Below, in pieces: positions 1 through 64,000 of a stretch of 64,000 nt of DNA. Source of the DNA: Alphaproteobacteria bacterium (GTDB taxonomy: Bacteria; Pseudomonadota; Alphaproteobacteria; Caulobacterales; Maricaulaceae); the NCBI GenBank assembly GCA_016124665.1, contig WGNH01000009.1, forward strand, positions 62,001-126,000, given 5' to 3'. Within the stretch, counting starts at the first letter, position 1, and every line of letters begins with the position of its first letter. The notes beneath the pieces were generated by a model. That model was not told where the DNA came from, did not search any database, and saw nothing but the letters and a program-made list of their open reading frames with translations. The position numbers and the translations under genes are program-made.

Positions 1-392
1 GTCGTGGTGGATTTTCCGTTGGTGCCGGTGATGCCGATGATCGACGGGCGGCGCTCTTGCGGCTGGGCCTGCATGGCGATGGCAAATAATTCCATGTCGC
101 CGATCACGGACACTCCGAGCTCTCGGGCCCGGATCACGAAGCGGTGTGGCTCGGGGTGAGTCAGCGGCACGCCGGGCGACAGGACCAGCGCGGCTATGCT
201 GTCCCAATCCGCGCGATCAAGGTCCGTAAGTTCAAGGCCGGCCGCCTGCGCCCGTGTGCGGGATTCGGCATTGTCATCCCAGATCAGCACTCTTGCACCG
301 CCTGCGATCAATGCACGCGCCGCGGTTATGCCGGTCCGGCCCAGTCCGAAGACGGCGACGGCCTGGCCTTCATATCCGGGGACCGGGATCAT
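1..392 (-). CDS. murD: UDP-N-acetylmuramoylalanine--D-glutamate ligase MurD, N-terminal part, truncated by the window edge
   Basis: Minus-strand reading from ATG at 392: MIPVPGYEGQAVAVFGLGRTGITAARALIAGGARVLIWDDN...GITGTNGKSTT; Mur ligase P-loop at the edge; dcw context. Confidence 0.88.
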   Translation of the reverse strand, partial: MIPVPGYEGQAVAVFGLGRTGITAARALIAGGARVLIWDDNAESRTRAQAAGLELTDLDRADWDSIAALVLSPGVPLTHPEPHRFVIRARELGVSVIGDMELFAIAMQAQPQERRPSIIGITGTNGKSTT

Positions 393-397
393 TCAGC

Positions 398-1507
398 CTA
401 TCGAAGTTTCAGTGTCGACAGCCCGATCAGGGCCAGGATGACCGCGATGATCCAGAAGCGGACGACAATGGTCGGTTCCTGCCAGCCCATCTTCTCGAAA
501 TGGTGGTGGATCGGTGCCATTCTGAAGACACGCTTTCCAAACATCTTGAAGCTGGCGACCTGCACCATGACCGAAACGGCCTCAAGCACGAACAGCCCGC
601 CGATAATGGCAAGCACGACTTCATGCTTGACCGCGACCGCAATCGTGCCCAGCGCGCCGCCGAGCGACAGCGAGCCGGTATCGCCCATGAATACCATGGC
701 GGGCGGGGCATTGAACCAGAGAAACCCCAGAGACGCGCCGAGCAGAGCGCCACAGAAGACGGCGAGCTCGCCTGTTCCGGGCGTGAAATTGAGCTGCAGA
801 TAATCGGCAAAAATCGCATTTCCGACGATGTAGGCGATAAAACCGAAACTGGCGGCCGCAATCATCACCGGAACAATGGCCAGGCCATCGAGGCCGTCCG
901 TCAGATTCACGGCATTGGAGGCAAAAGCGATAACCAGCGTCCCGAAGACGAGGAAAAGACCGAAGCCCAGCGGGATCAGGACGTCCTTGAAAAAGGGCAC
1001 GGCAACCGAGGTCGCGAAGCCGTCCGGCACACCCGGGGCCTGGCCCAGAAGATTCGTCATCCACCAGACTGCAATGCCGCCAATTACGAATTGAAGCAGC
1101 AGCTTGGCCTTGCCGGACAGACCCGCTGTCGAGCGTTGTGTGACCTTGCGGTAGTCGTCGACAAAGCCGATCGCGCCATAGCCAACCGTGACAAACATCA
1201 CGACCCAGAGATACTGATTGGTCAGATCCCCCCAGAGCAGGGTTCCAACGACAATGCCGACCAGAATCAGGAAACCGCCCATGGTTGGCGTGCCGGCTTT
1301 CTCGATGACATGGCGTTCCGGCCCGTCCTCGCGTATGGGTTGGCCTTCACGCTGCTTTTTCTTCAGCCAGCGGATGAAGGGCGCACCGCCGAAAATGGCG
1401 ATCACCAGAGCGGTCATCAGTGCCCCGCCGGTACGGAAGGTGATGTAATTGAGAAGATTGAAGAGCGTGATGTCTTCGGCGTAAGGCAGCAGCAGCCATT
1501 CCAGCAT
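398..1507 (-). CDS. mraY: Phospho-N-acetylmuramoyl-pentapeptide-transferase MraY
   Basis: 369 aa multi-TM protein with [20 protein letters not shown] and MAPIHHHFE motifs. Confidence 0.96.
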
Positions 1508-1516
1508 GTCGAATAT

Positions 1517-2923
1517 CTATCCCTGTCCCCGAGCGCCAAGATCGTCTTCGGCGAGCATTCGGGCAATTCTGTGAACGCCCGATGCATTTGATCCCTTCAC
1601 AAACACCACATCGCCCGGTGCCACAAATCCTGCGACCAGATCCAGCAGCTCATCGGCCGTGTCCGCATAGGCCGCCAACCGGCCGACCTGCAAGGCATCC
1701 CGCAAGGGAATGTTCCCCTTCCCCGCGAGGAAAACAGCATCCGCGCGGGCCTGGCTGACCGGGTCTGCCAGCGAAGCGTGAAGCGCAGGTGAATCCGGGC
1801 CGAGTTCCAGCATTTCGCCGAGAATGGCGATGCGGCGGCCGCTCTCCGGCTCGGCCGATCCCAGAATGGACAGACCGGCGCGCATGGACGCCGGATTGGC
1901 ATTATAACTGTCGTCTATGAGGGTGAAGTAACCATTCCGGAGCGGAATTTGCCGGATGGCCCCGCGGCCGGCCCCGGCTGTCAGCTGAGCCAGTGCGTCG
2001 GCGGTTGCTTCGGCATCGACCCCTGCGGCGATGGCGGTGGCAAAAATCGCCGCTGCATTCCAGGCCCAGTGATCCCCCCGGGCCGCAATGGAGAAATTGA
2101 TCTCCTTGCCCAGCACGCTGATGCGTCCCCTGCCCCCTTCCGTGCCGGTTTCGAAATCGAGGATGCGGACGGCGGCGTGCGCGGCGGTTCCGAATTCCAG
2201 CATGAAAGCGGCAGCGCTTTGTCCGGCGTGTCCGGCGAGACGCGACGTAAATTCATCGTCTGCCGGAAACACGGCGACACCGTCCGGGTGCAGGCCTTCG
2301 AAAATTTCGGACTTGGCGTCTGCGATGGCTTCCATTGATCCGAGGTTTTCCAGATGAGCCGGCGCGATCTTGGTGATCAGCGCCACATGCGGGCGGACTA
2401 GGGTTGAAAGCTCCCTTATCTCCCCGGCATGGTTCATGCCCATTTCGAAAACCGCCCGCTCGGCCGATTTCGGCATCATTGCCAGCGTCAGCGGCACACC
2501 CCAATGATTGTTATAGGATTTCTGTGATGCGTGGGATGTGCCCACGCTCCGGAAAACGGCAGCGAGGGCTTCCTTGACGCTGGTCTTTCCGACGCTGCCG
2601 GTAACCGCAACGCGCACGGCCGGGCTGCGCTCCCGGGCAGCGCGGGCCAGCCCGCGCAAGCCGTCCAGCGTGTCACCGACGACCAGTTTCGCTCCGGGAC
2701 CGCAATCGGGATTGGAAACCAGCGCCGCTGCTGCGCCTCTGGCCATGGCATCGGGCACAAAATCATGTCCGTCGCGCTGGTCCTGGAGCGCAACGAACAG
2801 GTCGCCCGGCTTCAGGCTGCGCGTATCTATGGAAATGCCGCTGGCGGTCCAGTCCTGCCGGCCGATCAACTGGCCAGATACTGCTGCGGCCGCTTCGCGG
2901 GCTGTCCAGAGCGGTTCAGCCAT
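1517..2923 (-). CDS. murF: UDP-N-acetylmuramoyl-tripeptide--D-alanyl-D-alanine ligase MurF (start set at internal Met, MAEPLW)
   Basis: Mur ligase motifs (TGSVGKTSVKEAL, YNNHWGVPLTL, DDSYNANPASM); dcw order. Confidence 0.93.
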   Translation of the reverse strand: MAEPLWTAREAAAAVSGQLIGRQDWTASGISIDTRSLKPGDLFVALQDQRDGHDFVPDAMARGAAAALVSNPDCGPGAKLVVGDTLDGLRGLARAARERSPAVRVAVTGSVGKTSVKEALAAVFRSVGTSHASQKSYNNHWGVPLTLAMMPKSAERAVFEMGMNHAGEIRELSTLVRPHVALITKIAPAHLENLGSMEAIADAKSEIFEGLHPDGVAVFPADDEFTSRLAGHAGQSAAAFMLEFGTAAHAAVRILDFETGTEGGRGRISVLGKEINFSIAARGDHWAWNAAAIFATAIAAGVDAEATADALAQLTAGAGRGAIRQIPLRNGYFTLIDDSYNANPASMRAGLSILGSAEPESGRRIAILGEMLELGPDSPALHASLADPVSQARADAVFLAGKGNIPLRDALQVGRLAAYADTADELLDLVAGFVAPGDVVFVKGSNASGVHRIARMLAEDDLGARGQG

Positions 2924-4364
2924 TGCCGCCCTCCATTCCGGCGACCGCCTTTCGGGCTTCCTCGCGGTCATCAAAGGGATGGATGACATCGCCGATTTTC
3001 TGGCCGGTCTCGTGTCCCTTGCCAGCCAGCAGGAGCGTGTCGCCGGCTTTCATCTGACGCAATGCAGCGCGGATGGCCTGCGCGCGGTCACCGATTTCTT
3101 CCGCGCCTACGGCGCCTTCCATGATTTTTGCGCGAATATCGGCGGCTTTTTCCGAGCGCGGATTGTCGTCCGTGACGATGACATGATCCGCCAGCTTCAC
3201 GGCGATTTCGCCCATCGGTTTGCGCTTGGTCGGATCGCGGTCACCGCCGCATCCGAACACGATGAAGATACGGCCGCGCGTATGAGGACGCGCCGCCCGG
3301 ATCAGCTTGTCGAGTCCGTCCGGCGTGTGGGCAAAATCAACGAGAACCGGACAACCCGCAGCGGTTTTTGCCGCCAGCTCCAGCCGCCCGGGCACACCTT
3401 GCAGCCGGGCGATTGCCGCAATGGCGTCATCTTGAGAAACCCCGGAATGGACAGCCATGGCCGCCGCGCCGACCGCATTGGCGACCTGGAATTCCCCCAC
3501 CAGGGGCAATTCTATACGCTTCGTCTGGCCGTTCACTTCCAGCGTGATCTGCTGACTGGCCGCTTTCGGCGTGATCTCGCGAATGCGCCAGTCGCGGCCG
3601 CGCCACCCGACCTGAATGACGTCGAGACCCCGGGCCGCGCCTTTGTCTGCTACCGCCTCGCCCCATTCTGAATCGACATTGATGATCGACGGCGACCCGG
3701 ACGGGGCAATTTCCAGGAAGAGTTTGAGTTTGCTGGCGAAATAGTCCTCAAAATCCGGATGGTAGTCGAGATGGTCCTGGGTGAGATTGGTGAAGCCCGT
3801 CAATGTGACGCGGACGGCGTCCATGCGTTTTTGCTTGAGTCCATGGCTGGAGGCCTCCATGGCCAGATGTGTGCAATTGTCCGCGGCGAGCGCATCCAGC
3901 GCCTTGTGGACGGCGGCTGCGTCCGGCGTCGTATAGCCGGTCTCGACCCAGCCTTCACCCCGGGCCACACCCAGCGTGCCCAGGCTGGCTCCGTCAATCC
4001 CGGCACCGCGCCAGATCTGGCGCAGGAAATCAACCGTCGAGCTTTTGCCATTCGTCCCGGTAACCGCGGCGATCGCCTCCGGCTGACGCGGATAAAAACG
4101 CGCGGCCAGCGTGGCAAATCGCGCGGCCGCATCCGCATCCTGTATGGCCGGAACGCTGCCCGTATCAATGCCAGGCTCGGTCAATATGGCCGCTGCCCCC
4201 GCCTTTACGGCTTGCGGTATGAAATCCCGACCGTGGACATGAAGCCCCGGCAAGGCGGCAAACAGAAAGCCGGGCCGCACTGCTCGGCTGTCGAGCGTCA
4301 GTCCGGTGATTTCCAAATCCGGTCCGGAGCAGCGATCCGGAGATATCAGATCAGAGAGCTTCAC
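2916..4364 (-). CDS. murE: UDP-N-acetylmuramyl-tripeptide synthetase MurE
   Basis: 482 aa; TGTNGKSSTVDFLRQ, EASSHGL and DDNPRSE motifs; dcw order. Confidence 0.95.
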   Translation of the reverse strand: MKLSDLISPDRCSGPDLEITGLTLDSRAVRPGFLFAALPGLHVHGRDFIPQAVKAGAAAILTEPGIDTGSVPAIQDADAAARFATLAARFYPRQPEAIAAVTGTNGKSSTVDFLRQIWRGAGIDGASLGTLGVARGEGWVETGYTTPDAAAVHKALDALAADNCTHLAMEASSHGLKQKRMDAVRVTLTGFTNLTQDHLDYHPDFEDYFASKLKLFLEIAPSGSPSIINVDSEWGEAVADKGAARGLDVIQVGWRGRDWRIREITPKAASQQITLEVNGQTKRIELPLVGEFQVANAVGAAAMAVHSGVSQDDAIAAIARLQGVPGRLELAAKTAAGCPVLVDFAHTPDGLDKLIRAARPHTRGRIFIVFGCGGDRDPTKRKPMGEIAVKLADHVIVTDDNPRSEKAADIRAKIMEGAVGAEEIGDRAQAIRAALRQMKAGDTLLLAGKGHETGQKIGDVIHPFDDREEARKAVAGMEGGNG

Positions 4365-6133
4365 TGGGCTGTTCTCACCACGGGTTCAGGATCGGGCGTC
4401 AATGCCGCCCGCACCAGCGCCGAGCGGGTCAGCGGATCATCCTGCTGTTCCACACCCAGAATCGATGCGATGCGCGTTATGATTTCGCCTGCTGCAGGGG
4501 CTGCCGTCCACCCGCCGGTTGCATACCCGTAGGTGGCGGCTGTGCCCTGCGGCTCATCCAGAATGACCAGCACAACATATTGCGGATCATCATAGGGGAA
4601 GACGGCCGAAAAAGACGAGATCAGACGGTCTTCGTCATAGCCACCGCGGCCGGGTTTTTCCGCCGTCCCGGTTTTACCGGCCACGCGGAATCCCGGTGCA
4701 TCGGCCCGGCTGCCCGTGCCGTTTTCGACAACATCCCGCATCATGGTGAGCACGCTCTGCGCCACTTCCGGTGCGAGGACGCGTTCACCGGCAACGGTTT
4801 CATCCGGCCGCACCGGCCGCAGGGTCGGCCGCACATAAGTGCCGCCATTCGCAATGGCTGCAAAAGCCGACGCGACCGCAAGCGGGCTGACAGCAATGCC
4901 ATGGCCATAAGAAATGGTTGCAGTCTCGGTTGGGCCCCAGCGCTGCGGAAGGAGCGGCGTCGCGCTCTCTGCCAGTTCGATCGGTGCGCGCTCCAGCAGG
5001 CGAAGCCGGCCCAGAAGATCCCGTTGACGGTCTGCGCCGGCTTCAAGCGCGATGCGGGACGAGCCGATATTCGAGGAGTGGGTAAATATCTCTTCCAGCG
5101 TCAGCGCACGGTTCTCGGCGTGGAAGTCCTCGATGGTATAGCCGCCGATCTGCAATGGAGCTGTTGCATCGAAGGTTTCCCCGGGTTCCGCGATGCCGCT
5201 CTCCAGCGCCAGCGCGACGGTGAAGGCCTTGAAGGTCGAACCCATTTCATAGCGGGCCTGGAGGGCACGGTTCAGACGCTCATCAGCGCTGGCTGCTCCG
5301 GCCTGATTGGGGTCAAAGTCGGGCAGCGAAACAAGGCTGAGGATTTCTCCGGTGTCGACATCCATGACAATGCCGGTTGCGGCAATGGCCTGGAATTCCG
5401 CCATGTAGCGGCGCAACACTTCATCGACATGGAACTGGACACCCATATCAATGGAGAGGGCTACCGGGCGTCCGCCGTCATTGGAGAGTGCGAGATTGAA
5501 CGCCTGCTCGGCCCCGGCCAGGCCCGTCATATCACGGCCGGCATGACCGACCGCGTGTGCGGCGAGCCGGCCACGGGGATAGACGCGGCTGGGCTCGGTG
5601 CGGAATTCAAGTCCGGGCTGACCCAGCGAGAAAACAGCCTGGCGCTGGCGCGGGGTCAGATTGCGCTGGATCCAGACGAAACGCCGGCGCGATGACAGAT
5701 CCGCCGTGAGTTCATCGACATCAAGCCCGGGCAGGACAGTAACCAAAGCCTCGGCGGTTTCCCGTGCATCCCAGACGAGTTGCGGATCGGCAAAGAGGGA
5801 CCAGGTTTCGAGCGTTGTCGCCAAGACCTGTCCGTTACGGTCAACCAGATCACCGCGGCGCACTTCCGCCAGCACTGGCGGCGCGGCAGCCGCTTCTCCT
5901 CCAGAGAAGGCCAGATCAATGGCGCGGATACCCAGCGCGGCGAAGGCAATTACCATCGCAAAGCCGATAACCGCCATCCGGCGGCGGGCATCCTCCATAA
6001 TAGAGGCATCTTCATTCTCGATACGGAGTACCCGCGTCAGGTTGTCGGGCGCAGCCTCCGGTAGCGGCGCGCTGTCGGCATAGGACTCAAACCGGGGCGG
6101 ACTTTTCCGCCTGGGCCAGAGGCGGCTGATCAT
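4361..6133 (-). CDS. ftsI: Peptidoglycan D,D-transpeptidase FtsI (class B PBP)
   Basis: 590 aa; single N-terminal TM, SxxK (GSTFK), SSN and KTGTAEK transpeptidase motifs. Confidence 0.95.
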   Translation of the reverse strand: MISRLWPRRKSPPRFESYADSAPLPEAAPDNLTRVLRIENEDASIMEDARRRMAVIGFAMVIAFAALGIRAIDLAFSGGEAAAAPPVLAEVRRGDLVDRNGQVLATTLETWSLFADPQLVWDARETAEALVTVLPGLDVDELTADLSSRRRFVWIQRNLTPRQRQAVFSLGQPGLEFRTEPSRVYPRGRLAAHAVGHAGRDMTGLAGAEQAFNLALSNDGGRPVALSIDMGVQFHVDEVLRRYMAEFQAIAATGIVMDVDTGEILSLVSLPDFDPNQAGAASADERLNRALQARYEMGSTFKAFTVALALESGIAEPGETFDATAPLQIGGYTIEDFHAENRALTLEEIFTHSSNIGSSRIALEAGADRQRDLLGRLRLLERAPIELAESATPLLPQRWGPTETATISYGHGIAVSPLAVASAFAAIANGGTYVRPTLRPVRPDETVAGERVLAPEVAQSVLTMMRDVVENGTGSRADAPGFRVAGKTGTAEKPGRGGYDEDRLISSFSAVFPYDDPQYVVLVILDEPQGTAATYGYATGGWTAAPAAGEIITRIASILGVEQQDDPLTRSALVRAALTPDPEPVVRTAQ

Positions 6134-6486
6134 CGCGGCCCCCCGGCCTCATGGACGGCGGTCCCGTTGGGGATTTCGCCAATGGCGGCATAGGGGCGGG
6201 CCGGCGTTTCGACCAGCAGAGGCAGATCGGACATGGCGACTTCGCGACGCGGGTCCAGTGGCTCAAAGCCAAGATATTGCCGCGCCAGAGCCCGCAGCCG
6301 GTCGGGATCTTCAAGGTGAGCAATATCGACATTGAGCACATTGATCTGGCGCCGCTCTTCCGCCAGCTCGGAGCGGATTTCCACGAGACGCTGGCGCGCC
6401 TCCTGCGCCTCCGTCTTTGCGATATAGAGCGCGATGGCCAGCACGGATGCAACGATGAATGCGAGCACGTTGAGAGCACGTATCAT
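6130..6486 (-). CDS. ftsL: Cell division protein FtsL-like
   Basis: 118 aa, one N-terminal TM followed by a coiled coil, between ftsI and rsmH with overlapping ends. Confidence 0.8.
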   Translation of the reverse strand: MIRALNVLAFIVASVLAIALYIAKTEAQEARQRLVEIRSELAEERRQINVLNVDIAHLEDPDRLRALARQYLGFEPLDPRREVAMSDLPLLVETPARPYAAIGEIPNGTAVHEAGGPR

Positions 6487-7475
6487 GAGGAAGCCTCCAG
6501 CCGTGACAGGGACGGCGCGTTCGGGAAAAGCGAAATATCTATCGGCCAGGCCGGCGCTTCGGTGCGGATGGCAGCGCGCAATTTGGCCGAGCGGGCGCGG
6601 GGATTAACGTTAATCTCCTCAGCCGAAGGCTCGATGGCCTTGCGGGTGAGGAGGCGGAAGGACGGTTCAGGTCCACGCTCGATTTCAGGCATGTGGCGGG
6701 ACCCTCCGGCATTCAGACCGGCGCGGGCCCGCAGGAAAGTCTTGACGATCCGGTCTTCCAGCGAATGGAAGGTCACAATCACCAGCCGGCCCAGCGGCGA
6801 GAGGAGCTGCTCGGCGGCACTGAGGGCACGAACGAGTTCGCCGAGCTCGTCATTGACGAAAATGCGCATCCCCTGGAATGTCCGTGTAGCCGGATGGGTC
6901 TTGGTATGCTTGCCGCCAACCGCCTTTGCCACGACAGACGCCAGATGATCAGTGGTCGTGAACGGGTTTTCGGCGCGTTCCCGCACAATCGCCGCCGCGA
7001 CCCGGCGCGACTTTTTCTCTTCGCCATAGATATAGAAGATATCGGCCAGCTCTTTTTCGGTCAGCCGGGCGACGGCGTCAGCCGCGGATGGCCCTTTGCC
7101 GCTCATCCGCATATCGAGCGGGCCGGATTTCGCGAACGAGAATCCACGCTCGGCCTGATCCAGCTGCATGGATGACACGCCCAGATCCAGCACAATGCCG
7201 TCGACCTGATGGCCACCGGCTTCGGCCACGACATCCCGCATGGCGGAGAAAGGGGCTTCAACCAGCACAAACCGGCCGCCGGATGCCCGCTTGAGATCGT
7301 CGCCAACGGGCCGGACTGCAGGATCGCGGTCGATGCCGATGACCCGGCAGTCAGCCGCCGACAATATGGCGCGTGAATATCCACCTGCCCCGAATGTGCC
7401 GTCGATATAGATCGCTCTGTCCCGCGCCTCGAGCGCGGTCAGAACCTCATCAAGCATAACGGGCACATGGTTCAT
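6483..7475 (-). CDS. rsmH: 16S rRNA (cytosine1402-N4)-methyltransferase RsmH
   Basis: 330 aa; HVPVMLDEVL, DGTFGAGGYSRAIL, VLDLGVSSMQLD and FHSLEDRIVK motifs. Confidence 0.96.
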   Translation of the reverse strand: MNHVPVMLDEVLTALEARDRAIYIDGTFGAGGYSRAILSAADCRVIGIDRDPAVRPVGDDLKRASGGRFVLVEAPFSAMRDVVAEAGGHQVDGIVLDLGVSSMQLDQAERGFSFAKSGPLDMRMSGKGPSAADAVARLTEKELADIFYIYGEEKKSRRVAAAIVRERAENPFTTTDHLASVVAKAVGGKHTKTHPATRTFQGMRIFVNDELGELVRALSAAEQLLSPLGRLVIVTFHSLEDRIVKTFLRARAGLNAGGSRHMPEIERGPEPSFRLLTRKAIEPSAEEINVNPRARSAKLRAAIRTEAPAWPIDISLFPNAPSLSRLEASS

Positions 7476-7936
7476 TGGCCGGCCTCCGTCATGCGCGAAG
7501 GGCGGCGCAGCTTTAATTTGTTCTCTTTGGCGAAAGCCCGAGCGCTGGTGGCGCGGCGGGCATGGCTGTCGGGATTCCAGATTTCAAACCGGCGGCCGAG
7601 ACCGACAAAAGTCGCCCTGCCGTCGAGCCCGGCATGTTCAGCCAGGTCTTTCGGCAGGGTTATGCGGCCATTTGCATCAAAAGACAGGGTGCGGGCCGCG
7701 CCGAAAATGGACTGCTCCAGCGCCTGGCGTGCCTCGTCATAGGGATCCATGGCCTCGATCATTTCGAGATAATCGTCCATCAGCGCCTGACCGCCGCCCT
7801 CCAGCCAGGGGCCGTCAAAACTGGGCCAGACGTAAATCCCGTCGAAAGGTCCACCGCTTACATTCGAACGGAATCCTGCCGGGACCGAGACACGGCCCTT
7901 GGCATCAATTCCATTGGTAGCGGTGGACACAAACAC
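7472..7936 (-). CDS. mraZ: Transcriptional regulator/division protein MraZ (GTG start preferred over the 243 aa ORF start)
   Basis: VFVSTATNGIDAKGRVSVPAGFR and DANGRITLPKDLAEHAGLDGRATFVGLGRRFEIW; first protein of the dcw cluster; AGGGGAG just upstream of GTG 7936. Confidence 0.92.
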   Translation of the reverse strand: MFVSTATNGIDAKGRVSVPAGFRSNVSGGPFDGIYVWPSFDGPWLEGGGQALMDDYLEMIEAMDPYDEARQALEQSIFGAARTLSFDANGRITLPKDLAEHAGLDGRATFVGLGRRFEIWNPDSHARRATSARAFAKENKLKLRRPSRMTEAGQ

Positions 7937-7975
7937 GACGATCTCCCCTGCCCGCAGACCCCTAGCGGTTAACAA

Positions 7976-8010
7976 TGGGATAACATGGGATTTCATGGGA
8001 AACAATGGAG
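7976..8010. promoter_or_regulatory. Putative MraZ operator: TGGGA direct repeats with 10-bp period
   Basis: TGGGA-N5-TGGGA-N5-TGGGA-N5-TGGAG at 7976, 7986, 7996, 8006 immediately upstream of mraZ. Confidence 0.75.
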
Positions 8011-8124
8011 AAAGGCGCAAAACCGCCATTTTTTCTGTGGCGAGACAAGTAATGGCACGCCCTGCTGCAGCGCAGCAAAAGAACAGATAAAGAACATATC
8101 TGTGGAAAGCATGTGGAAAAGTAT

Positions 8125-8527
<403 letters not shown>

Positions 8528-8558
8528 ACGTTCTATGTGGTTGTTTTCCGGGAAGCGG

Positions 8559-9227
8559 TCAAGCTTGCCGTGAAAGGCCGGCCACAGAGTGGATGAGCGC
8601 TTTCGTCTCACCGTCGAGCTGACCGTCCACGCATTGCGGGCGGAAGCGGCGCTGGAAGGCCTTGATCACTGCCGTCTTGCCGGCCTCAAACCCGTAGCCG
8701 ATGGCCGCCAGCTGCTCGACGGCATCACCGGACTCAATGAGAACCTTCGGGAAGATCGAGCATCCTGCCTCGGACAGGAGCGGCCAGGGAAATTTCTCGC
8801 CCGGGTCCTGCTTGCGGCCCGGGGCAATATCGGAATGCCCGACAACGCGATGGGGAGGGATATTATGCCGGACCATCAATTCCTTTACAAGCGAAATAAC
8901 AGCATGAATCTGACGATCCGGGTAATCCGGCAGGCCGAAATCGTGACCGCCATTGACGATTTCGATACCGATGGAAAGTGAATTGATGTCGGTCTCTCCC
9001 GCCCATTCGGAGACGCCGGCATGCCAGGCACGCTTGTCCTCATCGACCAGTCGAAAGACGCGTGCGTCTTCTTCCACCATGTAGTGAGCCGAAACCTTTG
9101 ATTCGGGATCGCGCATCCGTTCCAGCGCCGCCTTGCCACTTTCCATGCCGGTGTAATGCAGGACGATCAGGCCGACCGGACGGGTCCGTTCATTGAAATT
9201 GGGTGACGGTGCCTCGATGAAATTCAA
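8559..9227 (-). CDS. N-acetylmuramoyl-L-alanine amidase, AmpD-like (TTG start likely)
   Basis: LIVLHYTGM, SAHYMVEEDG-type motif, HAGVSEWAGETDINSLSIGIEIVN, VGHSDIAPGRKQDPGEKFPW; peptidoglycan-binding-like C-terminus. Confidence 0.88.
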   Translation of the reverse strand: MNFIEAPSPNFNERTRPVGLIVLHYTGMESGKAALERMRDPESKVSAHYMVEEDARVFRLVDEDKRAWHAGVSEWAGETDINSLSIGIEIVNGGHDFGLPDYPDRQIHAVISLVKELMVRHNIPPHRVVGHSDIAPGRKQDPGEKFPWPLLSEAGCSIFPKVLIESGDAVEQLAAIGYGFEAGKTAVIKAFQRRFRPQCVDGQLDGETKALIHSVAGLSRQA

Positions 9228-10137
9228 AGCGATTCCTCGCGTACCAGTGCAGCGTCCGGCAATTGCCGGTTGGGACGGGATGCAACAATGCCTGCTCCGA
9301 TCAAAGTCAGCATACCGCCGACCGCCAGCCTCCATCCGAAGGGGTCGCCCGTCAACAGTATGCCCGAGACCACGCCGATCAGCGGCGCCAGCAGGGTCAG
9401 GGGCGCAACCAGCGTTGTTTCGTATTTCTGCAGCACGAAGTAGAAGACACCATGGCCATAGACATTCACCAGAAGCACGGTGAAGGCCAGCGCCGCCGCA
9501 AACATCCAGCCACCGGAGATGACGGCCTCAGCCTGTCCGGTTTCAAAGGCTGCGGTGCCGATGAAGAGCACGGGTGTGGACAACAGGCCGATCCAGGCCT
9601 GCAGGCGCATGGGTTTCATATCGATCCGGCGGATCAGGATCATGGCCACCGAGGCCACGAATGCCGCGCCGAGACCGTAGAGCAGGCCAATCGCCAGGGT
9701 GAACTCCGTCGGGTCAGCGACGACGAGCACCACACCGGCAATGGCCAGAGCCGTGCCGGTCCCCCGGGCCCAGCCGATCTTTTCCTTCAGCCACACAACT
9801 GACAGCAAGGTCACGAACGGCACGCCGCTTTGCAGCACGAGGGCCATGCCGGAGGGTGTGGCAGTCTGCAACCCGATGAAGATGAAAGCGTATTGCACAC
9901 ACCCCATGCCCATGGCGACGAGGATCAGAATGCCCCATTGTTTGGGTAGCGGACGCAGGAACGGGAATAATACGATCGCAAGCGCGAGAAAGCGCAGGAA
10001 GGCGAAGGCAATGGGCGGCACGCCGTCAAAGCCGGCATCCAGCCGGGCACGCCCGTAATCGCGAATTTTGCGACAACGAAGTTAAGACCCCAGAACAGGC
10101 AGACAGCGATGAAGGCGGTTAAGTCACGCAGGCTCAT
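9224..10137 (-). pseudogene. EamA/DMT-family transporter split by an apparent frameshift
   Basis: N-terminal TM segment MSLRDLTAFIAVCLFWGLNFVVAKFAI (ORF 9925..10137) and the remaining TMs (ORF 9224..10021) lie in different minus frames joined near 10020-10045. Confidence 0.7.
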
Positions 10138-10191
10138 GCCAGCGAACTAGACCGCATCTCACCATTCACCAAGTGACGGAATGTTTCTGAA

Positions 10192-10506
10192 TCAGCGGCG
10201 GGGGTCGGATTCGCCGTCTACGGTCCAGCCGGACGGTCCACGCCTGGCCACCAGCACCGTGATTCCATCATCTTCGGATTGCTGATTGCGTCCGCGAACC
10301 TTGCGCCACAGCCACCACGCTCCCCCGGCGAGCATCGCAGCGCCAATCACCACCAGTGCGGCCGCGGCGAATATGGCAGCAAACATCAATACCAGACCGG
10401 CAAAGGCAACCGCGAGGACGGCGGCAATAAGAGCCCGCAGCCAGTTTCCGGCCGTGTGGGGGAATCGGAATGTCTGTGTCTGGGTCATGTTCGCCTCTTT
10501 CGGCAC
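10192..10506 (-). CDS. Small membrane protein, hypothetical
   Basis: 104 aa ORF with a hydrophobic central segment. Confidence 0.5.
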   Translation of the reverse strand: MPKEANMTQTQTFRFPHTAGNWLRALIAAVLAVAFAGLVLMFAAIFAAAALVVIGAAMLAGGAWWLWRKVRGRNQQSEDDGITVLVARRGPSGWTVDGESDPRR

Positions 10507-10591
10507 ATCTCAAACATCGATTGATGCATTAACGTCTTGCTTACAATTTCGGGGCCAATGCGGCCAAGGTCAATGACCGGGGCCAAATTAT

Positions 10592-11281
10592 TCAGCGGGA
10601 TTCTGCGGCCCTTTCGTCCCTCACTGCGGCATAGGCGGCATTAATCGCCGCCATTTTGTCCACAGCAAGGCGCTGCAATTCTGCCGGAACACCACGTGCC
10701 ATCAAGGCGTCAGGATGGTTTCGGGCGGCCATGCGGCGATAAGCGCGCTTCAATTCCTCGTCATCGGCATCGGGATTGACGTCCAGAATGACATAGGGAT
10801 CACTGGAATCGACCAGCCCATGCGACATGCGCATGCGCCGGAATTCCCTCGCTGTGAAGCCGAATATCTCCGCAACGGTTTGCAGATAGACCAATTCGTC
10901 CTCTGTAACCGCCCCGTCCGCCTTGGCGATGTGGAACAGGCCGTCGAGCACATCCTCCAGCACTGCCGGGTGCTGGCGGAAGCGCCGCGCCAGCCGCCGC
11001 GCATAGCCGTCAAATCCCAGAGTGGTTTCCTTGGCGAGATTGAAAACCCGGGTCAGAACCTCAGCCCCGTCAGGCGGCGCGCGGAAGACCTGCTGGAAAG
11101 CGGCGATTTCATTGCGCGTGACCACGCCGTCCGCCTTTGCCATCTTTGCGCCCAGACCGATCAGGGCGATGGCAAAATCCGCATCATCGACGCGGTGGCC
11201 GGGGCCGCAATCCTCGCCCTCGCAATCAAAGGGGTCGGGCTCACCGGTAATGAAGTCTGTCAGCTTGCGCCAGAAGCCCAT
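10592..11281 (-). CDS. TerB/DjlA-like protein with C-terminal DnaJ domain
   Basis: [13 protein letters not shown]..., TerB-like helices ([22 protein letters not shown]), then [31 protein letters not shown] (J domain, HPD). Confidence 0.85.
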
Positions 11282-11333
11282 GAGTCTAGTCTCCGTCTCT
11301 CCATGTAACGCCGCTGGCTGGGGAATAGAAGGC

Positions 11334-14300
11334 GTGTCAGGCACCTGGGAATTCTGGATTGATCGCGGCGGCACATTCACGGACGTGATTGCGCGCCAGC
11401 CTGATGGCCGCTTGCGGGCGCTCAAGCTGTTGTCGGAGAGCCCGGACTATCCCGATGCCGCCTCAGAAGGCGTCCGCCGCATGCTTGGCCTTTCGCCGGA
11501 TGAGGCGATCCCGGCGGCACAGATCAATGCCGTGAAAATGGGCACAACAGTGGCCACCAATGCCCTGCTGGAGCGAAAGGGGGCCGAGACCTGCTTTTTG
11601 GTCACAGAAGGGTTTGAGGATTTGCTGGTCATCGGCGATCAGACCCGACCGGACATCTTTGCCATGGCGATTGACCGGCCCTCGCCCCTGCACCACCACA
11701 TCGTCACCACAACGGCGCGGATGGATCCCGATGGCAGGGAGATCCGGCCCGTTGACGCAGAAGCGCTCCGGGCCGCGCTTGCCGCCGCAAAAGCCAAGGG
11801 CACGCGCACCTGTGCGATCGCCCTCATGCATTCCTACGCAAATACTTCACATGAGAAATATATTGCTTCCCTGGCGTTGGAAGCCGGGTTCGAAACCATC
11901 ATCTGTTCGAGTGAGGCCAGCCCTCTGGTCAAGATCGTGCCCCGTGCCTCTACGGCCGTGCTGGATGCCTATCTGACGCCGGTGCTCCGCGAATATGCCG
12001 GGCGGGTTGCGAGCCGGATGGAAGGGGCACCGCTGTATTTCATGCAATCCTCCGGGGGGCTGACATCAGCGGACCAGTTCGCGGCACGGGATGCCGTTCT
12101 GTCAGGGCCGGCTGGCGGTGTGGCAGGGATGGCGAAGACGGCGCAGGCGGCCGGTTATCCGCGTGTCATCGGGTTTGATATGGGCGGAACCTCCACGGAC
12201 GTCTCCCGCTATGACGGGGATCAATACGCCCGCGTCAGCGAAGCGAAAATCGCCGGCCAGCGTCTGCGCGCGCCCATGCTGGCGGTGCATACGGTTGCCG
12301 CCGGAGGTGGCTCTGTCCTGAGCTTTGATGGTGAACGCACGCGCGTCGGTCCCGACAGTGCAGGCGCCCTGCCCGGCCCGGCAGGGTATGGACGCAGCGG
12401 GCCGGCCACTGTGACCGACGCCAATATCGTGCTGGGACGCATCCAGCCGGATCACTTTCCGCGGACTTTCGGGGAGGACGGGCGGTCCGCTCTTGATCTG
12501 CCGGCCAGCCGCAAGGCGCTCGATGCGCTGGCGCGCCAGACCGGGCTGGGGTCGGCTGAAAATGCCGCCGAGGGCTTCCTCGCCGTTGCGGTGGAAAACA
12601 TGGCGCAGGCGATCAAGCAGATCTCCATAGGCGAAGGTGTGGACCCTGCCCGCTATGCGCTTTCAGCCTTTGGCGGCGCGGGCGGACAGCATGCCTGCAA
12701 AGTCGCCGAAGCCATCGGTATGACAACCGTCCTGATCCATCCCTATGCCGGGCTGTTGTCGGCGCTCGGGATTGGCCTGGCCGAGCTTCGGGAAACCCGC
12801 GAAGCGGCCGTCGAGGATGCGTTTGATACTGCGTTTGATGTGGCGTGCAGGACCGCCCGCCAGCTGGGCGATGCGGCCCGTTCCACCTTGCTGGATCAGG
12901 GCGCTGGGGCTGACACGGTCCGCGTCAAAAGCCGTCTGCGCTTGCGTGTGTCGGGCTCTGATACTGCCATTGCGGTGTCATTGTCTGATGCGGCCGACAT
13001 GCAGACCGGATTCCGGGCCGCTCACGAGCGCCTTTTCGGCTTCGTGCCGGAGGGCGAATTGATCATCGAGTCGGTCGCTGCAGAGGCCGAGGCGGACCCT
13101 CCCGGGGCAAGTGGCTGGATGATTGATCTGCCGCATGGCGGAGAGGCTATTGCGGTCACGGAGACCCGCCGGGTTTTCCATCAGGGACATTGGCAGGACT
13201 GGCCGGTCTACCGGCTGGATGAAATGGCGGCGGGTGCGCAACTGGCAGGCCCGGCCCTCATCGTCGAGCCCAACTCGACCATTATTGTCGAACCCGGCTG
13301 GCGGGCAAAGCGTCAGCCGGATGGTATGCTGGTTCTGGAATATGAGGGCAGCGGCAAAACCGGCGATGCCGACACGGCGCTCAATCCCGTCCGGCTGGAG
13401 CTTTTCAACAAGCGATTCATGTCGGTGGCAGAACAGATGGGCGTCACGCTGGAGCGCACGGCACACTCGGTGAACATGAAGGAGCGGCTGGATTTTTCCT
13501 GTGCTGTATTTGATGCCGATGGCGGTCTCGTGGCCAATGCCCCGCACATGCCGGTGCATCTCGGTTCGATGTCGGCGAGTGTGAAAGCGGCCGCATCCGC
13601 CCATCCTGATCTTGGCCCGGGGGATGCTGTCGCAGTGAATGCGCCCTATGAGGGCGGCACGCATTTACCCGACATCACCGTGGTCGTGCCAGTGCATGAC
13701 GAGCTGTCGGGGGAACGTCTCTTCTATGTTGCGGCGCGCGGACATCATGCTGATGTCGGCGGCATAGCGCCCGGTTCCATGCCGCCTTTTTCAACCTCCA
13801 TCGAAGAAGAAGGCATTTCCTTTGCTAACGAATTAATTCTGCGCAAAGGGCAGTTCCAGACTGATGCCGTCCGCAATACGCTGACGGCCGGCCGCTGGCC
13901 GGCGCGCAATCCGGACCAGAATATTGCCGATCTCAAAGCCCAGCTGGCGGCGTGTGCAAAAGGCGCAGCGGAGTTGAAACGCATGGTGGCCGATCACGGC
14001 CGGGACGTGGTTGCGGCCTATATGGGCCATGTCCAGGATAATGCCGAGCGGGCGGTCAGGCGGGTGATCGAAGCGCTGGATGATGGCAGCGCCACCATCA
14101 GCATGGATGATGGCGCTCAGATCCAGGTCGCCATCCGTGTGAACAAGGCGGCGCGATCGGCCGTCATCGATTTTACCGGCACGAGCGCGCAGCTTGCCAA
14201 TAATTTCAATGCCCCGTCCAGCGTTGCGCGAGCGGCTGTGCTCTATGTTTTCCGCTGTCTGGTCGGCGATCAGATCCCGCTTAATGAGGGCTGCCTCAAG

Positions 14301-14924
14301 CCTCTGGAGTTGATCATCCCGGAGGGCTGCCTGCTGAATCCGCAATACCCGGCCGCCGTTGTGGCCGGCAATGTCGAAACCAGCCAGATGGTCGTCGATG
14401 CCCTCTTTGCCGCAACAGGCCGGATGGCCGCGGCCCAGGGGACGATGAACAATCTGACGTTCGGCAATGAACGGCACCAGTATTACGAGACAATCTGCGG
14501 CGGCTCGGGAGCCGGCATCGGTCCGGAGGGAGAAGGCTTTGCCGGAACGGATGCCATTCATACCCATATGACCAATTCGCGCATGACGGACCCGGAAGTG
14601 CTGGAACGGCGCTATCCGGTGCGCGTCATCCATCACCGGATACGGTCCGGCTCGGCCGGCACGGGTGAGTATACCGGCGGGAACGGCTCGGTCCGGTGCC
14701 TCGAATTTCTGGAAACCATGGACGTGGCGCTGCTGTCTTCGCACCGGCGCAAAGCGCCCGCCGGACTGTCCGGTGGCGGAGATGCGAAATGGGGTGCACA
14801 GCGCGTTATCCGCGCGGATGGCAAAAGCGAAGGTCTGGAAGGGCTGTTTTCGATCCAGGTTCATCCGGGCGACCGCATCGAGATCGAAACGCCCGGCGGC
14901 GGAGGTTTTGGAAAGGCCTGTTAG
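11334..14924 (+). CDS. 5-oxoprolinase (fused HyuA/HyuB hydantoinase subunits)
   Basis: GTG start; [44 protein letters not shown]; HyuB half [38 protein letters not shown]. Confidence 0.93.
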
Positions 14925-15084
14925 GGCGAAATCCGGGCATTTCTACCTCGAACCCCTTATTATTAAACATGTTTAATCCGGCAATCCGAACCGGCTGAGC
15001 CTGCGTAGAGAGGGATGTCTGACGTTAACGCGTCGAGGCTGGGGGCCTGTTGGCCCCGTCCCCCCGAACTCAGGAGTTTTATTC

Positions 15085-15603
15085 ATGCGCAATCTTCTTC
15101 TTACCGCCGCTGCCGCCGCTGTTCTGGCCGCGCCGGCCTTCGCCGGTGATCAAGCCGCCGCCGCCAAGGTCGACCATCATGCGTCGATGCAGGGCGACAT
15201 TGTCGAAACCGCCATCAATGCCGGCTCCTTCACCACCCTCGTCGCTGCCGTTCAGGCTGCGGGCCTGGTCGAAACCCTGCAGGGCGAGGGTCCGTTCACC
15301 GTCTTCGCGCCAACCGATGAGGCGTTTGCCGCGCTTGGCGAAGACACGATCAACACCCTTCTACAGCCGGAAAACCGTGACCAGCTGGTTTCCATTCTGA
15401 CCTACCATGTTGTGCCGGGCGAATACTTTGCGGGCGATCTGGCCGGACAATCCCTGTCCGTCGCGTCCGTCCAGGGCGATACCATCGACATTGATGCTAC
15501 CGGTGACGCCGTCCTGATTGACGGTGCCACTGTGATTTCTGCGGATGTCGATGCATCCAATGGCGTCATTCACGTCATCAATCAGGTGATCATGCCCGAC
15601 TAG
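15085..15603 (+). CDS. Exported fasciclin-domain protein
   Basis: Signal peptide; FTVFAPTDEAFAAL, LTYHVVPGEY, GVIHVINQVIMPD (FAS1 motifs). Confidence 0.92.
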   Translation: MRNLLLTAAAAAVLAAPAFAGDQAAAAKVDHHASMQGDIVETAINAGSFTTLVAAVQAAGLVETLQGEGPFTVFAPTDEAFAALGEDTINTLLQPENRDQLVSILTYHVVPGEYFAGDLAGQSLSVASVQGDTIDIDATGDAVLIDGATVISADVDASNGVIHVINQVIMPD

Positions 15604-15676
15604 ATGAGAGGCAGATCATATTGAAAACGGGAGTGTGGCTGTCCCTTCCCTGTCCTTAAAGCCCGCTTCCGAATAC

Positions 15677-15716
15677 CGCCCGCAGACGCGCCCCGTCTGC
15701 GGGCGCACCTTTTCTG
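15677..15716 (+). terminator. Rho-independent terminator after the fasciclin gene
   Basis: Perfect 12-bp stem CGCCCGCAGACG/CGTCTGCGGGCG followed by CACCTTTTC. Confidence 0.75.
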
Positions 15717-15717
15717 G

Positions 15718-16755
15718 CTAGAGTATTTCGTCCTCATCGAACAAGGGATGGCCTTCAAAGGCCTGTTCCAGCCCGGTGTGACCGTCCTCTGTCCGGGGCT
15801 TGACGATTTCCGCTATGTGAAACAACGCATCGCCTTCATTCATCACCGGCAACATGGTCCGGCCGATAATGATGCCGGTCACAGGCGAGAGCACTTCAAC
15901 CTCCCGGTCACCCAGAGGGTCAGCCAGGGCGGCAATCACTTCACCTTCCTCGATCCAGGCACCAATTGTCTTGAAGGCGCGCAGTACACCGCCCATCGGC
16001 GCCCTGACCCATTCGGATGACTGGCTGATATCCGGCGTGAGCGGCGAGCGGATGCCTTTCGCCTGACGGATCATTCCGATCTCCCGAAGAACGCGTAAAA
16101 TGCCGGTGACGCCGATCCGCAGCGCGGTTTCGTCAAACCGCAGGGCTTCACCACACTCATAGACCAGTACATCCTTGCCCAGCTCCCGCGCAGCATGACG
16201 CAGGGAGCCGTCACGCAATTTCGACACCATGATGACCGGCGGCGCAAAAGCCTTCGCCAGTTCCATGGCCCGTTTTGACCCACCGTCAATGCGGATCTGG
16301 GGCAGGTTGACGCGGTGTTCTGCTGCCGAATGCAGATCAATGCCGACATCACAGCGCGCAACGATCTCGGCCATGAAGAGTTTTGCCAGACGCGCGGCGA
16401 GCGAGCCCTTGGCGGCCCCCGGAAAGGACCGGTTCAAATCGCGCCGGTCTGGCAGATAGCGGGTGTGATTGATGAATCCGAATGTATTGACAATGGGAAC
16501 ACAAATCAGCGTGCCGCTCAGCGATTTCAGCTGTTTGGTCCGGACCAGACGGCGGATGATTTCGACGCCGATGATTTCATCGCCATGGATCGCGCCGGAC
16601 ACAAAGACGGTCGGTCCCGGCTTCCTGCCATGAATGATCATGACCGTCATGGTGACGGGTGTATGATCGGACAGGACCGCAACCGGCAATTCTATTTTTG
16701 CGCGCGTCCCAGGCGCGATCGTGTGACCGGCAAATTCAAATGACGGCTGGTTCAC
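15718..16755 (-). CDS. Succinylglutamate desuccinylase/aspartoacylase family protein
   Basis: [46 protein letters not shown] zinc-carboxypeptidase-like motifs. Confidence 0.88.
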
Positions 16756-17657
16756 CCCGTGCCCTTCGTTTTGGTCTTTCCCGGTTTTGCGGTTTTCTCG
16801 ATCAGATCAATGATCTGACCGGCAATATCAAAACCTGTTGCGCCTTCAATGCCCTCCAGCCCCGGCGAGGAATTGACTTCCATCACCACCGGGCCGTGAT
16901 TGGACCGCAGCATGTCCACACCACAGACGTGCAGTCCCATGATCTTGGCCGCACGCACAGCCGTTGCCCGCTCTTCCGGCGTAATCTTGATCTTCGAAGC
17001 ACCCCCCCCGCGATGCAGGTTGGAGCGGAATTCCCCCTCCCCGCCCTGGCGCTTCATCGCGGCGACAACCTTGCCGCCGACCACGATGGTGCGGATATCG
17101 GCCCCGCCGGCTTCCTTGATGAATTCCTGCACCAGAATATTCACCTTGGCGCCCCGGAAGGCCTCGATCACCGACTTGGCCGACCGGCGCGTCTCGGCCA
17201 GCACCACGCCGACGCCCTGGGTTCCCTCGAGCAGTTTGATGACCACGGGCTCGCCGCCCACCATGTCCAGCAGGTGATCCAGTTGGCGCGTGTCATGCGC
17301 GAAGGCCGTTACCGGAAGACCGATCCCTTCCCGGGACAATAATTGCAGCGAACGCAGCTTGTCTCGGGAGCGGTTGATGGCCACGGACTCCGCCAGCGTC
17401 CAGGCGCCGGTCATTTCAAACTGGCGGACAACCGCTGTGCCATAGGCCGTGATCGAGGTTCCAATCCGAGGAATGACGGCATCATATCTTGGCAGCTTTT
17501 CACCGCGGTAATGCAGGGCCGGACGATGGGAGGTAATATTCATGTAGATGCGCAGCGTATCCAGCACATCGATTTCATGGCCGCGGGCTTCCGCCGCCTC
17601 GACAAGCCGCCGATGCGAATAGAGGTCCGGGTTCCGGCATAGAAGAGCTAGACGCAT
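16752..17657 (-). CDS. rimK: RimK-type alpha-L-glutamate ligase (ATP-grasp)
   Basis: 301 aa; [61 protein letters not shown]. Confidence 0.93.
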
Positions 17658-17705
17658 GACGTTTCCAATGGTGGCTTCTGTTCAATTATGACGTGCATGA
17701 AAAGG

Positions 17706-18146
17706 TTATCGGCCGCAGAGATACGAGGCTGACGGATCAATCAGCGTTCGGCCACTCAGTGCCGTGCGCCCCAGTAGCATACGAAAGCCCATCTCGTCAC
17801 GCCGGGAGAGTGTAAGGTCGATCGGCCAGGTACGGCTGCCCAGCTTCAAGCGCGTCCGGATGAGAAAGCGTTTGGTGATCTGACCGTTGGATGACCGGAT
17901 CAGGCGTTCATCGACCACCGGGGCTTCGCAAAAAATACGCTTTACATTATTCTTCTGCAGCGGATGCAGTTCGAACCGCACCCATTTCACGCCGTCTTTT
18001 TCAAATGGCTTGATGTCCCATGCATGGACGGCAGACGTGCGCGCGCCAGTGTCGATCTTGGCCTTGATGCGCGCATCCTCGAATTCCGGCAGCACGACCC
18101 ACTCGCGCCAGCCAATCGTGAACTGGGATTTGCGGGGGGCGGAAAT
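17706..18146 (-). CDS. RimB/YgiD-like retropepsin-type ATP-dependent zinc protease family; conserved N-terminus requires a non-canonical start (ATT at 18144-18146), the canonical-start ORF is 17706..18095
   Basis: ISAPRKSQFTIGWREWVVLPEFEDARIKAKIDTGARTSAVHA...; no ATG/GTG/TTG between the upstream TAG and the GWREWV motif. Confidence 0.72.
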   Translation of the reverse strand: MSAPRKSQFTIGWREWVVLPEFEDARIKAKIDTGARTSAVHAWDIKPFEKDGVKWVRFELHPLQKNNVKRIFCEAPVVDERLIRSSNGQITKRFLIRTRLKLGSRTWPIDLTLSRRDEMGFRMLLGRTALSGRTLIDPSASYLCGR

Positions 18147-18149
18147 CGC

Positions 18150-18755
18150 CTAATCCCCCAACCAACCCTGGAAAGTGACGCCCTCGAAGATGACATCCCC
18201 GATTTTCAGATCGCCCGTGAGTGCAGACGACGAGCTGGGATCGCCATTCATCATCTGCCGGATCTGGTCCATCTGCCATTGGCCTTCAAACCGGATCTCG
18301 CCCAACACTTCGTGCTGGCCCGCGAATGCCATGCCTTCATCGGATATGCGGAATATTTCCGGGGTCAGGCTGTAGGTGACCTCGTAATAGGTATTTCCAA
18401 GCTCGCCGATGCCTGTCGGGCTGGACGTGTCATCAAACCCCACACCTATGGGCGGCCAGGAATCCGGCTCGCCATTCATATAGGCTTCGATTTCCCAATC
18501 CATGGCCAGTGAGATGCTGGACATCTGGATGGGGCCGATGGCGACATCGTCATAGGGCAGGAAATAGCCGAATATTTCCTCGGAAAGGGTATAGGATTGA
18601 CCGGTCAGATCTGGCGCGATGGAAGATAATTCGACATCCGTCTGGACCGATCCCGGTGCGGGTTGCGCATTCGTCGCGGAGCTATCGCAAGCGGCCAGTG
18701 CCAAAAGCGAAATGAAACCTGTTCCAAATGTCCTGAACATCTGATTCCCTTTCAT
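18150..18755 (-). CDS. Predicted lipoprotein, function unknown
   Basis: 201 aa with signal peptide and LALAAC lipobox. Confidence 0.65.
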   Translation of the reverse strand: MKGNQMFRTFGTGFISLLALAACDSSATNAQPAPGSVQTDVELSSIAPDLTGQSYTLSEEIFGYFLPYDDVAIGPIQMSSISLAMDWEIEAYMNGEPDSWPPIGVGFDDTSSPTGIGELGNTYYEVTYSLTPEIFRISDEGMAFAGQHEVLGEIRFEGQWQMDQIRQMMNGDPSSSSALTGDLKIGDVIFEGVTFQGWLGD

Positions 18756-18883
18756 GGTTCCCGGAATAGTAAGCCAGACTGCAAAAGGACACCATTGCTT
18801 CCAGAGTGGAAAAACGGGGTTTTCGGTGATCCGCCTATTGCTGAATGCTATCTATCCCATATTGGCGGCAAAGGAGACCTGTC

Positions 18884-19735
18884 ATGACAACGATCAGACC
18901 ACTTGTGCATCTTGAACCCGGCATGGCCGCCAGCGACGGGGCCGGAGTAAAACTGAACCGGCTTCTGGGAACACCCCGCCTGCCGCAAATCGACCCTTTT
19001 CTGATGCTGGACAATTTTCATTCCGACAATCCGGATGATTATCTCGCCGGCTTCCCGCCGCATCCTCATCGCGGCTTTGAAACCGTGACCTACATGTTTG
19101 CGGGCCGTATGCGGCACAAGGACAATAAAGGTCATGAAGGCGTGATCGAACAAGGCGGTGTGCAATGGATGACGGCCGCCGGCGGTATCGTCCATTCGGA
19201 AATGCCGGAACAGGAGGACGGGCTGATGTCCGGCTTCCAGTTGTGGATCAATCTGCCACGCGCGGAGAAAATGAAGCCCGCAGGCTATCAGGAATACCGT
19301 GCCGATCAGATCCCCACGGATACACGTGACGGCGCAGTAGCGAAAATCGTTGCCGGGACGACGTCGACGGGTGTCGAGGGCCCGGTGAGGAATATCACGG
19401 TCCAGCCCTTCTTCGCCGAAATCCATCTCGAAGCCGGAGCCGTCTATGAAGAGCCGCTGCCCGCGGATCATTCGGCCATCGCCGCGGTTCATGACGGGGC
19501 CATCCTGTTGCCGCGGACCGGCAGCGAGGCACCAATGGCCGTCAATCGCGGCGAGCTGGGCGTGCTGGGCGAAGGGAGCCTGACGCGGCTGGAAGCGGGC
19601 CCGGATGGCGCACGCCTGTTGCTGATTGCGGCGAAACCCTTGCGGGAGCCCGTCGCCCGCGGCGGACCTTTCGTGATGAATACGGAAGGCGAAGTCCGCC
19701 AGGCAATGCTGGATTACCAGACGGGGCGGTTCTAG
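18884..19735 (+). CDS. Pirin-family protein
   Basis: [68 protein letters not shown]. Confidence 0.95.
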
Positions 19736-22386
19736 GCCGCATCCTTCTTGGCCTCTGTCTTCGGATCGTATCCGAGGATGGGGGCCAGTGCCTTTTCGGC
19801 CTGCTTCAGCGTCCAGCCCTTGCGCCGCGCATAATCGGCGACCTGGTCCTCGCCGATACGGCCGACCACGAAATATTCGCTGTCCGGATGCGCCAGATAG
19901 AGGCCGGAGACTGATGATGGCGGAGTCATGGCGAAATTCTCGGTGAGCTCGACACCGCAGGTGGCAGGCGCGTCCAGCAATTCAAACAGGGTCAGTTTTT
20001 CCGAGTGGTCGGGCTGTGAGGGATAGCCGGGCGCCGGGCGGATGCCCTGATAGGCTTCCCGGATCAGATCGGCATTGGAAAGGGATTCCTGGGGTACATA
20101 CCCCCAGATTTCCTTGCGCACGCGCTCGTGCAGATATTCCGCCAGTGCCTCGGCGATCCGGTCGGAGAGGGCCGCGAACATGATGGCGGAATAATCGTCA
20201 TTATCCGCCCGGAATTGCGCGATAATGTCCGGATTATCGCCTGCAGTGACACAGAAGCCGCCAATCCAGTCTGCTCCTTCCGGCGCCAGAAAGTCACTGA
20301 TCGACAGGTGTGGCCGGTCATTCGATTTGGCTGATTGCTGCCGCAGGCCAAAGAAGCTGGCGCGCTTTTCCCTCCGGCTTTCATCTGTCCAGACGGTGAT
20401 GTCATCGCCCTCGCGATTGGCCGGCCATATACCGGCCACGCCGCGCGGCCGCAGCCAGTTTTCGGCAATGATGCGGTCGAGCATGGCCTTGCCATCGGAC
20501 AGCAGGGCGCGGGCCGCTTCTCCACGATTGGGATCATCAAGGATTTGCGGATAGGCGCCCTTGATATCCCAGCTCATGAAAAACGGCGTCCAGTCTATAT
20601 AGGGCACTAGGTCTGCGACGCTGACATCATCTATGACGGTCAGGTCGGGAGTTTTCGGAGCTGCGACGGGCGGGGTTTCAATGGTGTGGCCGTTAGCGCG
20701 AGCGTCTGCAAGCGGGAGCCGGTTGCGGCCAGACTGGGTGCGTGCGCGCACTTCACGGATGCGGGCAAGTTCGTCCTTGACGCCCTTGGCGTAGGCTTCC
20801 CGATCAGACGATAGAAGCTTGGAGACGACGCCGACGGCGCGGCTCGCATCATTGACATGGACGACCGGACCACCGGAATAGGCGGGCTCGATCCGCAACG
20901 CTGTGTGGGCCGGGCTGGTGGTGGCGCCGCCGATCAGCAGCGGCAAGTCAAAACCAAGGCGCTGCATCTCGCTGGCGACATCAACCATTTCGTCGAGGGA
21001 CGGGGTGATGAGACCGGACAGTCCGACAATGTCGGCGCCTTCAGCGATAGCGGTTTCGAGAATGGTCGAGCCCGGCACCATGACGCCGAGATCGACGATC
21101 TCATAGCCATTGCACTGCAGCACGACGCCGACAATATTCTTTCCGATATCATGGACATCGCCCTTCACCGTTGCGAGGACGATCTTGCCATTGGACTTGC
21201 CTTCCAGCCCCGAGCGGCGCTTTTCCTCTTCCAGATAAGGCAGCAGCCAGGCGACGGCCTTCTTCATCACGCGGGCGGACTTGACGACTTGCGGCAGGAA
21301 CATCTTTCCGGCCCCGAACAGATCGCCGACGACATTCATGCCGTCCATCAGCGGCCCTTCTATGACCTCGAGCGGCTTGTCAAAAGCGAGGCGCGCTTCC
21401 TCGGTATCCTCGTCGATATGGTCCGTAATACCGCGGACCAGTGCGTGTTCCAGACGTTTGGCAACGGGCCATTCGCGCCATTCAGCCGTAACTTTCTCGG
21501 CGGCCTCGCCACTGCCGCGATAGCGTTCGGCCATCTCCAGCAGGCGTTCGGAAGCGCCAGCCTTGCGGTTCAGAATGACATCCTCGACCACGTCGCGCAG
21601 TTCGGGGTCAATATCATCATAGATGTCGAGCTGGCCGGCATTGACAATGGCCATGTCGAGCCCGGCCTGAATGGCGTGATAGAGAAAGACCGAGTGCATG
21701 GCGCGGCGGACCGGCTCATTGCCGCGAAAGGAAAAAGACAGGTTGGAGACACCGCCCGAGACATGGGCGTGAGGCAGTTCAGCCCGGATCCGGCGAGTGG
21801 CTTCGATGAAGGCGACGCCATAATCATCATGGTCGGCAATGCCGGTCGCAACGGCAAAGATATTCGGATCGAAGATGATATCGGACGGCTCGAAATCCAG
21901 CTTATCGACCAGCAGGCGGTAAGCGCGCTGGCAGATTGTGAATTTGCGGTCCGAGGTTTCTGCCTGACCGGATTCGTCGAACGCCATGACAACGACTGCC
22001 GCGCCATAGCGCTGGACCAGGCGGGCCTGCTCCAGAAACTGGTCTTCACCCTCCTTCATGCTGATGGAGTTGACGATGGCCTTGCCCTGGACATTTTTCA
22101 GCCCTTCCTCGATCACCTCCCACCGAGAAGAATCGATCATCACCGGCACGCGGGCAATGTCCGGCTCTCCGGCAATCAGGCGCAGGAAAGTCCGCATGGC
22201 GGCTTTTGAATCGAGCAGGCCTTCATCCATATTGATATCAATGATTTGCGCGCCATTCTCGACCTGTTGCCGCGCCACGGAGAGGGCTTCGTTGTAATCC
22301 CCCTCGGTGATCAGCTTGCGGAAGCGCGCCGAGCCGGTGACGTTGGTGCGCTCACCGATGTTTATGAAGGTCTGGGCCGCACTCAT
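19732..22386 (-). CDS. metH: Methionine synthase MetH, pterin-, cobalamin- and activation-domain part
   Basis: [47 protein letters not shown] (B12 site); [17 protein letters not shown] and [15 protein letters not shown] activation domain. Confidence 0.96.
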
Positions 22387-23444
22387 GACGCCAGCCTGAA
22401 AGGCTCGAGCCCGGACAAAAGCATATGCTGCGGGTGTGCTGCCGGTGTGCGGGGCGGGACGCCCGAGACGGCCTCTACTATGGCGCGCGTGTGCTGCGGA
22501 GTGGTCCCGCAACAACCGCCAACAATATTGAGCAGGCCGGAGCGCGCCCATTCTCCGAGATGGGTGGAGGTCGTCTCCGGCGGTTCGTCATAACCGCCCA
22601 GATCATTGGGAAGCCCGGCATTGGGATAGGCATGGATCAGCGTATCGGCCACCCGTGACAGATCAGCCGCATAGGTGCGCATCTGGTCTGCGCCCAGAGA
22701 ACAATTGAGCCCGACGCTGAGTGGTTTTGCATGCCGGATAGAGGCCCAGAAGGCCTCAACCGTCTGACCGGAGAGGTTCCGTCCCGACCGGTCGACTACC
22801 GTCATGGAGAGCGCCATCGGGATCGGCTCGCCGCGTTCCTTCTCCAGATCCAGGACGGCGGCAATGGCGGCCTTGGCATTCAGCGTGTCGAACACCGTCT
22901 CGATCAGCAGATAGTCGGCACCGCCGTCAACAAGGCCGGCCGCGGCTTCGGCATATACACAGACCATATGGTCGAAATCCGTGGCCCGGTATTCCGGCTG
23001 GTTCACATCCGGCGACAGTGAGAGCGTAGCATTCGTTGGTCCGATCGCGCCGGCCACCCAGCGCGGACGGTCCGGCGTAGTAAATTCGTCCGCGACCTTG
23101 CGCGCAGCCGCAGCGGCCGCCTTGTTGATGGCGTAGCTTTCGTCCGCCAGGCCATATTCGCCCTGGCTGATGGCGTTGGCGTTGAAGGAGTTTGTGGAGA
23201 TGATTTCTGCCCCGGCCTCGGCATAGTCACGGTGGATCGCCTCGATAATTTCCGGCCGGGTCAGGTTGAGGATGTCATTATTGCCCTTGAGATCACGGTC
23301 ATGTCCGGCAAACCGGCTGCCACGGAAATCCGCCTCGGTCAGGCCCTTGCCCTGGATTTCTGTGCCTTTGGGACCATCCAGAACAATAATGCGCTGTCCA
23401 GCCGCCGCTTTCAGCGCGGCAATACGTGTACATCGATCCGGCAT
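22383..23444 (-). CDS. Methionine synthase MetH, homocysteine S-methyltransferase domain part
   Basis: [60 protein letters not shown] zinc-binding motif. Confidence 0.95.
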
Positions 23445-23447
23445 GGT

Positions 23448-24347
23448 TCAGGCTGCCTCCGAAAGCGAACGCACACCCAGAAGGCGCACAAGACAGATCG
23501 CCAGGCTGGCGCGGTTCAACGTGTAAAAGTGAAAATGCTCCGACCCGCCTTTTTCCAGCTTGCGTGCGAGTTTGGCGACGACATTGGCGGTGACCAGATC
23601 GCGGGTTTCGGCGTCGTTTTCCAGCCCTTCATAGAGTGGCGGCAAGCTGCCCGGAACAGACGCTCCGCACAGGCCCGACATGCGTTGCAGACCGGCAAAA
23701 TTGGACTGCAGCATAAGGCCGGGAATGATCGGAATGGAAATACCCGCCGCCACTGCACGGTCGCGGAAACGGAAAAAGACGTCCGGATCGAAGAAGAATT
23801 GCGTCACGGCGCGAGTGGCCCCGGCGTCGATCTTGCGCTTTAAAACCTCGAGATCATGTTCATCTGACGGGCTGTCGGGATGACGCTCGGGATAACAGCC
23901 AACGGAGACCTCGCTGACGCCGGCATCACGTATGGCCCGCACCAGCTCGGAGGTGCAGCCGAACCCGCCCGGGTGAGTTGAATAGGTCTCTCCGACACCT
24001 GCCGGCGGATCACCACGCAAGGCAATGATGTGATCCACACCGGCAGCCTTATAGTCATGGATGATATCGGTGGTCTCATCGCGCGTGGCCCCGACACAGG
24101 TCAGGTGGGCGGCCGCCTTTAATCCCGTCTCCTTCAGAATCCGCTTGACCGTGTTGCGCGTGCGCTCCCGGGTGGAGCCGCCCGCACCATAGGTGACCGA
24201 GACGAAATCCGGCCGGTAGGGCTCGAGCTTTTCAACTGTCTCCCAGAGGCGGGCCTCCATGGCATCCGTCTTCGGCGGGAAGAATTCGAACGAGACCGAC
24301 GGCGCGGATGTGCGCCCGAAAGCAAAGGGTTGTGGTTCACACGTCAT
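23448..24347 (-). CDS. metF: 5,10-methylenetetrahydrofolate reductase MetF
   Basis: SFEFFPPKTDAMEARLW, DFVSVTYGAGGSTR, ALRGDPP, GYPERHPDSP motifs. Confidence 0.96.
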   Translation of the reverse strand: MTCEPQPFAFGRTSAPSVSFEFFPPKTDAMEARLWETVEKLEPYRPDFVSVTYGAGGSTRERTRNTVKRILKETGLKAAAHLTCVGATRDETTDIIHDYKAAGVDHIIALRGDPPAGVGETYSTHPGGFGCTSELVRAIRDAGVSEVSVGCYPERHPDSPSDEHDLEVLKRKIDAGATRAVTQFFFDPDVFFRFRDRAVAAGISIPIIPGLMLQSNFAGLQRMSGLCGASVPGSLPPLYEGLENDAETRDLVTANVVAKLARKLEKGGSEHFHFYTLNRASLAICLVRLLGVRSLSEAA

Positions 24348-25330
24348 GCGCTTGTGACCTTCCTTGTGGTATCCACCAAATCTGAACGGACAGGCGCGCG
24401 GCGGGCAGACCAGATTTTCACAGTCAGCCGGTTCTCCGGCTCTTCCGGATGGAGGGAAGAGCGGCGGCGCATTTCCAGTCCGGCGTCTTCCACCCAGCCG
24501 GTAATCTCTTCATCGGAGAAGCCGAGCTTTCTGTGTGCATGTTCGGTTTTGAGGAATTCAAGCTGGTGGGGCGCAAAATCCGCAATCAGAAACACACCAC
24601 CGGGCTTCAGAACCCGGGCGCATTCTGCAATCGCAACGGCCGGATCATCAAGATAGTGCAGGACCTGGTGAACGGTGACGAGGTCGGCCACGCCATCATC
24701 AAACGGCAATGCCGACACATCGGCCTTGCGCACGGATGCGCCGGTCAGACCGGCGCGTTCCAGATTCAGCCGCGCGACATTCAGCATGGCATGATTGACG
24801 TCAATGCCGACGCTCTCACTGGTGCGGTCCGCGAAGACCTCGAGAATACGGCCGGTTCCCACGCCGACATCGATCATCAGGTCAAAGGGTCCCGCTCCAG
24901 CGGCATCCCGCATCGCCGCCTCGACCTCATGCTCGGACAGGTGCAAGGCGCGGATCCGGCCCCAGTCCTCATTGGCTCTTTCGAAATAGGCTTCAGCAGC
25001 GGCTGCCCTTGCGGATTTGACGGTGGCCAACCGGTCAAGGTCCCGCTTCAGCACGGGGTCATCCGGCGGCGTCAGATCACCAATGACATTGGCGATGCGT
25101 TGGCCGGGGCCTGCCGACACCAGACGATAAAAGACAAATGAACCTTCGGGCTGTCGTTCAACAAGTCCCGCATCGGTGAGCAATTTCAGATGCCGGCTGA
25201 CACGGGGTTGGCTCTGCCCCAGGACCTGCACAAGTTCCGAAACCGTCAGCTCGCCCAGCGCCAGAAGCGTCGCAACGCGAAGCCGGGTTGGCTCCGCGAG
25301 GGCTTTCAATTGTCCAATCAGATGTTCCAT
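24344..25330 (-). CDS. ArsR-family regulator fused to SAM-dependent methyltransferase
   Basis: N-terminal LKALAEPTRLRVATLLALGELTVSELVQVLGQSQPRVSRHLKLL wHTH; C-terminal DVGVGTGRILEVFAD methyltransferase motif I. Confidence 0.93.
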   Translation of the reverse strand: MEHLIGQLKALAEPTRLRVATLLALGELTVSELVQVLGQSQPRVSRHLKLLTDAGLVERQPEGSFVFYRLVSAGPGQRIANVIGDLTPPDDPVLKRDLDRLATVKSARAAAAEAYFERANEDWGRIRALHLSEHEVEAAMRDAAGAGPFDLMIDVGVGTGRILEVFADRTSESVGIDVNHAMLNVARLNLERAGLTGASVRKADVSALPFDDGVADLVTVHQVLHYLDDPAVAIAECARVLKPGGVFLIADFAPHQLEFLKTEHAHRKLGFSDEEITGWVEDAGLEMRRRSSLHPEEPENRLTVKIWSARRAPVRSDLVDTTRKVTSA

Positions 25331-25353
25331 GACGATATCCTACCTGAAAAAGG

Positions 25354-25371
25354 TATAAAGATATCTTTATA
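25354..25371. promoter_or_regulatory. 18-bp perfect palindrome, probable ArsR-family operator of the met operon
   Basis: TATAAAGATATCTTTATA 24-41 nt upstream of the ArsR-methyltransferase start. Confidence 0.6.
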
Positions 25372-25510
25372 TCATTCTGCAGTGGTTTCAATGGTGATTA
25401 TGAAAAACCTGATGACCGCTGGCCGCACCCTAATCTGCTGCCGGGCGCAAATTCCCAGCTCGTGTCCGAGATAGACGCGAAGCACCCATTTGCCGGGCGG
25501 TATCGAAAAT

Positions 25511-25537
25511 CGCCCCTTCCCACACAGAGAAGGGGCG
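25511..25537 (-). terminator. Terminator hairpin after ettA
   Basis: CGCCCCTTC/GAAGGGGCG stem followed by ATTTTCG in minus orientation. Confidence 0.65.
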
Positions 25538-25550
25538 CTAAGGCGCTTAT

Positions 25551-27227
25551 CTAACGGCTGAAACGCTTGAACTTGACCCGCTTGGGCGTGACCGCATCCT
25601 CGCCCAGGCGGCGCTTCTTGTCCTCGATATATTCCTGGAAGTTGCCTTCGAACCATTCCACATGGCTGTCGCCTTCAAAAGCGAGGATGTGGGTGGCCAG
25701 ACGGTCAAGGAAGAAACGGTCGTGCGAGATTACCACGGCACAGCCGGGATAATTCTCCAGAGCCTGTTCGAGCGCCGCCAGGGTTTCCACGTCGAGATCG
25801 TTGGTCGGTTCATCGAGGAGGAGCAGATTGCCGCCTGTCTGCAGCGTCTTGGCGAGATGCACGCGATTGCGCTCACCACCCGACAGCAAGCCGACCTTCT
25901 TCTGCTGATCGCCGCCCTTGAAATTGAACGCACCGACATAGGCCCGGCTCGGCACTTCCTTGCCGCCGAGATTGATCATGTCATTGCCGCCAGAAATCTC
26001 TTCCCAGACATTCTTGTTCGGGTCCAGCGCATCACGAGACTGGTCGACATAGGACAGTTTCACGGTTTCGCCGAGGCGGATCGTGCCTTCGTCCGGCGTG
26101 TCCTGTCCGGTGATCATCTTGAACAGGGTTGATTTGCCGGCGCCGTTCGGACCGATCACGCCCACAACGCCACCCGGCGGCAATTTGAAAGAGAGACCGT
26201 CAATCAGCAGCTTGTCTTCAAAACCCTTTTTGAGATTCTCGACTTCGACCACAACCCCGCCAAGACGCGGCCCCGGTGGAATATTGATCTGGGCATGGTT
26301 GATTTCCTGCCGATCCGCCTGATCCCGCAATTCCTCATAGGATTTGATCCGCGCCTTCGACTTGGCCTGACGGGCCTTGGGCGAGGAGCGGATCCAGTCG
26401 AGTTCGCGGGCCAGAGCACGTTCCTTGGCACCTTGTTCGCGGCTTTCCTGGGCCAGCCGTTTCTGCTTCTGCTCCAGCCAGGCAGAGTAATTGCCTTCAT
26501 AAGGCACGCCACGGCCGCGATCGAGCTCAAGCGTCCACGTCGTGATGGAGTCGAGGAAGTAACGGTCGTGGGTGACGACCAGAATGGCACCAGGGAAGTT
26601 TTCCAGATGGTGCTGCAGCCAGTCCACCGATTCTGCATCAAGGTGGTTGGTGGGTTCATCGAGCAGCAGCATGTGCGGCTCGGACAACAGCAAGCGGCAG
26701 AGCGCGACGCGGCGGATTTCACCGCCGGACAGATTGGTGACTTCACTTTCTCCCGGCGGGCATCGCAGGGCTTCCATCGCCATCTCGATCTTGGAATCAA
26801 TATCCCAGGCATCGGCGGCGTCGATCTTCTCCTGAAGATCATTCATCTCTTCCATCAGCTCATCGGAATAGTCCTCCGCCAGCTTCATCGAGATGGCGTT
26901 GAAATCATCGACGAGCTTCTTGTGAGCCGAGCCTTCAATGACATTTTCCCAGACGGTCTTGGTCTCATCCAGCTGCGGTTCCTGGGGCAGATAACCGACG
27001 CGCACACCCTTCTCGGCCCAGGATTCACCGGTGAATTCGGTGTCCATGCCCGCCATGATTTTCAGCAGGGTGGACTTGCCGGACCCGTTGACACCGACGA
27101 CGCCGATTTTGGCATCGGGCAGGAAGTGCAGCGAAATATTCTGGAATACCGGCTTGGCAGCTCCCGGATAGGTCTTCGAGAGCTTGTCCATGTGATAGAC
27201 GTATTGATAGGCGGCCATGGGGCGCAT
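25551..27227 (-). CDS. ettA: Energy-dependent translational throttle protein EttA (ABC-F)
   Basis: Two ABC domains, GVNGSGKSTLLKIMAG, LSGGEIRRVALCRLLL, GPNGAGKSTLFKMITG, LSGGERNRVHLAKTL; EttA-type MAAYQYVYHMDKLSKTYPG. Confidence 0.95.
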   Translation of the reverse strand: MRPMAAYQYVYHMDKLSKTYPGAAKPVFQNISLHFLPDAKIGVVGVNGSGKSTLLKIMAGMDTEFTGESWAEKGVRVGYLPQEPQLDETKTVWENVIEGSAHKKLVDDFNAISMKLAEDYSDELMEEMNDLQEKIDAADAWDIDSKIEMAMEALRCPPGESEVTNLSGGEIRRVALCRLLLSEPHMLLLDEPTNHLDAESVDWLQHHLENFPGAILVVTHDRYFLDSITTWTLELDRGRGVPYEGNYSAWLEQKQKRLAQESREQGAKERALARELDWIRSSPKARQAKSKARIKSYEELRDQADRQEINHAQINIPPGPRLGGVVVEVENLKKGFEDKLLIDGLSFKLPPGGVVGVIGPNGAGKSTLFKMITGQDTPDEGTIRLGETVKLSYVDQSRDALDPNKNVWEEISGGNDMINLGGKEVPSRAYVGAFNFKGGDQQKKVGLLSGGERNRVHLAKTLQTGGNLLLLDEPTNDLDVETLAALEQALENYPGCAVVISHDRFFLDRLATHILAFEGDSHVEWFEGNFQEYIEDKKRRLGEDAVTPKRVKFKRFSR

Positions 27228-27299
27228 GATCCTTTGACAGTCAGGGATATCTTGTTGGCGCGGCGTATAACCGAGGCGCGCGCGCGGGGCAATCGGGCT

Positions 27300-27860
27300 C
27301 TACGTTTGCGACCGTGCTGCCAATTTTGCCGCGCGTTTCTTCCGTCTCTGCCATCGTTTCAGATGGGGCAGGAAGAAAAGCCATATACCGGTCAGCCACA
27401 TGACAAACAGAACCAGGCCAGCAGGCAGAAAGACATAGAGCTTCACCCAGTCGGCAAAGAAGGAGCCGTCGTGGATCTGCTCGATCAGGTCTGATCGGCG
27501 GTATTCCAACGACAGAACTTCCAGCGTTATCAGGTCGATCTGCGCTTCCCAGCGATTGGTGGATATGAATTTGACAATGCCACGGTCCGGCTGGATGTCG
27601 ACCCTGTCAAATTCGGCCCAGTCCGTGGTCTCCAGCTGGGGGATTGCGGCAGCCACCTCATAAAGTGCCAGCAGCGTCGTGTCCGGGGCCCCTGCGGCCT
27701 CGATGGTGCTGCTCTGGGAGGACGGCTGGATCCAGTCGAACTCTTTCTTCAGCATCAGGAAAATGCCGGCAATTATCATGATGCCAAGCGGTATCATGAC
27801 GGCCAGGGAGCCCCAATGATGAATGTCGCGGAATAACTTGTTCACGGTCATGGCGCGCAT
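27300..27860 (-). CDS. PepSY-associated TM-like membrane protein
   Basis: RDIHHWGSLAVMIPLGIMIIAGIFLMLKKEFDWIQP and C-terminal TM FLPAGLVLFVMWLTGIWLFFLPHLKR. Confidence 0.7.
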   Translation of the reverse strand: MRAMTVNKLFRDIHHWGSLAVMIPLGIMIIAGIFLMLKKEFDWIQPSSQSSTIEAAGAPDTTLLALYEVAAAIPQLETTDWAEFDRVDIQPDRGIVKFISTNRWEAQIDLITLEVLSLEYRRSDLIEQIHDGSFFADWVKLYVFLPAGLVLFVMWLTGIWLFFLPHLKRWQRRKKRAAKLAARSQT

Positions 27861-27987
27861 CCTCTTGAGCTTCGGTCCAGCGTCAAGATTACGAATGCAT
27901 CACAATCCACGATAAATACGCCGCGCGCCTTTCCATTCGACTCCCCGGTGATAAAGTTGCGCCAGAAAATTTCCTGGGGAGGACTAA

Positions 27988-30900
27988 ATGCGCGCCATTA
28001 TCTGTGCCGTATTGCTCGGCGCTTTGCCGCAAACCGCTTGTGCCCAATCGGAAGAAGAAACAACAACCGATCCGATGGCCGCTGCCAATTTCAATGGCCT
28101 GGAATTCCGCAGTATCGGGCCCGCTTTCATGTCGGGCCGTATCGGAGACATCGAAATCCTTCAGGACGATCCGTCGACATGGATTGTCGGTGTTGGATCG
28201 GGGGGCGTCTGGCGTACCGACAATGCTGGAACGACATGGACGCCGATATTTGACGATCAGGATGTGTTCTCCATCGGAACGGTGACAATCGATCCGTCAA
28301 ATCCCCATACGATCTGGGTCGGGACCGGCGAAAATCATGGCGGCCGCCATAACGGCTATGGGAATGGCATTTACCGGTCGCGTGATGGCGGCCAGACCTG
28401 GACGCATCTGGGTCTCGAAAACTCCGAACACATATCCGAAATCATCGTTCACCCCGACGACCCCGATACGATCTGGGTGGCCTCGCAAGGACCGCTCTGG
28501 TCGTCCGGGGGTGACCGGGGCCTGTTCATGTCGACCGATGGCGGAGAAACTTGGGAGAATGTGCTGTCTGCTGGCGAATGGACCGGCGTGACCGACCTTG
28601 TCATCGATCCGCGAAATCCGGACCGGCTGTACGCAGCCACCTGGCAGCGTCACCGCACTGTGGCTGCCTATATGGGCGCGGGGCCGGAATCCGGCATTCA
28701 TGTCTCCGACGATGGCGGTTTGACCTGGCGGCAGGTCACAACAGGTTTGCCCACCGGCAATCTGGGCAAGATCGGCCTCGCCATCTCGCCGCAAAATCCG
28801 GACATTGTCTATGCCGCCATCGAACAGGACCGCCGGACCGGCGGAGTCTATCGTTCATCCAACCGTGGCGAGAGCTGGACGCGGATGTCGGACACGGTCT
28901 CCGGCGGAACCGGGCCGCATTACTATATGGAGCTCTATGCGCACCCGCATCACTTCGACCGGATCATTCTGGTCAGCAATACGACGCAGATTTCCGATGA
29001 TGGCGGCGCGACCTTCCGCGACATCAATAATGAATTCAAGCATGTCGATGATCACGCCATCGGTTTTCACCCGACCGATCCCGACTACATGCTGGTCGGT
29101 TCGGATGGCGGTCTCTACGAGACCGTGGACGATGAACGCACCTGGCGGTTCATATCCAACCTGCCCATCACACAATTCTACGATATCGCCGTGGATGACG
29201 CGGAACCCTTCTACAACATCTATGGCGGCACACAGGACAACTCGACACAGGTCGGGCCGTCCCGGACAGACAATCGTCACGGCATCCGGAATTCTGACTG
29301 GGAAGTGACGCTGTTCGGCGATGGTCATGAGCCGGATATAGAGCCCGGCAATCCGGATATTGCCTATTCCAGCTGGCAGCAGGGCAATCTGGTCCGTTTT
29401 GACCGGACGACGGGCGAGGTCGTGTATATCCGCGCCCAGCCTGAACCCGGCGAACCGGCGGAACGTTATAACTGGGATGCGCCGATCGTGGTGTCCTCGC
29501 ATGAACCGACCCGGCTTTATCACGCCTCGCAGCGTGTCTGGCGTTCGGACAATCGCGGCGACAGCTGGACAGCGATTTCCGGAGACCTGACCCGTAATGA
29601 AGACCGGATGCTGTTGCCCATTATGGGCCGGCAGTGGTCGTGGGATGCAGGCTGGGACGTCTATGCGATGTCCAATTACAACACGATCAGTGCGCTTGCG
29701 GAATCGCCCGTGGACGAGAATGTCATCTATGCCGGCACGGATGATGGCCTGATACAGATCACCACAGATGGCGGCGAAACCTGGCAGCGTACCGAAGTTG
29801 GCCGTCTGCCGGGTGTGCCGGATCGGGCCTATGTCAATGATTTCGAGCCGTCGCTGCATGAGGCCGGCACCGTCTTCATCGCACTGGACAACCACAAATA
29901 CGGTGATTTTGCGCCATATCTGCTGCGGTCCGACAATTATGGCCGCAGCTGGCGGTCCATTACCAATGGCTTGCCCGAGGACGAACAGGTCTGGCGCATT
30001 GCACAGGATCATGTGAATCCGGACCTGGTGTTTGTGGGCACCGAATTCGGTGTTTATTTCACCATTGATGGTGGCGAAAACTGGACCCAGCTGGAAGCGG
30101 GTATTCCGACGATCTCGGCCCGTGATCTCCAGATCCAGCGCCGCGAGAATGATCTTGTCGTCGCGACCTTCGGCCGGGGAATCTATATCCTTGATGACTA
30201 TTCGCCGTTGCGCGAAATTACGCCGGAAATGATGGAAAATGGCACCGCCCTGTTCCCGGTGCGGCGGGCCTGGTGGTATCAGGAACAGCACCCGCTGGGC
30301 TTTGATAGTGGCCACTGGCAGGGCCATGGCTATTTCACCGCCGAGAACCCGCCCTTCGGTGCTGTCTTCACCTATTATATGAGTGAAGCGCTCCAGACGT
30401 CGGAGGAAATCCGGCAGGAGGCCGAACGTCCGCTCGTGGAAGAGGGTGAGGACACGCCCTTCCCGGGATTTGATATCATCGAGGGCGAACGCCGCGAAGC
30501 GCCGCCTCGCATGTGGCTGGTGGTCCGTGATGATGAGGGCCGGGTGGTCCGCCGCCTGCAAGGGCCCGTCACAGCCGGATTCCACCGGGTCAACTGGGAT
30601 CTCTCTTTCCCCGGCTATTCTCCGGTGATGCAACAGGAAGACGCCGAAAATGCGCCATCGGGATATCTCGTCGCGCCGGGCACATATTCAGTCACGCTGG
30701 TGCGCCAGTATCAGGGTGAGACGGAGGTTGTCGGCGAAGCCCGGGAATTCGAAGTCGAGCGCATGTATGAGGGCGCATTGCCGGGCTCTCCCGACGACGA
30801 GGTGGCAGCCTTCTGGGAGCGGCTTGCCACGCTGCAGCGCAGCGTCAGTGCTTCGACGTCGGCTATCGGCTTGACCCGCGAACGCCTGAACCGCCTCGAA

Positions 30901-31260
30901 TCCGCGCTCTACCGGTCGCGCACCGCACCGGGTGAGCTTGACGCCCGTTACGAAGCCTTGCGCCAGGAGCTCTTCGCCATCGAGGAAGCGTTGACTGGCA
31001 ACCAGTCGAGTAATGGCCAATACGGGGCCGAGCCAGCCACTGTCACGTCACGGATCGGCTTTGCCGAAACCGGTACGGCCTACGCGACCTATGGACCAAA
31101 TCCGGCTCATGAACGGCAGCTGGGACTGGCGGAAACCGAGTACGCGGACATAAGGCAGCGTCTCGATACGTTGATTCAGGAACGCATCCCTGCATTCGAA
31201 GCCGCACTGGATGAAGCGGGGGCGCCGTGGACGCCCACCCGGATGCTTCCACCACTCTAG
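27988..31260 (+). CDS. Exported sortilin/BNR-repeat (Asp-box) glycosidase-like protein
   Basis: 1090 aa; signal peptide; repeated S/T-x-D-G-G-x-T-W Asp boxes (RDGGQTWTH, TDGGETWEN, DDGGLTWRQ, TDGGETWQR). Confidence 0.9.
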   Translation: MRAIICAVLLGALPQTACAQSEEETTTDPMAAANFNGLEFRSIGPAFMSGRIGDIEILQDDPSTWIVGVGSGGVWRTDNAGTTWTPIFDDQDVFSIGTVTIDPSNPHTIWVGTGENHGGRHNGYGNGIYRSRDGGQTWTHLGLENSEHISEIIVHPDDPDTIWVASQGPLWSSGGDRGLFMSTDGGETWENVLSAGEWTGVTDLVIDPRNPDRLYAATWQRHRTVAAYMGAGPESGIHVSDDGGLTWRQVTTGLPTGNLGKIGLAISPQNPDIVYAAIEQDRRTGGVYRSSNRGESWTRMSDTVSGGTGPHYYMELYAHPHHFDRIILVSNTTQISDDGGATFRDINNEFKHVDDHAIGFHPTDPDYMLVGSDGGLYETVDDERTWRFISNLPITQFYDIAVDDAEPFYNIYGGTQDNSTQVGPSRTDNRHGIRNSDWEVTLFGDGHEPDIEPGNPDIAYSSWQQGNLVRFDRTTGEVVYIRAQPEPGEPAERYNWDAPIVVSSHEPTRLYHASQRVWRSDNRGDSWTAISGDLTRNEDRMLLPIMGRQWSWDAGWDVYAMSNYNTISALAESPVDENVIYAGTDDGLIQITTDGGETWQRTEVGRLPGVPDRAYVNDFEPSLHEAGTVFIALDNHKYGDFAPYLLRSDNYGRSWRSITNGLPEDEQVWRIAQDHVNPDLVFVGTEFGVYFTIDGGENWTQLEAGIPTISARDLQIQRRENDLVVATFGRGIYILDDYSPLREITPEMMENGTALFPVRRAWWYQEQHPLGFDSGHWQGHGYFTAENPPFGAVFTYYMSEALQTSEEIRQEAERPLVEEGEDTPFPGFDIIEGERREAPPRMWLVVRDDEGRVVRRLQGPVTAGFHRVNWDLSFPGYSPVMQQEDAENAPSGYLVAPGTYSVTLVRQYQGETEVVGEAREFEVERMYEGALPGSPDDEVAAFWERLATLQRSVSASTSAIGLTRERLNRLESALYRSRTAPGELDARYEALRQELFAIEEALTGNQSSNGQYGAEPATVTSRIGFAETGTAYATYGPNPAHERQLGLAETEYADIRQRLDTLIQERIPAFEAALDEAGAPWTPTRMLPPL

Positions 31261-31296
31261 GCCATGAACCATAGCGGGCCCTTGTCCGCCTCAACC

Positions 31297-31331
31297 CGCA
31301 GCCCGCTTCCCAGCGGGCTGCGTCCGTTTTA
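31297..31331 (+). terminator. Rho-independent terminator
   Basis: Perfect stem CGCAGCCCGCT/AGCGGGCTGCG, loop TCCC, then TCCGTTTT. Confidence 0.75.
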
Positions 31332-31362
31332 AGGATGATGATCCGGAATGCGAGGATAGACG

Positions 31363-33576
31363 ATGAGCCCTGCCCTGTTGCTGTTGGCGAGCCTTACACT
31401 TGCCCAGGAAGCCGAACCCGCTGCATTGACCATCGAACGCCTGTTTGCCAGCCCGGACCTGGATGGGCCGGACGCGACGGCGACGCGGTTTTCACCGGAT
31501 GGCGGGTTGATCACCTTCCTGCAGGGTAAAGAAGAAGATTCCAGCGTCCATGATCTGTGGGCCATAGATGTCGATGGCGGCGAGCCTTTCCTGCTGGTCG
31601 ACAGCCGCGAACTTGTGCCGGAAGAGCGCGAATTGTCAGAGGCGGAAATCCAGCTGCGCGAGCGGGCGCGGATCACCGGTTCGGGCATAGTGGCTTATGA
31701 CTGGGATGCGCAAGGTAATGCCCTGCTCTTCCCTCTGGATAGCGATGTCTTCTACTATGACCTGGAAAGCGGTACGGCCCGGCGGTTGATGGAAACCAGC
31801 GCGGCAGAAACCGATAGCCGGATTTCTCCGGGCGGCCGGTATGTTGGCTATATCCGCGACCAGAATCTTTTCGTCCATGATCTCGAAAGCGGCAATGAAT
31901 GGCCCATCACGTCCGAAGGCGGCGATACGCTGTCTTACGGAATGGCTGAATTTGTGGCCCAGGAAGAGATGGGGCGATCAACCGGTTACTGGTTCTCGCC
32001 AGATGACCAGCACGTGGCCTTCACGGAAATTGACGAGAGCGCCATTCCGGTTTCCTACCGGGTCGATATACAGGGCGATGGTGCAAGCCTTGCCGAGCAA
32101 CGCTACCCCTATGCCGGCGAGGCCAATGTCGGCATCCGCCTGTTTATCGAGAATCTGGAGGCGGGCATACGCGTCGAGGCCGATCTGGGCGACGAGGCTG
32201 ATATCTATCTTGCTCGCGTGAACTGGACGCCAGCCGGACAAGTGGCCGTGCAACGGCAGAACCGCGCCCAGACAAGGCTGGACCTGCTCTTAATAGATCC
32301 GGAAACCGGAGAGAGCACGGTAATCCTGACCGAGACCGATCCCGCCTGGATCAATCTGACGAACGACCTGATATTTCTCAATGATAACAGCTTTCTCTGG
32401 ACCTCGGAACGGTCCGGATTCCGGCACATCTACCACTATGATTCCACAGGCGGCCTGATCGCACAGATCACAGACGGGGAATGGCAGATCAACGCGATTG
32501 AGGGCGTTGATCCGGATTCCGGTCGGGTCTATTTCTCGGGATGGATGCGCGATGCGCGGCAACGTCATCTGTATTCTGTTTCCTACGCTCAGGCAGGCGA
32601 AACACCGGTGCAAGTCACCTCAGGCCAGGGCTGGTGGTCGGAGATTTCGATGGGCCCGGCAGCCCAGACTTTTGTCGCCAGCTTTTCCGGTCCGGCAACT
32701 CCTCCCAATACCGCACTCTACGATGCCTCTGGCGAGCGGTTGCGCTGGATCGAGGAAAACGCGCTGAATGAGGAGCATCCCTATGCGCCCTTTCTGGACC
32801 ATCACATTACGCCGCAGCGCGGCACGCTGACGGCTTCTGACGGATCCGAACTGCATTACGTCATGTATTTGCCCTCCGGCTTTGATCCTGCGCGCGCGTA
32901 TCCTGCGATCATCCATGTGTATGGCGGTCCCGGGGTTGGCCGCAGGACGCGGTTGAATTGGGCGCCGCTTGACCATCAGGTTTTCGCGCAGGCGGGTTAT
33001 GTCTATTTCATGCTGGATAACCGCGGAACGCCGGATCGCGGACACGCTTTCGAGACCGCCCTTCACCGCGCCATGGGCGGGGTGGAGGTCGAGGACCAGC
33101 TGGCCGGTCTCGCTTACCTGCAATCGCTGGATTTTGTCGCGGATAACCGGATCGGCATCTGGGGCTGGTCCTATGGCGGGTATATGTCGCTCATGACCCC
33201 CCTGCAGGCTCCGGGCGCGTTTGCCGCTGCCGTCTCCGGTGCTCCCGTCACAGACTGGGCGCTGTACGACACCCACTACACGGAACGCTATATGGGCACG
33301 CCGCAGAACAATCCGGAAGGGTATGAACAATCCTCGGTCTTCGCGCATCTTGATGGCTGGGAAACACCGGTGCTCATCATGCACGGCATGGCGGACGACA
33401 ATGTCGTCTTCGAAAATTCAACCCGCCTCTTCAATGTGCTTCAGGAACGCGACCTGCCTTTCGAGATGATGACCTATCCGGGCCAGCGCCACGGCATACG
33501 CGGCGAGATGCGGTCCCGGCACCGTTTGCGGACCATGCTGGACTTCTTTGACCGGCATTTGCAGCCGGGTGAGTGA
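31363..33576 (+). CDS. S9 family (dipeptidyl-peptidase IV-like) prolyl peptidase
   Basis: 737 aa; beta-propeller N-domain; GIWGWSYGGYMSLM nucleophile motif; HGMADDNVVFENSTRLFNVL; GQRHGIRG. Confidence 0.94.
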   Translation: MSPALLLLASLTLAQEAEPAALTIERLFASPDLDGPDATATRFSPDGGLITFLQGKEEDSSVHDLWAIDVDGGEPFLLVDSRELVPEERELSEAEIQLRERARITGSGIVAYDWDAQGNALLFPLDSDVFYYDLESGTARRLMETSAAETDSRISPGGRYVGYIRDQNLFVHDLESGNEWPITSEGGDTLSYGMAEFVAQEEMGRSTGYWFSPDDQHVAFTEIDESAIPVSYRVDIQGDGASLAEQRYPYAGEANVGIRLFIENLEAGIRVEADLGDEADIYLARVNWTPAGQVAVQRQNRAQTRLDLLLIDPETGESTVILTETDPAWINLTNDLIFLNDNSFLWTSERSGFRHIYHYDSTGGLIAQITDGEWQINAIEGVDPDSGRVYFSGWMRDARQRHLYSVSYAQAGETPVQVTSGQGWWSEISMGPAAQTFVASFSGPATPPNTALYDASGERLRWIEENALNEEHPYAPFLDHHITPQRGTLTASDGSELHYVMYLPSGFDPARAYPAIIHVYGGPGVGRRTRLNWAPLDHQVFAQAGYVYFMLDNRGTPDRGHAFETALHRAMGGVEVEDQLAGLAYLQSLDFVADNRIGIWGWSYGGYMSLMTPLQAPGAFAAAVSGAPVTDWALYDTHYTERYMGTPQNNPEGYEQSSVFAHLDGWETPVLIMHGMADDNVVFENSTRLFNVLQERDLPFEMMTYPGQRHGIRGEMRSRHRLRTMLDFFDRHLQPGE

Positions 33577-34293
33577 TCAGAATGGCACGAATTCGCCGGC
33601 CGTATCGTTGAGACGTTTCCGCCGGATCTTCCAGTCCGGCATGAGGCGGGAGACGACGGCCCAGTAGGCGGGCGAATGATTGGGCTCCACGAGATGGGCG
33701 GCCTCATGAGCGCAGACATAGTCGATAATGTCCGTATCCGCGCCGATCAGCCGCCAGTTGAGGCGGATTATGCTGCGGGAGTCGCAACTGCCCCAGCGCC
33801 GCTTCTGATCGCGGATCTGAACACCGGCAACCGGCCTGCCAAGGATAGCGGCATAATACCGGACGCGGCCCGGAAACCGGGCTTCTGCCTCACGGCGATA
33901 CCAGCGTTCCAGGCCCTTGCGTATGGTGCGGGTTCTCAATTCACCGGTCAGATGCCGGTCAATCTCGACAAAAAGTGTGGTGTCTAGACGCTCGGCCTTT
34001 GTCCGCGCCCGGCTCGGATGCTCAACGATATGAAGGGTCAAATGACGGCCGAGAAAGGGCAGGCTTTCGCCTGTTTTGAATTCCCGGACGGCCGGTTTGG
34101 GGCGCGCTGCCCATTCTGCCAGTTTCAGGGATATCCAATCCGACCGGCTGAGCACAGCGGCCCGCAGGCGCCGTTCGCTGGCGCGTTGCGGCGCGCGAAT
34201 GCTCAGGCCCTGATGGTCGATCTGAAGCGCGATCGTGCGCCGCCGCGGACTGCGGACAATGGCGCAATCGACGCTTTTACCATCGATATCCAC
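33577..34293 (-). CDS. YgjP-type M48-like metallopeptidase (DUF45)
   Basis: RWGSCDSRSIIRLNWRLIGADTDIIDYVCAHEAAHLVEPNHSPAYWAVVSRLMPDWK (HExxH). Confidence 0.88.
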   Translation of the reverse strand: MDIDGKSVDCAIVRSPRRRTIALQIDHQGLSIRAPQRASERRLRAAVLSRSDWISLKLAEWAARPKPAVREFKTGESLPFLGRHLTLHIVEHPSRARTKAERLDTTLFVEIDRHLTGELRTRTIRKGLERWYRREAEARFPGRVRYYAAILGRPVAGVQIRDQKRRWGSCDSRSIIRLNWRLIGADTDIIDYVCAHEAAHLVEPNHSPAYWAVVSRLMPDWKIRRKRLNDTAGEFVPF

Positions 34294-34295
34294 CC

Positions 34296-34772
34296 TCAGA
34301 CGGTCAGGATGTCCCGGCAAATCGCTTCCAGCCCTTCACGGTCAATCTCGTCAAAAGCATCGGGCTGTTCGCTATCCACGTCCAGAACGGCTGCCAGCGT
34401 GCCGCTGGCATCCAGGACCGGAATCACGATTTCCGAATTGGTCCGCGCATCACAGGCAATATGACCGTCAAAGGCGTGCACATCGGCCACCAGCTGGGTT
34501 TGCAGAGTCGCTGCGGCTGTGCCGCAAACGCCCCGTCCGAAAGGAATACGCAGGCAGCCCATCGTGCCCTGATAGGGACCGACCACCAGCTCGTCCGGCT
34601 TGTGCGGATCCACCTCGTAGAAGCCGGTCCAGAAAAACCGCGGCCTGAAGGCCTCCGACAACAGGCAGGACGCTGTTGCAAAACGCGCGGTACGGCTGGT
34701 TTCGCCGGCCACGACGGCTGCCACTTCCTTGCGTAATTCTTCGTAGCGCGCGCGCTTTTCCTGACCGGTCAT
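34296..34772 (-). CDS. msrC: GAF-domain free methionine-(R)-sulfoxide reductase
   Basis: FFWTGFYEVD, GPYQGTMGCLRIPFGRGVCGTAAAT, GHIACDARTNSEIVIPV. Confidence 0.85.
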   Translation of the reverse strand: MTGQEKRARYEELRKEVAAVVAGETSRTARFATASCLLSEAFRPRFFWTGFYEVDPHKPDELVVGPYQGTMGCLRIPFGRGVCGTAAATLQTQLVADVHAFDGHIACDARTNSEIVIPVLDASGTLAAVLDVDSEQPDAFDEIDREGLEAICRDILTV

Positions 34773-34843
34773 CGATCTGCCTTCTATCCAGATTATACAG
34801 ATCGTGTATCGTGAGGGCGGGGTGTGAATACAAGGGGGTCATT

Positions 34844-35725
34844 ATGAATAAAGCCAGTTTTTTACTCGCAGGCTTGGGCGCATTGTCGCTCTCCGGGTGC
34901 GAACGGCTGGCCGGCGAGCCGGTGCCGGTCTGGGCGCGCGGCCCGGTGATCGAGGCGCAAGGGCGCGCCTTTGTCGAGGTACCGGCCAACCGCGCCCGCT
35001 TCCAGGTGACATTCGAGGGCCGTGCCGACACTAGTCCCGATGCCTCGCAACAGGCGGTCACGCGCGCCAATCTGGCCGCCCAGGCGGTCCGGCTCGCAAC
35101 AGACGGTCAGGTCCGGATCACATCCAACCTGTCGGTGCAGCCCTATTATGAGCAGATCGTCCAGCGTTATGGTGAGAATAATGAGCGGCTGGTCGAGAAC
35201 CGGCATCCCGACGCCCTTCTAGGTTATGTCGCCACGGTTTCGATGAATGTGACCGTGCTGGAGCCGGATCTGACCAGTGCGGCGCGCGGCGCGGCGCTGG
35301 CGGCCGGTCCGGTCAATTCCGGTAATGTGCAATTCTTCCTCGAACCGACGGCCGAGGATCAGCGCCTGGCTTTTGCAGCAGCGGTGAATGATGCGACCGA
35401 GCGCGCCCGGATCGTGGCGGACGCCGCCGGCTCGATGCTGGGTGAAATCGCAACGCTGCAGGAAGGCAGCGGCCCCTGCATGGGTGCGCCGTCAACGGAG
35501 GCCGGGTATGATGATTATGCGCGTTATAGCAGCGCACCTCCACCACCGCCTCCGCCCCCTCCTCCCCCGCCGCCGCCCGCGGCCCCGGCGCGCGAGTTGA
35601 CGGCTGCACCAGGGCCTGTCGATCTGGATCGCTATGCGCTGGCCGCCGACCGGGAACCGCAACGGGTCACCGCTTCGGTCTGCGCGATTTTCACGGTCGA
35701 CGGCCCGCGCCCGGCTGGCCGGTAA
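34844..35725 (+). CDS. SIMPL-domain (DUF541) lipoprotein with a 14-proline tract
   Basis: Lipobox LSLSGC; SIMPL-type VIEAQGRAFVEVPANRARFQVTFEG; P14 encoded at 35537..35578. Confidence 0.8.
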   Translation: MNKASFLLAGLGALSLSGCERLAGEPVPVWARGPVIEAQGRAFVEVPANRARFQVTFEGRADTSPDASQQAVTRANLAAQAVRLATDGQVRITSNLSVQPYYEQIVQRYGENNERLVENRHPDALLGYVATVSMNVTVLEPDLTSAARGAALAAGPVNSGNVQFFLEPTAEDQRLAFAAAVNDATERARIVADAAGSMLGEIATLQEGSGPCMGAPSTEAGYDDYARYSSAPPPPPPPPPPPPPPAAPARELTAAPGPVDLDRYALAADREPQRVTASVCAIFTVDGPRPAGR

Positions 35726-35819
35726 GCCCGGCGCCTGCATCGCGATATGAATCCGGGGGCTGGCGCGCAGGCGCTGGCCCGCTAGTTTCCCGTCCGGGAC
35801 TCACAAGGAGGAGACGGGA

Positions 35820-36743
35820 ATGATCCGTTTTGATGGGCGCACAGCCATAATTACAGGAGCAGGCAACGGGCTGGGACGCAGCCATGCCCTGTTGCTGGCC
35901 GGGCGCGGCGCGAATGTGGTCGTGAATGATCTGGGCGGCGCGGTTGATGGCTCGGGCTCTTCCCTCTCTGCTGCCGAGGCGGTGGTGCAGGACATCACCG
36001 GCCGGGGCGGCAAGGCCATCGCCCACGGGGCCAATGTCACCCGGCCTGACGAGGTTGCGGACATGGTCGATACGGCCATTTCCACCTTCGGCGCGGTGGA
36101 TATCCTGGTCAATAATGCCGGTATCCTGCGCGACAAATCCTTTGCCAAGATGGAGCTGGATGATTTCCATCTGGTGGTCGATGTGCATCTGATGGGCTCT
36201 GTCACCTGTACCAAGGCGGTCTGGGATCACATGAAGGAGCGCAATTATGGCCGCATCGTCATGACCAGCTCGTCCTCCGGCATTTATGGCAATTTCGGCC
36301 AGTCCAATTACGGGGCGGCGAAGATGGGCCTGGTCGGGCTGATGAATGTCCTCAGCCTCGAGGGCAAGAAAAACAATATCCGCGTCAATACGCTGTCGCC
36401 GACCGCAGCCACACGGATGACAGAGGGTATTCTGCCGCAGGCCGCGCTGGACCTGATGTCGGTGGAAAGCGTGTCTGCTGGTCTCGCCTTTCTGGTGGCG
36501 GAAGACAGTCCGGAGCGCACCATTCTGTGTGCCGGTGCCGGCGGTTACGCCGCAACGCGTATCTATGAAACGCCGGGCATCTATCTGCCGCCGGATGAGC
36601 AGACACCGGAAGGCGTCGCAGCGAATTTCGGCCGTATCCTCGATCCGGACGGGCAGGAAATGTTCACGGACGGCTCGGGGCAGACCCTGAAGTTCGTCGC
36701 TGCCGCCGCGAAGCATTTCGGCGTGTCCCTGGGGCAGGAATGA
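35820..36743 (+). CDS. SDR family oxidoreductase, 3-hydroxyacyl-CoA dehydrogenase-like
   Basis: TGAGNGLGRSHALLLAGRGANVVVNDLGG, NNAGILRDKSFAKM, YGAAKMGLVGLMN. Confidence 0.92.
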   Translation: MIRFDGRTAIITGAGNGLGRSHALLLAGRGANVVVNDLGGAVDGSGSSLSAAEAVVQDITGRGGKAIAHGANVTRPDEVADMVDTAISTFGAVDILVNNAGILRDKSFAKMELDDFHLVVDVHLMGSVTCTKAVWDHMKERNYGRIVMTSSSSGIYGNFGQSNYGAAKMGLVGLMNVLSLEGKKNNIRVNTLSPTAATRMTEGILPQAALDLMSVESVSAGLAFLVAEDSPERTILCAGAGGYAATRIYETPGIYLPPDEQTPEGVAANFGRILDPDGQEMFTDGSGQTLKFVAAAAKHFGVSLGQE

Positions 36744-37552
36744 CCCACAGTTTTGATGACGCGCTGGCCTTGACGGTTGCGGAAGCGGCAGAAGGCCGCG
36801 TCCGCTATGCGGGTGTCACGCCTCAAGCCTATCAGAACATGATCGGCCCTTTCGGCGGCGTCAGCGCAGCCTTGCTGGCGCAAGGCATGATGCGGTCCGC
36901 TCGTGACGGGTTGAAGCTGGTCTCGATCACCACCGATTTCATGACCGGGACGAAGGACGGGCCTTACAGCCTGTCGACGATCTGCCATCGCGCAGGCCGC
37001 TCGACCGAGTTCTGGGCCGCAAATATCCAGCAGGAAGACGCTTCGAGCCCTGCCCTGCGGGCGACCGCGGTGTTCGGAGAGCGCCGGGAAACCGTGGAGT
37101 GGGCCGAAGGAGAAATGCCGGAAGCGCCGCCACCGGATGCCTGTCAGGCGTTCGTTCCGCCGCGTCCCTGGGCCGAACACATCGCCATCCGGCCCTGCCT
37201 CAATGCCGATATTTTCAACGCCACCTCCACCCGCAATGCGCTGTGGGTGAAATTTACCGATGCCCGGCCGCTGGATGATGTGGCGCTGGTCTGCCTCGCT
37301 GACACGCCGACGCCGCGCGTGTTTTTCATTGTCCATGGCTTTACCGTGCTCTCGACGATTTCGATGACGGTCTATCTGCATGCGTCCGATGCCGATCTTG
37401 CCGAGGCCGGCAGTGACTGGGTCATGATCGAGGCCAATGCCGGGCGCGGCGGTGGCGGATTTTATGATCAGCACGCCCGCATCTGGTCGCGCTCCGGAAA
37501 GCTGCTGGCCACGACACAGCAAATGGTCTGGTACAAGGCCGAGAAGGCGTGA
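36740..37552 (+). CDS. Acyl-CoA thioesterase family protein (TesB-like hotdog)
   Basis: GPFGGVSAALLAQGMMRS, CHRAGRSTEFWAANIQQ; start overlaps the SDR stop. Confidence 0.75.
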   Translation: MTHSFDDALALTVAEAAEGRVRYAGVTPQAYQNMIGPFGGVSAALLAQGMMRSARDGLKLVSITTDFMTGTKDGPYSLSTICHRAGRSTEFWAANIQQEDASSPALRATAVFGERRETVEWAEGEMPEAPPPDACQAFVPPRPWAEHIAIRPCLNADIFNATSTRNALWVKFTDARPLDDVALVCLADTPTPRVFFIVHGFTVLSTISMTVYLHASDADLAEAGSDWVMIEANAGRGGGGFYDQHARIWSRSGKLLATTQQMVWYKAEKA

Positions 37553-37798
37553 TCGCGCTTTCTGCTTGTGTTTGCGGCCGCGCGGGCCGATAATTGCCCC
37601 GCACCCGGATCAGGAGGACAGATCATGGCCATTGTAATGTTCCGCCTGAATGGCGGCGCGATCTGACGATGATCCGTCGGGGCGATACAGTTCTGACTGC
37701 GCCCTCTCCTTCGTTCCGTTCATTCATCCTTGCAGACGCCGCCGCGAAAGCGGTGGCGCAATGATGTCTGGCCGCACGGCCAATACGGAAAGTCCGAA

Positions 37799-38842
37799 AT
37801 GACGATTTATTCTCTCGAGGAGCTGGGCTGGCGTCCGGCCTTCCTTCAATCGCTCGATCTCGACCAGGAGTCGGTTGACGACACGGCGCGCATATCCGCG
37901 GTTCACCGCGACACCTATGAAGCCCTCTCTCCGCAAGGCGAACTCCGCCTGCGGCCGATGCCGGCTGACACGCCGGTTGAAGACCGGCCCACGGTAGGCG
38001 ACTGGGTGCTGGTGGACACGGCTCTGGAACGGCCCGCACGCGTGCTGGACCGGCAAACGCTGTTTGCCCGGAAAGCCGCCGGACATGATCACAGCATTCA
38101 GTTGATCGCGGCGAATGTGGACACGGCGGTCATCGTGTCGTCCTGCAATGATGATTTCAATCTGCCGCGGCTGGAGCGTTATCTCTCTCTGGTGCGGGAG
38201 GCCGGTGCCTTTCCCGTCATCGTCCTGACCAAGGCGGATCTGACGCATGACCCCGATGACTATGCGGGGCAAGCGCGCCGCATCGCCGGAGATTGTGCGG
38301 TGGAGACGCTCAATGCGCTTGATGCCGCTGATCTGGCGAAACTGACCGGCTGGGTCGGCAAGAACCAGACGCTGGCCTTTCTGGGCTCGTCCGGTGTCGG
38401 AAAGACCACCCTGCTCAATGCCCTCACCGGGAAAGACGAGGCCGTCTCCGGCATTCGCGAAGACGATGCCAAGGGCCGTCACACGACGCGCGGCCGTTCC
38501 ATGCACCGGATGATCAATGGTGGCTGGGCGATCGACCTTCCGGGCATGCGGGAACTGGCCCTCGCCGGAACACAGGGGGGGCTGGAATCCACTTTCGGCG
38601 ATTTGCTTGAGCTGACTCGCGAGTGCCGGTTTTCCGATTGCCAGCACGACCGGGAGCCCGGCTGTGCCGTCCGGGCGGCGATCGACAGCGGCGATCTGGA
38701 TGAGGCTCGCCTGGTGCGCTACCGCAAGTTGGAAAAGGAAGTGGAGCATCACGACGCATCGCTGGCGCAGCGCCGGGCCAGGGCGAAGGCGCTGGGCAAG
38801 GTCTACAGGAATGCGAAAGCGGACCGGGAGGGGCGGCGGTAG
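37799..38842 (+). CDS. rsgA: Ribosome small subunit-dependent GTPase RsgA
   Basis: VGDWVLVD, LTKADL, LGSSGVGKTTLLNAL, DLPGMREL, C-terminal Cys/His zinc site CRFSDCQHDREPGCAV. Confidence 0.95.
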   Translation: MTIYSLEELGWRPAFLQSLDLDQESVDDTARISAVHRDTYEALSPQGELRLRPMPADTPVEDRPTVGDWVLVDTALERPARVLDRQTLFARKAAGHDHSIQLIAANVDTAVIVSSCNDDFNLPRLERYLSLVREAGAFPVIVLTKADLTHDPDDYAGQARRIAGDCAVETLNALDAADLAKLTGWVGKNQTLAFLGSSGVGKTTLLNALTGKDEAVSGIREDDAKGRHTTRGRSMHRMINGGWAIDLPGMRELALAGTQGGLESTFGDLLELTRECRFSDCQHDREPGCAVRAAIDSGDLDEARLVRYRKLEKEVEHHDASLAQRRARAKALGKVYRNAKADREGRR

Positions 38843-39064
38843 GCGTCCAACCCAGACGTCCGGCTTTGATCCTTTGCGACACATCTTGCGAAACTGGATC
38901 GGTCGGGCGTCAAATGGGCTTGGTGTTTAATCGCCACAATTTGGCCAAAACAACTTCTACGTTATATTCGGCTAATGGCATATTTTGCCAGTCGGAACGC
39001 GGCATTGTTCGGCGAGAGCAACAGGGGGCGACGGCCTCCAATAGTTGGGTGTGGGAGGCTCACT

Positions 39065-40447
39065 ATGGTCATTAAATCACTTTCGATTCCAAGTATTGTC
39101 TTGTTCCTAATTGCCATGGGACCTGCGGATGCCATTCAACACGATAACGCCGCCGATGCGGCCCTTCCTTGGCCAAATTATGCGGCTCAGGGTGAATATG
39201 CGGCTGCAATAGAAGCGGCGATAGAAACAGAAACATTGCCGGAGGGTATGCCCGCAGAATTCGCCGCACAGTTTCTTCAAGACGGGAAGGCACAGCTTCT
39301 GAATTTCACGGGCCGGTACAACGAGGCTCACGCATTTGTTGCACCGCTAATGTTTTCACAGGATTGGATGCCGCCCGAAGATGGAGACTTGTGGGTCGCA
39401 CCGGACGCGCTCGAACAGTATCGTGCCGTCAACGCCATCGAATTCATTCGAGCCGCTGCCAGCGACCGGCAAATTGTGATCATCAATGAGTCCCATCAGA
39501 TGGGACGTCATCGGGCGTTCATGGCCGAGCTTCTCCCCATTTTGAGGGCAGAGGGTTTTACCCACTTCGGAATGGAGGCACTTTCCGAAGCTTCAGAATC
39601 CGTATGGGAGAACAACGGCGTACCGGTCAGGGAAATGGCATTCTACTTTGGCGATCCCCTGATGGCAGAGGTGTTGGCCACTGCGGACCGAGAAGGATTT
39701 GAGTGGTTTCCTTATGAAATCCGGAATGATCAGCGGCTCGACTGCACAACACAAGACTGTTCCCAAGAGGACAGAATTCAGCATCGCGAGACCAGTCAGG
39801 CACAAAATATCTATGATCGGGTCTTCGCCGACAATCCCGACGCGCGACTGGTCTTGTTCGTCGGGCTGGCGCATTTGGATGAAACACCCGGCGTTTCGGT
39901 CTCAGGGTATAGAAATGGCTGGATGGCAGCAGCGCTGTCTGAGCTAACCGGAAACGACCCGCTCACGATTGATCAGGTGAGTGGCGCAGGAATCGGCTCC
40001 AACCGTGTCTCGATGTCTGCACGTTTGATCCATGAACATTTTAATTTCTCAGAGCCGAGTGTCCTTCTTGATGTGAATGATCAACCGTTGGCACCACCTG
40101 TAGATCGCTGGACCGCCGATCTGGCTGTTTTCATGCCAATTGAATCTCCTGAGGAGGGCAGACGCCCGGTCTGGCTGGCGGAACAGCCCAATCGGCATTC
40201 AGTCTGGATTGATGTTTCTGACGTTTCCGACAGACCGGCCGTCATACAGGCGTTTAGACTGCCAATCGTGGATAATGCCGTTGCTATAGATCAATTTTCC
40301 CTCCCGCATGGGGATCAATTTTCTCTCCCCAACGGAGAGACGAATGGAAGAGTAGAATTATTGCTTTCCCCGGGAGAGTATCAAATTCATATCCAGCTCG
40401 CGGATGAGCTTATCGTTCGACCCGATACTGTAGTGATCTCTGAATGA
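39065..40447 (+). CDS. Exported protein of the EreA/ChaN/TraB-like superfamily, function unknown
   Basis: Signal peptide; RQIVIINESHQMGRHRAFMAELLPILRAEGFTHFGMEALSEA; ARLVLFVGLAHLDETPG. Confidence 0.6.
   Translation: MVIKSLSIPSIVLFLIAMGPADAIQHDNAADAALPWPNYAAQGEYAAAIEAAIETETLPEGMPAEFAAQFLQDGKAQLLNFTGRYNEAHAFVAPLMFSQDWMPPEDGDLWVAPDALEQYRAVNAIEFIRAAASDRQIVIINESHQMGRHRAFMAELLPILRAEGFTHFGMEALSEASESVWENNGVPVREMAFYFGDPLMAEVLATADREGFEWFPYEIRNDQRLDCTTQDCSQEDRIQHRETSQAQNIYDRVFADNPDARLVLFVGLAHLDETPGVSVSGYRNGWMAAALSELTGNDPLTIDQVSGAGIGSNRVSMSARLIHEHFNFSEPSVLLDVNDQPLAPPVDRWTADLAVFMPIESPEEGRRPVWLAEQPNRHSVWIDVSDVSDRPAVIQAFRLPIVDNAVAIDQFSLPHGDQFSLPNGETNGRVELLLSPGEYQIHIQLADELIVRPDTVVISE
40289..40336 (+). repeat. 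Tandem 24-bp imperfect duplication inside the CDS (DQFSLPHG DQFSLPNG)
   Basis: gatcaattttccctcccgcatggg followed directly by gatcaattttctctccccaacgga. Confidence 0.85.
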
Positions 40448-40703
40448 TTAGAATCCTCATCCCGCTGGCCCTGATGCTGGCCGCCGGAGCAAGGTCCTGA
40501 GTTGTTCAGACACGAAGAGCACCGCTGACGACCTGATCTAAACGCCGGTGCATCGGGCCACCTTCTATTGCAGCTGTGCGTGCACATCTCATTCTGGCAA
40601 GGATGGTTCGGGTTCCATAATCCGATAGCATGCACATTTTTTGACGGGCTGAGCATTTCCCGGCCCGTCACTCCTGAAGGCCGAGCTGCCGCCTCACAGC
40701 AAG

Positions 40704-40719
40704 TTGACGTAAGCGTCAG
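40704..40719. promoter_or_regulatory. Inverted repeat resembling a LiuR/MerR-type operator upstream of the thiolase operon
   Basis: TTGACGTAAGCGTCAG; TGACG-TAAG-CGTCA dyad 61 nt upstream of ATG 40780. Confidence 0.5.
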
Positions 40720-40779
40720 ACTGGACAAACCCGCCGTTTCAATCAGCATGCCGGATAACGATAATCCGGGGAGTTCATC

Positions 40780-41982
40780 ATGCGCGAAGCTGTCATTGTT
40801 TCCACCGCCCGCACGCCGATTGGCAAAGCCTATCGGGGCGCTTTCAACAACACACAGGCCCAGGAGCTGGGAGGCCATGCGATCCGGAATGCGGTCGAAC
40901 GCTCCGGTATTGACCCGGCAGAAATCGATGATGTGGTCATGGGCGCGGCCATGCAGCAGGGCTCGACCTTCCAGAATACCGCGCGGCAATGCCTGATCCG
41001 GGCCGGCCTGCCGGCATCGGTCGCCGGTCAGACAATGGACCGGCAATGCGCCTCCGGCATGATGGCGATTGCAACGGCGGCCAAGCAGATCATCACCGAT
41101 GGCATGCAGATCACCGTTGGCGGCGGGCTGGAATCCATCTCGCTGGTCCAGAATGAACACATGAATCTGCACCGCGCCTTTGATCCGTGGATCAATGAGC
41201 ACATGCCGGCGCTTTACATGTCGATGCTGGAAACCGCGGAGATTGTCGCCGAACGCTATGGTGTGTCGCGCGAGGCGCAGGATGAATATTCGCTGCAAAG
41301 CCAGCAGCGCACGGCAGCGGCACAGGAAGCAGGCAAGTTCGACGACGAGATCGTCCCGCTGGCCTCGAAAATGGGAGTCTTCAACAAGGAGACCAAGGAA
41401 ATCACCCTCCAGGACGTGATGCTGGAAAAAGACGAGGGCAATCGCCCCTCTACCACGCTGGAAGGCCTGCAATCGCTGAATCCGGTCCATGCCAATGGCC
41501 AGCAGATCGCCGCCGGAAAATACATCACGGCAGGCAATGCTTCGCAATTGTCGGACGGGGCGTCAGCATCGGTCCTGATGGAAGCAAAGGAGGCCGAGAA
41601 GCGCGGCCTGAAACCGCTCGGTATCTATCGCGGTATTGCCGTCGCCGGTCTGGACCCCGACGAGATGGGCATCGGCCCGGTCTTCGCGGTGCCGAAACTC
41701 TTGAAGGCTAACGGGCTCAGCATGGATGATATCGGCCTTTGGGAGCTGAACGAGGCGTTTGCCGTGCAGGTCCTCTATTGCCGCGACAAGCTGGGCATTC
41801 CGAATGAAAACCTGAACGTCAATGGCGGGGCGATTTCCATCGGCCACCCCTATGGCATGTCGGGCGCGCGGATGGTCGGCCATGCCCTGATCGAGGGCAA
41901 ACGCCGCGGCGCGAAATATGTTGTCTGCACCATGTGTGTGGGCGGCGGCATGGGTGCCGCCGGCCTGTTCGAAGTGGCATAG
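40780..41982 (+). CDS. Acetyl-CoA acetyltransferase / thiolase
   Basis: [63 protein letters not shown]. Confidence 0.95.
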
Positions 41983-41995
41983 GGAGATCACAGAA

Positions 41996-43702
41996 ATGGG
42001 CGAACGCCTTCCTGCTCCCACCCGTGAAGAGATTACTGCAGCCGGCCTCAAAATCATGGCCGAAAATCCCTTCTTCGAAGTCGGTGAAGCCGAAATCCGC
42101 GGGGCCACATACCGGGTCTTCAAGAATGCGCCGAACAATACGGACGGCCTTCTTTTCATGTGTGACCTGCATGCCGACAAGACCGCCGTGGTCTCGGGCG
42201 ATGTGCGCTGGTCCTTTGCCGACCTTGCCCGCGAAAGCCGGGCTGTGGCGGCCGGTCTTGCGAAGATGGGCGTCAAGAAGGGCGATCTTGTCGCCACGGC
42301 GACGCGCAATACGCCGGAATTCATGGCGACCTATCTGGGCGTGACACTGATTGGCGGCGTGATCGTGCCGCTCAATGGCTGGTGGACCGCACACGAAATG
42401 GAATTCGCGCTGAAGGATTGCGGCGCGAAAATTCTCTTGGTTGATGCCGAACAGGCCCCGAAATTCCTGCCGCTCAAGGATAAATTCGGCCTGACGCTGA
42501 TTTCCGGGCATGGCGAGTTTGACGGGCAGGATCACAGCTGGGCCTCTATCCGCGATGCCGGAAAGGATGAAACGCCTCCGACCCAAGTGGTCGGGCCCGA
42601 TGATCTGATGTCGATCATGTATACGTCCGGTTCGACCGGCGACCCCAAGGGGGTGATGCTGACGCATCGCGGTGCGTGGTCGACCCTTCTGTCCTTCGGT
42701 TTTGTCATGTCGGCGGCCAAGGAAACGGCCAAGGGCGCAGCCATGGCCGAGGCCGCCGGTGATCTCGGCATCCTCGTGTCCGTGCCGCTCTTCCATGTGA
42801 CGGGATCACACCCGGTCTTCATGCTGTCGCTGATCCTCGGCCGGAAGATGGTGCTGATGCGGTCCTGGAAGCCGGAAGAAGCGGTGCGCCTGATCAATCA
42901 GGAGAAGATCACGAATTTCGTCGGCGTGCCGACCATGTCGCACGAGCTGATGCTGGCGGCAGAAAGCATGGGCGAAACGCTGGATACGCTGACCGATCTG
43001 TCTGCCGGTGGCGCGAAACGCCCGCCCAGCCATGTGAGGAAGCTGGCGGACAGTTTCAGGCGGGCCTATTCCTCGACCGGTTATGGCCTGTCGGAGACGA
43101 GCGCGCTGGGCACTTATAACGGGCTGGATGATTATCAGAACAATCCGGGCTCCTGCGGCCGCGCCGTACCGCCGGTGACCCATGTTCGCATTGTCGGCCC
43201 GGATGGTACTGACATGCCCGTTGATGAGCCCGGCGAGGTCTGGATCAAGACGCCCGGCGTCTTCGCCGGCTATCTCAACCTGCCCGAAGAGACCGCCAAA
43301 ACGCTGACCCCGGATGGCTGGTTCAAGACCGGGGATGTCGGCACCATGAATGCCGAGGGACAGGTGACCATTGTTGACCGGCTGAAAGACATGATCGTGC
43401 GGGGCGGCGAGAATGTCGCCTGCCTCGAGGTCGAGGCTGCGCTGGTGAAACATCCCCAGATTCTGGAAGCGGCCGCTTTCGCCGTGCCCGATGAAAGACT
43501 GGGGGAAGCGGTCGGCGCAGCGATCTATACAAAGCCGGGGGCCGACGTCACGCTGGACGAACTCAATGACTTCCTTGAAGGCGATCTTGCCGCGTTCAAA
43601 CGTCCGGAGCATCTGTGGCATTTCAACGAGCCGCTGCCGCGCGGCGGCACCGAGAAGATCGACAAGCCCGGCTTGCGCAAGAAGCTTCTGGGCGGTAGCT
43701 GA
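41996..43702 (+). CDS. AMP-dependent acyl-CoA synthetase
   Basis: MYTSGSTGDPKGVMLTHRG, YGLSETSALGTYNG, DGWFKTGDVGTMNAEGQVTIVDRLKDMIVRGGENV. Confidence 0.95.
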   Translation: MGERLPAPTREEITAAGLKIMAENPFFEVGEAEIRGATYRVFKNAPNNTDGLLFMCDLHADKTAVVSGDVRWSFADLARESRAVAAGLAKMGVKKGDLVATATRNTPEFMATYLGVTLIGGVIVPLNGWWTAHEMEFALKDCGAKILLVDAEQAPKFLPLKDKFGLTLISGHGEFDGQDHSWASIRDAGKDETPPTQVVGPDDLMSIMYTSGSTGDPKGVMLTHRGAWSTLLSFGFVMSAAKETAKGAAMAEAAGDLGILVSVPLFHVTGSHPVFMLSLILGRKMVLMRSWKPEEAVRLINQEKITNFVGVPTMSHELMLAAESMGETLDTLTDLSAGGAKRPPSHVRKLADSFRRAYSSTGYGLSETSALGTYNGLDDYQNNPGSCGRAVPPVTHVRIVGPDGTDMPVDEPGEVWIKTPGVFAGYLNLPEETAKTLTPDGWFKTGDVGTMNAEGQVTIVDRLKDMIVRGGENVACLEVEAALVKHPQILEAAAFAVPDERLGEAVGAAIYTKPGADVTLDELNDFLEGDLAAFKRPEHLWHFNEPLPRGGTEKIDKPGLRKKLLGGS

Positions 43703-43708
43703 TAGGGA

Positions 43709-44770
43709 ATGAAGCTCACCCTTGATGCGCGTTTTCTGGTGCTGGTGCTGCTTGTGCTGGCGCTGGCCTGGGCCTTGCGGGCTGCGGGCGATGTCCTGCT
43801 GCCCTTCTTGGTCGCGGGCTTTCTGGCGGTCATCCTGGAACCTCTGACGCGCCGGATTTGCAAATGGGGAACGCCGCGCTTTCTTGCGGCGCTCATATCA
43901 ACCCTGCTGGCCGTGCTCGTGATTGCCGGGCCGATTGTAGCGGTCACACCAATTGTCGTTATTGAAGGCCGTGACCTGATATCCCGCCTGCCGACACTGA
44001 TCGACAATGCGCTGACCGCGACCAACCAACTGGCCGCGAACATGGGTTTCGAGCTGCCTGATCTGACATTGCAGGGGCTATCGGGGGAAAATAACCCGGC
44101 GCAGGCCATCGGCAGCCGGATCGCCGGTTCCGTGACCGGCGCTATTTCCGGCATCCTTCTGACGTTTCTGACGCCGGTGGCCCTCTTCTTCTTCCTGAAA
44201 GACTGGCCCGGCATAGCCAAAACTGTCAGTTCCCTGCCGCCCCGGCGCTATTCAGAGGAGCTGCGGCGTATTTTCCGGGAGATCAATCTGCAACTGTCCC
44301 GCTATGTCCGGGGGCAAAGCCTGGTCATTCTGGTGCAGGCGATTTATCATGCGGCGGCACTGGCCCTGATCGGCCTCAACTATTCCGTGGCGATCGGGAT
44401 ACTGACAGGGCTTTCTGCGATCGTGCCGGTTGTCGGAAACCTGATCATGTTCACGCTGGCGATGCTGGTCGCTATCAGCCAGTTCGATTCCATCTGGCCG
44501 ATCCTCGCCGTCATTGCCGTCTATGGCGTTGCGCAAGTGCTTGAAACCGTCTGGCTCGCGCCGCGCCTTGTTGGCGGGCAGCTGAAGCTGCATCCCTTGT
44601 GGATCATGGCCGGCCTTTTGATCGGCGGCGCGCTGTTCGGCTTCCTCGGCGCCCTGCTGGCCCTGCCCATGGTCGCGGTTGGAAGTGTTGTTGCAAATCA
44701 TGGTCTGGATGTATGGCGCGAAAGCAAATTCTACAAACAGGCCGAGCCGCCGAAGGTTAAATCGGGATGA
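43709..44770 (+). CDS. AI-2E/PerM family permease
   Basis: 353 aa; multi-TM; FLTPVALFFFLKDWPGI; C-terminal LIGGALFGFLGALLALPMVAV. Confidence 0.88.
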   Translation: MKLTLDARFLVLVLLVLALAWALRAAGDVLLPFLVAGFLAVILEPLTRRICKWGTPRFLAALISTLLAVLVIAGPIVAVTPIVVIEGRDLISRLPTLIDNALTATNQLAANMGFELPDLTLQGLSGENNPAQAIGSRIAGSVTGAISGILLTFLTPVALFFFLKDWPGIAKTVSSLPPRRYSEELRRIFREINLQLSRYVRGQSLVILVQAIYHAAALALIGLNYSVAIGILTGLSAIVPVVGNLIMFTLAMLVAISQFDSIWPILAVIAVYGVAQVLETVWLAPRLVGGQLKLHPLWIMAGLLIGGALFGFLGALLALPMVAVGSVVANHGLDVWRESKFYKQAEPPKVKSG

Positions 44771-45720
44771 TCTCTATTCTACTGATACTGGCCGGTCTGG
44801 TGCTGCTGTCGTTTGGCGGCGACGGGCTGGTTCGTGGCGCGGTCGGCATTGCCACAAAGCTGAGACTTTCACCGATGTTTGTGGGGCTGGTGCTCGTCGG
44901 TTTCGGCACTTCCATGCCCGAGCTCGCGACCAGCCTGCAGGCGCAGTTTGCCGGATCCCCGGATGTGGCCATCGGCAATGTGGTGGGCTCGAACACCGCA
45001 AACATACTCCTGATCATGGGGATCGGGGCTGTGATACGACCCATTCTTGCCGTTCGCGAGGCCTTGCTCCGGGACGGGCTTGCACTCGCCATTATTTCAG
45101 CCGCAGCGGTTTTCCTGCTGTTCCAGTACCCGGTTGGCCGGGTCTGGGGGGCAGTCATGATCGCGCTATTGCTGGCCTATGTCGGCCTCAGCTACATGCT
45201 CGACCGCCGACGCGGTAACAAGGCTGCGGCCCTGCATGAAGCCGAAGCGGTCAGTGCGGGCGCGCCGGAACGTTTGTGGCTCTCCATGCTGTTCTTTGCC
45301 GGCGGATTGGCCGGCGTTCTCATCGGGGCCCGCTTGCTGGTAACAGGGGCCATAGATATTGCGGAATCTTTCGAGATTTCGCAGGCCATTATCGGGTTGA
45401 CGATTGTGGCGGTCGGCACCTCACTGCCGGAACTGGCCGCGACCATTGCGGCCGCCATAAAGCGTCAGGGCGATGTGGCCCTTGGAAATATCATCGGCTC
45501 GAACATATTCAACGCCGCAGGAATTCTGGGCGCTGCCGCGCTTGTCGGGCCGCTGGAAACGCCGGCACGGATTCTGGGCGAAGATGTCTGGGTCATGCTG
45601 GCGGCCACGGCAATATTGCTGGTCTTCGCCTTTACGGGTCAGCGCGTCGACCGGCGCGAGGGGGCTCTGCTGTTGGCGCTTTATGCCGGTTATATTGCCT
45701 GGCTGGCCGGCTCGGTCTGA
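44767..45720 (+). CDS. Calcium/sodium antiporter (CaCA family, YrbG-like)
   Basis: GFGTSMPELATSLQAQFAGSPDVAIGNVVGSNTANILLIMG and VAVGTSLPELAATIAAAIKRQGDVALGNIIGSNIFNAAGILG alpha repeats. Confidence 0.95.
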   Translation: MISILLILAGLVLLSFGGDGLVRGAVGIATKLRLSPMFVGLVLVGFGTSMPELATSLQAQFAGSPDVAIGNVVGSNTANILLIMGIGAVIRPILAVREALLRDGLALAIISAAAVFLLFQYPVGRVWGAVMIALLLAYVGLSYMLDRRRGNKAAALHEAEAVSAGAPERLWLSMLFFAGGLAGVLIGARLLVTGAIDIAESFEISQAIIGLTIVAVGTSLPELAATIAAAIKRQGDVALGNIIGSNIFNAAGILGAAALVGPLETPARILGEDVWVMLAATAILLVFAFTGQRVDRREGALLLALYAGYIAWLAGSV

Positions 45721-45739
45721 ATTTCCCGGGGAGGGTTTC

Positions 45740-47899
45740 ATGCGTTTGATCTTGTCTATCGGCGGCGGCCTGCTGGTGCTTGCCATATTTGTGCTGGCGT
45801 TTCTGGCCTGGACCCCGGCCCCGCCGCGCGCTGATGAAACAACCATCCGCGCTGCAGCCGCAGAGTATTCCGCCCGTATCATCCGCGATTCCCTCGGCGT
45901 GCCGCACATATATGGCGAGACAGATGCGGATGTGGCCTTCGGATTGGCCTGGGCCCATGCGGAGGACGATTGGGAGACGATCGAGCCCACGCTGATCGCT
46001 GCTCGCGGCGAGCTGGCCCGGTATGAGGGGCAATCAGCGGCCCCGACCGACTACATTGTCCAGCTCCTGCGAATCCGGGAGACGGTCGCAGAGCGATATG
46101 AAAGCGACCTGTCACCCCAAGCCCGTGTCATAGTCGAGGCCTATGCCGACGGCATGAATGCCTGGGCGCTGGACAATCCGTCCCGCATCCGCCCCGGCGT
46201 CCTGCCCATGACGGGCGAGGATGTGGTCGCCGGCTTCGTGTTGCGGACGCCCTTCATGTACGGGCTGGACGCCGATCTGGCAGAATTGTTCGAGGACGAA
46301 CGCCAACGCACCATTTCCATCGGCGACAGCGACACGGCGTTCCAGATGATCGAGGGTACCAATCCCGAGCTCGGATCCAATGCGTTTGCTATTGCCCCTT
46401 CGCGCTCGGAGGACGGGGCCACCCGTCTGATCATCAATTCGCACCAGCCCTTCACCGGGCCGGTCGCCTGGTACGAGATCGGCCTGCACAGCGCGGAGGG
46501 CTGGAATGCGGCCGGTGGCACCTTCCCGGGGGCACCGCTTGTCCTGCACGGTCACAATGCCGACCTGGGCTGGGCGCACACCGTCAACGCCCCTGACCTG
46601 GCCGACATCTATGTGCTCGAGATCAATCCGGACAATGAGAATCAATACCGCCTGGATGGCGAATGGACGAATTTCGAGACCGGAACCGCCGCGCTCCGCG
46701 TGCGTCTGTTCGGGCCGTTTTCATGGGTGTTCAATCGCGAGCTATTATGGTCCGCGCATGGCCCCGTCGTCCGGCGGCCGCACGGCACTTATGCCATCCG
46801 GTTTTCCGGCCATGACGAGGTGCGCGGTGTCGAGCAATGGTATCGCATGAACCGGGCGTCCAGCTGGGAGGAATGGCGCGCGGCCATGGAGATGCGGGCC
46901 ATCACCAGCCTCAACACTGTCTATGCTGATCGCGAAGGCAATATCGCCTACCTCTACAATGCCCGCATGCCGGTTCGGGCCGAGGGGTATGACTGGCGGG
47001 ACTATCTGCCCGGCGACCGGTCCGATCTGATCTGGACAGAATACCAGCCCTTCGACGCCCTGCCGCTCCTGCTCAATCCGGCATCGGGATTTGTCGCGAA
47101 TGCGAACAATACACCCTTCCGCGCGACCGACCCGGCAGATGATCTCGACCGTGAAGACTTTTCAGCGACATTCGGGATCGAACATGAAATGACCAATCGC
47201 GGTCAGCGGCTGCTGAACCTGCTGATCAATGATCCATCGATCAGCGCGGCCGATACGCTGGAGTACAAGTTCGACCTGTCCTATGCGCCGGATTCGCCTG
47301 TCGTGCGCCTGGTCAGCCAGCTCCTGGCCATGGATCTGGACGAGGACCGCCTGCTGATCGAGGCGCAGGACGTGCTGCGGGATTGGGATTTCTCGACGAA
47401 TATCGAAAACCGGTCTGCCGCGCTCGGCGTGCTCACGGCGATCAAATGTATCGAGAACCGCCATGATACCCGGCCTTTCACCTGCGAGCCGGAAGACGCG
47501 CTGCGGGCCTCCGCCGAAGATCTGATGGCCCATCACGGCCGGCTCGATCCGGAATGGGGCGAGGTCAACCGTCATGTGCGCGGCGAGGCCGATCTGCCCG
47601 TCGATGGCGGGCCGGACATATTGCGCGCCATCTATTGCGGCTGCCAGGAATTGAACGAAGACGGCCGGTTCGTCGGCGTTGCCGGCGACACCTATATCAT
47701 GGCCGTGGAATGGGATGCCGGCGGCCATCTGGAGAGCCGGTCCATCCACCAGTTCGGCTCGGCGACGCTGGACGAGACCTCACCGCATTATGCCGATCAG
47801 GCCGATGACTTCGTGGCCATGGAGCTGCGTGATTTCCCTTGGACTCAGAGCGAGGTGCTGGACGGTGCGACGCGCGACTATGTGGTAGGCGGGCGGTAG
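45740..47899 (+). CDS. Penicillin acylase family (Ntn hydrolase) protein
   Basis: IIRDSLGVPHIYGETDADVAFGLAWAHAEDDWETIE; LGSNAFAIAPSRS; INSHQPFTGPVAWYEIGLHS. Confidence 0.92.
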   Translation: MRLILSIGGGLLVLAIFVLAFLAWTPAPPRADETTIRAAAAEYSARIIRDSLGVPHIYGETDADVAFGLAWAHAEDDWETIEPTLIAARGELARYEGQSAAPTDYIVQLLRIRETVAERYESDLSPQARVIVEAYADGMNAWALDNPSRIRPGVLPMTGEDVVAGFVLRTPFMYGLDADLAELFEDERQRTISIGDSDTAFQMIEGTNPELGSNAFAIAPSRSEDGATRLIINSHQPFTGPVAWYEIGLHSAEGWNAAGGTFPGAPLVLHGHNADLGWAHTVNAPDLADIYVLEINPDNENQYRLDGEWTNFETGTAALRVRLFGPFSWVFNRELLWSAHGPVVRRPHGTYAIRFSGHDEVRGVEQWYRMNRASSWEEWRAAMEMRAITSLNTVYADREGNIAYLYNARMPVRAEGYDWRDYLPGDRSDLIWTEYQPFDALPLLLNPASGFVANANNTPFRATDPADDLDREDFSATFGIEHEMTNRGQRLLNLLINDPSISAADTLEYKFDLSYAPDSPVVRLVSQLLAMDLDEDRLLIEAQDVLRDWDFSTNIENRSAALGVLTAIKCIENRHDTRPFTCEPEDALRASAEDLMAHHGRLDPEWGEVNRHVRGEADLPVDGGPDILRAIYCGCQELNEDGRFVGVAGDTYIMAVEWDAGGHLESRSIHQFGSATLDETSPHYADQADDFVAMELRDFPWTQSEVLDGATRDYVVGGR

Positions 47900-47998
47900 C
47901 GACCGGCTGACGGGCTTCACACAAACGTGAGTTGAACGCCTACCCCCGTGGCGTAGCGTAAATTTGGGGAATGCTTGGCGCGACAACAGGAGGGTGGC

Positions 47999-50065
47999 AT
48001 GATTAATGCTGGCCATAATTCAGTCCGTCATTCTTTATTCCTGATCGTCCTCATCAGTGTTTTGAGTCTGGTATCCGGTACCGCGCCCGCGCAAAGTGCA
48101 GGGAATTGTGTCAATCTGGCTTCGCGCCAACAACTCGATTTCTGGGTGGGCAGCTGGAATATCTATTCGGAAGCCGGGGCATTTCTGGGACGTCAGGATG
48201 TCACCGAGTGGGAGACAGGTTGCCTAATTGAAGCGGTCTGGACCAGCGCAAGCGGCGAAACAAGCCAGTCCATGAATTTGTACGATCCAGGCCTGTCTGC
48301 CTGGCGGCAAATCCACATAAGCCCAAACGAACTCGCCGACTTACGAGGCGGCCTCTCAAATGGCATGATGCGATTGTCCGGCAATCTTTTTGAACCCGAA
48401 ACGCAGACATTTTCACAACGGCGTTGGAGTGTATCGGCCAACGGAGATGGCAGTTTGCAGCAGGTGTTCGAACATCGCGGATCCGATACAGATGCCTGGG
48501 TCGTAGAAAGAACACTTACGGCCCGCCCCGCGGCAACTGACCCGGATTCACCTGTTGTGCCAACTGTTTCGGCCTACCAACCAGGCCAGCCGGGTTGCTG
48601 GGGACTGGCGGAACGTAACGACTTTTCTTTCGCCGCCGGCGACTGGAATATCGGCGCGGCGCACAACCGCCTTGCTTTACTTCAATCCGGTTGCCTGCTG
48701 CGCGAAAGATGGCAGGCGAGCGGGAACGATACGGGTGTGTCCTATAATTTCTATGACCCATTCACAGATCAGTGGCGTCAGGTATGGATCAGTCCGTTCA
48801 TTTTCATCGATATGACCGGTGGACGGGCTTCTCCAAACGGTCCGATGAGCCTGTCCGGAACAATCTGGTATCACAACGGAAACGTGGCGCCTTTCAGAGC
48901 CTCGTGGACTCCACAATCTGCGACATCAATGGTGCAGTTTATGGAGCAACAAAATGGCAGCGTCTGGACGACTTGGTTCAATGCTACCTATGTCCGGTCG
49001 TCTGCCACGGCACAGGCTGATGTCACGATTTCGGGGCTGGGCAGTGGCCAGGTCAGTAGCAACCCGGCTGGCCTAAGCTGCTCCGGCGGACCATCAGGCT
49101 GCTCGGCAAATTTCCGTCTCGACGCACCGGTCTCCACTTCTGGTCAACCCGCCGCCGGTTCATCCTTTACCGGCTGGTCAGACGGCCCGTGTTTCGGCCA
49201 ATCTGGTGATTGCAGCTGGAATATCGGCCGCAATATCGAACTGACGGCCCGCTTTACACTGAACACCGTTCCTGACGGGCGAATTGTCGCCGCCGTCCTT
49301 CCCGGAGCCCGGTCCACCTATGTGGGTGGAAACGATGTGACCGTGTTCGCGTCTGTCATCAGCCGTGCATCAACGCCCGCACAAAGCTGTACGATTGCGG
49401 CTCCTGACAATGCTCCGGCAAGCCTGCGATACCGCCGGGTCGACTCAAGCAATACGGCCATTGGGCCACCCAATCCGGTCTTTGACCTTGAAGCCTCCGG
49501 ATCAGCTTCTTTTGTACTCGCGATCAGCCCAACAGCTACAACACCGGCAGAGGGGAATGTATTCGCGCCCGTAGTCAGTTGTGAAAATGCCCTTCTGGAT
49601 GCAGTGCCCGGTGTAAACACGTTCTCATTGTCGATTGATACGGTGCCGGTACCGGACATCCTGTCAATCTCGGCCACACCCTCGGCGGATGGCGTCATAC
49701 GGATCGCGAACAGCGGTGGAATCAATTTCATGACTGCCGCAGCTGTCAATATCGGTGCAGGCGATGGCTCTGCGGGTGCGGAAGAAGCGACCATAACTGT
49801 CACGGCTGATGATGGCGGCGCAAATTTACCTCTCACGCTTCAGGTCTGTGAGACCGGGCCTCAGGGCGGTTGCCTGGCACCGCGATCCGGCCAGGTTACA
49901 ACTGTGTTCGCATCCGATGCGAAGTTTTTCGCCGTCTTTGCCCGTGCGCAGGCAGGCTCGGCGATCAACTTCAATCCCGGTGGCGCACGTGTGTTTCTTC
50001 GCTTTCGTGATGCCAATGGCGTTGTGAGGAGTGTGACAAGCGCCGCCGTTACCGCGCCGGAATAA
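47999..50065 (+). CDS. Large exported protein: two DUF1579-like DFWVGSWNI-type domains, a GWS-type beta repeat and Ig-like C-terminus
   Basis: Signal peptide; LDFWVGSWNIYSEAGAFLG and FSFAAGDWNIGAAHNRLA halves, SSFTGWSDGPCFGQSGDCSWNIGRNIELTARF. Confidence 0.6.
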   Translation: MINAGHNSVRHSLFLIVLISVLSLVSGTAPAQSAGNCVNLASRQQLDFWVGSWNIYSEAGAFLGRQDVTEWETGCLIEAVWTSASGETSQSMNLYDPGLSAWRQIHISPNELADLRGGLSNGMMRLSGNLFEPETQTFSQRRWSVSANGDGSLQQVFEHRGSDTDAWVVERTLTARPAATDPDSPVVPTVSAYQPGQPGCWGLAERNDFSFAAGDWNIGAAHNRLALLQSGCLLRERWQASGNDTGVSYNFYDPFTDQWRQVWISPFIFIDMTGGRASPNGPMSLSGTIWYHNGNVAPFRASWTPQSATSMVQFMEQQNGSVWTTWFNATYVRSSATAQADVTISGLGSGQVSSNPAGLSCSGGPSGCSANFRLDAPVSTSGQPAAGSSFTGWSDGPCFGQSGDCSWNIGRNIELTARFTLNTVPDGRIVAAVLPGARSTYVGGNDVTVFASVISRASTPAQSCTIAAPDNAPASLRYRRVDSSNTAIGPPNPVFDLEASGSASFVLAISPTATTPAEGNVFAPVVSCENALLDAVPGVNTFSLSIDTVPVPDILSISATPSADGVIRIANSGGINFMTAAAVNIGAGDGSAGAEEATITVTADDGGANLPLTLQVCETGPQGGCLAPRSGQVTTVFASDAKFFAVFARAQAGSAINFNPGGARVFLRFRDANGVVRSVTSAAVTAPE

Positions 50066-50068
50066 TGT

Positions 50069-51436
50069 CTACTCCCCGAAACTGCCCATCACGCCGGGGA
50101 AGACGACCGGGCTCTCAGAGCCATCCTCGGCCACAGAAGCCACGCCGAAATAGAAATTGTCGATGACGACATTCTCCAGCGTGTATTCGGTGACATTGCC
50201 GACGAAGCGGGAATACTGCCATTGCGGCTGGTCGGTATAGCGCCAGTAGACACGGTAGCCCGCCAGATTGGCGGCCGCATCAGCGTCCGGCTCTGACCAG
50301 CGCAATGTCGTATCCGGTGAGACTGCGCCTTCTATCTCGACATTGGCCGGGAATGGCGGCGCTCCGGCCATCATCGCCAGCGCTGCGGCGTTCAGAGAGG
50401 TCAGTTTGGCCGCATAATCGAAATCCACGAATTCGATCGTGTCGCCAAAATGGCGGCCGTCTTCATTGCGCAAATCCTGGTGCTGACGGTCATAATGCTC
50501 GTGCACTTCCATGATGCGCACGCCGGGAATGCCGACCTCGTTGAACGGCCGGTGGTGGCCGCCGCGGCGGAAGCGGTCGAGCCGGTAAACCAGCATGGTG
50601 TCCAGATTGGGAATGTCCTGATCGGCCACGCGGTCGATCAGGCGGGCCAGATTGCGCGAGGGGCTGTCCACCTCGCCGCCCTGGAAACGGCGCGTGATGG
50701 CTTCTTCCGGGGTTTCTGTCGCGCGCGTGCCTTCGGAAAAGATGCGCGCGGTGGAATTGTCGATGACGCCGTCAATGCCGGCGATATTGCCGATCATGTC
50801 ATTGTTGAGGACGGCCTTGATGCGCCAGCCCTGCTCCAGGGCATGAGCGGCAACGATCTGGCCGCCGAACAGGCCCTGCTCCTCTCCGGACAGGGCCGCA
50901 TAGATGATGGAGCCGGCAAATTCGTGCTGCGACAACACCCGCGCAGCTTCCATAACGCCGGCGACGCCGGACGCATTGTCATTGGCCCCCGGACTGTCGG
51001 AGGTTCCGTCCAGTGGATCGGTTACACGGCTGTCGATATCGCCTGCCATCATGACATAGCGGTCCGGGTCCAGCGTTCCTCGCTGGATGGCGAGAACGGA
51101 GACCACTTCGGTCGGTTCGGGGATGCGGGTTTCGCCGGAGATGGTATCGGAGACATAAATAACTTCGAGACAGCCGCCGCAATCGGTAGAAATTCGTTCA
51201 AACTCCTCAAAAATCCAGCGCCGGGCGGCACCGATGCCGCGGGTCTCACTCTCTGTTTCCGACAGGGTGTGCCGGGTACCGAAAGCGACCAGGGTCTGAA
51301 TGTCCGAGCCGATACGCTCCGCCGACACATCGGCGACGATGTCGTGAATCGCCAGCACTTCCGATGGCGGTGCGGTCTGGGCCATGGCCAGAGAAGACGC
51401 TGTCAGACTCATGGCGGCTGTAATCATAAGGCGCAT
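50069..51436 (-). CDS. Exported M28-family metallo-aminopeptidase
   Basis: Signal peptide; MMAGDIDSRVTDPLDGTSDSPGANDNASGVAGVMEAARVL; IIYAALSGEEQGLFGGQIVAAHAL; fibronectin-like C-terminal region. Confidence 0.92.
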   Translation of the reverse strand: MRLMITAAMSLTASSLAMAQTAPPSEVLAIHDIVADVSAERIGSDIQTLVAFGTRHTLSETESETRGIGAARRWIFEEFERISTDCGGCLEVIYVSDTISGETRIPEPTEVVSVLAIQRGTLDPDRYVMMAGDIDSRVTDPLDGTSDSPGANDNASGVAGVMEAARVLSQHEFAGSIIYAALSGEEQGLFGGQIVAAHALEQGWRIKAVLNNDMIGNIAGIDGVIDNSTARIFSEGTRATETPEEAITRRFQGGEVDSPSRNLARLIDRVADQDIPNLDTMLVYRLDRFRRGGHHRPFNEVGIPGVRIMEVHEHYDRQHQDLRNEDGRHFGDTIEFVDFDYAAKLTSLNAAALAMMAGAPPFPANVEIEGAVSPDTTLRWSEPDADAAANLAGYRVYWRYTDQPQWQYSRFVGNVTEYTLENVVIDNFYFGVASVAEDGSESPVVFPGVMGSFGE

Positions 51437-51566
51437 GGTAAATCTCCCCGGAATATTCTCGATAACATTAGCCTGAATAGCGAATATGGCGAGTCCGCCA
51501 TCGGTTTCCGAACAGCGAATTTATTGTTAGGCTTCTCCTGAGAGACGAATAAGGGGAGATATTTTC

Positions 51567-53030
51567 ATGCTGAAACTTCACCACCTTCTGATCGCGTCGG
51601 CACTGGCCATGGCGGCCCCCATAGCGGCCGCACAGACGACACCAGTCTTCACCGATCTTCGCGAACGCGATCAGCTTTCTCCACAGCTTCAGCGGCAGCT
51701 TACGGCCCTGTCAGAACAACGCGGAGTTGGCAGTATCCGCGTGGCACAGGTTTCAGCCGAGTCCATCCGGACAATCCGTACTGGTGAAATACTGGAAATC
51801 CCGGTCGCACCCGAGCTGATACTGTCGGCGAGGATGCTCGCCCTGGAGTCCGGCAGTGACGGCCGCTCGATCTGGCGCGGTGAAATCACCGGAACGCAGG
51901 ACGTGCCGCCGGGTCTTGCCACTTTCGTCATCAATGGCGAGTCGGTAACAGGGTCGGTGCGGACGCCAGACGGACGGCTCTATCGCGTACGTCCGCTCGG
52001 TAATGGTGAAACGGCCATTATCGAAATGGATTACGCAACATTGCCCCGGGATCATCCCCCGCTAGAAGAAGGCCGTGACGAGAATAACGGTAATGACGAT
52101 GGAAGCGAGCCTGACATAGACCGCGGTGGTGGCGGGTTGCAACCGGATCTACCGCAGATCCGGCCAGGACAGCTACAGCCATTGCGCCAGCCAGAACTGC
52201 GTCAACCGGAGTTGCGCATGCAGCAGGAAGCCGAACGACCGCTGCGAGCACGCATCGAACGCCAGTTTGACCCGGAAATCCTGCGGTTATACGAACCCAA
52301 TCTGACCCGGCTGGAGCTGCGCTATCACAACTGGGCGAACATTGTCGAACGTCTGCGGATTCCCCCGGTCATTGATGTGCTGGTCGCCTATACTGACGGT
52401 GCTGAAGACGCAGCCGGTGACATTCTGGGGCTAATCGATCTGGCCATTGCCGAAACAAATGACTCTTTCCGGAATTCAGGCATTTGGGCGAATGTACGCC
52501 TCGTGGGCACACTGAATGTGGCCTATAACGAGCGCAACCGCGGCTATTACACTATGCGTGATCATCTCATCAACCAGGGTGATGCCTTTCTCGGGCGGGT
52601 CCATACGCGCCGCAACCTCACCAATGCCGATGTGGTGGCGCTGATTGTCGACCAAGACGATTATTGCGGCCTCGCGGGCGGTATCGGTGTCGAGGAAGAA
52701 GATGCCTTTGTTCTGGTCCATTGGGATTGCGCGACGGGCTATTACAGCTTCGGTCACGAGATTGGCCATTTGCTGGGCGCGCGGCATGACCCTGATACCG
52801 ATAGCAGGAATACACCTTTTGCCTTCGGACACGGATACCGTTATGAGCACAGCAATAGCGGCTGGCGGACGATCATGTCCTATAATTGCGCAGCCAATCG
52901 CTGCCCGTCCCGGCTGCAATACTGGTCGTCGCCAGACACGGAATACAACTCCATCACCATGGGTAATTCCGATCAGGACAATCACCGGGTCTGGAATCTC
53001 CAGGCAGCTGACTTGGCGTCATTCCGTTAA
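51567..53030 (+). CDS. Exported M12B/reprolysin-like zinc metalloprotease
   Basis: Signal peptide; HExxHxxGxxHD motif GHEIGHLLGARHD, downstream TIMSY Met-turn. Confidence 0.9.
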   Translation: MLKLHHLLIASALAMAAPIAAAQTTPVFTDLRERDQLSPQLQRQLTALSEQRGVGSIRVAQVSAESIRTIRTGEILEIPVAPELILSARMLALESGSDGRSIWRGEITGTQDVPPGLATFVINGESVTGSVRTPDGRLYRVRPLGNGETAIIEMDYATLPRDHPPLEEGRDENNGNDDGSEPDIDRGGGGLQPDLPQIRPGQLQPLRQPELRQPELRMQQEAERPLRARIERQFDPEILRLYEPNLTRLELRYHNWANIVERLRIPPVIDVLVAYTDGAEDAAGDILGLIDLAIAETNDSFRNSGIWANVRLVGTLNVAYNERNRGYYTMRDHLINQGDAFLGRVHTRRNLTNADVVALIVDQDDYCGLAGGIGVEEEDAFVLVHWDCATGYYSFGHEIGHLLGARHDPDTDSRNTPFAFGHGYRYEHSNSGWRTIMSYNCAANRCPSRLQYWSSPDTEYNSITMGNSDQDNHRVWNLQAADLASFR

Positions 53031-53062
53031 AATTCGCTTCAACCGGACATAATGCGAATTAG

Positions 53063-53096
53063 AAAACCTCCCCGGCCCTTGTGGCCGGAGAGGTTT
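53063..53096. terminator. Terminator-like hairpin between convergent genes
   Basis: AAACCTCCCCGGCC/GGCCGGAGAGGTTT stem. Confidence 0.6.
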
Positions 53097-53114
53097 CTCC
53101 AACAGGCGTAAAAA

Positions 53115-53819
53115 CTAGTCGTTTTCGAGGACGAAGCGGCGATTGTGCGGCTGAACCGGACGGGCCGTGTCACCGAAGAGGCCCTGATAGGCTTCAATCT
53201 GCGCATCCGATGCTTCCAGGGGTTCGGAGAGGACGGTCCATGCAACGATTTCCGCGCAGGGCGGCGTCGTCAGTGAACCCGAATAGCGGTATCCGTCCAG
53301 GCTGGACGGCAGGAAATTCGTGAGCTCCAGGCCTTCGACATTTCCGGTTTCCCCTTCCGCGGGGATGGCATTCCACAAGGCTGCCAGCTCGGCATTTTCG
53401 TCGCCCTCTTCATAGAAAACGCCGACCACGGCAAGGTTGCCGTCTTCCGAGGCGTGCACGAAATGAACTTCCAGCGGATAGACCTCGCCCTCCACGGTAT
53501 GTTCACTCAGCGAATGGAAGTGAAACTGGATCAGATCATAACGCGTACCATTGAGGATCAGCGCGCCGGCATCGGTGTGGGCCGTGAAATTCAGGCTGTT
53601 GCGGGTGAGCTCGACCGCATCCGCTGTCTGCCAGGCAATGGCCGGCATGATCGCCTCGGCTTCGGTCGTGCCTGTGATATCGATCGGGGATTGCTGGATG
53701 CCTGTAGCGCAAACACCGCCCCAGTTTTCCGGCCCACCACTGCCAGCATAGCTATAGTCCTGCGCCATCGCGGCACCCGAAAACAAAACGCTTACCCCGG
53801 AAAGCAAAAGCGTCCTCAT
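53115..53819 (-). CDS. Exported alpha-class carbonic anhydrase
   Basis: GPENWGGVCATGIQQSPIDI; LIQFHFHSLSEHTVEGEVYPLEVHFVHASEDGNLAVVGVF; YRYSGSLTTPPCAEIVAWTVL. Confidence 0.96.
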   Translation of the reverse strand: MRTLLLSGVSVLFSGAAMAQDYSYAGSGGPENWGGVCATGIQQSPIDITGTTEAEAIMPAIAWQTADAVELTRNSLNFTAHTDAGALILNGTRYDLIQFHFHSLSEHTVEGEVYPLEVHFVHASEDGNLAVVGVFYEEGDENAELAALWNAIPAEGETGNVEGLELTNFLPSSLDGYRYSGSLTTPPCAEIVAWTVLSEPLEASDAQIEAYQGLFGDTARPVQPHNRRFVLEND

Positions 53820-53953
53820 CAATAATCTCCCTATCGGATGTATGGTATATGCAATTCGGAATGATTTGCACTTCTGGCAGGTCGATATACGCGAGACCAT
53901 GAGCCCGGCAAGACGGGATTGGGCGGCCAAGCGTCCCTCCCTCAGAAAAGCCA

Positions 53954-53983
53954 AAGCCGCGTCTCCTTAAAGAGACGCGGCTT
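53954..53983 (-). terminator. Terminator after the porin gene
   Basis: 12-bp stem AAGCCGCGTCTC/GAGACGCGGCTT with a T-rich minus-strand tail. Confidence 0.7.
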
Positions 53984-54005
53984 GCACTCCGGGACACCGG
54001 TTTGT

Positions 54006-55568
54006 CTAGAATGCGGCCTGTATGCCGAGCGTTATAATATCGGTTTCCGCATCACGCTCAGACCAGGTTGCGCCGGCTGGCAGATTGCCTCCCGAAAGGA
54101 AGTTGAGGGGTACCCAACCTTCAGTATGAATGTATTCGCCAAAGAAATTCACGCTCGGAGTCACATAGTAGGACAATCCACCCACCCACTGGTCCTGCCG
54201 CTCCCAGGGCGCGCCATCGTCACCGGCCCGGAACCGGCTGAACTCGAACGAGGCAAGCAGCGGGCTGTCGCGGCCGACATCCAGAGCATAGCGGCCACCG
54301 AGCCCGAATGAGACGGTTTCCTGTGCTTCAAAGACGGCGAGGGCAGGATTGACGGCAGCGGGAACCGCCGAGCCCGGCCAAGCATCGATGGTCTGGGCGT
54401 ATTCGCCGATGAATGTGAAATCGCCCACATTCAGGCGGGAATAGACCGCCCAGGCCGGATTGTTGTCCTGACAGGGGTTGAAGTGAAATACCGGATAGGC
54501 TTGGCAATAGGGACTTCCATGCTCGTAACTGGCCCCGACCATGAATGTGTCGCCGCCGCCCAGATCCGCTGTGTAATTTGCATCAATCGCGAAGTTGTTG
54601 ACCCGGGAGGGAATATTGGTGCCCTCGACTGGCGTGTTTGCAGCGCGGAACTGGGCTCCGCCCTGGATCGCCATGGCGCGAAGATGGAATCCGTTATTGC
54701 TGTATCCGACGAGACCGCCATAAGCGAGCCCCGCAAAAGAATGCCAGACCGTTGAATTGGTAAAGGGGCTGACCGTGTCGTTAAGACCGAAGGGCGTGTA
54801 CATCTTGCCGAGTGCGGCATACCAGGGAGTCTGATCCGGGTTGCCAATAAGGATGAAAGCCCGGCGCATCTGGACTTGATTGCGGTTCAGATCCGTTATG
54901 GTTCCGGCCCCGAAGCTTTGCTCGGGATTATACAACAGCTCCATGAAACCGGTGATGTTGTCTGTGAATCGCGCTGTTGTCTGCAGGCTTGCGGCATGAA
55001 CCACAAACTCTGAGACTTCCTCTCCAATTTGGTTGGCCGACGTCGGATGCCGCATCAACCAGCCGAACTTGGTGTTGGAGTTCGATTGCTGATAATTGGC
55101 GAGGACAGTGATCGACCCCCCGAACGTCACACGGTCATCGAGGCTGCCATTGCCAATGGCGTCGAGAATGAGACGCGGTGTCGTGTTGACGTTCTCGGCG
55201 TGATCCAGCACCTCGAAAGAATACCGGGAATTCAGCCCGACCCAGCCGCCATTGGCGCCGGGTGTAACGCTTTCTGCCGCATTGGAATGAATCGTCTCGC
55301 GGACATCGTTATCATGGGGCAGCATTGGCACGGGTGCCTGCGTCGAAGACGGTGCCGGTGCTGTTGCAGGAATAACAATGTCTCCCGGATCGCTTTCATT
55401 GCGCCGCAGATATTCGAGCAATAGCCGATTTGTCTCCTCCAGCGCCTCGATACGGGATTCCAGTGCCGCGATCCGTGCAGCGTCTGTAATCTCATCTGCA
55501 AATGCGCTCGTGCCATACCCGGCCAGCGCAAGCGCACTGACCGTGAAGGTTGATATTTTCCGATTCAT
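54006..55568 (-). CDS. Outer-membrane porin with N-terminal coiled coil (LbtU/OprO-like)
   Basis: Signal peptide; ARIAALESRIEALEETNRLLLEYL coiled coil; alternating beta strands; terminal F. Confidence 0.75.
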   Translation of the reverse strand: MNRKISTFTVSALALAGYGTSAFADEITDAARIAALESRIEALEETNRLLLEYLRRNESDPGDIVIPATAPAPSSTQAPVPMLPHDNDVRETIHSNAAESVTPGANGGWVGLNSRYSFEVLDHAENVNTTPRLILDAIGNGSLDDRVTFGGSITVLANYQQSNSNTKFGWLMRHPTSANQIGEEVSEFVVHAASLQTTARFTDNITGFMELLYNPEQSFGAGTITDLNRNQVQMRRAFILIGNPDQTPWYAALGKMYTPFGLNDTVSPFTNSTVWHSFAGLAYGGLVGYSNNGFHLRAMAIQGGAQFRAANTPVEGTNIPSRVNNFAIDANYTADLGGGDTFMVGASYEHGSPYCQAYPVFHFNPCQDNNPAWAVYSRLNVGDFTFIGEYAQTIDAWPGSAVPAAVNPALAVFEAQETVSFGLGGRYALDVGRDSPLLASFEFSRFRAGDDGAPWERQDQWVGGLSYYVTPSVNFFGEYIHTEGWVPLNFLSGGNLPAGATWSERDAETDIITLGIQAAF

Positions 55569-55770
55569 TTCCCTGTCCCTGATCCAGCAAGCGAGGCTTG
55601 TGGTTGTTCCCTTTGAGTAGGGACGGGTTTCGTTTGAAATCGCTACGGCTTGGTAAATGTCACTGAAACGGAACGAAAAATCAATTTTCTGCCGTGACTT
55701 GCAACCATTGCTAGGCGCGAAGGCTACGGTGCCAGCCAATCTGGACACGCCCGTAAATATCTGGGCAGGG

Positions 55771-55847
55771 TGGTGGGCCCGGAGGGACTCGAACCCCCAA
55801 CCTAGCGGTTATGAGCCGCCAGCTCTAACCAGTTGAGCTACAGGCCC
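55771..55847 (-). tRNA. tRNA with CAU anticodon and encoded CCA; body resembles tRNA-Ile2 (lysidine type) more than elongator Met
   Basis: Minus: GGGCCTGTAGCTCAACTGGTTAGAGCTGGCGGCTCATAACCGCTAGGTTGGGGGTTCGAGTCCCTCCGGGCCCACCA; complete cloverleaf. Confidence 0.95.
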
Positions 55848-55994
55848 CCGTTTCACCGGAGTGATCAGAGCAATACCGGCCCGCAAGCGATCCGCCAAGC
55901 GGTGATGACGGTGATATGAACAGTTCCGCCATAATGGAGCCAAATCCCTCCTTCATGCGTTATGGTCAGATCAATCGCCAAAAAGGAGATTTCC

Positions 55995-56690
55995 ATGCTT
56001 CGTGCTCTTGTTCTTGCTTCCGCACTGGTTCTGCCCGCCGCCCCCGCCCTCGCGCAGGAAGATGCGCCCGGCCGGTTGTCGCTGTCGGCCACAGGCGAAG
56101 TGCACATCACGCCGGATATGGCGACGGTGCAATCGGGTGTGGTCACCGAAGCGCGCAGTGCTGTTGAAGCGCTGAACGCCAACTCAGTGGCGATGAACGG
56201 TGTTTTTGCGGCCCTTGAAGACGCTGGCATCGCGCGCGAGGACATTCAGACCTCGAACCTGCAGATCAATCCGGTGTGGTCGAACTATTCCGAAGGTGCA
56301 GAACGCCGTATCACCGGCTATCAGGCCACCAATACCGTCACCGCCCGCGTCGATGAACTCGACAGCCTCGGTGCCACGATTGATGCGCTGGTGAGCTCGG
56401 GTGCCAACCAGATCCAGGGCGTGACCTTCGGCGTGGATGATGACAGCGCGGCACGCCGTCAGGCCCGCCTGAATGCGGTGGCCGAATTGCAGGACATCGC
56501 GGAACTCTATGCCGGTGCCCTCGGGATCGAACTCGGTGGCTTGCTGGAGTTTTCCGAAAGCGGCGGGTTCCGGCCGCAGCCCGTGTCCAGCTTTGCGCGT
56601 ATGGAGAGCATGGACGCCTCGACACCGGTCGCCGCCGGTCAGCTGACCATTTCAGTGACCATCAACGGCGTTTATGCGATCGCGGACTAA
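55995..56690 (+). CDS. Exported SIMPL-domain (DUF541) protein
   Basis: Signal peptide; LSLSATGEVHITPDMATVQSGVVTEA; ALEDAGIAREDIQTSNLQINPVWS; GYQATNTVTARV. Confidence 0.92.
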   Translation: MLRALVLASALVLPAAPALAQEDAPGRLSLSATGEVHITPDMATVQSGVVTEARSAVEALNANSVAMNGVFAALEDAGIAREDIQTSNLQINPVWSNYSEGAERRITGYQATNTVTARVDELDSLGATIDALVSSGANQIQGVTFGVDDDSAARRQARLNAVAELQDIAELYAGALGIELGGLLEFSESGGFRPQPVSSFARMESMDASTPVAAGQLTISVTINGVYAIAD

Positions 56691-57112
56691 GCGGCCTGTT
56701 CGCGGTTTTCGCGATACAATCCGGCCGCCGGAATAATCCAGGCGTGCGCCTCTTCCATTGACGGGAAGGCGCGCGCCTGGAGGGATTTTCCGGTCAACAG
56801 ACGCGTCATGAAGAGGACGTGAGCGACCTGCTTTTCGTTGAAGACATAGGCAAAGGGCAGGCCGTCCGGCAGGCCATCGCCAAATGTCGCTGCGATATCG
56901 CTATATTGCTGCATGGTATGACCCAGTGTGCAGCCGGAATAATCGATAATCACGCCATTGAGGGGAGCCGTGGAAAAGCGCCGCACGAGCGTCTGCGCGT
57001 TCTCGATGCTGATCCGGTAATCATTGGATCCGTGAAGACAGGCCTGGAAAATGCCCGGCGGATCAATAATGGATTTATCGACGCGGAAAGTCACTTTTGC
57101 TCCGGAAACCAT
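56687..57112 (-). CDS. Hypothetical protein, STAS/SpoIIAA-like
   Basis: 141 aa ORF; C-terminal RAFPSMEEAHAWI typical of SpoIIAA-like proteins. Confidence 0.5.
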   Translation of the reverse strand: MVSGAKVTFRVDKSIIDPPGIFQACLHGSNDYRISIENAQTLVRRFSTAPLNGVIIDYSGCTLGHTMQQYSDIAATFGDGLPDGLPFAYVFNEKQVAHVLFMTRLLTGKSLQARAFPSMEEAHAWIIPAAGLYRENREQAA

Positions 57113-57154
57113 TGATTGTTCCGGACACCCTATCTGAAATGAGTCTAGATAATC

Positions 57155-57520
57155 TTAAGCGGCTTCAGGCGCTTCCACCGGCCGGTTGTGCTCATCAAAC
57201 ACGATGACTCCGGGCTGATGGCGTTCGGCCTCGGCCGCCTCCATCTCGGCATAGGCGACCACGATGATCCGGTCGCCGACCTGGGCAAGACGGGCCGCAG
57301 CACCATTGATGCCGAATTTGCGCGAGCCGCGCGGGGCCGGGATGGTGTAGGTGGTGAAGCGGGCACCATTATTGATGTTCAGCACATCGACCTGCTCATA
57401 AGGCAGGATTCCCGATGCTTCGAGAAAATCCATATCGACCGAGATCGAGCCTTCATAGTGAAGATCGGCTTCGGTCACCACGGCGCGGTGAAGCTTGGAT
57501 TTCATCATTTTCAGGCGCAT
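57155..57520 (-). CDS. panD: Aspartate 1-decarboxylase PanD
   Basis: [23 protein letters not shown] (GS self-cleavage site), [38 protein letters not shown]. Confidence 0.95.
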
Positions 57521-57615
57521 GGCGAACCCGGTCCATTAAACATGTTGCGGCGCATATAACCCATAGGGCGTCGCGGATATAGTGCTTCGTCTGAATTCTG
57601 CAACGGGGATAACCA

Positions 57616-58434
57616 ATGGCCCGGCTTGCCGCGCTTCAACATGCCATGTCACCGGAGATCGGCGACAATCTGGAAACAGCCCGGCGATTGCTCGGCGCTG
57701 CAGCACGCGCCGGCGCGAAGCTGGCGGTATTCCCCGAGGTCCAGCTGTCTCCCTTTTTTCCGGTCCGCCGCCATGAGGATGCCGGCCACTATGCCATGAC
57801 GACCGGCCATCCCGCATTTGCGGCACTGGCAGACATGGCAAAAGCCAACGGTATCGTGATTGTGGCCAATATCTATTTCGAGGATGAAGCCGGCACACGC
57901 TTTGACGCCTCACCGGTCTTTGATGCCGACGGGCGGCTGCTCGGTATTTCAAAAATGGTGCATATCGCCCAGTTCGAGCATTTCTGGGAGAAGGACTATT
58001 ATGCGTCCGGATCGGGCTTCGATGTCTACGACACCGCCGCGGGCAGAGTCGGCATTGTGATCTGTTACGACCGGCACTTTCCGGAGAGCTATCGCGCCTG
58101 CGCCCTGCAGGGTGCCGAGATCATTGCCACGCCGACCTGCAATCTCGCAGGCGAGCCGCTGGATCTTTTTGCCTGGGAAATGCGGGTGCTGGCGCGGCAG
58201 AATTCCGTCTATTCCATACTGGCCAACCGGTGCGGAACTGAAAACGGAATTCGGTATGGAGGTCATTCCGTTATTGCGGGACCGGACGGGATGCTGCTTG
58301 CGGAGGCGGGAGGTGATGAAGCCGTGCTGACCGCTGAATTCGATCTGAAACAGCGTGCCGCCATTGCGGCAGCTTCGGGCTGGAAGGCAGAGCTGAAGCC
58401 GTGGCTAAAACCCGGCATCCGGCAGACGCGCTGA
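57616..58434 (+). CDS. Carbon-nitrogen hydrolase (nitrilase superfamily)
   Basis: KLAVFPEVQLSPFF (Glu), KMVHIAQFEHFWEKDYY (Lys), GIVICYDRHFPESYRACALQGAEII (Cys). Confidence 0.92.
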   Translation: MARLAALQHAMSPEIGDNLETARRLLGAAARAGAKLAVFPEVQLSPFFPVRRHEDAGHYAMTTGHPAFAALADMAKANGIVIVANIYFEDEAGTRFDASPVFDADGRLLGISKMVHIAQFEHFWEKDYYASGSGFDVYDTAAGRVGIVICYDRHFPESYRACALQGAEIIATPTCNLAGEPLDLFAWEMRVLARQNSVYSILANRCGTENGIRYGGHSVIAGPDGMLLAEAGGDEAVLTAEFDLKQRAAIAAASGWKAELKPWLKPGIRQTR

Positions 58435-58550
58435 TTTCGAAAAGGCATTCATACAGAGGCATCGCCTTTCACATCCCCGTGAAGGCCATGGAAAGACCGC
58501 CAACCCTGTGCTGCTATCCCGGCATGCGTTGAGCTGCTGAGGAGGCGCAG

Positions 58551-59114
58551 ATGCCGGGTTTGATAATTATTTCCGCCATGACGACCGCGATTCAGGTGGC
58601 AAGCCCTTTGCCACCCACCCTTCAGAACGCATACGAACCGACCGCCGCGCATCCATTTGGCCAGCGTAATCCGGACGCGGCAGAAGCGCTGGACGACTAT
58701 GAATTCATGGTCGGATATTTTGCGTGCAATGATGTGCGGACAAATCCCGGGCAAGAGCCGGTGTCGTACTCAACGGAGGTTCGCGGCCAGTATTATTTGA
58801 ACGGGCACGGTTTCATCAATCATACGTATTCGCCGCGCGGGGTCGGTGTCATGACCTATTCTTGGAACCCGGCTGAGAACGCCTGGGTTGTCGACTATAC
58901 TTCTGCCCCTGCATTCGCCCGCTCAACCTGGCATGAAGTCGATACCGGCGTGGACGGTGAACAGGCAACCGAAACGCCAGGCGGGCAGCCCGGCGTATTG
59001 ATCCGCAGCGTATTTCACGATCAATCATCCACGGGGTTTTCATGGCGCCTGGATGCGGTCACTCCACAAGGCCGTCTTACGCTTCAAACATCTGAATGTA
59101 GGCGCGTTATCTAG
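58551..59114 (+). CDS. Hypothetical protein, DUF1579-like
   Basis: LDDYEFMVGYFACNDVRTN...YSTEVRGQYYLNGHGFINHTYS. Confidence 0.55.
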   Translation: MPGLIIISAMTTAIQVASPLPPTLQNAYEPTAAHPFGQRNPDAAEALDDYEFMVGYFACNDVRTNPGQEPVSYSTEVRGQYYLNGHGFINHTYSPRGVGVMTYSWNPAENAWVVDYTSAPAFARSTWHEVDTGVDGEQATETPGGQPGVLIRSVFHDQSSTGFSWRLDAVTPQGRLTLQTSECRRVI

Positions 59115-59401
59115 CCTTCCCGCCACTTCTCCATCGCCGAGGAAATGGCGAAGGTCTCGCGGTATTTCGGACTGTCGGACGGGCGCGGCGGACGATCCCG
59201 TGTCAGTTCCATGATTTCGGCCAGCTTGTTATGCGCTGCGCCCGGCTGACCGGCCCCGATATAGGCGTGCAGCTCGACCAGCGCATTGGACAGCGGATCA
59301 TCGGCGCGGATGACGAAGTAGGGCTCATCGTCGGCGAGATCGTCATAACAGTCATATTTGGATTTGTTGGATTTGGAACCCAGCGTGCGGTCGGTCGACA
59401 T
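59111..59401 (-). CDS. Hypothetical protein
   Basis: 96 aa ORF; coding-like composition. Confidence 0.45.
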   Translation of the reverse strand: MSTDRTLGSKSNKSKYDCYDDLADDEPYFVIRADDPLSNALVELHAYIGAGQPGAAHNKLAEIMELTRDRPPRPSDSPKYRETFAISSAMEKWREG

Positions 59402-59461
59402 GGCAGCAGCCCTTTTCGATACGAATCAGAGCCGGCAGTCTAGCGCGGCTGGCCGGATTGT

Positions 59462-60334
59462 TCAGCCCGATATGCCGGAGTCCAGAACGGGGCCGCGGGC
59501 CATGGAATTCTGGAAGAACATCCGCATCAGGCCAGGGGATCCCTTTGCCGTGTTTTCAAGGTGCGCGCGGATGTCGTCCGGTACGGACCCTTCGGGTGCC
59601 AACGGGTTTTGAGCTGCCACCGAGGCCTCAAACAATTCTTCGTCATCGCCGGCATCGCCGGTCAGATCCGAAATCCGGTGCATGATGACCGCCGAACAGG
59701 CAGGTGAACTGCCGGCATCGCGCAAGGTGCCAATCGACAGCCCGTCCAGCACCTCTGCCTTTTGCCGGGCCACGCCGTTGAAAATCCCGAACATCATGGT
59801 GACGCTGTCCTCATCCGCCGCCATGGAGAAAAGCTGGTGTTGCAAGAGCAGCGCCCGGCCCCGGTAACGGATACCCTCAATACCGGACGAGAATTCGATG
59901 ACGCCGACCTCATTGGAGCGGATCATCGTGATGTCGTGGAGGAAACGGCCGGGCAGATCGCTGGAAAAGCGTGTCGAGCGCCAGATCCCGTCATAGGAGA
60001 CCGCCCGTCTCTTCGCGCCCCGCGTGGCTTCTTCCAGCAAGGCATCGGGCAACCAGTTGCGCATGGAAATATCGCTGACCGGGCCATCCACGCCGAGCCG
60101 TGCCGAAAAGGCGCCGATGTCGGTATCCCAGTCCAGCATTGAAAAGCCGTCCACCCGTTCGGCGATAAACCGGGTCAGCAGGGCGAGATTGTGCTCGGAG
60201 GGTTTTACCGCACCGGATGCCCAGCGGCCAACCAGCGACTTGTCGACATTCAGCCCGGCCGCCAGTCCGGCCCGGCTGATCGACAGGGATTTCAGCACCA
60301 TCTGGAGCTTTTCGGAAAAGGAGGCCGCTCTCAT
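59462..60334 (-). CDS. HTH-containing transcriptional regulator with large uncharacterised C-terminal domain
   Basis: SEKLQMVLKSLSISRAGLAAGLNVDKSLVGRWASGAVKPSEHNLALLTRFIAERV HTH; 290 aa. Confidence 0.75.
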   Translation of the reverse strand: MRAASFSEKLQMVLKSLSISRAGLAAGLNVDKSLVGRWASGAVKPSEHNLALLTRFIAERVDGFSMLDWDTDIGAFSARLGVDGPVSDISMRNWLPDALLEEATRGAKRRAVSYDGIWRSTRFSSDLPGRFLHDITMIRSNEVGVIEFSSGIEGIRYRGRALLLQHQLFSMAADEDSVTMMFGIFNGVARQKAEVLDGLSIGTLRDAGSSPACSAVIMHRISDLTGDAGDDEELFEASVAAQNPLAPEGSVPDDIRAHLENTAKGSPGLMRMFFQNSMARGPVLDSGISG

Positions 60335-60352
60335 GCCGGAATTTTGTCATGG

Positions 60353-60392
60353 GTTGCATTTCGATGCAACAAGGTTGCATGCAGGTGCAACC
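60353..60392. promoter_or_regulatory. Two adjacent inverted repeats, putative operators of the HTH regulator
   Basis: GTTGCAT-TTCG-ATGCAAC (60353-60370) and GGTTGCA-TGCAGG-TGCAACC (60373-60392). Confidence 0.65.
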
Positions 60393-60514
60393 CCGGGAGC
60401 GCGTTGTTGTGCCTGCCTGCACCTTGGCGAAGGCTGCAGACCGCGTCAAAGAGCGCGCCGTTATCGCCGCGCTTTCGTTGAGGGACGAGCCGGTCCAGCT
60501 CAATGGAGAAAAAT

Positions 60515-61732
60515 ATGAGCCTGAAACATACCCTGATCGGAAGCCTTGCGCTTTCGGCCCTTTCTGCCCCGGTTATTGCTGATCAAACCGATTTCAGCTT
60601 TGCTGTGCACGACATCATCGTGACGTCGAACATCCCGGCTGTGAATATCTCGGTGCGGAACCTGTCCGCCTCGACCGATCCGGCCGACCGTGATCTTCGG
60701 ATGGTTTCGGATGATCCGGAATTCCATGTGACCGGCCAGGTCTGGTGCAAATCCTTCAACCAGGGCCAGACCGGCGCGATTCGGGCCCGCATCCTGTTTG
60801 GCAATGCCAATGTGGTTGCCGCACCCAATGGTGCTGACCTGCTTCCACTCGGCACATGGGGGGCTTCTCAGACTCAGACGTTCAACGGCAATCACACGCT
60901 GGAGAATTTTTCCATCGAGACCACGCTTGACCTGCCGTCGAGCTGGAATGGCGGACTCAATCTCGGCACCTTCAATCCCGTCGAATACGTCGAAGGCCGG
61001 CTCGACCATTATGTCGAGCAGGGGGCCGGCAGCGAGGCTGACTTCCTTCGCGTGGATGATGTGTTCGAAACGACAATCACGCTGAACGCGGTCGGCTGGT
61101 GCAGCTATCAGAGCCAGAGCACGTCTGGCGAGTATGCGGGCCTCCGCGCTATCGAAGTCCCGGTTCACATCTTCTATCATGGCGATCCGGACATCCAGGA
61201 CGTCATCACCTCGGTCGGCGGGGCCAATACGCTGACCGCGCCTGTTCCGAGCCGGGCACGCAGCACGTCGACGGCCCGTGGCGCCAACAGTCAACCACCC
61301 GCCACAAGCGAGCCGCCGGCCCGTGCCCGCCCGCAGAGGGTCAGAACACCCGGCAATGATGGCGGCGGCCAGCCGCGCGCCGCATACACAGGCGGGGTCC
61401 GTGTCGCGACCGGCGATGTCAATAATGACGGTCTCAAGATGGCAGATGTGTCCAAGCAGGACCGCCCGGTTCCGGTGCGTCGAGGCCGCCGCGATACCGT
61501 TAATGGCCCGGCCGAGCCACAAGCGGGACTGTTACTTCCGGCGGTTCAACACGTCCGGTCTGAACAGGACGAAACATCCGCAGACCAGGGGACGATCAAC
61601 TACACCGGCCTTGAAAACCGGGCTGCCGGTATCGAGCCGGACGAGATCGATAACTCCGTGGCACAGGAAGCCGACGCCGAACCGCAGGATGCGTATATGT
61701 GGTTCAACAATCCGCGGGGTAACGGCAACTAG
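60515..61732 (+). CDS. Exported protein of unknown function with N-terminal beta-rich domain, disordered linker and shared C-terminal module
   Basis: Signal peptide MSLKHTLIGSLALSALSAPVIA; PQAGLLLPAVQH...NYT...GIEPDEIDN. Confidence 0.65.
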   Translation: MSLKHTLIGSLALSALSAPVIADQTDFSFAVHDIIVTSNIPAVNISVRNLSASTDPADRDLRMVSDDPEFHVTGQVWCKSFNQGQTGAIRARILFGNANVVAAPNGADLLPLGTWGASQTQTFNGNHTLENFSIETTLDLPSSWNGGLNLGTFNPVEYVEGRLDHYVEQGAGSEADFLRVDDVFETTITLNAVGWCSYQSQSTSGEYAGLRAIEVPVHIFYHGDPDIQDVITSVGGANTLTAPVPSRARSTSTARGANSQPPATSEPPARARPQRVRTPGNDGGGQPRAAYTGGVRVATGDVNNDGLKMADVSKQDRPVPVRRGRRDTVNGPAEPQAGLLLPAVQHVRSEQDETSADQGTINYTGLENRAAGIEPDEIDNSVAQEADAEPQDAYMWFNNPRGNGN

Positions 61733-61748
61733 CCGCCCCCCTCCAGTC

Positions 61749-61770
61749 AGGCAGCTCTGCGGAGCTGCCT
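61749..61770 (+). promoter_or_regulatory. Intercistronic hairpin without U tract
   Basis: AGGCAGCTC-TGCG-GAGCTGCCT perfect 9-bp stem. Confidence 0.6.
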
Positions 61771-61834
61771 GCTCCACCACCCTTCAACGTCAAGACAGGG
61801 ATCGCACCGCGTTCCCTGAAAGAGGAAAACTGTA

Positions 61835-62269
61835 ATGAAACGCATGATTTTTTCCGGCACCATGATGGCGGCGGCTGCCCTCATCTCCTTTCCGGTTGCT
61901 GCCGACAACCCGCCACTCCACCGCGCGGAAATCTCTGGAAACACGCCCCAGGCGGGGCTGATCCTGCCAGCCGTTCAACATGCTCAGGCTGCCGGCGCAG
62001 CGCTTCCTGCGGAGCAAATGTCGCTCAACTATACCGAAGTGAAAAATGCCAGCACCGGCGTCGAACCTGACGAAATCGACAACCGGTTTGCGCTGGAAGC
62101 TGCGCATGATCCGGACTGCCCGACGATTGGCAATGTCGTGCGCCGGGAAGCCACCAATGCTCTGGTCGGCGCACTTTTCGGCGCGCGGGCCGACGACCGC
62201 AACCGGGATCGCCGGACGACACGGGAACGCCTGGCCGACGACGCCATCGACCGCATGACGCAGTGCTGA
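61835..62269 (+). CDS. Exported protein of unknown function carrying the same 46-aa module
   Basis: Signal peptide; PQAGLILPAVQH...NYT...GVEPDEIDN. Confidence 0.65.
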   Translation: MKRMIFSGTMMAAAALISFPVAADNPPLHRAEISGNTPQAGLILPAVQHAQAAGAALPAEQMSLNYTEVKNASTGVEPDEIDNRFALEAAHDPDCPTIGNVVRREATNALVGALFGARADDRNRDRRTTRERLADDAIDRMTQC

Positions 62270-62289
62270 TCGATTTTTGTTCCAATCTT

Positions 62290-62355
62290 CGGGCTGGAGA
62301 GACTACAAGGTTATTGCGACCCTGTGGTTTTCAGGCGGCAACGCCCTCCAGCCCG
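62290..62355 (+). promoter_or_regulatory. Long-range stem in the 5' leader of the 62393 gene
   Basis: CGGGCTGGAG (62290-62299) / CTCCAGCCCG (62346-62355), 46-nt apical region. Confidence 0.45.
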
Positions 62356-62392
62356 TGGATTCAGCACATTCGACCCGATAACGGAGACTGAA

Positions 62393-62815
62393 ATGAAACG
62401 GATACTCTCGACGACCGCTCTGGCCCTCGGCCTGACACTGGCTGGCTTCACAGCGATTGCGGAGGCGCAGCAACGCGTTCAGCCTGCTCAGCAGCCAGCC
62501 CGCGTACAGGGGGCCTATGCCCCGGTGACGCCGGCCGAATTCACGACCTGCCGCATCTTCCGGATCTGGGTGGCACAAAGCGGGCTGGTCTTCCATTGCA
62601 ATGGTATTGCCATGACCTTCACCGGCGGAACCCAGCCCGGCGGCATCGCAGCCGCCACATCGCTTCTGCTTCAATACCGTGCGGATGAATCAAATATTTT
62701 CGTCCGCTACCAGATGGACCCGGACAATGCGGCCTGTGCCGAAATCGATTACACGCGATATGAAAACATGTTCGAGGCTGGCCAGTGCGCCCGGGTGATC
62801 TCGCTCGGTTATTGA
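62393..62815 (+). CDS. Small exported protein of unknown function
   Basis: Signal peptide MKRILSTTALALGLTLAGFTAIAEAQ; about 140 aa; four Cys. Confidence 0.6.
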   Translation: MKRILSTTALALGLTLAGFTAIAEAQQRVQPAQQPARVQGAYAPVTPAEFTTCRIFRIWVAQSGLVFHCNGIAMTFTGGTQPGGIAAATSLLLQYRADESNIFVRYQMDPDNAACAEIDYTRYENMFEAGQCARVISLGY

Positions 62816-62835
62816 CGATAAGGCTATTTTTCGAC

Positions 62836-62866
62836 AACGGGCGGCCCCTGCAGGATCGCCCGTTTT
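62836..62866 (+). terminator. Rho-independent terminator closing the three-gene exported-protein cluster
   Basis: AACGGGCG/CGCCCGTT stem followed by TTTT. Confidence 0.65.
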
Positions 62867-62979
62867 CATATGAATTGATGTCCGGAATCCGCGAGAGTCT
62901 CAAAAGTCCGGTGGTTGACACCGCATTACGATTTCCCACGTCGAAGGCTGTACCCGTTCAGTTATGAAAGGAGTGCACC

Positions 62980-63408
62980 ATGAAGATCGAAGACATCATG
63001 ACCCCCGAGGCACATATCACGACGCCGGACGCGACCGTCCACGACGCGGCGGTGATCATGTCGGACAATGAAGTCGGTATGTTGCCGGTTCATCAGGACG
63101 ACAAGCTGATCGGCGTCATCACCGACCGGGATATCGTCAGGAATGTCGTGGCCAAGGGCCTAAATTGCGACCAGCCGGTCCAGTCTGCAATGACCCAGGA
63201 CGTTCTATATTGCCGTGCCGGTGACGACGCCGCGGATGTGGCGCGCAACATGGCCGATAACGCAATCCGCCGCATGCCGGTTGTGAATGAGGACAAGCGC
63301 CTGGCCGGAATGGTCAGCCTCGCCGATATTGCGCAGCGGTCCGATGCATCTGCTGCTGGCAGTGCGCTCGGAGGGATTGCCGGGGAGGACACCCGCAACG
63401 CCGCCTGA
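62980..63408 (+). CDS. Tandem CBS-domain protein
   Basis: IMTPEAHITTPDATVHDAAVIMSDNEVGMLPVHQDDKLIGVITDRDIV and second CBS copy VARNMADNAIRRMPVVNEDKRLAGMVSLADIA. Confidence 0.93.
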   Translation: MKIEDIMTPEAHITTPDATVHDAAVIMSDNEVGMLPVHQDDKLIGVITDRDIVRNVVAKGLNCDQPVQSAMTQDVLYCRAGDDAADVARNMADNAIRRMPVVNEDKRLAGMVSLADIAQRSDASAAGSALGGIAGEDTRNAA

Positions 63409-63434
63409 TGCGTGGCCGCAAATGCCCTCGAATG

Positions 63435-63458
63435 CGCCGCCCCTCCGGGCGGCGTTTT
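63435..63458 (+). terminator. Rho-independent terminator after the CBS gene
   Basis: CGCCGCCC-CTCC-GGGCGGCG then TTTT. Confidence 0.8.
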
Positions 63459-63880
63459 CATGAAGACAGATGCAACAGAATTTCCCGCTCATGCGGGCGG
63501 GCGCGATGCTCGAACAGGAAAAGGCCCTGCCAGGTGCCGAGTGCCAGCTGGCCATTTGTCACCGGGATGGAGAGCGAGGAGGCGGTCAGCGCGGTCTTGA
63601 TATGGGCCGGCATGTCATCCGGTCCTTCCGCGGTATGGCGGAGCCAGGACATGGACGCGCTGTCTCCGGGCGGCACCAGGCGGCGGAAGAATTCATCCAG
63701 ATCGCGGCGCACGTCCGGATCGGCGTTTTCCTGGATCAGGAGAGAACAGGAAGTGTGCCGGACAAAGCAGGTCAGCAAGCCATCGCCATCCGCCGTCCCG
63801 CTGACGAATTGCCGGGCCCGGGTGGTGAAGTCATAAAGCCCGGAACCATTGGTTTTGAGGGTGAGACTGGTCTGGGGCAT
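63458..63880 (-). CDS. YjbQ/UPF0047 family protein
   Basis: GLLTCFVRHTSCSLLIQENADPDVRRDLDEFF; TSSSLSIPVTNGQLALGTWQGLFLFEHR. Confidence 0.93.
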   Translation of the reverse strand: MPQTSLTLKTNGSGLYDFTTRARQFVSGTADGDGLLTCFVRHTSCSLLIQENADPDVRRDLDEFFRRLVPPGDSASMSWLRHTAEGPDDMPAHIKTALTASSLSIPVTNGQLALGTWQGLFLFEHRARPHEREILLHLSS

Positions 63881-64000
63881 TTGCGTCTTTCCTCGCTAAT
63901 CCTGCAATCGCTTGCAACAATGCCGCATGGCAAGACTCCCGATTGACGCAATGCAGCAGGTCTGACAAGGCTTCAGGGCGCATCCGCGCCTGTCCCATAC

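Follow-up and report, generated by a model that had tools for sequence, protein, structure and literature searches.

Genes and features of the locus

In the window, i.e., the whole stretch of 64,000 nucleotides that was analysed, a divergent XRE-type (HTH_3-like) gene on the minus strand (59462-60334) is presumed to encode the regulator of a cassette of exported proteins; its Pfam HTH_3 match (E = 0.0058) is below the curated cut-off, and its orthologue stands beside exported genes in most relatives, Brevundimonas included. Next to it, a genome-wide pattern match together with conservation points to two adjacent operator-like palindromes GTTGCA-N6-TGCAAC (60353-60391, namely 60353-60370 and 60374-60391). 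The exported protein P1 (60515-61732, plus strand; 405 amino acids) combines a signal peptide, a beta-rich domain and a long disordered tail harboring short motifs, and has relatives at 42-98% identity. Model and alignment place the beta-rich, Ig-like domain, with its two invariant cysteines, at 60611-61180. The tail carries motif G (61406-61432), ATGDVNNDG within GGVRVATGDVNNDG, in the form of an FG-GAP-like DxNxDG loop, and then copy a (61517-61654) of a 46-residue stretch in which sequence comparison identifies three elements: the DUF1559-like motif Q, LLLPAVQ (61529-61549), motif N, INYT in the context TINYTGLENR (61595-61606), and motif E, IEPDEID (61631-61651).

The small exported protein P2 (61835-62269, plus strand; 144 amino acids) is composed of a signal peptide, copy b of the same stretch (61946-62083) and a C-terminal segment bounded by cysteines. 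In copy b, motif Q reads LILPAVQ (61958-61978), motif N is found together with AGAALPAEQMSLNYTEVKNA, a segment resembling the C-terminal strand of Hcp (61991-62050), and motif E reads VEPDEID (62060-62080). Comparison with relatives indicates that the C-terminal segment, C...RREA..GALFG...DRM..C (62117-62266), is fused to the tails of P1 homologues in Brevundimonas and in genome G002. Neither P1 nor P2 has a Pfam or NCBIfam match, literature searches returned nothing on these proteins, and no described family covers them or their motifs. Downstream of P2, the gene at 62393-62815 encodes P3, the third exported protein here and without family assignment; among the loci compared, it has a clear orthologue only in H. 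indicum.

Two copies of an old duplication

A sequence-only reading of this DNA had proposed that two neighbouring exported proteins share a 46-residue module without gaps, C-terminal in the first and central in the second. The observations behind this proposal hold: P1 and P2 both have signal-peptide-like N-termini, the copies occupy residues 335-380 of 405 in P1 and residues 38-83 of 144 in P2, the translations are exactly as quoted there, and 25 of the 46 aligned residues are identical. With BLOSUM62, the best ungapped segment between the two proteins scores 151; over 200 shuffles of both, the scores averaged 31 and never exceeded 51. At the DNA level, 84 of 138 positions are identical; since the codon is shared at only 9 of the 25 identical residues and the synonymous distance is saturated, the duplication must be old and has been kept at the protein level.

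On these comparisons, copies a and b are recognized as old paralogues, and a single protein from a sister species (G005) contains both types in tandem. The tail of this protein first displays a set of the copy b type, LILPAVQ...PPAEQLSLNYT...VEPDEID, and then a set of the copy a type, LLLPAVQ...TINYTGLENR...VEPEEID. Copy a of the window scores 161 against the latter and only 151 against copy b of the window. The simplest history would be a tandem duplication within one tail followed by a split into two genes in the lineage of the window, after which P2 would have retained the C-terminal segment, which in Brevundimonas and G002 forms one chain with the P1-like protein. Between genomes G000 and G003, dN/dS is about 0.06 for the beta-rich domain and about 0.28 for the tail, which indicates purifying selection on both.

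Motifs in a disordered tail

AlphaFold2, run on P1 with an alignment of only six sequences, gives a beta-rich domain at residues 33-222 and disorder at residues 226-405 (pLDDT below 50), with values of 24-36 over residues 331-390, so that no confident structure covers the 46 residues. The model of the beta-rich domain is of moderate quality (pLDDT 67); comparison with the PDB by fold and by sequence returned no confident match, the fold searches giving only weak generic beta-sandwich matches. Taken with the missing Pfam and NCBIfam matches and with the separation and reshuffling of the motifs in relatives, the low confidence of the whole tail makes the small domain suggested by the sequence-only reading unlikely. 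The 46 residues do not form one unit either, but three short motifs with variable linkers. Conserved short segments, a disordered context and reshuffling between proteins are all found here, as in short linear motifs. Of the earlier suggestions, that of a shared interaction motif is retained, with binding as a putative property, whereas a domain and a sorting or processing signal find no support.

Among relatives, motif Q takes the form (A/G)L(L/I)(L/V)PAVQ, or, more narrowly, (A/G)L(L/I)LPAVQ with the core LPAVQ, motif N is (L/I)(N/G)YT or, more narrowly, (S/T)(L/I)NYT, and motif E is (V/I/L)EP(D/E)EID or, more narrowly, G(V/I/L)EPDEID. Further elements of the tails are motif G, GGVRVATGDVNGDG, motif H, F(V/I)K(I/F)EGVDGES, and a stretch resembling dockerin. 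Segments common to different tails amount to 276 pairs at a score of at least 40, as against 9-24 pairs in composition-matched shuffles.

The motifs differ in number, order and host protein. A single chain of 521 amino acids in G005 displays the order G-Q-E-E-N-E-Q-N-E-D, and that of G001 is G-H-Q-E. In G019, six E and two Q motifs, with E repeated at a spacing of 19 residues, are found in a protein distinct from the one with the beta-rich domain, and G021 has two motif genes. E and G are associated with the C-terminal segment of the P2 type in G002; in Brevundimonas, the tails combine this segment with the Q variants LLVPAVQ or LIVPAVQ and, in two of the three, also with G. In two Caulobacteraceae genomes (G715 and G611), the regulator faces an exported mini-protein of about 110 amino acids with H, G and a C-terminal Q. 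Beta-rich genes with no recognisable motifs are also found (Peiella L006 and G004), as is a regulator with a motif protein where no beta-rich gene was detected (G063).

Several minor observations concern the same proteins. The motif proteins of genus g9 (L089 and L049) have the identical C-terminal end RVRRGMQELKN. Behind the regulator, two related exported proteins (L091 4442-5371 and L093 5201-5686) share the cysteine-rich C-terminus CNxGxCxCAGAxDC...CTCQG, with LLPAVQ in one and LAYVQ at the same place in the other. In G109, only a 62-residue remnant of an exported frame is left beside the regulator (L090, about 5632-5829), which suggests loss of the motif gene.

Regulator and operator-like sites

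The palindrome GTTGCA-N6-TGCAAC has two exact matches in the 2.7-Mb genome, both in the region between the regulator gene and P1. The palindromes are probably the operator of the divergent regulator, a link drawn from their position and conservation. In most relatives, TGCAA boxes precede the regulator gene on its upstream side, often 11 or 21 nucleotides apart. Other genera retain the operator-like palindromes in the form of TGCAAC boxes spaced by helical turns.

The sites are also found where the genes are not neighbours. In G106 and G110, the beta-rich gene is far from the regulator, yet the region about 125-150 nucleotides ahead of its start, much as in the window, contains GTTGCATCGATATGCAAC in G106 and two TGCAAC boxes 11 nucleotides apart in G110. 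These sites independently link the beta-rich protein with the proteins that bear the motifs. Not all homologues of the regulator have an exported neighbour of the motif type.

As in known arrangements of an XRE-type regulator with a divergent target, a regulator, a common intergenic operator-like region and a divergent exported gene are present; unlike in these, the targets are disordered exported proteins made of motif strings. From its gene content, the patchily distributed cassette is read as an XRE-type regulator and, behind operator-like sites, a divergent exported beta-rich protein together with exported proteins made of motif strings. This compact putative regulon, comprising regulator, operator-like sites, exported partner and motif strings, lends itself to deletion and testing as a whole.

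Distribution of the cassette and its motifs

The genome of the window is Hyphobacterium-like, and a P1 with 95% identity is found in H. indicum. With one genome sampled per species, some of them incomplete, relatives of P1 occur patchily, in 8 of 60 relatives and in 11 of 398 genomes of the order, Brevundimonas and Peiella among them. VEPDEID is present in 8 of 137 genomes of the family, in seven of them at this cassette; the remaining match (G024) belongs to an unrelated parvulin-like protein and was set aside. In 385 other alphaproteobacterial genomes there are 4 matches, in unrelated frames and in no exported tail protein, so EPDEID was rejected as a general motif of the class; it is lineage-restricted, occurring elsewhere in the class only at chance level. 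The LPAVQ pattern is found at two places in the genome of the window, and additional matches in the family fall in short or unrelated frames. Neither of the outcomes that the sequence-only reading had named as refuting it was observed: the motifs are present at the orthologous locus of further genomes, so that they are not peculiar to this DNA, and they resolve to no known generic domain.

TINYTGLE and GVEPDEIDA have one match each in viral contigs, where the FG-GAP-like peptide has none. Plasmid searches with N/E, dockerin-like, FG-GAP-like and Hcp-like peptides returned no match.

Motif strings as proposed docking elements

It is proposed, with a probability of about 0.5, that the shared stretch strings together three short linear motifs (LPAVQ as Q, NYT as N and EPDEID as E), borne by the exported disordered tail of P1 and by P2, that these motifs dock a common exported partner, and that the regulator controls the set. 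Control would be exerted through the GTTGCA-N6-TGCAAC sites. The motifs would act as multivalent docking elements, Q being helix-like and N and H strand-like, and their partner would be a common exported protein, most simply the beta-rich domain. In some cases a motif string belongs to the same chain as an exported beta-rich domain, in others it is an exported protein of its own, preceded by the same operator-like sites, and it is this interchange, between one chain and separate co-regulated chains, that makes the beta-rich domain the simplest candidate.

Likeness to Hcp

An Hcp profile based on 25 members of PF05638 from this class and order was run on whole tails. Ten of the 20 tails score above all of 2000 shuffles (maximum 4.2 bits), with 17.5 and 13.6 bits in G106, 11.1 in G001, 9.7 in P2 of the window (at the segment accompanying motif N) and 9.6 in G715. 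The score of P2 is reached by none of its 2000 shuffles and ranks second against 611 background open reading frames; among 611 open frames, only four reach at least 5.5 bits, all of them cassette proteins, and the reversed profile gives nothing above 0. The likeness of these signature strands to Hcp is therefore beyond chance. The matches fall on the N-terminal strand (profile positions about 13-47) and on the C-terminal strand (132-163): the tail segment FVKIEGVDGESQ resembles the former, and LPAEQMSLNYTEVK and LPTEEVTLGYTEVEW resemble the latter. A G715 segment, NGKHLKNAKLTPRKQG, scores 52 against a central Hcp strand as compared with a null maximum of 38, and is weak on the profile (3.7 bits). 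Unlike Hcp, the tube protein of the T6SS, the cassette tails lack most of the barrel; only segments of 15-32 residues match the custom profile, with no Pfam match in the proteins of the window or in relatives. A phmmer search of the PDB with the Hcp-like peptides gave repeat-like chance matches or nothing, so that the link to Hcp rests on the custom profile. In G106, EPDEID aligns with the Hcp segment (G)EIDVL, through three residues, which are too few to settle the origin of the motif.

No PF05638 protein was found in the genus, but the order commonly has exported Hcp-like proteins that carry signal peptides. Those observed across several families, in the order and in the class (L158-L163, L145 and L150), are apparently not T6SS tube proteins. 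Within the same order, an open frame of 2860 residues (G055:C1:1631019-1633301; L165, L179-L181) contains four tandem Hcp-like domains (PF05638). Two overlapping minus-strand frames of G106 (L049 7492-8160 and 7905-9629) are Hcp N-terminal-like in one and C-terminal-like in the other, with GIVPH in both, and may represent a frameshifted or duplicated gene.

The abundance of such exported proteins lends some substance to the idea that the tails are decaying, functionless remnants of Hcp-like and other exported proteins, of which only signature segments can still be recognized. The matches at the two terminal strands, the weak one at the central strand and the short remnant frame beside the regulator in G109 would agree with it. 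Decay, however, should not keep signature segments while losing the scaffold, and motif Q has been kept from Brevundimonas to Hyphobacterium and repeatedly duplicated, and E is present in up to six copies. The dN/dS of the tail, and the presence of G, Q and dockerin-like segments, which are not Hcp, likewise speak against it, and this reading is regarded as doubtful.

Likeness to FG-GAP, dockerin and DUF1559

The peptides behind the other resemblances were picked for their apparent similarity, making the E-values optimistic; the Hcp result, obtained on whole tails, is the stronger one. The motif G peptide of G005, equivalent to that of P1, matches Pfam FG-GAP (PF01839) with E = 0.0017, over 14 residues and at 18.7 bits against a cut-off of 22.1. 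In two tails, the segments SPMDALLVINH and ALDALRIINH match Dockerin_1 (PF00404) with E = 0.037 and 0.067, at 13.8-14.6 bits against a cut-off of 22.9. Although the tails thus share DxNxDG-type and dockerin-like segments with these families, they display single partial elements, with neither the repeat arrays of FG-GAP proteins nor the two loop-helix segments of a type I dockerin.

Since GDVNGDG is a canonical DxNxDG calcium loop and EPDEID is acidic and regularly spaced in G019, the motifs might bind calcium or other ions and belong to a secreted, disordered tail whose folding takes place outside the cell, as with RTX repeats. This is rather unlikely: acidic ligands are missing from LPAVQ and NYT, folding of the RTX type would need more than the one or two loops present in a chain, and no RTX or dockerin family was found above cut-off.

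Regarding motif Q, its region shares the helix segment LLLPAVQ.AREAARR with the DUF1559 pseudopilins of planctomycetes. A 24-residue tail peptide of G110 has exactly two matches in a collection of 72,556 plasmids, both planctomycete DUF1559 proteins, with E-values (0.3 and 1) that are not significant alone; the collection contains three DUF1559 genes, two of which are those matched. Unlike in these pseudopilins, the Q motifs of the cassette are not preceded by a prepilin N-terminus (GFTLIE) or a membrane helix; when all Q contexts were set against L095 and L096, none combined GFTLIE with a hydrophobic helix.

The signature segments of unrelated assembly families are thus found in one disordered exported chain, which is unusual. 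Such a collage would imply either that an assembly segment retains a function when isolated from its fold or that exported proteins arise by the gathering of such segments, and both possibilities are directly testable with short peptides. A bolder and quite improbable extension would see in the exported motif strings assembly decoys or strand and helix donors. By displaying, side by side, conserved assembly segments of several unrelated polymers that are exported or secreted (N- and C-terminal strands of Hcp, the proline region of the pseudopilin helix, loops of the FG-GAP and dockerin kinds), they would capture, cap or poison such structures of neighbouring bacteria or of the own cell, under a dedicated local regulator.

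Sorting and peptide signals

The docking reading also has to be weighed against two very improbable signalling roles. The module lies near the C-terminus in P1 and a few relatives, and LPAVQ ends the mini-proteins of Caulobacteraceae, as might be expected of a sorting, anchoring or processing signal comparable to LPXTG or PEP-CTERM; yet it is central in P2, occurs in several copies per chain (up to six repeats in one relative), is followed by no membrane anchor and is limited to one cassette rather than spread over the exported proteins of the genome. By analogy with the Rgg/SHP systems of Gram-positives, the exported proteins could conceivably be the source of a signalling peptide detected by the XRE-type regulator, which is divergent from a small exported protein and in some genomes faces mini-proteins ending in the hydrophobic, conserved GLLLPAVQKAR, but no import route is known, the C-terminal domain of the regulator shows no peptide-binding family, and motif Q is internal in many members.
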